Source: Alphaproteobacteria bacterium UBA4588
GTDB taxonomy: Bacteria > Pseudomonadota > Alphaproteobacteria > Puniceispirillales > Puniceispirillaceae
Length of the DNA stretch: 42,420 nt
Reading direction: 5' to 3'
Assembly (NCBI GenBank): GCA_949529445.1
Contig: CATISA010000109.1
Span: forward strand, 1-42,420
Part shown: positions 1 to 42,420 of the stretch, piece after piece
Layout: each line of letters begins with the position of its first letter
Position numbering within the stretch: the stretch's first letter is position 1
Position numbers and translations under genes: made by a program
Notes under the pieces: generated by a model
Told to the model about the DNA's origin: nothing
Database searches by the model: none
What the model saw: the letters and a program-made list of their open reading frames with translations, nothing else

Positions 1-992
1 ACGCCCTCAAACATCAGTGTCACCGCCCCATTTGCAAGTGGCCCATAAACGATATAGCTATGACCGGTTACCCAGCCAACATCAGCCGTGCACCAATAGA
101 CATCCCCATCTTGATAATCAAATACATAATGGTGGGTCATAGACGCATAGACCATATAGCCGCCTGTAGTATGCAAGACACCCTTCGGTTTGCCTGTAGA
201 CCCTGATGTATAGAGGATAAACATTGGGTCCTCAGCATTCATTTCTTCAGCAGGGCAATCAGCTGATACAGCAGCAGTGGCTTGGTGATACCAGACATCG
301 CGACCCTCAACCCAGTCAATGGTACCGCCTGTACGTTTGACAACAAAGCAGGCTGTACAATCGGGGCAGGATTCAAGCGCTTTATCAGTATTTGCCTTAA
401 GTGGGATAACTTTACCGCCACGGATGCCTTCATCAGAGGTAATGACACAGTTTGACTGACAATCTTGAATTCTGCCCGCCAGCGCCTCAGGAGAGAAGCC
501 GCCAAATACTACAGAATGAATTGCCCCGATGCGTGTGCATGCCAACATAGCGACAGCAGCCTCCGGCACCATCGGCATATAAATTGTAACACGGTCGCCT
601 TTTGTGATACCGCGCTCTTTTAGCGCGTTTGCAAAACGGCAGACCTGCTCATGTAGTTCTTTATACGTGATATGAAGCGCGTCAGCCGGGTCATCACCTT
701 CCCAGATGATTGCCGTCTGATCGCCACGGGCGGCAAGATGCCTGTCGAGGCAGTTTTCGGACGCGTTTAATGTGCCATCTTCAAACCATTTAATTCGCAG
801 ATCTGCTTTATCATAGGATACATCAGACACGGTACTAAAGGGCGTTTTCCATGAAATTCGTTTTCCATGTTCGCCCCAGAAGCTATCATTGTTATCAAGG
901 GTAGCCTGATATAATCGCTGATAACCGGCCTCATCAATATGAGCTTGTTCTGCCTGCTGTGCGCTTGGCGCAAAAATGCGTGTTTCAGTCAT
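1..992 (-). CDS. acs: acetyl-CoA synthetase, N-terminal part (truncated by window edge)
   Basis: AMP-forming acetate--CoA ligase, which activates acetate through acetyl-AMP to acetyl-CoA in the cytoplasm. About 330 of the roughly 650 residues usual for the family are present; the 3' part lies beyond position 1. The reading frame is open throughout. The adenylate-forming P-loop motif [11 protein letters not shown] is read near positions 190-220, preceded by the Acs-typical stretch [11 protein letters not shown] and followed by the Acs-typical [12 protein letters not shown]. The start is the ATG at 990-992 (MTETRIFAP), with GGAGGG nine bases upstream. recX lies upstream on the same strand, 113 bases away, so acs may have its own promoter. 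Family assignment is firm; whether the gene is intact cannot be judged here. Confidence 0.95.
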
Positions 993-1105
993 CCGTAAAA
1001 ACCCTCCACAAACTTCAAAAATATGTGTCTTTTTTAGCTGCTACTCTTATGTTCTGTGATATTATAAAGCCGCGTTAAGAGCAAGTATGGGGCGCCCACA
1101 TTGAC

Positions 1106-1738
1106 TTAGCATTCGCCAGCCTCAGTGACCTCACTCAGCAGGTCTTCTGCTTCTTGCGGGCATGTTAGAGAAAGGACGCGGCGGGCATGTTCATGAGAAA
1201 AACCAGCGCGCGCTAGTTTCCCAAGTTGTTTCTGTTGCTCATGTGCTTCTATTGGAAAACGCCGACTATAAGGCCCGATGCGTTTTTTGCGGGCACTTAT
1301 AATGCAGGCGGCAAGTTCGATGGCCTGCGGATCATGGTGGCCAGTATCAGACGGGGGGCGTGCCATAAGCTCAGAGGTGATTTCGCTGGTGATGCCTGCC
1401 TGCATGAGTTTGTGCGTGAGGGCAGCGCGTGACTGGCCTTGTGCCCGTCCACTGCGTATTTTTGAGAGTGCAAATTGCTGGTCATCAACATAACCAAGCC
1501 GCTGACATTCTTCTATGGTTGCTACAATAGCCGGTAGTAGCCTGTCTTCGGGTACCATTTCAAGTTTGCGTGCGGCAAACCGGATCAAAACCTTCTTTAA
1601 TCTATGCGTTGTGGAACCGTAGCGCCCAAGATAATGCAGTGCCTTATTTCGAAGCCGTGCCTGAATTCGACTATCTGAAGGAGGGGGACGTGCATCAGAC
1701 CTGTCAGCAGGTCGGCGAGTTTTTGGCAGCTCGTTCAT
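1106..1738 (-). CDS. recX: RecX family regulatory protein
   Basis: A 210-residue protein of the RecX/OraA family, small helical proteins that bind RecA and limit RecA filament growth. The N-terminal 25 residues are basic and Pro-rich. The helical repeats follow: KALHYLGRYGSTTHRLKKVL near residue 32, then a segment with LGYVDDQQFA near residue 81, where the D/E-rich turn and aromatic are typical of RecX, and then the RAALTHKLMQAGI repeat. The C-terminus retains a third repeat (KLARAGFSHEHARRVL). RecX homologues diverge strongly, so the family call rests on repeat pattern and length. recA is not adjacent, as is common in Alphaproteobacteria. The start is ATG at 1736-1738, with no strong ribosome binding site. 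Confidence 0.85.
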   Translation of the reverse strand: MNELPKTRRPADRSDARPPPSDSRIQARLRNKALHYLGRYGSTTHRLKKVLIRFAARKLEMVPEDRLLPAIVATIEECQRLGYVDDQQFALSKIRSGRAQGQSRAALTHKLMQAGITSEITSELMARPPSDTGHHDPQAIELAACIISARKKRIGPYSRRFPIEAHEQQKQLGKLARAGFSHEHARRVLSLTCPQEAEDLLSEVTEAGEC

Positions 1739-1822
1739 GACCGTTAGTATAGCAGTTGCTATTGTAGGCGCACAGCCTTATTTCAATGTAACAGAAGAAC
1801 ATATAAGGGTAGCCAGAAGCAG

Positions 1823-2653
1823 ATGACAAAATATACCGAACAGACAGATAGCGCTGGTACTTTGATACGTCCCATCCAGATTAGAGCATTCAATATAATC
1901 GGAATTACAACGCTATATCATAAAGAAGTGCAACGGTTTATGAAAGTCGCAATGCAGGCTTTATGCGCGCCTGTTGTGACGGCGATGCTGTTCATGATGG
2001 TCTTTTCTGTTGCGCTTGGTGACCGCGCCGCACCCTATGAAGGGGTACGATTTGCAGCCTTTCTTGCGCCAGGTCTTATTATGATGGCGGTTTTGCAGAA
2101 TGCTTTTGCCAATACATCCTCGTCATTTGTAATCGGGAAAGTTCAAGGGAATATTGTCGATATTTTGATGCCACCACTCGGGCCGGGCGAAGTGCTGACA
2201 GCGATGGTTTGTGCCGGCATTACCCGCGGCGTTCTTGTTGGGTGTGCCTGTGCCACAACGTTTATTTTTCTCGGTGGGATCAGCATGCCGGCTGCGCCCT
2301 TCATTGCTATTATTTTTCTTTTGTTTGGTGCAATGTTAATGTCATTCGCTGGTGTTCTTGCTGGGATTTGGGCACAGAAATTTGATTCGCTTGCAGCAAT
2401 CACCAATTTTATAATCCAGCCACTAGCGTTCTTGTCAGGAACATTTTATTCAATACATGCCCTGCCAGCGCCTTTTGATGTAATTGCAGCATCAAATCCT
2501 GTGTTTATGGTGATTGATGGTTTTCGCTATGGTATGATAGGACAGGCTGATGGGTCGCTTCTGTTCAGCAGCGGCATCCTGATTGCGCTCAATATTTTAC
2601 TCGCGATACTTTGTTTTTACATTTTTAAAAGTGGTTATCGCTTGAAAAGCTAA
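1823..2653 (+). CDS. ABC-2 type transporter permease
   Basis: A 276-residue integral membrane protein of the ABC-2 permease family (YadH/NodJ-like exporters of lipids, polysaccharides or drugs). A cytosolic N-terminus of about 30 residues leads into six hydrophobic segments, with the family-typical stretch around LAPGLIMMAVLQNAFANTSS near residue 88. The conserved region PLAFLSGTFYSIHALP near residue 202 precedes the last two helices and is the ABC-2 signature area. No ATP-binding partner is encoded on either side: recX is upstream on the other strand and the dCTP deaminase is downstream. The ATPase must therefore be elsewhere, and the substrate cannot be inferred. The start is ATG at 1823. 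Family confidence is high, function unknown. Confidence 0.87.
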   Translation: MTKYTEQTDSAGTLIRPIQIRAFNIIGITTLYHKEVQRFMKVAMQALCAPVVTAMLFMMVFSVALGDRAAPYEGVRFAAFLAPGLIMMAVLQNAFANTSSSFVIGKVQGNIVDILMPPLGPGEVLTAMVCAGITRGVLVGCACATTFIFLGGISMPAAPFIAIIFLLFGAMLMSFAGVLAGIWAQKFDSLAAITNFIIQPLAFLSGTFYSIHALPAPFDVIAASNPVFMVIDGFRYGMIGQADGSLLFSSGILIALNILLAILCFYIFKSGYRLKS

Positions 2654-2743
2654 CCCGCGCTCTGGCACACTCTGCCACACAACTATATTGTTTCCGCAAA
2701 ATATAACATCTCCTTCGTATGACTGGCCGAAAGACAAATTCTG

Positions 2744-3901
2744 ATGACGAAAAATACAAAGACAGATGCGCATAAGGACGGGATTTTACCGGTTCAGCAA
2801 CTCTATCAGGCTGTTGCAGCAGGCCAGCTGATAGCATCAGCTCCGCTCGCAGAAGGCCAGCTTCAGCCTGCCAGCCTTGATTTGCGTCTCGGGCCGCGTG
2901 CGTGGCGCCTGCAAGCGTCTTTTCTGCCTGGTGCAGGTCAGACTGTTCAAGAAAAAATTGATAGATTTGCAATGCATGAACTTGACCTATCCGATGGAGC
3001 AGTTCTTGAAAAAGGATGTGTTTATCTGGTTGAGTTAATGGAACGACTTGCCTTGCCAGAAAATTTGTCAGCCATCGCTAATCCAAAAAGCTCAACGGGC
3101 CGGCTAGATGTCTTTACCCGCTTAATAAGCGACAGGGCACAGGAATTTGAATCTGTTGAAGCCGGCTATGAAGGGCCGCTTTATGCAGAAATATCGCCAC
3201 GGACATTTTCCATTTTAGCCCGTCAGGGTAGCCGGTTATCACAGCTTCGCCTGCGCCGAGGGGCATCGCGACTAAATGATGACCAGCTGGCTGAGCTGCA
3301 ACAAAATCATGGTCTTGTTAGTGCCACAGCTAATCCAGATGCCGACCTGAACCAAAATTCGGACTTTCTGGCTAGCATCAATGATGGCATTGGCCTGTCT
3401 GTAAATCTGCATGCAGATGGACCGGATGGCATTATTGGCTGGCGTGCCCGAAAGTATGCAGGGCTTATCGATATTGATAAGGCGGCAAGTCATCCCATTA
3501 GCCGGTTTTGGGAAGCGGTGCGCACAGATGATTTAACAGGCGGCGGTCTGGTTCTTAATCCAGATGAATTCTATATTCTTGCAAGCCGTGAATTTGTTTG
3601 CGTTCCATCATGTTATGCAGCAGAAATGCGAGCCTATGATACACGGGTCGGTGAATTCAGAGCGCATTATGCTGGATTTTTTGATCCCGGATTTGGGATT
3701 TCAGAGATTGGTGCGGCGCCGACGCGGGCTGTGCTTGAGGTGCGCTCACATGATGTGCCATTTCTTATTGAACACGGGCAAATCGTCTGCCGGCTTGTCT
3801 ATGAACCAATGGCTGATGTGCCAGAAGCGCTTTATGGTGCGCAAGGATCTGGCTCTAACTATCAATCCCAGGGGCTAAAACTCGCGAAGCATTTCTGCTA
3901 G
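2744..3901 (+). CDS. dcd: 2'-deoxycytidine 5'-triphosphate deaminase (large alphaproteobacterial form)
   Basis: Deaminates dCTP to dUTP, feeding thymidylate synthesis. At 385 residues it is about twice the length of E. coli Dcd (193) and matches the long DCD family (Pfam PF06559), which looks like two dUTPase-fold units in tandem. The first unit has QPASLDLRLG at 41-50 and the substrate-site segment IANPKSSTGRLD at 111-122. The second unit, from about residue 212, has GWRARKYAGLIDID and then FDPGFG near 313-318, which resembles the dUTPase/DCD core motif. The start at 2744 (MTKNTKTD) is chosen for length; upstream Shine-Dalgarno pairing is weak. It lies 87 bases before argD on the same strand. 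Confidence 0.88.
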   Translation: MTKNTKTDAHKDGILPVQQLYQAVAAGQLIASAPLAEGQLQPASLDLRLGPRAWRLQASFLPGAGQTVQEKIDRFAMHELDLSDGAVLEKGCVYLVELMERLALPENLSAIANPKSSTGRLDVFTRLISDRAQEFESVEAGYEGPLYAEISPRTFSILARQGSRLSQLRLRRGASRLNDDQLAELQQNHGLVSATANPDADLNQNSDFLASINDGIGLSVNLHADGPDGIIGWRARKYAGLIDIDKAASHPISRFWEAVRTDDLTGGGLVLNPDEFYILASREFVCVPSCYAAEMRAYDTRVGEFRAHYAGFFDPGFGISEIGAAPTRAVLEVRSHDVPFLIEHGQIVCRLVYEPMADVPEALYGAQGSGSNYQSQGLKLAKHFC

Positions 3902-3988
3902 TTTTGCATGTGCTGCTTGACTCATTATGCGTTAACCAGTCATACAATTCTCTTTTTCTGCTCGTTGACGTAAAAGGAATAGCGCATC

Positions 3989-5194
3989 ATGGGCGCACCA
4001 GATGAGATAATGAGAAAAGCTATTATGCCAACCTATGGACGGGCACCTGTTTCGTTCGTCCGCGGCGTGGGCAGTTGGCTCTATACCGCTGAGGGCGATG
4101 CCTACCTTGATGTCGCCTCTGGTATAGCCGTCAATATTTTTGGTCACAGCCACCCGCGTCTGGTGGAGGCGCTCACGAGTCAGGCCGGTCAGCTATGGCA
4201 TACATCAAACTTGTATCAGATTCCGCAGCAAGAAAAATTGGCTTATCGCCTTGCACAACATGCACAGCTTGATCAGACCTTTTTCTGTAATTCAGGCGCA
4301 GAGGCAAATGAAGCTGCAGTAAAAGTAGCGCGCCGGTTCCAGTATCGTTCAGGCCACCCCGAAAGAATAAAAGTTATTTGTGCAGGTGGCGCCTTTCATG
4401 GCCGGACACTGGCCATGCTTGCAGCAACAGATAAAGAGCTGTTCCGCGAAGGCTTTGGCCCAATGCCGGCAGGGTTTGTGCATGTCCCGTTTGGCAATTT
4501 GAATGCTTTGCGTGATATCATGTCTGATGATGTGGCGGCTATTATGGTCGAGCCGGTTCAAGGTGAAGGCGGTGCGCGTGCTGCACCCGAAGGCTATCTT
4601 GATGGCCTTGCTGATGCTGCCCAAGAATTTGGCGCCCTTGTTATCGCTGATGAAGTTCAGTGTGGGCTTGGTCGGACAGGTAAAATTTTTGCCTTCCAGC
4701 ATAGCTCAATTCAGCCAGATATTGTTGTGCTGGCCAAGGGCCTTGGTGGCGGCATTCCGATTGGGGCTGTCATTGCACGTGCTGATATTGGTGAGGCTAT
4801 GGGACCAGGTAGTCACGGTTCAACCTTTGGCGGCAACCCACTTTCAACCGCCTGCGGCAATGCTGTTCTTGATGGTCTTGAAGAAGAAGGATTCATGACC
4901 GGCGTGCAGCATAGAATCAGCCTGCTTGATGATGTGGTGTTGCGTCTTCACTCAAGGTTTTCTGATATTATTTTAGAAGTTCGCGGTGCGGGGTTTCTGC
5001 GCGGGATGAAGCTGCATGATAATATTCTAGCTGGTGATGTAACAGCAGCGTTACGCGAGCGACACCTTCTTGTCGTGCCAGCCGCTGATAATGTTGTTAG
5101 ATTGCTGCCACCTCTCACCATTACCGAAGATGAAATTACGCAAGTTGAGGCACATTTCATAGCGTGTTTTGACAGTTTATCAGCGAGTAAATAA
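3989..5194 (+). CDS. argD: acetylornithine aminotransferase
   Basis: A PLP-dependent class III aminotransferase of 401 residues. It converts N-acetylglutamate semialdehyde to N-acetylornithine in arginine synthesis, and the same enzyme often serves as the succinyldiaminopimelate aminotransferase in lysine synthesis. Visible motifs: LDVASGIAVNIFGHSHP near residue 32, FFCNSGAEANEAAVK near 98 (PLP phosphate binding), IADEVQCGLGRTG near 219 (PLP ring Asp), and the Schiff-base lysine in LAKGLGGGIPIG, Lys250 by codon count. Start ATG at 3989 with AAAGGA upstream. The stop TAA overlaps the argF start (TAATG, one base), so argD-argF are translationally coupled. argJ, an earlier step of the same pathway, is also in this window at 39871-41109. 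Confidence 0.95.
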   Translation: MGAPDEIMRKAIMPTYGRAPVSFVRGVGSWLYTAEGDAYLDVASGIAVNIFGHSHPRLVEALTSQAGQLWHTSNLYQIPQQEKLAYRLAQHAQLDQTFFCNSGAEANEAAVKVARRFQYRSGHPERIKVICAGGAFHGRTLAMLAATDKELFREGFGPMPAGFVHVPFGNLNALRDIMSDDVAAIMVEPVQGEGGARAAPEGYLDGLADAAQEFGALVIADEVQCGLGRTGKIFAFQHSSIQPDIVVLAKGLGGGIPIGAVIARADIGEAMGPGSHGSTFGGNPLSTACGNAVLDGLEEEGFMTGVQHRISLLDDVVLRLHSRFSDIILEVRGAGFLRGMKLHDNILAGDVTAALRERHLLVVPAADNVVRLLPPLTITEDEITQVEAHFIACFDSLSASK

Positions 5195-6093
5195 TGAGAC
5201 ATTTTCTAGATTTAAGCGATTTTGACGCTGAACGACTTACCTCTATTCTCGATATGGCAGCGGCAATGAAATCTGGTGCAGTCGCCCCCAAACCGCTTGC
5301 GGGAAAAACGGTGGGCATGATTTTCGAAAAACCATCAACGCGCACCCGAGTTTCATTTGAGGTTGGAATCACCCAGCTTGGCGGAACACCGTTGATGCTC
5401 TCCTCTAGTGATTTACAAATTGGCCGCGGCGAAGAAATCTCGGACACGGCTAAAGTGCTGTCGCGTTACCTAGACGCCATCATGATTAGGGCATTATCGC
5501 ATAAAACCTTAGCTGAGCTAGCAAAGAATTGTTCAATTCCTGTGATTAATGGCCTAACAGATTTATCTCACCCTTGTCAGCTAATGGCTGATATGCAGAC
5601 GATGAGAGAACGTCTTGGTCCTCTTGAAAATCAGATTGTTACCTGGTTTGGCGATGGCAATAATGTGGCTAATAGCTGGATTGAAGCCGCAGCACTTTTT
5701 GGATTCGAACTTCGCCTTGCTGGACCAGAAGCCTATCATTCACCAGCGGAGCTGATTGCATGGGCCCGCAAAAAGGGTGCAAATATCCTGTTAATGGAAG
5801 ATAGTGCAGAAGCCGCCCGTGACGCCACTGTGTTGGTTACAGATGTTTGGATTTCGATGGGAGATGCCGAAGGAACAAGGGTGGCAGACTTGCAGCCCTA
5901 CCAGGTTAATCAGAAACTGATGAGCCTTGCTGCGCCAGATGCCATTTTTATGCATTGCCTTCCTGCGATTCGTGGCATGGAAGTAACAACTGAGGTTATT
6001 GATGGTCGGCAATCAGCTGTCTTTGATGAAGCCGAGAACAGGCTTCATGCGCAGAAAGCAATTCTTGCACATATTTTTGATGAGAATTTTTAG
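5194..6093 (+). CDS. argF: ornithine carbamoyltransferase
   Basis: Makes citrulline from ornithine and carbamoyl phosphate in the arginine pathway. It is 299 residues, normal for a catabolic or anabolic OTC subunit. The carbamoyl-phosphate motif STRTR is at 48-52, the HPCQ motif at 126-129 and the ornithine-site HCLP at 254-257, so all the main active-site signatures are present. The start ATG at 5194 shares one base with the argD stop codon. hslO begins 76 bases downstream. The argD-argF-hslO order is a common alphaproteobacterial arrangement. Confidence 0.96.
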   Translation: MRHFLDLSDFDAERLTSILDMAAAMKSGAVAPKPLAGKTVGMIFEKPSTRTRVSFEVGITQLGGTPLMLSSSDLQIGRGEEISDTAKVLSRYLDAIMIRALSHKTLAELAKNCSIPVINGLTDLSHPCQLMADMQTMRERLGPLENQIVTWFGDGNNVANSWIEAAALFGFELRLAGPEAYHSPAELIAWARKKGANILLMEDSAEAARDATVLVTDVWISMGDAEGTRVADLQPYQVNQKLMSLAAPDAIFMHCLPAIRGMEVTTEVIDGRQSAVFDEAENRLHAQKAILAHIFDENF

Positions 6094-6169
6094 GCCTTAA
6101 TGAAAGTATGCCTGAGCATAAGGCTCATTGCTGATGTCAAACAACCGTTAATAACAGGATGGTAAAACA

Positions 6170-7105
6170 GTGACAGTAACGACGGATGTGCCGCAGGAAA
6201 TCGCTCGCTCAGGGATCGTACCATTTTATCTTACTGGTACAGAGGCGAGTACAATTCCGATTATTCGTGGCAGGTTCGCCCGACTTTTTACTCCAGCATC
6301 AGATATTCTTAATCGCCATGATTATCCGGATGCTGTTAGCGAGCTCTGCGCAGAAAGCATGGCACTGGCAGCCTGTCTGTCTGCAACGCTAAAATTTGAC
6401 GGGGTTTTCACCTTGCAGGCGAAAGGTGATGGTGCTGTCAGAACATTATTTTCTGATGTGACCTCACAAGGGCATGTGCGGTGTTATGCAGCCTTCGACG
6501 ACACTGCAGTCGTCGGCGCTCCGCCGGCCAGGCCCTCAGTGCTTCCACGTCTGATGGGTGGCGGTTATATGGCCTTCACGATTGACCAATCAGATACTGA
6601 CCAGCGCTATCAGGGCATTGTAGAACTTGATGGCCCACATCTTGGCGATGCTGCAGAAACCTGGTTCCGGAATTCAGAGCAAATGGCAACAAAACTTATT
6701 TCTGCTGCACAAAAAACAGATGCAGGCTGGGTATCATCTGCGCTATTCCTGCAGCAAATTGCGGCAGATGGAGGGCATCGGAATAATAATATTGATCTTG
6801 AAGATGCTTGGCACACAGCGCTGATGTTGCTCTCCTCTGTGAAGCGGGCAGAAATGCTTGATCCTAATTTGCCAGATACAGACCTTCTCTTTCGTCTTTT
6901 TAATGCGCAAGCCCTTCATATTCAGCAAAGCCGGCCACTTACCGATAGCTGTCGTTGTTCTGATGATAAGGTATATTCAATGCTCACAAGCCTGAGTGAA
7001 GAGCAGTTACGCGATCTTGTGGACGAGATACAGAATCTCTCCGTTGAGTGTGAATTTTGTAAACGCAGTCGTATCCATCGCCTTGATGATATTTTGAACG
7101 CCTAA
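6170..7105 (+). CDS. hslO: redox-regulated molecular chaperone Hsp33
   Basis: A cytosolic holdase chaperone that becomes active when oxidation releases its zinc. The 311-residue protein has the N-terminal Hsp33 fold and the C-terminal redox switch with four zinc-binding cysteines, CRC at 261-263 and CEFC at 294-297, in the CxC...CxxC pattern of the family. The start is GTG at 6170 (MTVTTDVPQ), supported by AGGATGG seven bases upstream; no in-frame ATG nearby gives a better N-terminus. It follows argF by 76 bases and may be cotranscribed. No hairpin terminator is seen downstream, only a run of eight T near 7114. Confidence 0.94.
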   Translation: MTVTTDVPQEIARSGIVPFYLTGTEASTIPIIRGRFARLFTPASDILNRHDYPDAVSELCAESMALAACLSATLKFDGVFTLQAKGDGAVRTLFSDVTSQGHVRCYAAFDDTAVVGAPPARPSVLPRLMGGGYMAFTIDQSDTDQRYQGIVELDGPHLGDAAETWFRNSEQMATKLISAAQKTDAGWVSSALFLQQIAADGGHRNNNIDLEDAWHTALMLLSSVKRAEMLDPNLPDTDLLFRLFNAQALHIQQSRPLTDSCRCSDDKVYSMLTSLSEEQLRDLVDEIQNLSVECEFCKRSRIHRLDDILNA

Positions 7106-7233
7106 CGGTCAATTTTTTTTACGGGTATCTTTACCTTTTGCATTTTCACCACACTTGATTATCATTTACTTAGTGTTTTAAGCAGCATTGCTGACATTTC
7201 TGTATCAACAATCTTAGGATAAGGTGACGCCTA

Positions 7234-7848
7234 ATGAGAATCCGTTTGATATCTGTGATTAAAAAAGCCTCACTTTTTAGCATGCTTTTTCTCTCTGTTT
7301 CGCTATTTTCAGGATGTGTAACATCACAAAAAACTGAGGTAACGCCCCCTAGCTTTAACGCTTCAGGCTATGATACGCTTCGCATTAATGCTCGCAAGTT
7401 AGAGATGATTGAAAATTGGCAAATGCCAATGGAGCCGCCACATATTGAGCATATGCTTGAGCCAACCATGTCTGGTCTGGTTGTTGATTGGGCAAGCCGT
7501 ATTCTGGTCCCGGTCGGTGGCTCAGGTGAGCTCATCCTCACCATTTCAAAGGCCTCTGTGACGGTAAACGAGCTGGCGAAAGAAGCAGATTTTGTGAGCC
7601 TGTTTAAAAACCAGCAGGAAAGCGAAATCAAGGTTGAGCTAAAAGCGCATCTGATGTGGATACAGCCTATTGGTAATAGGCAAGGGACAATTGAAATTGA
7701 TGCATCCACATCCCGAACAGTCCCTGAATCGGCGACACCAAATAATTATGATGTTGCGGTAAGGAAGACGATGCTTGATGCTATTGCCCAAATGGATGGA
7801 CAGGCGCGCATGAAGATTGCTGAAATTGCAGGGTTTGTGCTACCCTAA
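7234..7848 (+). CDS. predicted lipoprotein of unknown function
   Basis: A 204-residue protein with a lipoprotein signal peptide: basic N-terminus (MRIRLISVIKK), hydrophobic segment, and lipobox LFSGC with the acylated Cys at residue 28. The mature part has no transmembrane segment and no motif I recognise. It mixes beta-prone stretches (GELILTISKASVTVN; EIKVELKAHLMWIQP) with a C-terminal helix, as in small outer-membrane-anchored periplasmic proteins. Asp at +2 is absent (C-V-T), which is compatible with sorting to the outer membrane. The start ATG at 7234 has AAGGTGA upstream. It ends four bases from the convergent trkH stop. The function is not known to me. Confidence 0.8.
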   Translation: MRIRLISVIKKASLFSMLFLSVSLFSGCVTSQKTEVTPPSFNASGYDTLRINARKLEMIENWQMPMEPPHIEHMLEPTMSGLVVDWASRILVPVGGSGELILTISKASVTVNELAKEADFVSLFKNQQESEIKVELKAHLMWIQPIGNRQGTIEIDASTSRTVPESATPNNYDVAVRKTMLDAIAQMDGQARMKIAEIAGFVLP

Positions 7849-7852
7849 CGCG

Positions 7853-9298
7853 CTAGCGGCGCCAGAATAAGGGGTTCAAAATCACAAGGACAGTGAATAA
7901 TTCAAGTCTGCCAAGTAGCATGCCAACACACATCAGCCATTTAGCGGCATGTGGCAGTGAGCTAAAATCACCTGCCGGACCTATAACATCTCCTAATCCA
8001 GGTCCAACGTTTGACAGTGACGTTGCAGCGCCTGAAAGGGCCGTCTGAAAATCCAGTCCTATTAGCCCCAGGAATGTTGCGAGAATAACAAAACACACAA
8101 TATAGAGATAGAAAAAGCCCATCACAGCGTCCATCACGCTGTCTGGTACAGTCCGGTCATTATAGTAGGCAAGAACAACCGCATGGGGGCGAAGGAGGCG
8201 CGCAAGCTGCACCTTGATATTAGCCGCAAGAACCTGAAGTCTAAACATCTTGATACCGCATGTTGTTGACCCAGCACAGCCGCCAATAAACATACAGATA
8301 AGCAGAATTGTTAGCGAAGAATCACCCCACAGTGCAAAGTTCGCCGTGCCATAGCCAGTTCCTGTCAGAATAGAAATGGCATTGAAACTAGAAAGACGGA
8401 GCGCATCATAGAGTGGCACGCCATCGCGGAATAAGTCAAAAGCGATAAAACTAATGACAATCAGAACAAGCATCAGAAACCAGCGGACTTGCGGGTCGCG
8501 TAACAAGGCTTGCCAGCCCCCACGCGTCAGAGATAGATAATGAATAAAAGGAAGGCTGCCAACAATCATACCGGCAATAATAATCAGCTCGATTGTATGA
8601 GATGAAAAGGCACCAACTGAACTTGTCTTTGTAGAATAGCCGCCGGTTGCAAGTGTTGTCATTGCATGGGCAAGCGCATCAAAGGCGGGCATTCCAGCAA
8701 GACTAAGCATCAACCACCACAGACCTGTTAATAGCGCATAGACAGCAAAAATGCCGCCGGCGAGCTGGGTTGCACGCGGGATCACCTTGTCAGCAGTCTC
8801 ATAACTTTCTGTCCGGAAAAGCTGCATTCCTCCAACTGATAGCATCGGCAAAACAGCCAGTGCCATAACAATAATACCAACACCGCCAAGCCACTGAAGC
8901 AAAGCGCGCCAGATAAGAATGCCATAAGAGGCCTGTTCAATCTCTGTCAATATCGTAGAGCCGGTGGTGGTAATGCCGGAAACGGATTCAAATACTGCAT
9001 CGGTAAAGGAAAGGGAAAGAGAAGAGAAATAAAGCGGAAAGGCACCAAAAAAACCAATGAGCATCCACGCGCCATTGGTGAGCAAGAAGGCTTCTTTCAG
9101 GCCAAGTTCGCGTTCATTTTTATGTAGATTTGAAAGCCATAAGCTTACACCAACAAATGCAGTGACCAGAGCTGCACCAGCAAAGGCCTGCCAGTTTGGG
9201 TCGCCCATCACCACATCAACCAGCAGTGGTACCATCATTGTACTAGCAAGGATTGTAAGTAAAAGGCCAAGAATGCTTAAAACAGGTGTTGCATGCAT
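7853..9298 (-). CDS. trkH: TrkH family potassium uptake protein
   Basis: The membrane-embedded K+ translocating subunit of a Trk-type uptake system, working with cytosolic TrkA, which is not in this window. It has 481 residues and many hydrophobic helices. Four pore-loop segments carry the selectivity-filter glycines in order: GITTTGSTI near residue 109, TLATGGYST near 217, TGTGYGTAN near 313 and SNVGPGLGD near 430, the fourfold M1-P-M2 plan of TrkH/KtrB. It converges on the lipoprotein gene with a four-base gap. The start ATG is at 9296-9298, with a weak GGAT upstream. folE lies 125 bases upstream on the same strand. Confidence 0.94.
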   Translation of the reverse strand: MHATPVLSILGLLLTILASTMMVPLLVDVVMGDPNWQAFAGAALVTAFVGVSLWLSNLHKNERELGLKEAFLLTNGAWMLIGFFGAFPLYFSSLSLSFTDAVFESVSGITTTGSTILTEIEQASYGILIWRALLQWLGGVGIIVMALAVLPMLSVGGMQLFRTESYETADKVIPRATQLAGGIFAVYALLTGLWWLMLSLAGMPAFDALAHAMTTLATGGYSTKTSSVGAFSSHTIELIIIAGMIVGSLPFIHYLSLTRGGWQALLRDPQVRWFLMLVLIVISFIAFDLFRDGVPLYDALRLSSFNAISILTGTGYGTANFALWGDSSLTILLICMFIGGCAGSTTCGIKMFRLQVLAANIKVQLARLLRPHAVVLAYYNDRTVPDSVMDAVMGFFYLYIVCFVILATFLGLIGLDFQTALSGAATSLSNVGPGLGDVIGPAGDFSSLPHAAKWLMCVGMLLGRLELFTVLVILNPLFWRR

Positions 9299-9423
9299 CG
9301 GTTCATCCGGTCTCTTTTTCCATCGATAGTCCGGCTAAAAAACAATGGTTGTGTATAATATGAACCGAACATGCTGTCCAGCATCCCGGTGCAAGGGGGA
9401 TAGTCATTCAGATCTGATAGTGA

Positions 9424-10053
9424 TCACTTGCCAAGTTTCATATGTTCGTAAAAACGTGCCCGTAAATCAGACTCAGTTTCAAAAACACCAGTAAAGCGGG
9501 TTGTAATCATTGATACATCTGTCTTGCAGACGCCCCTAGTGGACATGCATTCATGATTTGCATCTATTAGAATCGCAACGCCGCGCGGCTTTAATGCATT
9601 CTGGATTGTATCTGCTATTTGGGAAGTCATTGTTTCTTGCGTCTGTAGGCGTTTGCTAAAAATGTCTAATACGCGTGCTAGCTTTGATATGCCAACAACA
9701 CGCTTGTCAGGCATATAAGCAATATGTGCCTTGCCGAGAATGGGCACCATATGATGCTCACAATGAGACTGTAATGAGACATTCCGCAACATCACCATAT
9801 CGTCATAGCCTTCAATTTCTTCAAAGGTGCGCGTCAGAATTTCGTCTGGGTTTTCGCCATAGCCTGCAAAAAATTCTTCATATGAGCGCACAACGCGCCC
9901 TGGTGTGTCTACCAGACCTTCGCGCGTTGGGTCATCACCAGCCCACCTTATCAGCAGCTTCACAGCATTTTCCGCTTCATCGCGGCTTGGGCGCTGCTGT
10001 GACGCTATCTCACCTGTATCTTCCGAACAGGTCGCCTCATCATAGGGTGTCAT
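9424..10053 (-). CDS. folE: GTP cyclohydrolase I
   Basis: Opens the imidazole ring of GTP to give 7,8-dihydroneopterin triphosphate, the first step of tetrahydrofolate synthesis. At 209 residues it matches the FolE (type I) family. Zinc ligands Cys98 and His101 (SHCEHHM) and Cys169 (ANHECMSTRG) are all present, with the PTREGLVDTPGRV segment at 42-54 and the substrate-binding KLARVLDIFSKR helix. The start ATG at 10051-10053 is preceded by a GGCGGCG stretch rather than a clear Shine-Dalgarno. Upstream on the same strand is an unusually hairpin-rich leader, described separately, so control at the RNA level is possible. Confidence 0.95.
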   Translation of the reverse strand: MTPYDEATCSEDTGEIASQQRPSRDEAENAVKLLIRWAGDDPTREGLVDTPGRVVRSYEEFFAGYGENPDEILTRTFEEIEGYDDMVMLRNVSLQSHCEHHMVPILGKAHIAYMPDKRVVGISKLARVLDIFSKRLQTQETMTSQIADTIQNALKPRGVAILIDANHECMSTRGVCKTDVSMITTRFTGVFETESDLRARFYEHMKLGK

Positions 10054-10074
10054 CGCCGCCTCGCAGTCCGTAAT

Positions 10075-10257
10075 GTAAACATCAATAATGTAGTGTCAGT
10101 GAAACTGTCTTCTGATTTATCTCTACGTTTACCTTTGTTTTTGAGATCACTCAAGAAAACAACGAAAGGGTGCCGGAGAGCCGAGGTCTCATGCAGGTGA
10201 CAACCTGTCTTGAGCGCTAAGCGTGCGGCTGTTGATTCAACTTCTGTTGCCCACGCT
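10075..10257 (-). promoter_or_regulatory. hairpin-rich leader upstream of folE, candidate structured RNA
   Basis: Several short inverted repeats lie in the 200 bases before folE. Nearest the gene, GTAAAC (10127-10132, read on minus) pairs with GTTTAC (10075-10080); inside it GTAG (10123-10126) pairs with CTAC (10090-10093), enclosing CAGT-TTC-ACTG (10097-10107). Farther out are CTCAA/TTGAG at 10141-10154, CAGGT/ACCTG at 10194-10207 and AGCGTG/CACGCT at 10220-10257, the last enclosing GTTG/CAAC at 10231-10241. A THF-II riboswitch class (folE motif) is known upstream of proteobacterial folE genes, but I cannot match its consensus from memory, so identity is open. Chance repeats are possible. 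Confidence 0.35.
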
Positions 10258-10293
10258 ATATTCTATTTATTCATTCATGAAGGAATATATTAC

Positions 10294-10512
10294 TTAGTTG
10301 GCAACTTTTTTCCCAATAGCCATAACGCCAAAACCGCCTAAAGCTGTTTGATGGCCAAGGGCAATGCCAATTTCTGTGCCGGCTGGCCCGAATAATCATC
10401 CTGATAGTGCGCACAACTGCTATTTAGTTGTAATTACCCTATCCTATGAAACATGCTTGCCAAAAGAGCATAAGGGACCTTCTTTTGGAAGATTTACAAA
10501 GCCACCTTGCAT
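10294..10512 (-). pseudogene. possible remnant of a decayed gene
   Basis: The 10258-10731 stretch has no intact gene. On the minus strand two protein-like fragments lie in one frame: 22 codons beginning MQGGFVNLPKEG at 10512, and 33 codons ending GGFGVMAIGKKVAN before the stop at 10294-10296. Three in-frame stops separate or interrupt them (TAG at 10444-10446, another TAG and a TGA before 10396). The Gly/Ala-rich composition and clean reading suggest the end of a former enzyme gene, but I cannot name the family. A 66-codon open frame at 10494-10694 on the same strand, in another frame, could be part of it. This may also be chance. Confidence 0.3.
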
Positions 10513-10731
10513 TTAGTCATGGAATTGATTAGAACCCTGCTAGTTGATTCAAGAAAGGTACCTCTGAGTGAGGTCGTTCTATTCCAGTAATCATGTATTA
10601 GTTTGCCCCTGCCAGCGCATCCGATTGTTGGGATTGATGCCGCAAGAGTGGTTGATTTAATACGCGTTACAGCCATAACAAGCTGTGTAATCATTTAACA
10701 TTATAATGACATTATTTCAGGAGTTTCGCGG

Positions 10732-11268
10732 ATGACACGGACAAGACTTTCAGGTCAGAAAATTGCTATCATGGTTGCCAATGGGTTCGATGAGAAGAAC
10801 TTCGTGGAGATTCAGAAAATGCTGATGACTCAGAATGTTGGACTTAAGGTCGTGTCACCGAATTCTGGTCTGGTGAACGGCCGCAATGGCGACCAAGCTG
10901 GTATCAGCTATCCAGTTGATTCGCTCCTGTCAGACACTCTTGCTATTGATTATGACGCACTTGTTATCCCGTCAGGTCGGTTACATACAGCATCTCTCAA
11001 AGATGAGCTTCATGCTATTCGTATCATTCGCGCATTTTTGCGCGAAGGCATGCCGGTGTTAGTACAAGATGATGCTCTTGATGTTATCTGCGAAATTAAT
11101 GATGAAATTGATGGTGATGTGTTGCGCGCAGGTGCTCCCTTATCAAGCCTAGAGAATATTGTCTGGGCATCTTTAGATGCGAATATGAGCGAAGTGTCTC
11201 GCACCTTTGTGGCAAAATGCCTTCGGTCAACCGACGCAAAAGCAGAAGATGGCAGCGCTGCTGCTTAA
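10732..11268 (+). CDS. DJ-1/PfpI superfamily protein lacking the nucleophile cysteine
   Basis: A 178-residue protein with the class I glutamine amidotransferase-like fold of the DJ-1/PfpI group. QKIAIMVANGFDEKNFVEI at 9-27 is the first strand and the conserved acidic region, LKVVSPNSGLVNG follows, and YDALVIPSGR near 84 is the central strand. Where PfpI and DJ-1 have the nucleophile elbow (AxCHG or similar), this protein reads PVLVQDDALDVI, so no cysteine is available. The C-terminal domain of large catalases (HPII type) has the same fold and also lacks the cysteine, so a non-catalytic role is plausible. Start ATG at 10732 with AGGAG upstream. No catalase gene is nearby. Confidence 0.78.
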   Translation: MTRTRLSGQKIAIMVANGFDEKNFVEIQKMLMTQNVGLKVVSPNSGLVNGRNGDQAGISYPVDSLLSDTLAIDYDALVIPSGRLHTASLKDELHAIRIIRAFLREGMPVLVQDDALDVICEINDEIDGDVLRAGAPLSSLENIVWASLDANMSEVSRTFVAKCLRSTDAKAEDGSAAA

Positions 11269-11331
11269 TCAAACCGCTGCCTCTGGTGTGGTTATGGACA
11301 GATGACGGGCAATCTGGTTTAACATGATATA

Positions 11332-11550
11332 ATGTCGAGCGATGTTCCGTCACCTTGTATTAGTATTTGTCAGATCGACCCTGTCTCAGGGACATGTCGT
11401 GGCTGTTACCGAAACCGTAAAGAAATCGGCCGGTGGCAAGTAATGAGTGGCGCAGAGCAAACGGCACTTCTTGAGGATCTAAAAAAGCGTAGAGCCGAGG
11501 CAACAGGTGTGCCAAGGCGCGCTGCGCGCAGACGCTCGCCCACTTCGTAA
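11332..11550 (+). CDS. DUF1289 domain protein
   Basis: A 72-residue protein with the DUF1289 cysteine pattern: PCISICQIDPVSGTCRGCYR at 8-27, in which Cys9, Cys13, Cys22 and Cys25 could bind a metal, followed by the family-typical IGRWQVMS (E.W..M). The C-terminus from about residue 50 is Arg-rich (RRAARRRSP), suggesting nucleic-acid contact or disorder. The family's function is not known to me. It sits 63 bases after the DJ-1-like gene and 30 bases before the homocysteine methyltransferase gene, so it may belong to one transcript. The start is ATG at 11332; no clear Shine-Dalgarno is seen. Confidence 0.85.
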   Translation: MSSDVPSPCISICQIDPVSGTCRGCYRNRKEIGRWQVMSGAEQTALLEDLKKRRAEATGVPRRAARRRSPTS

Positions 11551-11580
11551 TGTTTTGTATGGCAAATTAGGAGGCATAGA

Positions 11581-12609
11581 ATGACTATATCTAATGATGC
11601 GCTATCATGGATTACATCGCGGCCCTACGTTATTGCGGACGGTGCAACAGGCACTAATCTGTTCCAGGTTGGTCTTGAGACTGGCTACCCCCCAGAATTA
11701 TGGAATGTAGAACAGCCGGAAAAAATTCGTCAATTACATCAGTCTTTTGTGGATGCTGGCTCTGACCTAATTCTTACAAACTCTTTCGGCGGAACAGGTT
11801 TCCGATTGAAACTCCATCAATCAGAAACCCGTGTATATGAGCTCAATAAAGCTGCTGCAATGCTGGCAAGAGACATCGCTGATAAAGCAGGCCGAAGGGT
11901 AATAGTTGCCGGCTCTATTGGTCCAACGGGTGAATTATTCGCCCCGCTTGGCGCTATTGATCGTGACAGTGCTATTGCTGCTTTCACTGAACAGGCTGAA
12001 GCTCTGGCAGATGGCGGAGCAGATGTTCTGTGGATTGAAACCATGTCAGCTCTCGAAGAAGTCGAAGCTGCAACAGCGGCGGCCAAGACAACAGGCCTTC
12101 CTGTGATGGCAACAATGACATTTGATACAGCTGGCTGCTCGATGATGGGCATTTCACCAGCAGATTATGCGCAATTTGCTGTAGAACACGGACTTCATGG
12201 ATATGGAGCAAATTGTGGGATTGGCCCAGCTGAGCTTATGGAAGCTGTGCTAGGGATCAAAAAAAATAATGCACCATTTCTGATCGCAAAAGGAAATTGT
12301 GGCATTCCGTCTTATCAAGACGGCGCTATCCATTATCATGGAACACCTGAACTCATGGCAGAATATGCCGTACTCGCTCGCGATGCTGGCGTCAAAATTA
12401 TTGGTGGATGTTGTGGCACAAGTCCTGAGCATGTTGCTGCTATGCATAAGGCATTAGCAGAGCGTCCGCAGGAGGGCGATGTTGATATGGCGCGGCTAAT
12501 AGCGGGGCTTGGCAAGCCATGGAAGGACCTGCCAACATCCCCTCATGAGAGTGGAACAAGTGATGGCGCTTCAGGGCGTCGGCAGAGAAGGCGTCCAACT
12601 CGGCGGTGA
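11581..12609 (+). CDS. bmt: homocysteine S-methyltransferase family protein (betaine--homocysteine type)
   Basis: A cobalamin-independent, zinc-dependent methyltransferase of 342 residues that makes methionine from homocysteine with a methyl donor such as betaine. The homocysteine-methyltransferase barrel is complete: DGATGTNLFQVG near residue 20, the LTNSFGG strand at 65-71, and zinc ligands Cys212 (GANCGIG), Cys277 and Cys278 (GGCCGT). It lacks the cobalamin domains of MetH, so it is a stand-alone enzyme. The methyl donor is inferred from similarity to the alphaproteobacterial Bmt group and is not shown by the sequence. Start ATG at 11581 follows a strong AGGAGG. The C-terminus is Arg-rich and not conserved. 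Confidence 0.82.
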   Translation: MTISNDALSWITSRPYVIADGATGTNLFQVGLETGYPPELWNVEQPEKIRQLHQSFVDAGSDLILTNSFGGTGFRLKLHQSETRVYELNKAAAMLARDIADKAGRRVIVAGSIGPTGELFAPLGAIDRDSAIAAFTEQAEALADGGADVLWIETMSALEEVEAATAAAKTTGLPVMATMTFDTAGCSMMGISPADYAQFAVEHGLHGYGANCGIGPAELMEAVLGIKKNNAPFLIAKGNCGIPSYQDGAIHYHGTPELMAEYAVLARDAGVKIIGGCCGTSPEHVAAMHKALAERPQEGDVDMARLIAGLGKPWKDLPTSPHESGTSDGASGRRQRRRPTRR

Positions 12610-12714
12610 TATGAAGTGTCGAATGCTTGCACATTAGCTGTTTTAATGCATACTGCGCCTGCCTGAATATGGCTCATTTATGGTCTTAGAATTGATGAAG
12701 AGAAAGATTGTCAG

Positions 12715-14484
12715 ATGCATCCCTACCGTTCCCACCATTGTGCTGAACTGACCCCTGAAAATATTGCCGACACAATTCGTCTTTCTGGCTGGGTCCACCG
12801 TAAACGTGACCATGGCGGTGTCGTCTTCATTGACCTGCGGGATCATTACGGGCTAACACAATGCGTTGTTGATAGCACTGACCCTGCATTTCCGGCTGTT
12901 GAGACGGTCCGAAATGAATCGGTTATCACGGTCACAGGAACAGTGCGGGCACGCTCTGAAGAAACAGTCAACACTGCGCTGCCAACCGGCGGAATTGAAG
13001 TTCATATTGATGAGCTTATGATACAATCTGCTGCTGATACACTTCCGATTCAGGTGAATTCAGATGAAGATTCTGGAGAAGATATTCGGCTTCGCTACCG
13101 CTATCTTGATTTGCGCCGGCAACGGCCGCACGATAATATCATGCTTCGGTCCCGGATTATCCAGTCAATCCGCCAACGGATGCTCGCACAGGATTTTACC
13201 GAATTCCAAACACCAATCCTTACTGCATCTTCACCTGAAGGCGCGCGCGATTTTCTTGTACCTGCCAGAATGCATCCTGGGAAGTTCTATGCGCTACCAC
13301 AGGCGCCCCAGCAGTTCAAACAACTGATTATGGTTTCTGGCTTTGATAAATATTTTCAGATAGCTCCTTGTTTTCGCGATGAAGATAGCCGCGCTGACCG
13401 GAGTCCGGGCGAATTCTACCAGCTTGATTTAGAGATGAGTTTTGTTGAGCAGGCAGATGTATTTGCCGCTGTCGAGCCTGTTGTACGGGGTGTCTTCGAG
13501 GAATTTTCAGACAAGAAAATCGATGAAGATTTCGTTCATATTCCGTTTGATGAAGCAATGCTGAAATACGGGTCCGATAAGCCAGATTTACGGGTACCGT
13601 TTGAAATTAGTGATGTAACAGATATCTTTACAGGGTCTGATTTTGCGATTTTTGCCAAATCAATTGAAAAAGGCGCGGTTGTCCGAGCTGTCCCAGGGCC
13701 AAAATGTGGAAGCCGCGCAATTGCAGACCGGATGAATAGCTGGGCGCAGGGCGAAGGCGCCCCTGGAATGGGCTATATCATTTTCGGTGACGGCGAAGCC
13801 CGGGGCCCTGTTGCCAAAGCGCTAGGGGCTGAAAAATCTGAAGAGATTAAAACACGTCTTGGTCTGTCTGATGGCGATGCAGCATTTTTTGCCTGCGCGC
13901 CAGCGGGAGAGGCAGCATCGCTTGCTGGTCGTGCCCGCCTGCGTATTGGTGCAGAACAGGGCCTGATTGATAACAGCTTGTTTAAGTTCTGCTGGATCGT
14001 TGATTTCCCGATGTTTGAGCTGGATGAGACAACCGGTAAGGTTGAATTTTCTCATAATCCATTCTCAATGCCCCAAGGGGGGTTAGATGCCTTGAATAAC
14101 CAAGATCCCCTTACCATCAAAGCATGGCAGTATGACCTTGTTTGTAATGGTATCGAGCTTTCTAGCGGGGCTATCCGAAACCATCTGCCAGACGTAATGT
14201 ATAGAGCATTCGATATTGCTGGTTATGGGCCTGAAGTGGTTGATGAGCAATTTTCTGGCATGATTAACGCCTTTAAATTTGGCGCTCCGCCACATGGTGG
14301 TATTGCCCCAGGTATTGATAGAATGGTGATGCTGATTGCCGATGAGCCAAATATTCGGGAAGTGACCTTGTTCCCGATGAACGGAAAGGCTGAAGACCTT
14401 ATGATGGGCGCTCCATCAGAGGTCGATGATGCCGCCCTTCGGGAATTGCATATTCGCAAATTACTTCCAAAAAAACCAGCCTGA
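12715..14484 (+). CDS. aspS: aspartyl-tRNA synthetase
   Basis: A class II aminoacyl-tRNA synthetase of 589 residues, the bacterial size. Domains in order: N-terminal OB-fold anticodon-binding domain ([20 protein letters not shown] near residue 24), the YRYLDLRR hinge near 129, catalytic motif 2 [15 protein letters not shown] near 220, the bacterial GAD insertion (about 290-420), and motif 3 GIDRMVML near 531. The hinge and motif 2 sequences are those usual for alphaproteobacterial AspRS, many of which are non-discriminating and also charge tRNA-Asn; that specificity is inference. Start ATG at 12715 with a GAAGAGAAAG purine stretch upstream. It faces ctaA, whose stop is 33 bases away. Confidence 0.96.
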
Positions 14485-14517
14485 TACGCCGGGCTAACTT
14501 AGCAGCATGTCAGATGG

Positions 14518-15546
14518 TCAGGCGCTTGTTTGACCAAGGGCATGTAATGTTGCGATCACAGCCCCTAGCAGAAGCACAGCGCCAAGCTGGTGCAGAGCGC
14601 CTGCCCAGACAGGCACACCAAGGAGCAAGGTTGTGATGCCGAGAACAAACTGGCAAACAACCAGGCCCACCATCAGATGTCCTCGCAAGGCAGCCTGCGC
14701 TGACCTGCGAGCCCGCATCCATAACCCACATACAGACAGAACAGCCAGAACGGCTATCCAGCGGTGATGAAACTGAGCTGATGCAGGATTTTCAAACGCA
14801 TCTGCAAGACCTTTTTCGCCGTACTCTACTGGCACAAGAGTCTCGCCCATCAGCGGGTATTCATTATAAAGTAAGCCTGCATCCATGCCCGCAACAAAAG
14901 CGCCAGCGATGATTGTAGCTACAACTAATAGCAATGTTGCCAGCCCTTGGCCATGTGGACGCAGAGCCTGTCCAGCAGAAGCGGAGAGTGATGTCCAGAC
15001 CAATAAACCATAGATAAGTAAAGCGACACCGAGATGGGTTGCCAGCCGGTATTGAGAGACAGCTGGATTATCAACTAGTCCTGAAGTAACCATCCACCAG
15101 CCAATTACCCCCTGTATGCCGCCTAGAATAAGAAGTGAAAATAAGACGGGCTTGAATGCAGAAGGTATCATGCCTCGCACCCAGAAGAAGAGAAGAGGCA
15201 GGCCAAAAGCAAGACCAAGAAGTCGTCCCCAAACCCGGTGGACATATTCCCAGAAGAAAATCGTTTTGAATCCGGATAGATCCATATCTAAGTTGATTTC
15301 GAGATATTCTGGCGATGACTGATATAACCCAAAAACTCGGCGCCATTCTGCCTCACTCAAGGGCGGCAAAAAGCCCATCAATGGCCGCCATTCAACCATT
15401 GATAAACCGCTGCCGGTAAGGCGCGTGACACCGCCAATTACAACCATCATTGCAACCAGCACCGCCATGATGCCAAGCCAGATGGCAATCGGCATACAGG
15501 TAGGGTGTGCGAACGAAGAGGTATCAACTTTGTGTGTTGAAGACAT
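14518..15546 (-). CDS. ctaA: heme A synthase (COX15/CtaA family)
   Basis: An inner-membrane enzyme that oxidises the methyl group of heme O to the formyl group of heme A for cytochrome aa3 oxidase. The 342-residue protein matches the COX15 (type 2) form: GGVTRLTGSGLSMVEW near residue 40, FFWEYVHRVWGRLLG near 97 with a heme-ligand histidine, LATHLGVALL near 169, and HHRWIAVLAVLS near 264. It has about eight transmembrane segments. The other cytochrome oxidase genes (ctaB-E) are not in this window. It is divergent from groES, with a 275-base intergenic region holding the groES control sites. Confidence 0.93.
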   Translation of the reverse strand: MSSTHKVDTSSFAHPTCMPIAIWLGIMAVLVAMMVVIGGVTRLTGSGLSMVEWRPLMGFLPPLSEAEWRRVFGLYQSSPEYLEINLDMDLSGFKTIFFWEYVHRVWGRLLGLAFGLPLLFFWVRGMIPSAFKPVLFSLLILGGIQGVIGWWMVTSGLVDNPAVSQYRLATHLGVALLIYGLLVWTSLSASAGQALRPHGQGLATLLLVVATIIAGAFVAGMDAGLLYNEYPLMGETLVPVEYGEKGLADAFENPASAQFHHRWIAVLAVLSVCGLWMRARRSAQAALRGHLMVGLVVCQFVLGITTLLLGVPVWAGALHQLGAVLLLGAVIATLHALGQTSA

Positions 15547-15704
15547 AATTATTCCGAGGGAGATTTGTTAAAAAGATTCTCATTATTTGTTTTCATATAT
15601 GACTCAAAGCGAAAAGAAAAAGCCTCTTTTCACCAATCGAGACACGCTGCCGCACCTTATTTAGTGAAACAACACCTCTCGTTCATTTTTTTTTATATTT
15701 GCTT

Positions 15705-15735
15705 CTTGACAGAGGGGGTCCTCTTCCCCACCTAT
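15705..15735 (+). promoter_or_regulatory. heat-shock-type (sigma-32-like) promoter of groESL
   Basis: CTTGAC at 15705-15710 and CCCCACCTAT at 15726-15735, 15 bases apart, match the general form of RpoH promoters (CTTGAA and CCCCATNT boxes). They lie 87 bases before the groES start and just before the CIRCE element, so the operator overlaps the expected start of the transcript. The remaining bases from 15547 to 15704 show nothing else I can name. Confidence 0.55.
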
Positions 15736-15748
15736 CCATCATGGTAAA

Positions 15749-15775
15749 TTGGCAGTCACGACACTAGAGTGCTAA
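15749..15775 (+). promoter_or_regulatory. CIRCE operator (HrcA binding site)
   Basis: TTGGCAGTC (15749-15757), a nine-base spacer, and GAGTGCTAA (15767-15775). The canonical CIRCE is TTAGCACTC-N9-GAGTGCTAA: the right arm is perfect, the left arm has two mismatches, and the spacing is exact. CIRCE is bound by the repressor HrcA, which is itself folded by GroEL, giving feedback control of groESL. It ends 46 bases before the groES start. hrcA is not in this window. Confidence 0.9.
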
Positions 15776-15821
15776 TAAACCGGTAACATAGAAAAAATAA
15801 ACAAATTTGGAGATGAAGGTT

Positions 15822-16109
15822 ATGAACTTTCGGCCGCTTCACGACCGCGTACTTGTACAGCGAGAAGAATCAGAAGAAAAATCAGCTGGTGGGATTATCA
15901 TTCCAGATACAGCAAAAGAAAAGCCGATGCAGGGTATAGTGAAAGCTACTGGCGCCGGCGCACGCGATGAACAGGGAAAGCTTGTTCCGCTCGACGTAAA
16001 AGAAGGTGATGTTATTTTGTTTGGCAAATGGTCTGGCACAGAGATCAAGCTAGACGGTCAAGATTACCTGATCATGAAGGAATCAGACATCATGGGTATC
16101 GTAGGGTAA
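15822..16109 (+). CDS. groS: co-chaperonin GroES
   Basis: The 10-kDa lid of the GroEL chamber, 95 residues. [14 protein letters not shown] at the N-terminus, the mobile-loop region [17 protein letters not shown], and the C-terminal [14 protein letters not shown] are all standard. The frame is open upstream to a TTG at 15807 and an ATG at 15813, but the ATG at 15822 gives the conserved GroES N-terminus and has GGAG at 15809-15812, nine bases before it. It is cotranscribed with groEL, 91 bases downstream. Expression is expected to respond to heat through the promoter and CIRCE site upstream. Confidence 0.96.
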
Positions 16110-16197
16110 TCCACCTTCGTCCCGTTTCGGATGGCGCTAGGGGATAGCCTCCTCTCCCGCATCTAGAATGCTCCTAAAAAAGAAAAAAGGAAAATAA

Positions 16198-17850
<1,653 letters not shown>

Positions 17851-17880
17851 GACGTCCCTGCCCAACGCTACTGAAATACA

Positions 17881-17911
17881 AAGGCGGCCGGATATACCGG
17901 CCGCCTTTTTT
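17881..17911 (+). terminator. rho-independent terminator of groESL
   Basis: AAGGCGGCCGG (17881-17891), a five-base loop, CCGGCCGCCTT (17897-17907), then continuing T to 17911. This 11-bp GC-rich perfect stem with a T-tract lies 30 bases after groEL. The opposite helicase gene stops seven bases beyond, so the hairpin may also serve that transcript, though its T-tract on that strand is short. Confidence 0.92.
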
Positions 17912-17917
17912 GATACC

Positions 17918-20704
17918 TTATTTGCTTTTAAGAAACTTCCGGCTTTCATTGATGACCTCTGAAAGCCCTGCGCGCACCACCTCAACATCTGCGGGAAAGG
18001 CTGATGTCAGACGTGTTGGAAAGCGACTATCAAGCATCACAAATATACCTTTGTCATCGGACCTGCGAATCAACCTGCCAAAAGCCTGTCTTAGTTTCAT
18101 TCGGGTCACGCGTTCAGTCCATTCTGTTCGACCCTGCCACGCAGCACGTGCCTTGAATAGCATATCTGGACGCGGCCAAGGCACCCGGTCATAAATCATC
18201 ATCTGTAACGCATTGCCAGGAACATCAACCCCATCACGCACAGCATCTGTTCCCAAAAGCACAGACCGAGTTTCTTCTCTGAACAGCTGCAGAAGTGTCT
18301 GCAGATTCATTCTATCAATATGCTGGGCATAAAGTGGTATATCCAGCTCTGCACAGTGCGGCGCAAGCGCAGGCCATGTCGCGCGTAGTCTTTGAATCGA
18401 GGTAAAGAGACCAAGGGCGCCTCCTTCTGCTGCTGAGATAAGTCCTGCCATCGCCGCCGCAACGCCGTCTGGTCTATCCCTATCAAGGTCATTGACCACA
18501 AATATGCGTGATTGCCGCGCATAATCAAATGGCGAGCTATGGTGGGACATCAACGCAGGGTGTGCTAAATGGGCAGCCCCCGTCAATGCACTGGCCGATA
18601 GCCAGTCTGCTGGCAGAGCCCCTGTTTTATGATGAATATCATTGGCCGGTTCGGTGTCTGCTGATGTCCCGACCTTGGCAATAACTTCATCCCGCAAGGT
18701 AGCCGAGGTAATTGCAACACCGTGTGCAGGCGCCAGAACCTGCTCTGCAAAGGGAATGGATGGATCCAGCCAATGACGTAATAGCCCGACATCTCTATCA
18801 GCGCCGTCACTTCTATCAATCTGCATCCAGTCAACAAATCCGTCTCGGCCTTCGCCAGCAAGTTCTGATAACATCAACAGCCATGCTGCGACAGGCCCTG
18901 ATGCTCGTCTGCGAAGGCCGCGTGCGGCACCTTCAAGACGATGACGTGTTTGCGTATCAAGGGTCTCTGCCTCGTTATCAAGAACAGTTTCAAGATGTGT
19001 TGCAAGTTGCATCAGAGGTGCTGATATCCGCAATAACCCCTCGCGAAAGGTGCGTGCGGTGGAGAGTACGTCAGCAGGGCAGGGGTAAAGTTCGGCCTGT
19101 AAATCATAAATAGATGTATTATCCGTACGCTGATAAAGAGCGACGCGAACACTGGCAAAAAAGGCTTCAGCTGGCCCTGCCGGGCTATTTTCAGACAAGC
19201 GTTTTTGCCACCCAGTGGCTGGCAGAATGCGGGCAGCCTCAACCACCTCCTCAAGTGCAGCAAGAGCAGTCTCGCTATCCGCGACCAAGTCAGAAAGCCG
19301 CTTTGTTAGGCCGCGGGCCCGGCCGCGGCGTGCTTCTTCAGCACCGCGCAGCCATCTGCGTAATTCGGTTGCCTCGCTGGCAGTCAGTGCTGCTGAAAAT
19401 GCGCTGTCAGAAGCATCAAATACATGATGCCCCTCATCAAAAATATAACGTGTCGGACGGCTCCCCTCAGGGCCGCCGATAGCGGCCTGTATCATCACCA
19501 GCGCATGATTAGCAATTACAATATCAGCCTGTCGTGCCGCACGGATAGATTTTTCACCAAAACATTTATGATAGTGAAGACAGGCGGAGTGTATACATTC
19601 CCCCCGCCTGTCAGCAAGACCAACAGATAAGCGGGTACCAATGAGGTCAACTAGCCATGCCGGAAAACTTGCACCAGTTAGATCGCCATCAGAACTCGCG
19701 GATGCCCAGCGCGCCATCAGCCCAAGAGCTACCGCATCAGCAGGTTGTCCGGGCATTCGCCCCAGCGCCTCCTCGAGATTGAGTAGGCATAGATAATTTT
19801 CCCGCCCTTTGCGAATAACAACTTTTTTGGCCCGCTCAGTTGCATCCGGATAGAGCCGCGAAAGTTCATCCGCTATTTGTTGTTGCAAGGTGCGGGTATA
19901 GGTTGATACCCATACAGAGGCATCGTTCATTTCAGCCCATAAGCTGGCAGGTGCTAGATAACCTAAAGTTTTGCCAATACCTGTGCCAGCTTCGGCAAGA
20001 AGTAATGTTGGAGTTGGTCCCGCATCAGGTGAGGCAAAAATACTGGAGAGGGCTGCGGCATAATCTGATTGGGTTGTGCGTTCTTCAGATATTGTGCCAA
20101 GCATATCAGATAAGCGCCCACGCGCTTTGTCAGGCATTATGGGAAGCGCGCCAGGGGTGCCACGCGCTATATTGTCACCGCTTTCTTCAAGCTCATGCCA
20201 GATAGCACTATCCCGGCCATCAGGGGGCAGGTTCTTCATCTCTGATTTGCCCAGTCGGAGTAGGACTTCAGGTCCCCATGCCCAACCACCACGGCGCATC
20301 ATCTCAGCAATGCCAGCAATGCGGTCCTGTTCTTGTTGTGGTTTATCTGTCAGCTCATCTAGCAAGAGTTGGGCGGCTGTCCCAATCATTATAGCACGGT
20401 CTTCGCTTGATTGGGGGCGCGGTAGACCAAGCCGTGCGGCAAGGCCGGCGGGGTTGGGGAGGCAGAAACGGGCTGGCCGGACAAAGGCGAAAAGTTCAAG
20501 CACATCAAAGGCGCGCTCAATGCTGATATTGAGCCGTGCTTCGGTCCAGCGCCGGTAACAAATTAGAGATGGGTTTGTTGACGCGGCGCGCGCGGCCACA
20601 GAGAGTTCGCATTTTTTGATCTCCCCATCAGGCCCAATCATGATAGCGCCTGTGAGTTCAGGAAAGATGATACTACTACTTGAAAGGTCAAAAAACGTTG
20701 TCAT
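17918..20704 (-). CDS. dinG: DinG-family ATP-dependent DNA helicase
   Basis: A superfamily 2, XPD-like iron-sulfur helicase of about 928 residues. Counting from the upstream GTG at 20713, Walker A is AEAGTGIGKT at 240-249, the Fe-S cysteines are Cys309, Cys373, Cys378 and Cys384 (spacings of 5 and 6 for the last three, as in E. coli DinG), and the Walker B box is DEGH at 426-429. Motif VI appears as QAFGRLIRR near the C-terminus. An N-terminal domain of about 230 residues is absent from E. coli DinG and resembles a worn exonuclease domain (see findings). I chose ATG at 20702-20704; the GTG three codons earlier is equally possible, and neither has a clear ribosome binding site. Confidence 0.9.
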   Translation of the reverse strand: MTTFFDLSSSSIIFPELTGAIMIGPDGEIKKCELSVAARAASTNPSLICYRRWTEARLNISIERAFDVLELFAFVRPARFCLPNPAGLAARLGLPRPQSSEDRAIMIGTAAQLLLDELTDKPQQEQDRIAGIAEMMRRGGWAWGPEVLLRLGKSEMKNLPPDGRDSAIWHELEESGDNIARGTPGALPIMPDKARGRLSDMLGTISEERTTQSDYAAALSSIFASPDAGPTPTLLLAEAGTGIGKTLGYLAPASLWAEMNDASVWVSTYTRTLQQQIADELSRLYPDATERAKKVVIRKGRENYLCLLNLEEALGRMPGQPADAVALGLMARWASASSDGDLTGASFPAWLVDLIGTRLSVGLADRRGECIHSACLHYHKCFGEKSIRAARQADIVIANHALVMIQAAIGGPEGSRPTRYIFDEGHHVFDASDSAFSAALTASEATELRRWLRGAEEARRGRARGLTKRLSDLVADSETALAALEEVVEAARILPATGWQKRLSENSPAGPAEAFFASVRVALYQRTDNTSIYDLQAELYPCPADVLSTARTFREGLLRISAPLMQLATHLETVLDNEAETLDTQTRHRLEGAARGLRRRASGPVAAWLLMLSELAGEGRDGFVDWMQIDRSDGADRDVGLLRHWLDPSIPFAEQVLAPAHGVAITSATLRDEVIAKVGTSADTEPANDIHHKTGALPADWLSASALTGAAHLAHPALMSHHSSPFDYARQSRIFVVNDLDRDRPDGVAAAMAGLISAAEGGALGLFTSIQRLRATWPALAPHCAELDIPLYAQHIDRMNLQTLLQLFREETRSVLLGTDAVRDGVDVPGNALQMMIYDRVPWPRPDMLFKARAAWQGRTEWTERVTRMKLRQAFGRLIRRSDDKGIFVMLDSRFPTRLTSAFPADVEVVRAGLSEVINESRKFLKSK

Positions 20705-20821
20705 GGTCAGCACTATAGAACAGCGGCAACAGGGCGCACCAGCGCTAATTCATCTTGACCGGCAGGGATGAAATGCCTAGCTTTCTGACACATCATGCAA
20801 TGCGCTAAATAAGGAAAATCT

Positions 20822-22447
20822 ATGTCTGGTAAAGTTGGCTCCCTGCCTATTTCAGCCCTTGCCCATGAGGCAAAAGCATGGCCGTTCGCCGAAGCGCGCG
20901 CTCTTGCAAGCCGACTTGAAAAAATGAAGGATGATACACCAGACCGCCCTGTCTTATTCGAAACAGGCTATGGTCCGAGTGGCTTGCCCCATATTGGCAC
21001 ATTCGGTGAAGTTGTTAGAACCTCAATGGTACGACAGGCATTTGAAACACTGACGGGCCGTTCGACACGGCTGATTTGTTTTTCAGATGATATGGATGGG
21101 TTACGCAAAGTGCCGGATAATATTCCAGACCCTAATTTGCTGCAACCTTATCTTAATATGCCTCTCACGCAAGTGCCTGACCCCTTTGGCACGCATGATA
21201 GTTTTGGAGCCCACAATAATGCGCGATTGCAGTCATTTCTTGATAGCTTTGGATTCTCATACGAATTTGTCAGTGCAACCAATATGTATAAATCCGGCGC
21301 ATTTGATGGTGCTCTGTTGCATATGCTGTCACATTATGACGCTATTATAGATGTTATCTTGCCAACATTAGGTGCAGAACGACGGGAAACCTATAGTCCG
21401 TTTCTGCCTGTTTGTCCACGCACAGGAACGGTGTTGCAAGCTAAAGTTATATCGCATGACAGTGCGGCAGGTACTATCACCTATCAGGACCCTGATACAA
21501 GTGAGGCGCTAACAGTGCCGGTGACGGGCGGCGCATGCAAATTGCAGTGGAAAGCAGATTGGGCCATGCGGTGGTTTGCGCTGGGTGTTGATTACGAGAT
21601 GAGTGGTAAGGATCTCATTGACTCAGTCACCCTTTCATCAAAAATTGTCCGGGTACTAAGAGGTACGCCGCCAGCTGGTTTTTCATATGAGCTCTTTTTG
21701 GATCAGAATGGCGAGAAAATCTCAAAATCAAAGGGTAATGGCTTATCTGTTGAAGACTGGTTGCGTTATGGAAGCCCTGAATCACTGGCGCTTTTTATGT
21801 ATAGTCAGCCAAAGCGTGCAAAACGGTTATATTTTGATTCTATCCCGAAGACGGTAGATGAATATTTTACCCATGTAGTTAAGCTGGCAGAGATGGATGA
21901 GGCTCAGCAGCTTGAAAATCCGGCATGGCATATTCGGATCTCCGATGAGCCCTTTGCCAGCGATATGCCGGTCAGTTTTTCCTTGCTGCTTAACTTGGCG
22001 GCGGTATGTTCTGCTGAAACAACAGATGTTATCTGGGGGTATTTGCGTGAATATGCCCCCGGAGCTAGCCCCCAGACACATCCTGAACTTGATAAGCTGG
22101 CCAGATATGCCGTGACTTTCTATCGGGATAAGGTGCGACCGCATAAACGTTATCGTGCGGCAACAGCAGATGAAAAACAGCATATTACGGCCTTAAAAAT
22201 GGCCCTTCAAGCGCTTGATGACTCAGCTGATGGTGATGAAATCCAGTCAGCTGTTTATCGCACGGGAAAAAACGCTGACTATGAAAACCTGCGAGACTGG
22301 TTTGCATGTCTTTATGAGACAATGCTCGGGCAGTCGCAAGGACCGCGCATGGGTGGGTTTTTCAAGCTCTATGGCCGTGTAAACGCTCTTCAGCTCTGTG
22401 ATGATGTATTACAGGACAAACTTGTCAATGCAACAGACGGTCAATAA
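20822..22447 (+). CDS. lysK: lysyl-tRNA synthetase, class I
   Basis: Charges tRNA-Lys; 541 residues of the class I LysRS family, found in most archaea and in Alphaproteobacteria and spirochaetes instead of the class II enzyme. The class I signatures are present: HIGT (PSGLPHIGT) at 57-60, and the KMSKS-type loop KISKSKGN near residue 299. The ATP-site region GYGPSG precedes HIGT, and the C-terminal helical anticodon domain follows. The start is ATG at 20822, with AAGGAAAA upstream. pyrD begins 14 bases after the stop, so the two are probably one transcript. Presence of the class I form supports alphaproteobacterial origin. Confidence 0.96.
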   Translation: MSGKVGSLPISALAHEAKAWPFAEARALASRLEKMKDDTPDRPVLFETGYGPSGLPHIGTFGEVVRTSMVRQAFETLTGRSTRLICFSDDMDGLRKVPDNIPDPNLLQPYLNMPLTQVPDPFGTHDSFGAHNNARLQSFLDSFGFSYEFVSATNMYKSGAFDGALLHMLSHYDAIIDVILPTLGAERRETYSPFLPVCPRTGTVLQAKVISHDSAAGTITYQDPDTSEALTVPVTGGACKLQWKADWAMRWFALGVDYEMSGKDLIDSVTLSSKIVRVLRGTPPAGFSYELFLDQNGEKISKSKGNGLSVEDWLRYGSPESLALFMYSQPKRAKRLYFDSIPKTVDEYFTHVVKLAEMDEAQQLENPAWHIRISDEPFASDMPVSFSLLLNLAAVCSAETTDVIWGYLREYAPGASPQTHPELDKLARYAVTFYRDKVRPHKRYRAATADEKQHITALKMALQALDDSADGDEIQSAVYRTGKNADYENLRDWFACLYETMLGQSQGPRMGGFFKLYGRVNALQLCDDVLQDKLVNATDGQ

Positions 22448-22461
22448 AGGGTGATTGGCTG

Positions 22462-23586
22462 ATGTGGGGTACGATTTCCAACCTTGTCCAAGCGCTTCCA
22501 GCCGAAACAGCGCATAAGATTGCTGTAACATCTCTGCGGGCCGGTCTTGCGCCAGTCCCCAATAGGGTGGTGCTACCGGTAACTTGTTCGGGCCTATCAT
22601 TTGATAATCCGCTTGGCCTTGCGGCTGGCTTCGATAAAAATGCAGAATGCTATGATGGTGCGTTTCGACTTGGTTTTGGGGCTGTTGAGGTTGGAACAAT
22701 CACGCCTCAACCTCAGCCCGGTAACCCGCGCCCGCGGGTCTTTCGTCTGCCAGATGATGAGGCTGTCATTAATCGATATGGTTTTAATTCTAAAGGGATG
22801 GGCTATGCCGCTAGTCAGCTTGCGCCCCGAAAACAAGATGGCCGGGCGCCTGGCATCCTTGGTGTGAATATCGGAGCCAATAAGCTTAGTCGAGACAAGA
22901 CGCAGGATTATTACAGCACTGCAAAGAGGTTGGCAGAATTTGCTGACTATTTGACTGTTAATTTATCCTCTCCGAATACGCCTGGTTTGCGCGATCTTCA
23001 GCATGAAGAGGCTCTAGTTCGGACATTGGATGCTGTGTTTCAAGGATGTAAGGAAGCACGGGTCAGTTTGCCTGTATTTGTTAAGCTTGCGCCGGATCTG
23101 AGCGATGCAGAGCTGTGTCGTACGCTTGATTGGGCGAGCGCGCGTGGGGTTGATGGTTTTGTGCTCACAAATACAACAATTTCCCGCCCCCAACACCTGA
23201 AAAGCGCTGCAAAAGATCAGGCCGGCGGGCTGTCAGGAGCACCGCTAACACATAAATCCCTTTCAATGCTTGCCTGTGCTGCGCGTCATCTTGAACATGT
23301 GGGTTTGTCTGAGATGGCTCTGGTCGGAGTGGGCGGCATTGCAAACGGTACACAGGCTTATGCCCGTATTCTAGCAGGTGCAGACCTGATTCAGCTTTAT
23401 ACCTCTCTTAGCTTAAAGGGGCCTTATATCGCGCATCATGTGCTGACGGGGTTGCATGCCTGTCTGAAGGCGGATGGTTTGACCAGTCTTGCGAAGGCTA
23501 AAGGTCAGATAAAGACGGCTGATGCGGCGGAAGCCCATGCTGAATATGTGTTGAAAATTGCATCAGCGCAACGAGCAGGCAGTTAA
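22462..23586 (+). CDS. pyrD: dihydroorotate dehydrogenase (quinone), class 2
   Basis: A membrane-associated flavoenzyme oxidising dihydroorotate to orotate with quinone, in pyrimidine synthesis. It has 374 residues with the N-terminal quinone-binding helices typical of class 2. Motifs: NPLGLAAGFDKNAE near 50-63, GFGAVEVGTITPQPQPGNP near 71, NRYGFNSKGM near 109, and the active-site serine region VNLSSPNTPGLR near 167. FMN-phosphate loop VGVGGI is near 288. Start ATG at 22462, weak Shine-Dalgarno; probably translated from the lysK transcript. Confidence 0.95.
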   Translation: MWGTISNLVQALPAETAHKIAVTSLRAGLAPVPNRVVLPVTCSGLSFDNPLGLAAGFDKNAECYDGAFRLGFGAVEVGTITPQPQPGNPRPRVFRLPDDEAVINRYGFNSKGMGYAASQLAPRKQDGRAPGILGVNIGANKLSRDKTQDYYSTAKRLAEFADYLTVNLSSPNTPGLRDLQHEEALVRTLDAVFQGCKEARVSLPVFVKLAPDLSDAELCRTLDWASARGVDGFVLTNTTISRPQHLKSAAKDQAGGLSGAPLTHKSLSMLACAARHLEHVGLSEMALVGVGGIANGTQAYARILAGADLIQLYTSLSLKGPYIAHHVLTGLHACLKADGLTSLAKAKGQIKTADAAEAHAEYVLKIASAQRAGS

Positions 23587-23985
23587 AGGCCGGCGGTGCA
23601 GGATGATGCATGAGGTTAGCTGACTGGGTCGCCTCAGATGCTATTGTCAGGGAATTATCCGCCATTGTCCGAAAATAGATTAACAAGAACATTCTAATAG
23701 CCTGAACCAGACGCATGTCGCCACGTCTATTATCAAGTTCTGCGCAGAGAAGCTGAAGCGTGATATTTTCCAAGTCGAGAAGTGCATCAACAGAGCGCCA
23801 CTCGTAGGATTCTAGTTTAATTGTGGTGCAGACTTATATTGCGGTTCTACATCAATATGGGTGAAGCTGAGATAGACTAAAGGTATAATATACACCTTAA
23901 TAAATCATAAATATTTGGAATTGTGTTAAGAGAAATTCTAGTTCCAACATATCGTTTCGCCTGTGATTCTTCTCACACCTGGCCC
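23587..23985 (+). other. intergenic stretch between pyrD and the rpmB promoter
   Basis: No gene I can support. An inverted repeat AAGGT (23880-23884) and ACCTT (23894-23898) flanks an AT-rich core and could be an operator. On the minus strand about 75 codons from 23830 down to 23600 read as a protein-like, helix-rich segment (including YEWRSVDALLDLENITL) without an ATG start; see findings. Confidence 0.4.
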
Positions 23986-24014
23986 TTGACCTTGCGCATG
24001 CTTTAGATTATAAC
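23986..24014 (+). promoter_or_regulatory. sigma-70-type promoter of rpmB
   Basis: TTGACC at 23986-23991 and TATAAC at 24009-24014 with a 17-base spacer, each one mismatch from consensus. It implies a leader of roughly 100 bases before rpmB. Confidence 0.75.
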
Positions 24015-24120
24015 CCAGCCCTCAATCAGCGGAGATGCGTGTAGCGCGTGCTTAGGAGTTGTTAAGAGCGTGCACCGTAAAATCCTTACACATCGAAATA
24101 CACAAATAGGGAGTGCGGTG

Positions 24121-24405
24121 ATGTCAAAGCGGTGTCAAATTACTGGAAAAGGCGTAATGTCTGGCAACAATGTCAGCCATGCGAAAAACCGTACACGTCG
24201 TCGGTTCTTGCCAAATCTTCAGCAGACATCTATGTCATCTGAAATTCTGGGCCGTTCTGTCAGTATGCGGGTAAGTACTAGTGCAATCCGCACAGTCGAA
24301 AAGCATGGTGGATTAGATATTTTTCTGCTGCAGGCCCGTAACTCAGAGCTAGCAGACGAAGCCCGTGCTCTCAAGCGTGAAATTATGGCAGCCGCCTCAG
24401 CCTAA
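24121..24405 (+). CDS. rpmB: 50S ribosomal protein L28
   Basis: A large-subunit ribosomal protein of 94 residues, the longer alphaproteobacterial form. [20 protein letters not shown] at the N-terminus, the basic [13 protein letters not shown] segment, and the C-terminal [13 protein letters not shown] are typical. The frame is open upstream to a GTG at 24070, but the ATG at 24121 gives the conserved N-terminus and follows GGGAG. The gene stands alone with its own promoter and terminator and is expected to be strongly expressed. Confidence 0.97.
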
Positions 24406-24428
24406 CGAATTTCCTGATTTTACAGGGT

Positions 24429-24463
24429 AAAACACCTTCTTTTTGACGAAGGAGGTGTTTTTT
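24429..24463 (+). terminator. rho-independent terminator of rpmB
   Basis: AAAACACCT (24429-24437) pairs with AGGTGTTTT (24453-24461), and the stem can extend inward by four pairs (one G-U), followed by T to 24463. It lies 24 bases after the rpmB stop and separates rpmB from the convergent cobT. Confidence 0.88.
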
Positions 24464-24482
24464 GCCTTGGAAAGTGATGGGG

Positions 24483-26345
24483 TTAGCCCACTTTTCTGCG
24501 GCGCATTCCCTTTTTGGGTGTTTCATCAAATAGATCAGCAAGTTCTGACATGACTGTCCCCCCAAGCTGGTCAACATCAGTGATAGTAACAGCGCGCTGA
24601 TAATATCGGGTTACATCATGGCCAATACCAATTGCCAGCAATTGAACAGGCGAGCGTGTCTCGATCATCTCAATGGTTGAACGTAAGTGCTTTTCCAGAT
24701 AACTGCCGCTATTTGATGACAGAGTCGAATCATCAACAGGGGCGCCATCTGAGATCACCATCATGATTCGTCTATCTTCTGGCCGCGAAATTAGCCTGTC
24801 ATGCGACCAAACAAGAGCTTCGCCATCGATATTTTCCTTTAGGATGCCTTCTCGAAGCATCAAGCCGAGCGCTTTTCGTGACCGCCGCCATGGCTGATCA
24901 GCTGATTTATAAATGATGTGGCGCAAATCATTCAGCCTGCCGGGTGCTGCTGGCTTGCCAGCGCCTTGCCATACTTCACGAGATTTACCGCCCTTCCACG
25001 CGCGTGTTGTAAAGCCCAGAATTTCGACTTTTACACCGCAACGTTCTAGCGTACGCGCCAGAATATCAGCTGTTACAGCCGCAATCGTGATTGGCCGGCC
25101 GCGCATGGACCCTGAATTATCAAGTAGAAGCGTTACAATAGTATCACGGAATTTAGTATCCTGCTCCTGCTTGTACGACAGCGCGCTAAGGGGCTGTGTG
25201 ACAACCCGATGCAGTTTACCGGCATCCAGCATGCCTTCTTCAAGGTCAAATTCCCATGAGCGGTTCTGGTAGGCCATCAGCTTTCTTTGGAGCCGATTTG
25301 CTAGCTTGCTGATGGCATGAGTGAGATTATCCATGTGGCGGTCTAGAAGAGCTCTGAGTCTATCGAGTTCTTCAGGGTCGCATAGGTCTTGTGCATTTAC
25401 AATTTCATCATATTGCGCGGTATAAATCCGGTAGGCATCAGGGTCAAAGGCAGGATGATTCTGCTGTCCAGGATCGCCGCCGGGAGATTCACCGTCGGTC
25501 ATCCCATCCATTTCTGAATCAGCATCTATCTCAGTGCTATCATCGGCTGCCATGCCAGCAGCTTCGCCGTCCTGATCAATACTCTGACTGTCATCGCCGC
25601 CACTATCTTCTTCACCAGAAGCTGACTGCTCTTCATCGGAGCTACCATCATCTGTAGAGGGGTCATCAGAGCCGTTGTCATCTTCATCATCAGCATCTTG
25701 ACCGTCATTCGTGGCGTCACCCAGATCTGACTGAAGCTTTCCAATGAGTTTACGTGCAGCGTCTGCAAATCGCGTTTGGTCATCCTCGCAATTCCGCATT
25801 TCCTCAATGATATCCCCGGCCCGATTGGTAATCCATGGCCGCCATAAATCCATCACCATTTCGGTGTTTGCTGGCGGCTTTTGACCTGTCAATGCCTCAC
25901 GTATCATCAGCCTAACGGCTTCGGCGACAGCATTATCATCACCGCTATCAGGCGCGCCAATCGTCGTTTGGACATAACGTTGCTCAAGGCGTTTGGTAAG
26001 ATTGCCTTTTACACCTGCCATGTTATTAGCACCGATGGCTTCTACGCGGGCGCTTTCAGCCGCTTCAAATATGGCTTTTGCCGCAGGGGCTGTTGGGCAA
26101 CGCCGCTTATGGGTGTGCTCATTATGATGGGCAAGCCATAGACCAGCTGAATCTGCTGCCCCACGGCTATCTGCCTTTGCTGCAACAGAATGCTCACGCG
26201 GCAGAGCGGGGAGTCTGATTTCAGTTTTGCCAATATGCGTATCAGTTCCAGCATAGCGTACAGGCGCTTCTACACCGCCCGCAAGTGCACGCAGGCTTGC
26301 TGCATTAGCTTTCTGAAACTCATTTGGCTCTTTTGGATTGCTCAC
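24483..26345 (-). CDS. cobT: cobaltochelatase CobT subunit
   Basis: The VWA subunit of the aerobic cobalt chelatase (CobNST), which inserts cobalt into hydrogenobyrinate diamide in B12 synthesis. Of 620 residues, about 205-310 form a strongly acidic, Ser-rich linker as usual in CobT. The C-terminal von Willebrand A domain has the MIDAS motif DNSGS at 409-413. The start is GTG at 26343-26345 ([10 protein letters not shown]); no ATG option is in frame nearby and the Shine-Dalgarno is weak. cobS ends 18 bases upstream, so the two are one operon. CobN and the rest of the B12 pathway are not in the window. Confidence 0.94.
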
Positions 26346-26363
26346 AAAATTATACCATGTGCT

Positions 26364-27368
26364 CTAAGATACTTTTTGCGCAAGTGACGGCGCTTCTGGC
26401 AGTTCAATATCAAACACACGCTGATAATATTCAGCTAGAACAGGACGCTCAATTTCATCACATTTGTTCAGGAAGCTCAACCGGAAGGCAAGAGTGATAT
26501 CATCGAAAATACGAGCATTTTCTGCCCATGTGAGCACTGTCCGTGGTGACATAACAGTTGATAGATCGCCTGCCATAAAGCCTTTGCGGGTCATATCTGC
26601 CATTCGGACCATCTGGTCTATCTGCTTGCGACCTTCTGGTGTGTTATAGCTTTTTTGTTTTGCCAGAATGATATTCACTTCATCTTGATGTGGTAGGTAG
26701 TTCAATGTTGTGACAATAGACCATCTATCCATTTGGCCTTGGTTGATTTGCTGGGTCCCGTGATAAAGGCCTGTCGTATCGCCAAGTCCAACAGTGTTAG
26801 CGGTCGCAAATAAACGAAAATATGGGTTTGGCGTGATAACACGGCTAGTATCAAGCAAAGTTAGTTTGCCATCGACTTCCAAAATACGCTGGATTACAAA
26901 CATCACATCAGCGCGACCAGCATCATATTCATCAAAAACCAGAGCAACACAGTTCTGCAGCGCCCATGGCAGAATTCCCTCGCGGAATTCAGTGACCTGT
27001 TTGCCGTCTTTCAGGATGATGGCATCTTTGCCAATGAGATCAATCCGGCTGACATGGCTGTCAAGATTGACACGCATACAAGGCCAGTTCAGCCGCGCTG
27101 CAACCTGTTCAATATGGGTTGATTTGCCTGTCCCATGATAGCCTTGCACCATTACCCGGCGGTTATGGCTGAAGCCGGCCAGAATTGCTAGTGTCGTATC
27201 CTTGTCAAACTGGTAGTCAGGATCGATTACTGGCACATATTCTGATGTCGTTGAGAAAGCTGGGACCATCATATCGAGATCGATGCCAAATGTCTGGCGA
27301 ACATTTACTTCTGTGTCTGGGGCGGCCAGACTATGCGCTGGACGGCCATGGGTTATTTCATCAGACAT
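26364..27368 (-). CDS. cobS: cobaltochelatase CobS subunit (AAA+ ATPase)
   Basis: The AAA+ motor of the aerobic cobaltochelatase, forming a ring with CobT that drives CobN. It has 334 residues. Walker A is GYHGTGKST at 76-84, Walker B LVFDEYD is near 141, and the sensor region [11 protein letters not shown] is near 185. The N-terminal CobS-specific segment precedes the ATPase core. Start ATG at 27366-27368 with GGAG nine bases upstream. Next upstream on the strand is a J-domain protein gene, a neighbour seen with cobST in many alphaproteobacteria. Confidence 0.95.
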
Positions 27369-27473
27369 TTATTTCTTCTCCGGAAAATATTAACGGTCAT
27401 AGGGTGGGCACGTGATTGACGTCGGTATTTTATGATGTTGTGCAAATGCAGTTAAAGAACTGTTTTATGTCTA

Positions 27474-28067
27474 TCAGGCAATTGTTGGTTTCAGATTTAT
27501 CGCCTTTTTACGCAAAACGGAATAGGCTAGATTGATTTCCTTGAAACGTTCCTCTGCCTTTGGATCGGACTTATTATGATCTGGGTGATATTGTTTGGCG
27601 AGTTCATTGTATCTTTGCTTAACAGATACTAGGTCAGAATCGGGTGGAATATCAAAAACGGCCCATGCTTCTCGCTCTTCACCATCCATTTCTCTAAGCT
27701 TTGTGTGCATTTCAGCTGAGGTGCCATCAAAAAAACCGAATGGATCTTTTACGGAGCCTTCTGCCATAAAGCCCGACCCTGAGCCAAATTTCCAGCTGGG
27801 GCGCTCCCATGTCGTAGCGCGCCGGATTTCGGCTTCTAGTGCATCGCCTTCAAGCCCATCATAGTAATTCCAGTGACTATTATAGGCGCGCACATGGTCA
27901 AGGCAAAACCAGATATGGCTGTGCAGCTCCTGCCTGTTTTTTGGCGCGGGATAATAGCCATCTTTCGTACAGCCTTGCGACATGCAAAGGCGTGTGCCAT
28001 CAGCGCGCATTTCTTGCTGCCCGTCTTTATTGCGAAGATTTAGTTCTGGCATTGCTTTTCGTCTCAT
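27474..28067 (-). CDS. J-domain protein, DnaJ-like co-chaperone
   Basis: A 197-residue protein with a C-terminal J domain at about 133-190: AWAVFDIPPDSDLVSVKQRY, the HPD motif at 161-163 (QYHPDHN), then AEERFKEINLAYSVL. It would stimulate a DnaK-type ATPase. The N-terminal part carries CMSQGC (Cys28, Cys33) and FCLDHVR (Cys55), a possible metal site, followed by an aromatic-rich segment typical of this alphaproteobacterial family; it has no G/F-rich or DnaJ zinc-finger region. Start is uncertain: ATG at 28067, or the ATG five codons later (MPELNLRN). It lies upstream of cobS on the same strand (105 bases), so a role in chelatase assembly can be imagined but is not shown. Confidence 0.87.
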   Translation of the reverse strand: MRRKAMPELNLRNKDGQQEMRADGTRLCMSQGCTKDGYYPAPKNRQELHSHIWFCLDHVRAYNSHWNYYDGLEGDALEAEIRRATTWERPSWKFGSGSGFMAEGSVKDPFGFFDGTSAEMHTKLREMDGEEREAWAVFDIPPDSDLVSVKQRYNELAKQYHPDHNKSDPKAEERFKEINLAYSVLRKKAINLKPTIA

Positions 28068-28191
28068 AGGCAGGGAGTATAAGGCTGGCAGGCCTTATAT
28101 CAAGCTGGCCTCGTGATAATTTATCGGTTTTTGTCACTTCTTTTGCGAAAACAGGTAATGAATAGCAGATAGGTAAGGATGAGCCCGCAAA

Positions 28192-28452
28192 ATGTCAGTC
28201 GCAGATGAAATTTCCCGCCGCCTCAGATCTGCTTTCCAGCCAACTCATCTAAGTGTTGAAGATGTTAGCTGGCAACATGCTGGTCATGCTGCTGCCCCCA
28301 GTGGCGGCGAATCACATTTTAATGTTGATATCGTATCGCCAGTTTTTGCTGGTAAAAGCCGGGTGATGTGTCACAGACTGGTAACAGCTGAGCTTGCAGA
28401 TCTTCTGGCGGGCCCTGTTCATGCGCTACAATTAAGCACAAAATCAGTCTAA
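28192..28452 (+). CDS. bolA: BolA family protein
   Basis: An 86-residue BolA-fold protein. The family partners with monothiol glutaredoxins to bind or transfer iron-sulfur clusters. Visible features: the N-terminal helix ISRRLRSAFQPTHLSVEDVS, the GGESHFNVDIVSPVFAGKSRVMCHRLV core with the conserved SHF and the V-loop RV.RHR-like region, and the C-terminal LADLLAGPVHALQLST. Start ATG at 28192 with AAGGA upstream. It is divergent from the J-domain gene and convergent with the DUF2889 gene (16 bases). The glutaredoxin in this window (37322-37594) is dithiol, so it is not the expected partner. Confidence 0.92.
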   Translation: MSVADEISRRLRSAFQPTHLSVEDVSWQHAGHAAAPSGGESHFNVDIVSPVFAGKSRVMCHRLVTAELADLLAGPVHALQLSTKSV

Positions 28453-28468
28453 TCAGCTGTTTTGCGGA

Positions 28469-29008
28469 CTATTCTTTTTCTGCTGCATAGGCGATGCAGG
28501 TGTCTGTCAGGCTCGGGAGCGGTGTGCTGATATTTGTCCGTCCATGGGCTGTTTCCTTGCCTGCTTCCCGTTTGGCTTTGGCTTTTTCACCATAGAGCGT
28601 TTGAAAAGCTGTTGTTGCCATCGGGCCCATCAATTCAGTGATATGGGTGCAGCCTTTCGGCCCACCAATCGCTTGCTGAACTTTGCGTTTCCAGCCTGGC
28701 CCAATTGTGAGTCCAATAAGGCCTTTAATATTGTCAGCGCCTTTTGGACAAATTCGATAGGGCCCCGATAATGTAACAGCTTCTGCATCGCGGATTGTCA
28801 GCGAAAAATCAATCGTGATTCGAACCTGCATATGGTGAATATGCTCTCCTGCCTTCACGGTACCATGCGTAGATGACGGGAAATCATAACTCTTAGTATC
28901 GCGAAGCTCACCTTCAATATCCAGCATCCCGTCGGCGCGGGCATAACCTTCGCATTTAATCCGTCTGATATGGCTCAATGAGCGTTCAACTGGCTCTGAT
29001 AATCCCAT
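28469..29008 (-). CDS. DUF2889 family protein
   Basis: A 179-residue protein matching the DUF2889 pattern: RIKCEGYARADGMLDIEGELRD-like opening near residues 17-38 (short segments RADGMLDIEGEL and DTKSYDF are the recognisable parts), the strand pattern MQVRITIDFSLTIRDAEA, and the conserved C-rich LIGLTIGPGWKRKVQ and GCTHITELMGPMATTAFQT segments. The last is the family hallmark (GC.H). The function of the family is not known to me; homologues often sit near aromatic-compound or acyl-CoA genes, which is not the case here. Start ATG at 29006-29008 with AAGGAAAAA upstream. Confidence 0.83.
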   Translation of the reverse strand: MGLSEPVERSLSHIRRIKCEGYARADGMLDIEGELRDTKSYDFPSSTHGTVKAGEHIHHMQVRITIDFSLTIRDAEAVTLSGPYRICPKGADNIKGLIGLTIGPGWKRKVQQAIGGPKGCTHITELMGPMATTAFQTLYGEKAKAKREAGKETAHGRTNISTPLPSLTDTCIAYAAEKE

Positions 29009-29073
29009 GATTTTTCCTTTTCATGATCAAACAGGACATTAACTGCCCGCATGCTCCAAGAGTATAGTTAGTT

Positions 29074-30336
29074 CTATCGGGCTGCTTGCCACAGCCTAAG
29101 AGAAGTTATTTGGTTTCCGATACGGTTACGCACCCTAAAATGCATATTATGAAATTTAAATTCCTGACCGATGAAAGGGATATGCCGACTCTCATAGATG
29201 ATAAGACCAGCAATAGTTGCTGCTTGCTCGTCAGGTAATTCAAGCCCAATAGTCCGATTCAAATCGCGGATGGTAACATTGCCGTCAACAATGAATGACC
29301 CGTCTGGCTGTGCGCGGCACCCGTCAAGGTCAATATCATGTTCATCATCAATATCGCCGACAATCTCTTCAAGAATATCTTCTAAGGTAACAATACCCCG
29401 CAGGTCACCATATTCATCTACCACAATCGCAAAATGCTCGCGCCGGCTTCTAAAGGCCTGTAGTTGATCAAAAAGCTGGGTTGTTTCGGGAATGAAATAG
29501 GGTTCTGTTGCAATATCAGACATTTTCAACTTTCCAAGCTCTCGCTCGTCATTCTCACCAATCGCCCGCAGGAGGGCCTTTACATGTAGAACGCCAATAA
29601 TATTTTCAGGCTTCCCAGAATAGACGGGGTGGCGCGTATGTGGCGATGTCAGCACAAAGCGCAGAATTTTTTCAGGGTCATCATCAGCACTTAACGATGA
29701 TACAGAGGCCCTGTGGGTCATGATTTCCTCAACTGTGACTTCGCCCAAATCAAGTACAGATGCAAGCATTGCCCCTGTCTCACGACCCTCTTCATCTGTT
29801 TCATTAACGTGTAAATCAATTAATCCCCGAAGCTCTTCTTCGCGCTTGTCTGTATCGTTATCAGGCGTCCCAAGCATAAACACCACGATAGATCTAACAG
29901 TCCAGGAAAGGGGGGTCAGCAAAAATACCAAAATCTGAACGGTCAGGGCAATTCTTAATGAAAACTTATCGGCATGATTAAATGCATAGCTTTTCGGAAG
30001 TACTTCAGCACAAAGCACAAGCAACACAGTCATGAATAAGGTTGCCAGTACCACGCCTGAATCGCCTGTCAGGGAAATTGCGGCGGATGTGGCAATGGCT
30101 GATGCAAGGACATTAACTGCATTATTGCCGATGAGAATGGTGCTGATGAGCTTTTCGCGGTCATTGCGCAGCTTTTCAACCCGAATAGCTTGTTTGTTGC
30201 CCGTTTTGGCAAGCTGGCGCATCCGGGGCTCCGAGGCCGCTGTGAGGGCTGTCTCGGCACTGGAGAAGAATGCTGAGGCAATAATCAACAAGAGGATTAT
30301 GCCACCAAGAATGATAGCAGAAAGAGGGTCGCTCAT
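29074..30336 (-). CDS. CNNM/CorC-type membrane protein with CBS pair
   Basis: A 420-residue HlyC/CorC family protein. The N-terminal DUF21/CNNM membrane domain (about 1-150, three to four helices, with FFSSAETALTAASEPRM near 23) is followed by two CBS domains (about 200-335, with GVLHVKALLRAI and VDEYGDLRGIVTLEDILEEIVGD) and the C-terminal CorC_HlyC domain (FIVDGNVTIRDLNRTIGLELP). Members act in magnesium or cobalt transport or resistance. The start ATG overlaps the aroB stop by one base (TAATG), so it is coupled to aroK-aroB. Transport substrate is inferred from family only. Confidence 0.92.
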   Translation of the reverse strand: MSDPLSAIILGGIILLLIIASAFFSSAETALTAASEPRMRQLAKTGNKQAIRVEKLRNDREKLISTILIGNNAVNVLASAIATSAAISLTGDSGVVLATLFMTVLLVLCAEVLPKSYAFNHADKFSLRIALTVQILVFLLTPLSWTVRSIVVFMLGTPDNDTDKREEELRGLIDLHVNETDEEGRETGAMLASVLDLGEVTVEEIMTHRASVSSLSADDDPEKILRFVLTSPHTRHPVYSGKPENIIGVLHVKALLRAIGENDERELGKLKMSDIATEPYFIPETTQLFDQLQAFRSRREHFAIVVDEYGDLRGIVTLEDILEEIVGDIDDEHDIDLDGCRAQPDGSFIVDGNVTIRDLNRTIGLELPDEQAATIAGLIIYESRHIPFIGQEFKFHNMHFRVRNRIGNQITSLRLWQAAR

Positions 30337-31442
30337 TAGGTCTCCAAAAAGGTGGCTAGACTGTCTTCATCAACATTACGTTTCACGAACGCTGAGCCAA
30401 TAGCATTCAGCAATATAAAGCTTAAGGCGCCTTTATGGGTCTTTTTATCTTTATACATGTGCTGTATCAGTCGTGTTGCGTCTGCATTTCCCGCTGGTAA
30501 GCTCGCCCTATCGAAAGGCAGGCTTAACGCTTTAAGATGGGCTTTGACGCGCATTTCATCCTGCCCCGACAAAAGGCCAAGATGCCTTGAAAATCCAAAT
30601 GCCATTCCAATGCCAGCTCCGACAGCTTCGCCATGTAGCAGGCGGCCATCGTAACCTGCCTCAGCTTCGAAGGCATGAGCAAACGTATGACCAAGATTCA
30701 GCAGGGCTCGCACCCCGCCCTCGCGTTCATCAGCGGCAACAATATCTGCTTTTGCACGGCATGATGCCTGCACAGCATAAGCTATGGCAGCCTCATCACG
30801 GGCAAGAACATTCTGTCCATGTACTTCCAGCCATTCAAAAAACGTAGCATCACCCAGAAGCCCATATTTCACAATTTCGGCATATCCGGCGCGTAATTCG
30901 CGTTCCGGCAAGGTTCCTAGTATATCGGTATCTGCCAGCACAAGCTTTGGCTGATGAAACGCGCCAACAAGGTTTTTGCCAGCTGACATATTGATGCCTG
31001 TCTTGCCGCCAACAGAGCTATCTACCTGCGCAAGAAGGCTGGTTGGCACTTGAATGAAATCAATACCGCGTAAAAGGCTAGCAGCAACATAACCAGCCAG
31101 GTCGCCAATGACCCCGCCGCCAAACGCAATAATCATAGTGCTTCTATCAATACCAAGCGCCAGAATATCATCCAGCAGGCGTCCATAGACTGACAGTGAT
31201 TTACTCGCTTCTCCTGCTGGGACGTGAAGAATATCTATCTTACGAGCAGATTTACTAAGCCCAGCTTCTAGGCGCTCACCATGGGTTGGGCCAACATTAT
31301 TATCAGTAATAATAACAAGATGCTTGTCCGCTGTGAACGGCGCAGCAAATGTGTCAGCATTCTCAATCAGGCCACCGCCGATATGGATATCGTAAGACCT
31401 TTCAGCAAGGCAAACAGAAATAGAAGTATTATGCTGTGTCAT
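30336..31442 (-). CDS. aroB: 3-dehydroquinate synthase
   Basis: The second shikimate-pathway enzyme, converting DAHP to 3-dehydroquinate using NAD+ and a metal. It has 368 residues. The NAD-binding GGGVIGDLAGYVAAS near residue 109, the QVPTSLLAQVDSSVGGKTGIN segment (split here as QVPTSLLAQVDS and GGKTGINM), and the metal ligands Glu-Lys-Tyr region AEIVKYGLL plus LNLGHTFAHAFE are present. aroK overlaps its start by 14 bases and the CNNM gene its stop by one base: a tightly coupled aroK-aroB-CNNM operon, the usual alphaproteobacterial arrangement. Confidence 0.96.
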   Translation of the reverse strand: MTQHNTSISVCLAERSYDIHIGGGLIENADTFAAPFTADKHLVIITDNNVGPTHGERLEAGLSKSARKIDILHVPAGEASKSLSVYGRLLDDILALGIDRSTMIIAFGGGVIGDLAGYVAASLLRGIDFIQVPTSLLAQVDSSVGGKTGINMSAGKNLVGAFHQPKLVLADTDILGTLPERELRAGYAEIVKYGLLGDATFFEWLEVHGQNVLARDEAAIAYAVQASCRAKADIVAADEREGGVRALLNLGHTFAHAFEAEAGYDGRLLHGEAVGAGIGMAFGFSRHLGLLSGQDEMRVKAHLKALSLPFDRASLPAGNADATRLIQHMYKDKKTHKGALSFILLNAIGSAFVKRNVDEDSLATFLET

Positions 31443-32052
31443 CTGTACTATCTAATTGCTGGAGAGCTGCGGTAACTAATGCGGCAAGTTTTCTGACTGA
31501 ATGTGAAAGGCTAACTTTATCAGTTTTTAAGATTAAATCTGCTTTAGCATAATGCGGATTTCGGTCTTCAGCCAGTGACTTCAGTATCTCAAGCGGATCG
31601 CCACCATGTAGCAGAGGCCGCGAGGTGGTATTGTTAATGCGCGACAGTAAAATTTCCGGAGACGCATCAAGCCATACACTAAGGGCCTTCTGCTTGATTA
31701 AATCGCGTACGCCTAGCTGGCAGAATGCACCACCTCCCGTAGATAAAATAACGGGTGGGCCGTCTAGAATTCTCTCTATCGTACGGGCTTCAATATCACG
31801 AAAATAAGATTCGCCACCTAGCTCAAAAATATCACGAATGCGCACATTTGTGGCACGTTCAATTTCAGCGTCACTATCCATAAAAGACCGGCCCATATGG
31901 CGCGCTAATTTGCTGCCAAGTGATGTTTTGCCAGCGCCCATCAACCCAACAAGGACAATTGATTTGGGATGTGACTTATCCTGCCGTGATGCATCGGCTG
32001 TGCGTAAGGAAGCAGAGTCATTATGACGAGGCTGTTGTGACATAACCTTCAT
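31429..32052 (-). CDS. aroK: shikimate kinase
   Basis: Phosphorylates shikimate at the 3-hydroxyl. The 207-residue protein has a 30-residue N-terminal extension, then Walker A GLMGAGKT at 36-43, the shikimate-binding FMDSDAEIE and FELGGESYFRDIEA, the STGGGAF loop near 105, and the RPLLHGGDP lid region. The start is ATG at 32050-32052, or the ATG three codons on (MSQQPRHN), which would have AAGG just upstream. It is first in the operon and divergent from the 44-residue peptide gene across 248 bases. Confidence 0.94.
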   Translation of the reverse strand: MKVMSQQPRHNDSASLRTADASRQDKSHPKSIVLVGLMGAGKTSLGSKLARHMGRSFMDSDAEIERATNVRIRDIFELGGESYFRDIEARTIERILDGPPVILSTGGGAFCQLGVRDLIKQKALSVWLDASPEILLSRINNTTSRPLLHGGDPLEILKSLAEDRNPHYAKADLILKTDKVSLSHSVRKLAALVTAALQQLDSTDDTA

Positions 32053-32125
32053 ATATCCGATTTAGGTGAAGAGGTAAAAGCCCTTTCATAACATGGGGCA
32101 ATCCGACTATCGAATAGAAAATGTG

Positions 32126-32145
32126 GCAAAATTCGAGCATTTTGC
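32126..32145. promoter_or_regulatory. inverted repeat in the aroK/xerD divergent region
   Basis: GCAAAAT (32126-32132) and ATTTTGC (32139-32145) form a perfect seven-base inverted repeat around TCGAGC. It lies 74 bases upstream of aroK and 155 bases upstream of the small plus-strand gene, a position suited to an operator. It is not followed by T, so it is not a terminator. No known regulator consensus is recognised. Confidence 0.3.
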
Positions 32146-32300
32146 TTCCAAAATTGCCGTAAAGCAGCCATAATCCGCACTCATTACTTACTTCTAAGTG
32201 AGGTAGTTATGCTACAGAAGGCGGGATATCTCAGACCTGAGTGACAGCCAAAGGCGGGCTTTAGGTGTTAATGCAGACCAATGATTAAAATGAGGCGTCA

Positions 32301-32435
32301 ATGAAACCGTTGGGTATTATCTTTATCATCTTATTTTGTGCAGGACTTGCAGGAGTATTTTTTCTCTCGAGCTGGCATATTCCTGCGCCAACTAAGACAG
32401 TGACTAAAATAATCTCAGATGACAGGTTCAAATAG
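32301..32435 (+). CDS. 44-residue single-span membrane peptide
   Basis: A short gene encoding 44 residues. An N-terminal hydrophobic span (about residues 4-23, LGIIFIILFCAGLAGVFFL) is followed by WHIPAPTKTVTK and a basic-acidic tail ending DDRFK. GAGG lies five bases before the ATG. The next gene starts 15 bases after the stop on the same strand, which argues for cotranscription. I recall similar short peptides with a W-x-IPAP motif and a DRF ending before xerD-region genes in other alphaproteobacteria, but that is memory rather than a search. Function unknown. Confidence 0.7.
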   Translation: MKPLGIIFIILFCAGLAGVFFLSSWHIPAPTKTVTKIISDDRFK

Positions 32436-32450
32436 TAAGGGACATGTCTT

Positions 32451-34454
32451 ATGTTCGGTAATCGCTCTTTTCTCTCCTTTATAGCGGCAAGCCTGCTTTT
32501 GCTTACAACGCCTGCTACCGCGCAGGATGCTGGAGAAGCACCGTCGGCAACGGGCCCGATTTCACTTACGGGTCTTACAGCTGGAGCATCTGATCCTGCT
32601 GTTGATAGCGAGGCAGGTGCGGCCCTCTCAAACGTGAGTGAGGGCATTATTTATAATGCCACGAGCACCCTTAACGAGCCTAAAACAGCAGAAAGTGATG
32701 TTGCCTCGCCAACATCAGTCATCACCATTGGTGAAACAGAAATTAATATGACGGCAGAGGCCCCAGAAGCCACTATGCAGAGCTCAGAAGAGCCATCCAC
32801 CACAGCCCTGACAGAAGATAATGCTAGCATGAGTGTCACCCGCACGCCTCAGCCTGCTAATCGTATCGGGCTTCGGTCTGTCTCCAATATCGGCCTTGCA
32901 TCAATTGGTCTGCTACAAGAAGATGCGCCAGCCCCGTTAAACAGCTTCATCTGGCGGCAGAGCGAAACTGCAAACATCCTATCTCTTATTTTATCAACGC
33001 CGTCTTATGGGTCTTCAAACACATTATCAACCCTGTCACGCCAGATTATGGTACAGCCTGCAGTGCCGCCTCTCAATGCCCAACAAAATATAAATGCTTT
33101 GGTGTCAGCGCGGCTTGAATGGCTTGCTGGCGCTGGTCAGTCAGACAGTCTGTCTGCGCTTGTTCGCAAATTACCTGATGATGAAGAATGGAACGACTGG
33201 AAGCGCTGGCAGGTGCAGTATGATCTAATGCGCCGGGCTGATGATACAGCTTGTAACGAGGCCAGTCGTCGGTCGGCTGAAACGTTGGATGGGTTCTGGC
33301 ACAAGGCTAATATTATCTGCCTATTATTATCAGGGCAGAATGCCCCTGCCTCTTTTGCTTCTGATATTTTGAATGCGAGCGGTGAAGATGACGATAATTT
33401 CTTTCAGCTGGTTGATAAGCTTCTGGGCCGTCGGACCGAAATTTCATTGGATATGAATGACCTAAGCCTTGTTCATCTGATGTTGATGGATGCAGCGCAT
33501 GAAACAATATCGCTTGATGCGCTAGATAATATGCCATCTTCCATGATTCAGGCATTGCCAGCCTTCCGGTATCTGGACCCCGCTGCTAGCGTGACGGTAA
33601 GTTATAGGCTATATGAACGAGGCCTGCAAAGTAGCAGTGATACTGAACAAATTTGGCGGTCGCTCAAAACGGCGCCAGTTCCTGCCGAAGCAGCCTTGTC
33701 TGAACTTGGTTCTGTCTCAAAGCCAGGGCCTGGCATGCGTTCGTTACATGGTTCTTCTAGCCCTTTTTTATGGGTTGCGTTGATGAATAGAACAGGCGCT
33801 GATACTGATTCTTTAGTACGTGCCGCCCTTGAGGCAGAGGCCCGCGCAGGACGCCTCTCTGTTCTTTTGCCGCTATATGATAGCCTTGTAAGGCACCGCG
33901 TTAAGGTAAATAATGCAGGCACGTTAGATGATATCACAGCACAGCTCTATTCATTCGTGATGAAGGCAAATCATCCAGCGCAGGCCCTTCCCGACGGCTT
34001 ATCTCGTCAAGGAGGCGAAGCTAATTATTTATCACAAATACTGAATGTTGCATCAGGGGATGTTTGGGATGTAAATACCCTTGAAGGGCTGGATTTGTGG
34101 CATCTATTACCATTACTTGATGCGCTTGGATTGCAACGCCCCGAAGAAGAGTGGCTTGCGCGCTCGCATGATGAAGCAGCAACACAGCTTACTTTGGGCA
34201 GGTCCTATCTGAACGTACCAGTGGGTAAAATGCTGGCACTACAGCAGGCATCAGGTTCAGGCCGAATTGGCGAGACAATTCTGTTAATTGCCCATCTGGT
34301 ACAGGAAGCCCATCTTGGCTATTTCCGTCCCGAAGATGGCGCCGTTATGATACAGGCTCTTAGCGCGATCGGGCTTGAAGATGCGGCGCGCAATTTTGGT
34401 AGGGAGCTCATTATTGGACAGCTAGAACGCCACTATCAGGCTCAGGAAAACTAG
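32451..34454 (+). CDS. large exported protein of unknown function
   Basis: A 667-residue protein with a Sec signal peptide (basic RSF start, hydrophobic FIAASLLLLTT, likely cleavage after PATA at residue 24). Residues 25-150 are Ala/Ser/Thr/Glu-rich and probably disordered. The rest is a helix-rich body with many Leu/Ala-patterned segments (NALVSARLEWLAGAGQSDSLSALVRKLP; LEGLDLWHLLPLLDALGL shown in part), as in helical-repeat proteins, though I cannot assign TPR or any named repeat. No transmembrane segment after the signal and no catalytic motif are evident. It lies between the small peptide gene and xerD (nine bases before it). I do not recognise the family. Confidence 0.8.
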   Translation: MFGNRSFLSFIAASLLLLTTPATAQDAGEAPSATGPISLTGLTAGASDPAVDSEAGAALSNVSEGIIYNATSTLNEPKTAESDVASPTSVITIGETEINMTAEAPEATMQSSEEPSTTALTEDNASMSVTRTPQPANRIGLRSVSNIGLASIGLLQEDAPAPLNSFIWRQSETANILSLILSTPSYGSSNTLSTLSRQIMVQPAVPPLNAQQNINALVSARLEWLAGAGQSDSLSALVRKLPDDEEWNDWKRWQVQYDLMRRADDTACNEASRRSAETLDGFWHKANIICLLLSGQNAPASFASDILNASGEDDDNFFQLVDKLLGRRTEISLDMNDLSLVHLMLMDAAHETISLDALDNMPSSMIQALPAFRYLDPAASVTVSYRLYERGLQSSSDTEQIWRSLKTAPVPAEAALSELGSVSKPGPGMRSLHGSSSPFLWVALMNRTGADTDSLVRAALEAEARAGRLSVLLPLYDSLVRHRVKVNNAGTLDDITAQLYSFVMKANHPAQALPDGLSRQGGEANYLSQILNVASGDVWDVNTLEGLDLWHLLPLLDALGLQRPEEEWLARSHDEAATQLTLGRSYLNVPVGKMLALQQASGSGRIGETILLIAHLVQEAHLGYFRPEDGAVMIQALSAIGLEDAARNFGRELIIGQLERHYQAQEN

Positions 34455-34463
34455 TAAAAGGCC

Positions 34464-35372
34464 ATGGCCACTATATCAAATGAGACGCTGATCACCCATT
34501 TTTTATCTGCGCTCGCCGCAGAAAGGGGCGTGTCTGAAAATACCCTCATCGGCTATAAAAATGATCTGATGGCGCTTGGTGATAGTATGGCTGTATCATT
34601 TGCGGTGATGACGACCGATGATATTAGACGGTCAGTGCAGAAATTTCACGCAGAAGGCCTTGCCGCCCGCACCGTCTCACGCCGCCTGAGTGCGGTACGA
34701 CAATTTGCAGGCTGGATGGTATCTGACCAGATAAGGCTGGATAATCCAAGTTTGTTTCTTGATAACCCTAAATTACCAGACCCGCTTCCCAAAAGTCTTA
34801 ATGAGGCTGATGTCTCATCGCTTATTTCTGCTTGTAGTAAGCTTGAGCCTCCTTATGATTTGCTGATGCAGGCTGGATTGGAGCTCATGTATTCAGCTGG
34901 GTTACGTATCTCCGAGCTCCTTAGTTTAAGGCTTCAGGATTTTGTCGCAGACAAAGATATGCTCCTGATCCGGGGTAAAGGTGGCCGTGAACGTATGGTG
35001 CCACTTACATCCATTGCAATCTCAACAGCCCGGCGGTGGCGTAATGCTCGGGATGCTGATGGTCCTGATGCGGAAACCGACCAATTGCTTGCCTATCGCT
35101 CACAGGAAATGACCCGCCAGAAATTCAGCCTCTTACTAAAACAGATTGCCCGGCACGCTGACATCGATGAGCGCAAGGTTAGTGCACATGTTCTGCGCCA
35201 TAGCTTTGCAACCCATCTGTTGAATAGGGGTGCTGATTTACGTAGTCTCCAGATGCTACTGGGCCATGCCGATATTGCCACCACACAGATTTACACCCGT
35301 ACCCGCCAAGATAGGCTGGCAGGGCTGGTAGGAGATGCGCACCCGCTTGCAGAATCTGATAGAAAAGAGTAA
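34464..35372 (+). CDS. xerD: tyrosine recombinase XerD (or XerC)
   Basis: Resolves chromosome dimers at dif with its partner recombinase and FtsK. The 302-residue protein has the N-terminal SAM-like core-binding domain (about 1-95) and the catalytic domain with Arg148 (AGLRISELL), Lys172 (RGKGGRER), His242 and Arg245 (HVLRHSFATHLL), His268 (LLGHADI) and Tyr277 (TQIYTRT), all in family spacing. XerC versus XerD is not decided by motifs alone; the location between aroK and accA is the usual place of xerD in Alphaproteobacteria. Start ATG at 34464 with AAAAGG close upstream. No dif-like site was seen. Confidence 0.92.
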   Translation: MATISNETLITHFLSALAAERGVSENTLIGYKNDLMALGDSMAVSFAVMTTDDIRRSVQKFHAEGLAARTVSRRLSAVRQFAGWMVSDQIRLDNPSLFLDNPKLPDPLPKSLNEADVSSLISACSKLEPPYDLLMQAGLELMYSAGLRISELLSLRLQDFVADKDMLLIRGKGGRERMVPLTSIAISTARRWRNARDADGPDAETDQLLAYRSQEMTRQKFSLLLKQIARHADIDERKVSAHVLRHSFATHLLNRGADLRSLQMLLGHADIATTQIYTRTRQDRLAGLVGDAHPLAESDRKE

Positions 35373-35445
35373 GTTGATGACTCACTATGAGCGCGTTTGC
35401 TGAATAAGAAGTCGAATAACGAATATGTGATAGGGATGGGCAAAC

Positions 35446-36402
35446 ATGCGTCATTTTCTTGATTTTGAAAAACCAATTGCAGCGCTTGAAGGTAAAATTC
35501 AAGAACTCCGCCATCTTGGTAGTGATTCAGGACTGAATATCGCGGATGAAATTGGCAAGCTGCAATTGCGTATCGATAAAGAGCTTAAACAGACTTATAC
35601 AAAGCTGGGCCCGTGGCAAAAGGTGCAGGTTGCCCGGCATCCAGAGCGCCCGAAACTCGTGCAGATTATTGATCAGCTTTTCACTGAGTTTACAGAGCTT
35701 TCAGGCGATCGAAATTTTAAAGAAGATTTTGCCATTATTGGTGGGTTGGCGCGCTTTCGCGGTCGTCCAGTTATTGTTATGGGAACTGAAAAAGGCAGTA
35801 CAACGGAAGAACGTATCAAACGTAATTTCGGCATGGTCCGCCCCGAAGGATACCGCAAAGCTATCCGACTGATGCAACTAGCCGATCAGTTTGGCCTGCC
35901 GGTTATTAGCTTTATTGATACGGCTGGCGCCTATCCGGGACGCGGCGCCGAGGAACGCGGTCAAGCAGAAGCTATCGCGCGCTCCATTCAGGCCTGTCTG
36001 AACCTTAAAACGCCGCTTATTTCTGCGATTGTTGGTGAAGGCGGTTCTGGTGGCGCCATTGCGCTGGCCACTGGGAATAAAGTCATCATGTTCGAACATG
36101 CTGTCTATTCGGTTATTTCGCCTGAAGGCTGCGCGTCTATTTTGTGGCGCAGCTCGGATAAGGCTGAGACAGCATCTGAGGCGTTGCGTTTAACGGCCGC
36201 TGATATGATGCAGCTGGGTATTATTGACCAGATTGTCGATGAACCTGTTGGTGGGGCGCACCGTGATGTTGAGGCAGCCTTGCTCAACATGTCTGATGCC
36301 ATTGAGCAGGAACTCAGCGCACTGAGCACCCTTAGTCCTGATGAATTGCGGGCAAACCGGCGTGATAAATACGTTGCGATGGGTGAAAAGTCTCTCGCCT
36401 AG
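35446..36402 (+). CDS. accA: acetyl-CoA carboxylase carboxyltransferase subunit alpha
   Basis: The alpha subunit of the carboxyltransferase that makes malonyl-CoA for fatty acid synthesis. It has 318 residues. The N-terminal MRHFLDFEKPIAALEGKI, the GDRNFKEDFAIIGGLARF region near 86, and the crotonase-fold oxyanion segments DTAGAYPGRGAEERGQAEAI (part) and GEGGSGGAIALATGN near 197 are diagnostic. The partner accD is not here. Start ATG at 35446 with GGGATGGG upstream. It follows xerD by 73 bases and converges on the amidase gene. Confidence 0.96.
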   Translation: MRHFLDFEKPIAALEGKIQELRHLGSDSGLNIADEIGKLQLRIDKELKQTYTKLGPWQKVQVARHPERPKLVQIIDQLFTEFTELSGDRNFKEDFAIIGGLARFRGRPVIVMGTEKGSTTEERIKRNFGMVRPEGYRKAIRLMQLADQFGLPVISFIDTAGAYPGRGAEERGQAEAIARSIQACLNLKTPLISAIVGEGGSGGAIALATGNKVIMFEHAVYSVISPEGCASILWRSSDKAETASEALRLTAADMMQLGIIDQIVDEPVGGAHRDVEAALLNMSDAIEQELSALSTLSPDELRANRRDKYVAMGEKSLA

Positions 36403-36429
36403 CTGCCGCGCTATTTATCATAAAAAGCA

Positions 36430-37284
36430 CTATTGAGACACTTCACTGATGAGTCTAACAGGGTTAAGTTTTTGCCTATTTTGTGTCGTTCCATGCCGCC
36501 TCTGGGCCGCATTGCAGGCGGCAAGGTCAATATCTGCCATTACAAACCCTTGTTCACATGAGCCTGCATCCGCCAACACCTCACCCCATGGTGCTACAAT
36601 CAGTGCATGGCCATATGTCTGCCGGCCATCTGCATGGGTGCCATGTTGAGCAGCTGACAGAACAAAACAGCCTGTTTCAATAGCGCGGGCGCGTTGAAGA
36701 ATATGCCAATGTGCCGCGCCTGTTACAACTGTAAAGGCAGATGGAATAACCAGAAGCTCTGCACCGGCTTCTGAGAGCCGCTGATATAATTCAGGAAACC
36801 GGATATCATAACAGATAGACAGACCAATATTACCAATTGTTGTTTGTACAAGCACAGGCTCCTGCCCTGGGTGGAAGCGTTCAGATTCGCGGTATGTCCG
36901 GCCGTCGCCAACTGCTGCATCAAACATGTGAATTTTATTATATCGTGCAGAAATTTTACCCAACGGGTTAAGAAGATATCCGCGATTGGTGCATTTATCT
37001 GCCCCAGCATCACGCATCAAAAGTGAGCCAACCGACAAAAAAATCTGATATGTTTTTGCAAGTAGCGATAGACGAGCCAGGCTGGGGCTTGTTGTCTCAT
37101 CTTCAGCTTGGTCGAATAGCGCCTGTCTGTCACGGCTCAGAAAGGTTGCACATTCTGGTAAACATACAAAGCTTGCGCCTTGTGCGGCACTCTCAGCGAC
37201 GAGCTCTTCAATGATAGGCAGGGTTTCTGCAGCGCTAGCAGCAGCACAATATTGAAGAACAGATGCTTTAAACTGCATGGTCAT
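36430..37284 (-). CDS. carbon-nitrogen hydrolase (Nit-type amidase)
   Basis: A nitrilase-superfamily amidase of 284 residues. The Glu-Lys-Cys triad is intact: Glu44 (CLPECATF), Lys117 (RYNKIHMFD), Cys158 (GLSICYDIRFPELY). The sequence around them fits the Nit1/Nit2 branch (deaminated glutathione amidase or omega-amidase), with HWHILQRARAIETGCF near 192. Position beside grxC (36 bases) is a recurrent alphaproteobacterial pairing and would fit a role in clearing deaminated glutathione, but that is inference. Start ATG at 37282-37284, or the ATG two codons later. Confidence 0.9.
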   Translation of the reverse strand: MTMQFKASVLQYCAAASAAETLPIIEELVAESAAQGASFVCLPECATFLSRDRQALFDQAEDETTSPSLARLSLLAKTYQIFLSVGSLLMRDAGADKCTNRGYLLNPLGKISARYNKIHMFDAAVGDGRTYRESERFHPGQEPVLVQTTIGNIGLSICYDIRFPELYQRLSEAGAELLVIPSAFTVVTGAAHWHILQRARAIETGCFVLSAAQHGTHADGRQTYGHALIVAPWGEVLADAGSCEQGFVMADIDLAACNAAQRRHGTTQNRQKLNPVRLISEVSQ

Positions 37285-37321
37285 AGTCTGCTATGCCTTT
37301 ATGTGACGGCGGGGCAGGTTG

Positions 37322-37594
37322 TTAGGCGCTAAGTGATAATAATTTATCAAGTGTACCGGCTCTCTCCAATGTGAATAATTCATCACAGCCTCCAATATGA
37401 TCGCCATTGATAAATATTTGTGGCACGGATGTGCGCCCGCCAGCTCGTGAGGTCATAAGCGTGCGCCCGTTCTTGTCAGCGGTCACATCCTTTTCAGTAA
37501 AACTGACACCTTTTTGGCTAAGTAGTTTTTTTGCGCGGACACAATAACCACAGAACATACTGGTATAAATTTCAACTGTTGCTGCATCTGCCAT
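37322..37594 (-). CDS. grxC: glutaredoxin 3 (GrxC)
   Basis: A 90-residue dithiol glutaredoxin reducing disulfides with glutathione. The active site is CGYC at 15-18, where CPYC is more usual; the Pro-to-Gly change is found in some alphaproteobacterial and eukaryotic members. The glutathione-site TSVPQIFINGDHIGGCDEL follows at 55-73. Start ATG at 37592-37594 with AAGG upstream. Its neighbours are the Nit-type amidase downstream and comF upstream. Confidence 0.95.
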   Translation of the reverse strand: MADAATVEIYTSMFCGYCVRAKKLLSQKGVSFTEKDVTADKNGRTLMTSRAGGRTSVPQIFINGDHIGGCDELFTLERAGTLDKLLSLSA

Positions 37595-37671
37595 GATGCT
37601 AACCTTTATCTAAAAACGAAAGTCTTGACATTAACATAGGCTAGCCGGTCTCTTATTTCCAGAGCTGGGGA

Positions 37672-38430
37672 TCACATAACACGCAAGAGTATAAGAGCAC
37701 TTACGGATGCTGCCTTGCCGTGGCTCATGAGCAGGCTAGCGCAGCTTTCCATTGTTGCGCCTGTTGTTACTACATCATCTATAAGCAGGATATGTTTGCC
37801 CATGGTCACATCAAGATTGCCATTTTTCAGCCGAAAGGCGCCAGATGCATTTTGAAGTCACTTTTTACCTGTTAGGCCACCCATCGTGCGGGTATTGCGA
37901 TGACGAAGCAGAATATTCGGCCTGAAATGGACAGTATGGTGACTGCCAGCACTCAGATGTCTTGTAAGCTCTGCTGACTGATTATACCGGCGGGAAAAAT
38001 ACCGCGCTTTATGAAGTGGGACTGGCATAATTATCATCCCATCTGATGCCATGGCGTCAAATATAGGGCGCAAAAGCTAAACGAGCAGCGGCGTGAGAGA
38101 TAATCTATCTGCATGTTTGAAGGGGAGAATCAGACCTTTTGAGACATCATCATAAATCAACACACTGCGTACTTGTTTTAAAACAGACTCTGTCACATGA
38201 CAGCTTCCGCAAAGTGATTCGAGGAGTGCATGAGCCAGAGGGCGCCTGCATCGCGCACAAAATGGCGCTGATATGTGGTTTAGCCCAAGCCAGCAGTCTG
38301 TGCATAATCCTCGATCTACCACATGGGCGCCACACAAAGCGCATCCATTTGGCAACAAAATATCCAGTCCATGTCGGAAAAGCTGGTAGATAGATGGATA
38401 TAAAATTCGGGGAGGTAGATATTTGCGCAT
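37672..38430 (-). pseudogene. comF: comF, interrupted by two in-frame stop codons
   Basis: A ComF-family phosphoribosyltransferase-like protein, a DNA-uptake factor in naturally competent bacteria. The frame from ATG 38430 to TGA 37672 is 253 codons with no frameshift. TAG at 38077-38079 is codon 118 and TGA at 37858-37860 is codon 191. Everything around them is conserved: zinc-finger cysteines CALCGAH, CTDC, CARC and CGSC near residues 30-90, MPVPLH and RRYNQSAEL near 135-150, and the PRPP-binding LLIDDVVTTGAT near 220. Both stops replace ordinary residues (near LLV-stop-LL and GKK-stop-LQ). Start has AGGAT upstream. Either the gene has recently been inactivated, the stops are sequencing errors, or readthrough occurs. 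Confidence 0.88.
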
Positions 38431-38537
38431 GCAACATATCCTAGTATAGAAGGGGTTAACAAAGGCTGAAGTGAACTCTATCTCTTTATATTATGATCTA
38501 GTCCCAATTGATTTTGTCCCAGATGGGTTTGTTTTAG

Positions 38538-39455
38538 ATGACAGAAACACCACCACAGATTTTTGACATGGATCAGCTGGTTCATAATCGAAATCGTGCC
38601 GCAGAAAATTTTGAGAAATTTGCCTTTTTAAAGCAGGCCGCAGTTGAGCGTCTTGAGGACAAGCTGATGTTGGTGCGGCGCACGTTTAGTGATGTGCTTG
38701 ATGTTGGATGTCATTCAGGACAGATGGCGCAGATGCTTCGTGCTAGTGGAAAACTAACACCCACCCATACCCTTCTTCAGACAGATATTTCTGCTGGTTT
38801 TTGCGATATCGCAGGCCGGATAGCACCAGCAGTCGTAAGCCCTGCCGAGACGCTTCCTGTAGAACCAGCCCATTATGATGCTGTTGTGTCAGCCTTGTTC
38901 TTGCATTGGGTAAATGATGTGCCGGGATTATTAACCCAGATGCGGCTTGCGTTACGTCCTGACGGGTTATTGCTTGTGTGTCTGTTTGGCGGGCGGACCT
39001 TAAATGAGCTCAGGCAATGTCTTGCTGAAGCCGAAACAGAGGTGAGGGGCGGCATGTCTGCAAGATGTGCCCCGATGGCGGACATTCGTGATATTGGCGG
39101 CTTGTTGCAACGGGCAGGACTTGCTCTGCCGGTTGCCGATGCTGAGCTTATCACTGTTAAATATCCAAATATGTTTCGTCTGATGGCTGATCTGAAAGGT
39201 ATGGGAGAGCAAAATGTCCTTTGCGGAAAAGAACTGCATGTTGCGCGCCGAGACATTTTTCTGCGCGCCGCAGAATTATATCAAGAACGCTTTAGTACAG
39301 AAGATGGGCAGATTAAGGCTAGTTTTGAGCTTATTACCCTGACAGGGTGGGCGCCCCACGCCTCTCAGCAAAAACCATTGGCACGGGGGTCTGCAACACA
39401 TAGTCTGCTAGAGGCGTTTGATGCTGAACAAAACGGCTCGCAAAAGACAGATTAG
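38538..39455 (+). CDS. class I SAM-dependent methyltransferase-fold protein, NDUFAF5/BioC-like
   Basis: A 305-residue Rossmann-fold SAM-binding protein. Motif I is VLDVGCHSGQMAQ near 53-65 (GCHSG), followed by QTDIS, AETLPVEPAHYDAVVS, and the LFLHWVNDVPGLLTQMRLALRPDG segment (part), which is typical of the BioC/NDUFAF5 group. The LLVCLFGGRTLNELR stretch fits NDUFAF5, a mitochondrial complex I assembly factor (arginine hydroxylase), better than BioC. It is divergent from comF by 107 bases and overlaps mutT by four bases. Function is inferred from family: complex I subunit modification or biotin precursor methylation. Confidence 0.8.
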   Translation: MTETPPQIFDMDQLVHNRNRAAENFEKFAFLKQAAVERLEDKLMLVRRTFSDVLDVGCHSGQMAQMLRASGKLTPTHTLLQTDISAGFCDIAGRIAPAVVSPAETLPVEPAHYDAVVSALFLHWVNDVPGLLTQMRLALRPDGLLLVCLFGGRTLNELRQCLAEAETEVRGGMSARCAPMADIRDIGGLLQRAGLALPVADAELITVKYPNMFRLMADLKGMGEQNVLCGKELHVARRDIFLRAAELYQERFSTEDGQIKASFELITLTGWAPHASQQKPLARGSATHSLLEAFDAEQNGSQKTD

Positions 39456-39856
39456 CCAAGTAAATCCTGAATAGCAGAAATAAGTTCTCGGTTGGCATCT
39501 GGCATGTCATGGTCACGCAAACGCTGGGGGCGAACCCAGATAACATCATTGCCTTCCTGTGGGGTAGGTGTGCCTTTCCAGCGACGACAGACATAAAGCA
39601 TCAATACCATATGCCAGTCATCATAAGCATGTGAGACAAAGCAGAGAGGGGCAAGGCATGAGGAATGAGTATCAATTCCCAGCTCTTCACCCAGCTCACG
39701 AATAAGGGCTGTTTCTGGCGTTTCTCCTCTTTCGATTTTGCCGCCCGGAAATTCCCATTTCCCTGCCATAGATTTGTCCTCGGGACGCTGTGATAATAGA
39801 ACACGTCCATCAGCATCAACAAGGCAGACCGCAGGGATAAGGTTAATTTCTGACAT
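39452..39856 (-). CDS. mutT: 8-oxo-dGTP diphosphatase-like Nudix hydrolase
   Basis: Cleans mutagenic 8-oxo-dGTP from the nucleotide pool. The 134-residue protein has a perfect Nudix box (G39-x5-E45-x7-REL-x-EE-x-GI ending at 61) and the MutT-like opening VDADGRVLLSQRPEDKSMAGKWEFPGG (residues about 13-39). The C-terminal end W...L.DHDMPDANRELI is also MutT-like. It is last in the parvulin-argJ-mutT operon (14 bases after argJ) and overlaps the opposing methyltransferase gene end by four bases. Other Nudix substrates are possible. Confidence 0.92.
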   Translation of the reverse strand: MSEINLIPAVCLVDADGRVLLSQRPEDKSMAGKWEFPGGKIERGETPETALIRELGEELGIDTHSSCLAPLCFVSHAYDDWHMVLMLYVCRRWKGTPTPQEGNDVIWVRPQRLRDHDMPDANRELISAIQDLLG

Positions 39857-39870
39857 TGTTAGGCTTAGCG

Positions 39871-41109
39871 TTAACTACGGTAATCAGCATTTATGCTGAT
39901 ATAGCCATGGGTCAAATCGCAGGTCCAGATGGTTGACTGTCCTGTTCCTCTCATGCCAACATCAACCGTAATGTCGATATTGCGGCCTTCCATATGGGCC
40001 CTAACGGGTGCTTCGTCATAGCCCTCGACCCGCTCTCCCTGCTCGGCGATAATCGTACCACCTATCGCGATGCTAAGCTCATCGCGGCTCGCAGCAGCGC
40101 CCGATTTTCCAACTGCCATAACAATACGGCCCCAATTCGCATCTTCTCCGGCAATTGCAGTTTTTACCAGAGGCGAGTTAGCAATGGCGAGGGCGATTAT
40201 CTTAGCATCGGCGTCGGTCTGGGCACCTGTTACAGTAACTGTAATAAATTTCTGCGCACCCTCGCCGTCTTTTACGATCTGATGTGCAAGGTCTGTCATG
40301 ACCATCTGGAGCGCTGCTTGAACCTGTTTAGCCTCAGGACTATCTGGATTCGTGATAACCAGCATATCAACTGCGCCTGTTGCAATTAAATATACACTAT
40401 CTGAGGTTGATGTATCGCTATCTACTGTGATGGCATTAAAGCTTTTTTCAGCACATCGTCTTAGTAAAATATCAAGGCAGTCTGCGCTTATCGCGGCGTC
40501 TGTTGCAATATAAGCGAGCATTGTTGCCATATCAGGGGCAATCATGCCTGACCCTTTGGCAATTCCGTTGATGGTGATCACTGACCCCCCGATGATACAG
40601 GATGTTGTGGCACCTTTGGCAAATGTATCTGTGGTGCGAATAGCGGCAGCGGCATCTTGCCACGATGCGTGCCCGCCATCAGCGACAAGTGTCTCGCAAA
40701 TAGATGCCATAGCCTCGCCACTAATTGGCTCCCCAATAACCCCTGTAGAGGCAACGAGTATCTGCGTATCTGTTAGACTGAGACCCTCTGCTAGTCTTGA
40801 GAGATAATGTGTCATTGCTGTTACACCGCGCGTGCCGGTAAAGGCATTTGCATTGCCGGCATTTGTAATGATGGCGCGCGGATTTCCCGATGCGATACCG
40901 GCGCGTGACCAGTCAACAGGCGCTGCAGCGGTTGCAGATTGTGTAAAGATACCTGCTACTGTTGACCCTTCTTGGGCCAACAGCAACATAACATCATCTC
41001 GACCTTTATATTTCATACCTGACTGACCAACAGACAGACGGATACCAGCGATGTCCGACAAGGCCGGAAAGCTATCTGGAGCAAGAGCGGAGAGGGGTAA
41101 CTCAGACAT
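39871..41109 (-). CDS. argJ: bifunctional glutamate N-acetyltransferase / amino-acid acetyltransferase
   Basis: Moves the acetyl group from N-acetylornithine to glutamate (cyclic arginine route) and may also acetylate glutamate from acetyl-CoA. The 412-residue precursor self-cleaves at the conserved APDMATML site, Ala195-Thr196, where Thr196 becomes the nucleophile. Conserved TNAGNANAFTG near 82-92, TTDTFAKGATTS and GSGMIAPDMATM are visible. Start ATG at 41107-41109. The parvulin gene ends five bases upstream. With argD and argF in this window three arginine-pathway genes are present, but in separate transcripts. Confidence 0.95.
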   Translation of the reverse strand: MSELPLSALAPDSFPALSDIAGIRLSVGQSGMKYKGRDDVMLLLAQEGSTVAGIFTQSATAAAPVDWSRAGIASGNPRAIITNAGNANAFTGTRGVTAMTHYLSRLAEGLSLTDTQILVASTGVIGEPISGEAMASICETLVADGGHASWQDAAAAIRTTDTFAKGATTSCIIGGSVITINGIAKGSGMIAPDMATMLAYIATDAAISADCLDILLRRCAEKSFNAITVDSDTSTSDSVYLIATGAVDMLVITNPDSPEAKQVQAALQMVMTDLAHQIVKDGEGAQKFITVTVTGAQTDADAKIIALAIANSPLVKTAIAGEDANWGRIVMAVGKSGAAASRDELSIAIGGTIIAEQGERVEGYDEAPVRAHMEGRNIDITVDVGMRGTGQSTIWTCDLTHGYISINADYRS

Positions 41110-41114
41110 GGTCT

Positions 41115-41969
41115 TTATCTTGCCTGAGCAGCTTGGGCTTCGGTGCGGATATCATCAAAGCTCCGTTTATTAATTTGTGCTGATACCCTCAAACCTTCTA
41201 GAACGCGTCCTAGGTTCTGGTTCAGTAGATTCTGACGAAGCTGAGGGGCTATCTTTTCGAATGTCGGCGGTGTTGTGACCCGCTTATCTTCAACTTTGAT
41301 AACATGCCAGCCAAACTGGGTTTGAACTGGTTCAGACGTGAAGGTGCCGGGCGTTAGCTCAAAGGCGACGGCTTCGAATGTCGGAACCATAGCACCGCGA
41401 GGGAAATAGCCAAGATCGCCACCATTTGGACCACTTGGGCCGGTTGAGTCGGTTTTTGCAATTTCGGCAAAATCTGCCCCACCGGTTAGTTTTTCAATAA
41501 TGGCACGTGCTGTCGCTTCTTCTGGAACGAGAATATGGCGGGCTTTTACTTCTTCGCGCGATCCACTATCGGCAATGAATAATTTATACGCCGCTGCCAG
41601 AGCATCCTCGGTAATAGCCTCATTCACCTGCTGGGCTATCCATGACTCAGCAAGCACCCGCATGGCTGCTACTTCCATCAGACGCGCAACATCAGCATTT
41701 TCTGATAAGCCACTCTCTGCTCCAGCAGCGGCAGCAAGGCGAGCATCAATAACATCATCCACAAGTCCACCAAAATAACTTTCTAGCGGGCGTTGGCGGT
41801 ATTCAGCGGGCAATTGTTCAGCAAGCCGCATGACTTCAGCTAAATAAATGACCTCACCATTTACGTCAGCGACAGGTATCTTATTTTCTTGGGTAAAGGA
41901 TGTTGTTGTAAAAATAATCGATGAGCTTGCCAGAAACGCAGCGCAGCAAAATGAACGAATGAATGACAT
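41115..41969 (-). CDS. exported parvulin-type peptidyl-prolyl cis-trans isomerase
   Basis: A 284-residue periplasmic protein folding factor of the SurA/PrsA/PpiC type. A signal peptide (MSFIRSFCCAAFLASSSIIF) precedes a helical SurA-like N-terminal domain. The parvulin domain spans about 143-235, with VKARHILV, FAEIAKTDSTGPSGPNGGDLGYF (part) and TQFGWHVIKVEDKR. The start is ATG at 41967-41969 with AAGGA ten bases upstream; an in-frame TTG two codons earlier is less likely because of its very short spacing. It is first in the operon with argJ and mutT and divergent from secA. Confidence 0.9.
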   Translation of the reverse strand: MSFIRSFCCAAFLASSSIIFTTTSFTQENKIPVADVNGEVIYLAEVMRLAEQLPAEYRQRPLESYFGGLVDDVIDARLAAAAGAESGLSENADVARLMEVAAMRVLAESWIAQQVNEAITEDALAAAYKLFIADSGSREEVKARHILVPEEATARAIIEKLTGGADFAEIAKTDSTGPSGPNGGDLGYFPRGAMVPTFEAVAFELTPGTFTSEPVQTQFGWHVIKVEDKRVTTPPTFEKIAPQLRQNLLNQNLGRVLEGLRVSAQINKRSFDDIRTEAQAAQAR

Positions 41970-42118
41970 TGGCAATGGATCCTTAACGGTTTAGACATGA
42001 TGTGACGCCCAAGAAATCTCTCATTGAATTCATTTTGATTCGAAGATCGCCTTCTTAGATACCCTTGCCTAACATATCTTGGCATAAGGCTTCAACCGCA
42101 ACACCGCTGGCTTACTAA

Positions 42119-42147
42119 TTGACAAAATTAGGGGAAGACCCTATCTG
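42119..42147 (+). promoter_or_regulatory. sigma-70-type promoter of secA
   Basis: TTGACA at 42119-42124 (perfect -35) and TATCTG at 42142-42147 with a 17-base spacer. It predicts a leader of about 85 bases before secA. The rest of the 270-base divergent region holds no gene I can see. Confidence 0.6.
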
Positions 42148-42238
42148 CAGGTAATGGTTAATGCCCAATAATCCCTACCTTCTTTATTATCAGGTGTTTT
42201 GGCTAAGGCACGTCGTAGGAGTCCAAGAGGAAAGAAGT

Positions 42239-42420
42239 ATGTTTTCATCACTCACAAAAAGCCTGTTTGGAGACTCAAATGATAAAGAGCTTAAAAAGCT
42301 TAATGCAAGAGTGGCAGCAATAACAGCATATGAAGATCAGATGATTGCAAAGTCAGATGAAGACCTTGCAGGCATGACACAGATCTTTCGTGATCGGCTT
42401 GTTGCTGGAGAAACAGAAGA
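42239..42420 (+). CDS. secA: preprotein translocase ATPase SecA, N-terminus (truncated by window edge)
   Basis: The motor of the Sec pathway. Only the first 60 codons are present: MFSSLTKSLFGDSNDKELKK opens the gene, followed by an ITAYEDQMIAKSDEDLAGMT segment that is typical of the SecA N-terminal helix (E..M..L.DE.L...T..F). The start ATG at 42239 follows AGAGGAAAG. Divergent from the parvulin-argJ-mutT operon, a standard alphaproteobacterial arrangement. The rest lies outside the window. Confidence 0.93.
   Translation, partial: MFSSLTKSLFGDSNDKELKKLNARVAAITAYEDQMIAKSDEDLAGMTQIFRDRLVAGETE

Follow-up and report, generated by a model that had tools for sequence, protein, structure and literature searches.

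The comF homologue analysed here carries two in-frame stop codons and no frameshift, which raises the question of whether the gene is dead, translated past its stops, retained in part, or only apparently broken. It lies in a window of 42,420 nucleotides, the whole stretch of DNA that was analysed, which is contig C109 of genome G000, a 98% complete SAR116 MAG of 1.93 Mb in 159 contigs. Translation of the minus strand from 38430 down to 37672 gave a frame of 252 codons and a terminal stop. The internal stops were exactly where the initial annotation, made from the letters alone, had placed them (TAG at codon 118 and TGA at codon 191). That annotation gave no strand for comF, which is on the minus strand. 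The features of the locus are as follows.

38430-37672, minus strand: comF, very probably a pseudogene; frame of full length, interrupted by two nonsense codons but not by a frameshift
38200-38367, minus strand: double zinc ribbon (Pfam DZR_2), residues 22-77, 5' of the first stop, with 8/8 cysteines kept
38077-38430, minus strand: longest remaining reading frame, 117 codons, zinc ribbons only
38077-38079, minus strand: TAG at comF codon 118; CAG (Gln) in the sister species G001
37858-37860, minus strand: TGA at comF codon 191; CGG (Arg) in the sister species G001
37714-37818, minus strand: phosphoribosyltransferase PRPP-loop region, residues 205-239, LLIDDVVTTGAT, 3' of both stops

The comF frame remains readable beyond both stops

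For profile scans of the protein, we placed an X at both stops. The DZR_2 model (PF18912) scored 47.4 bits against a cut-off of 27, which places the N-terminal double zinc ribbon of the ComF family in this protein. Together, the DZR_2, comF and GntX models covered residues 22-250, with the comF and GntX models matching residues 28-250. PF00156 reached 25.7 bits in the protein scan, just below its cut-off of 26.3, and 27.7 bits in the genome scan, above it. We counted the C-terminal phosphoribosyltransferase domain with its PRPP loop as present, LLIDDVVTTGAT being readable. These matches agree with the earlier description of zinc fingers and a PRPP loop that read cleanly. Scores under the more specific models were below the curated NCBIfam cut-offs, at 96.8 bits for TIGR00201 (ComF; cut-off 233.55) and about 89 bits for GntX (PRK11595; cut-off 304), and the window gene is therefore placed, as a predicted member, in the broad ComF family only. 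The low TIGR00201 score, which comes from the window copy, may reflect divergence of the family rather than decay.

The initial annotation had called for a comparison with close relatives, and the sole other genome of the same genus in our comparison was G001. There, comF is intact, shares 81% identity with the window copy and lies in the same gene order, with sense codons (CAG and CGG) at both sites. In a scan of named genomes, which does not cover the window's own kin, no relative exceeded 43% identity. Because the 759-bp alignment of the two copies has no gap, the locus is a single frame with two nonsense changes and not a chance arrangement; the absence of a frameshift noted earlier thus extends over all 252 codons. 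The disabling changes are derived, as G001 and most of the family have an intact comF. Every intact family member in the alignment has an arginine at the TGA position (12 independent rows, the window's own row having been set to Arg at codon 191 by choice).

Separate lesions disable four genes of one pathway

A profile search of the 98%-complete G000 genome returned no match to PF03772 (comEC) or PF02481 (dprA), and both genes have intact copies in G001. In G001, comEC is located between lexA and gltX. On G000:C60 (L103), the 2.1-kb gene has lost about 1.77 kb, and the lexA and gltX flanks are joined on a single contig. The boundaries of this gap were taken from BLAST, as a MAFFT drawing of the junction placed the gap wrongly. 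The lexA-gltX interval there spans about 9.6 kb, and the BLAST pieces flanking the deletion overlap by about 10 bases in G000, making short homology at the junction possible.

The dprA gene, located between plsY and topA in G001, has lost about 0.7 kb between the same neighbors on the single contig G000:C93 (L104). Remnants of its 5' and 3' ends persist at this locus of about 5.3 kb. Only fragments of comM, which is intact in G001, were found in G000, with about 0.77 kb missing inside C26; this evidence includes a contig end, as the 5' end of the gene runs over a contig break. In total, comEC, comF, dprA and comM are 4/4 intact in G001 and 4/4 disabled by separate lesions in G000, so that the intact frame within a DNA-uptake pathway expected of a ComF-family gene is lacking there: comF has two internal stops, and its three partners are also disrupted. 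The separate lesions in four genes of one pathway, those outside comF all lying beyond the window, are the decisive evidence that comF is dead.

Given these lesions, we are confident that comF is a recently dead gene of a lost DNA-uptake pathway. From homology we infer that the four genes serve DNA uptake in SAR116, and the stops make it likely that no functional ComF product is made. One explanation offered initially was that selection for DNA uptake had ceased in this lineage and the gene was lost, and the separate deletions of comEC, dprA and comM in G000, with intact copies in G001, bear this out. The other explanations, sequencing or assembly error and readthrough, are, like a change of the genetic code, very unlikely because of the four separate lesions and the loss of the whole pathway.

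Sequencing or assembly error, or a mixture of strains in the MAG, could in principle have written false stops into an intact comF, and each consensus base of this 159-contig assembly does rest on assembly. However, the deletions in the three further pathway genes are found on other contigs, and two of these deletions lie within one contig each, between intact flanks. Internal stops were absent from the window copies of the 23 other genes compared. Moreover, comF diverges from its sister copy at synonymous sites no more than its neighbors do, and its amino-acid changes are in excess (see below). We consider such false stops highly improbable.

Full-length ComF could alternatively be made if the stops were read through or the code were changed, and the frame 3' of both stops is indeed still recognizable, with dN/dS below 1 (0.155 and 0.293). 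However, these low ratios can be explained by constraint older than the stops. Genes delimited in the window end in TAG or TGA in 16 of 36 cases (TAG in 10, TGA in 6), G000 has two RF1/RF2-type release factors with open frames, and no suppressor tRNA was present among its 25 tRNAs above cut-off, a list that may be incomplete for a MAG. The initial view that a changed code was unlikely, for which two such genes had been cited, is thus upheld. Furthermore, the TGA replaces the invariant arginine described above, and G000 has lost the partners comEC and dprA. Production of full-length ComF is accordingly extremely unlikely, and the low dN/dS 3' of the stops is best explained as a trace of past constraint rather than a sign of translation past them.

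Constraint on comF probably relaxed late on the window branch

We next compared substitution rates, as the initial annotation had proposed for Ka/Ks. The dN/dS of comF relative to G001 was 0.195, the highest of 24 window genes (0.01-0.18 in the others), and its dS of 0.52 was similar to that of its neighbors, which points to relaxed constraint. Polarization with 4 outgroup genomes assigned 17 amino-acid changes to the window branch, compared with 5 to that of G001 (p 0.017, uncorrected for the 24 genes compared). In none of the 23 other genes did the two branches differ at 0.05. Pooled, these 23 showed a slight excess on the window branch (169:135, p 0.06), and relative to these pooled neighbors the excess in comF had a p of 0.07. 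Constraint on comF has therefore relaxed, on statistics that are modest.

Two other approaches were discarded. When distant comF homologues supplied the consensus for polarization, the count was 8:0, but it was 7:0 for the neighboring methyltransferase, and the closer outgroups were used instead. Genome-wide acceleration, considered because of the long G000 branch in the topA tree, was set aside since the other 23 window genes have only the slight excess given above. The topA branch itself (L104, G000:C93) had 0.048 changes per column in G000 versus 0.0006 in G001. Elsewhere in the window, positions 14509-42420 have a G+C content of 48.7% versus 50.5% in the matching G001 stretch, and positions 32451-34454, upstream of xerD, encode a fast-evolving protein of 667 residues that is 81% identical to its G001 counterpart and 38-48% identical to those of the outgroups.

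The distribution of changes along comF bears on whether the 117-residue zinc-ribbon piece survives as a short protein with a function of its own. In favor of this, 8/8 cysteines are conserved in it. However, dN/dS before the first stop (0.173) is no lower than in the two segments after it, and 9/17 of the window-branch changes precede that stop, including G62R at a glycine with a conservation of 0.89. Both ComFC domains are required in Helicobacter pylori (PMC9005727), and no other family genome was seen with only a zinc-ribbon piece under constraint. A functional short protein is thus extremely unlikely.

A crude calculation places the unconstrained time of comF at about the last quarter of the branch. 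About 1 nonsense change would be expected in that quarter, compared with 2 observed and 5 expected had the gene been free over the whole branch, by the same crude reckoning. Because comF has the highest dN/dS of the 24 genes and 17 versus 5 branch changes, constraint appears, crudely, to have lapsed late on the window branch. The very recent loss proposed initially fits this late lapse and the still readable frame, and is correct in combination with the lineage's loss of selection for DNA uptake. Some points do weigh against a dead comF: the consensus bases of a MAG rest on assembly, the branch excess is modest, part of the comM evidence meets a contig end, and comF has no indel despite a crudely estimated 46 or so neutral substitutions.

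The following course of events would account for these results. The ancestor of the G000 lineage within SAR116 would have carried comEC, comF, dprA and comM of natural transformation, as G001 still does. In the window lineage, internal deletions inactivated comEC, dprA and comM, and two nonsense substitutions inactivated comF. With the ComEC channel or a partner gone, comF would have become useless, so that it then gained nonsense and missense changes at close to the neutral rate. The time since loss would be short, leaving the frame otherwise readable. The order of these events is our reconstruction.

Loss of comF and comEC across the SAR116 family

To place this case in context, we assigned each of the four genes (comF, comEC, dprA and comM) to one of three states, intact, broken or absent, in 61 family genomes, with a near-complete subset of 29 genomes (≥ 90% complete). 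Absence from a MAG, where genes can be missed, is weaker evidence than a lesion seen directly, and lesions were directly visible in comF and comEC of several family genomes. Within the near-complete subset, all four genes were intact in 11 genomes and absent in 5, the rest being intermediate. Of the 11/29 genomes in which comF was not intact, 11/11 also had no intact comEC, compared with an intact comEC in 15/18 of those with an intact comF (Fisher p 1e-5, which ignores shared descent).

The state of comF changes at least 5 times on the topA tree. Among five independent pairs, comEC changes with comF in an average of 4.4 and in the opposite direction in none, although five pairs are too few for significance. 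Three of the 29 near-complete genomes keep an intact comF without an intact comEC and none shows the reverse, which suggests that comEC is lost first.

Two other SAR116 genomes are of interest beside the window. In G013, which is 70% complete, comF (L042, G013:C18:28141-31845) keeps nearly its full length in one frame, interrupted by a single TAA stop, a second case like that in the window; dprA is broken there, and no comEC or comM match was found. In the 100%-complete G002 (L053, L095), comF is frameshifted and shortened and comEC has a stop and a frameshift, with dprA and comM intact. G002 is an intermediate stage of competence-gene decay.

On balance, we lean towards the view that natural competence was lost independently at least 5 times in SAR116, usually with the ComEC channel going first and comF, dprA and comM decaying later. 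The genus of the window, with one species intact and one fully disabled, would show this process midway. A single dead comF is ordinary; the recurrent loss of competence is the mildly interesting part. SAR116, a clade abundant in the ocean, includes related species whose DNA-uptake genes range from intact through half-decayed to absent. Such replicate losses could allow the effects of lost transformation on recombination rate, gene content and the efficiency of selection to be compared. The word 'competence' was not found in two SAR116 phylogenomic papers (PMC8547437, PMC12262181).

Comparison with known systems

The window gene has the two-part architecture of ComF/ComFC (TIGR00201; PMC9005727) and E. 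coli GntX (PRK11595): a zinc ribbon rich in cysteines, then a phosphoribosyltransferase domain that carries the DDVVTTGAT loop. Unlike them, it is broken by two nonsense codons. In H. pylori, ComFC is needed for the transport and handling of DNA in transformation (PMC9005727). Transformability has been lost often and recently within species of Legionella and Acinetobacter (PMC11472951), and the dead comF of G000 is a further case of this already known, recurrent loss of competence.

The closest parallels are two. Pasteurellaceae are ancestrally competent, and some of their species have scattered, unique stops, frameshifts and deletions in competence genes, few per gene, which were read as recent loss (Redfield et al. 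2006, PMC1626085). G000 resembles them in the recent loss of competence genes within an ancestrally competent family. However, comF and rec2 (comEC) are intact in 8/8 Pasteurellaceae species (PMC1626085), whereas comEC, comF, dprA and comM have all been hit in G000 and comEC is often missing in SAR116. In Piscirickettsia salmonis, comEC was inactivated by transposable elements irreversibly and in the whole species, with the other genes retained (PMC12955456). The loss of the uptake channel is common to P. salmonis and G000, but the remaining genes are intact in the former (PMC12955456), whereas in G000 dprA, comM and comF have also decayed, by deletion and point mutation.
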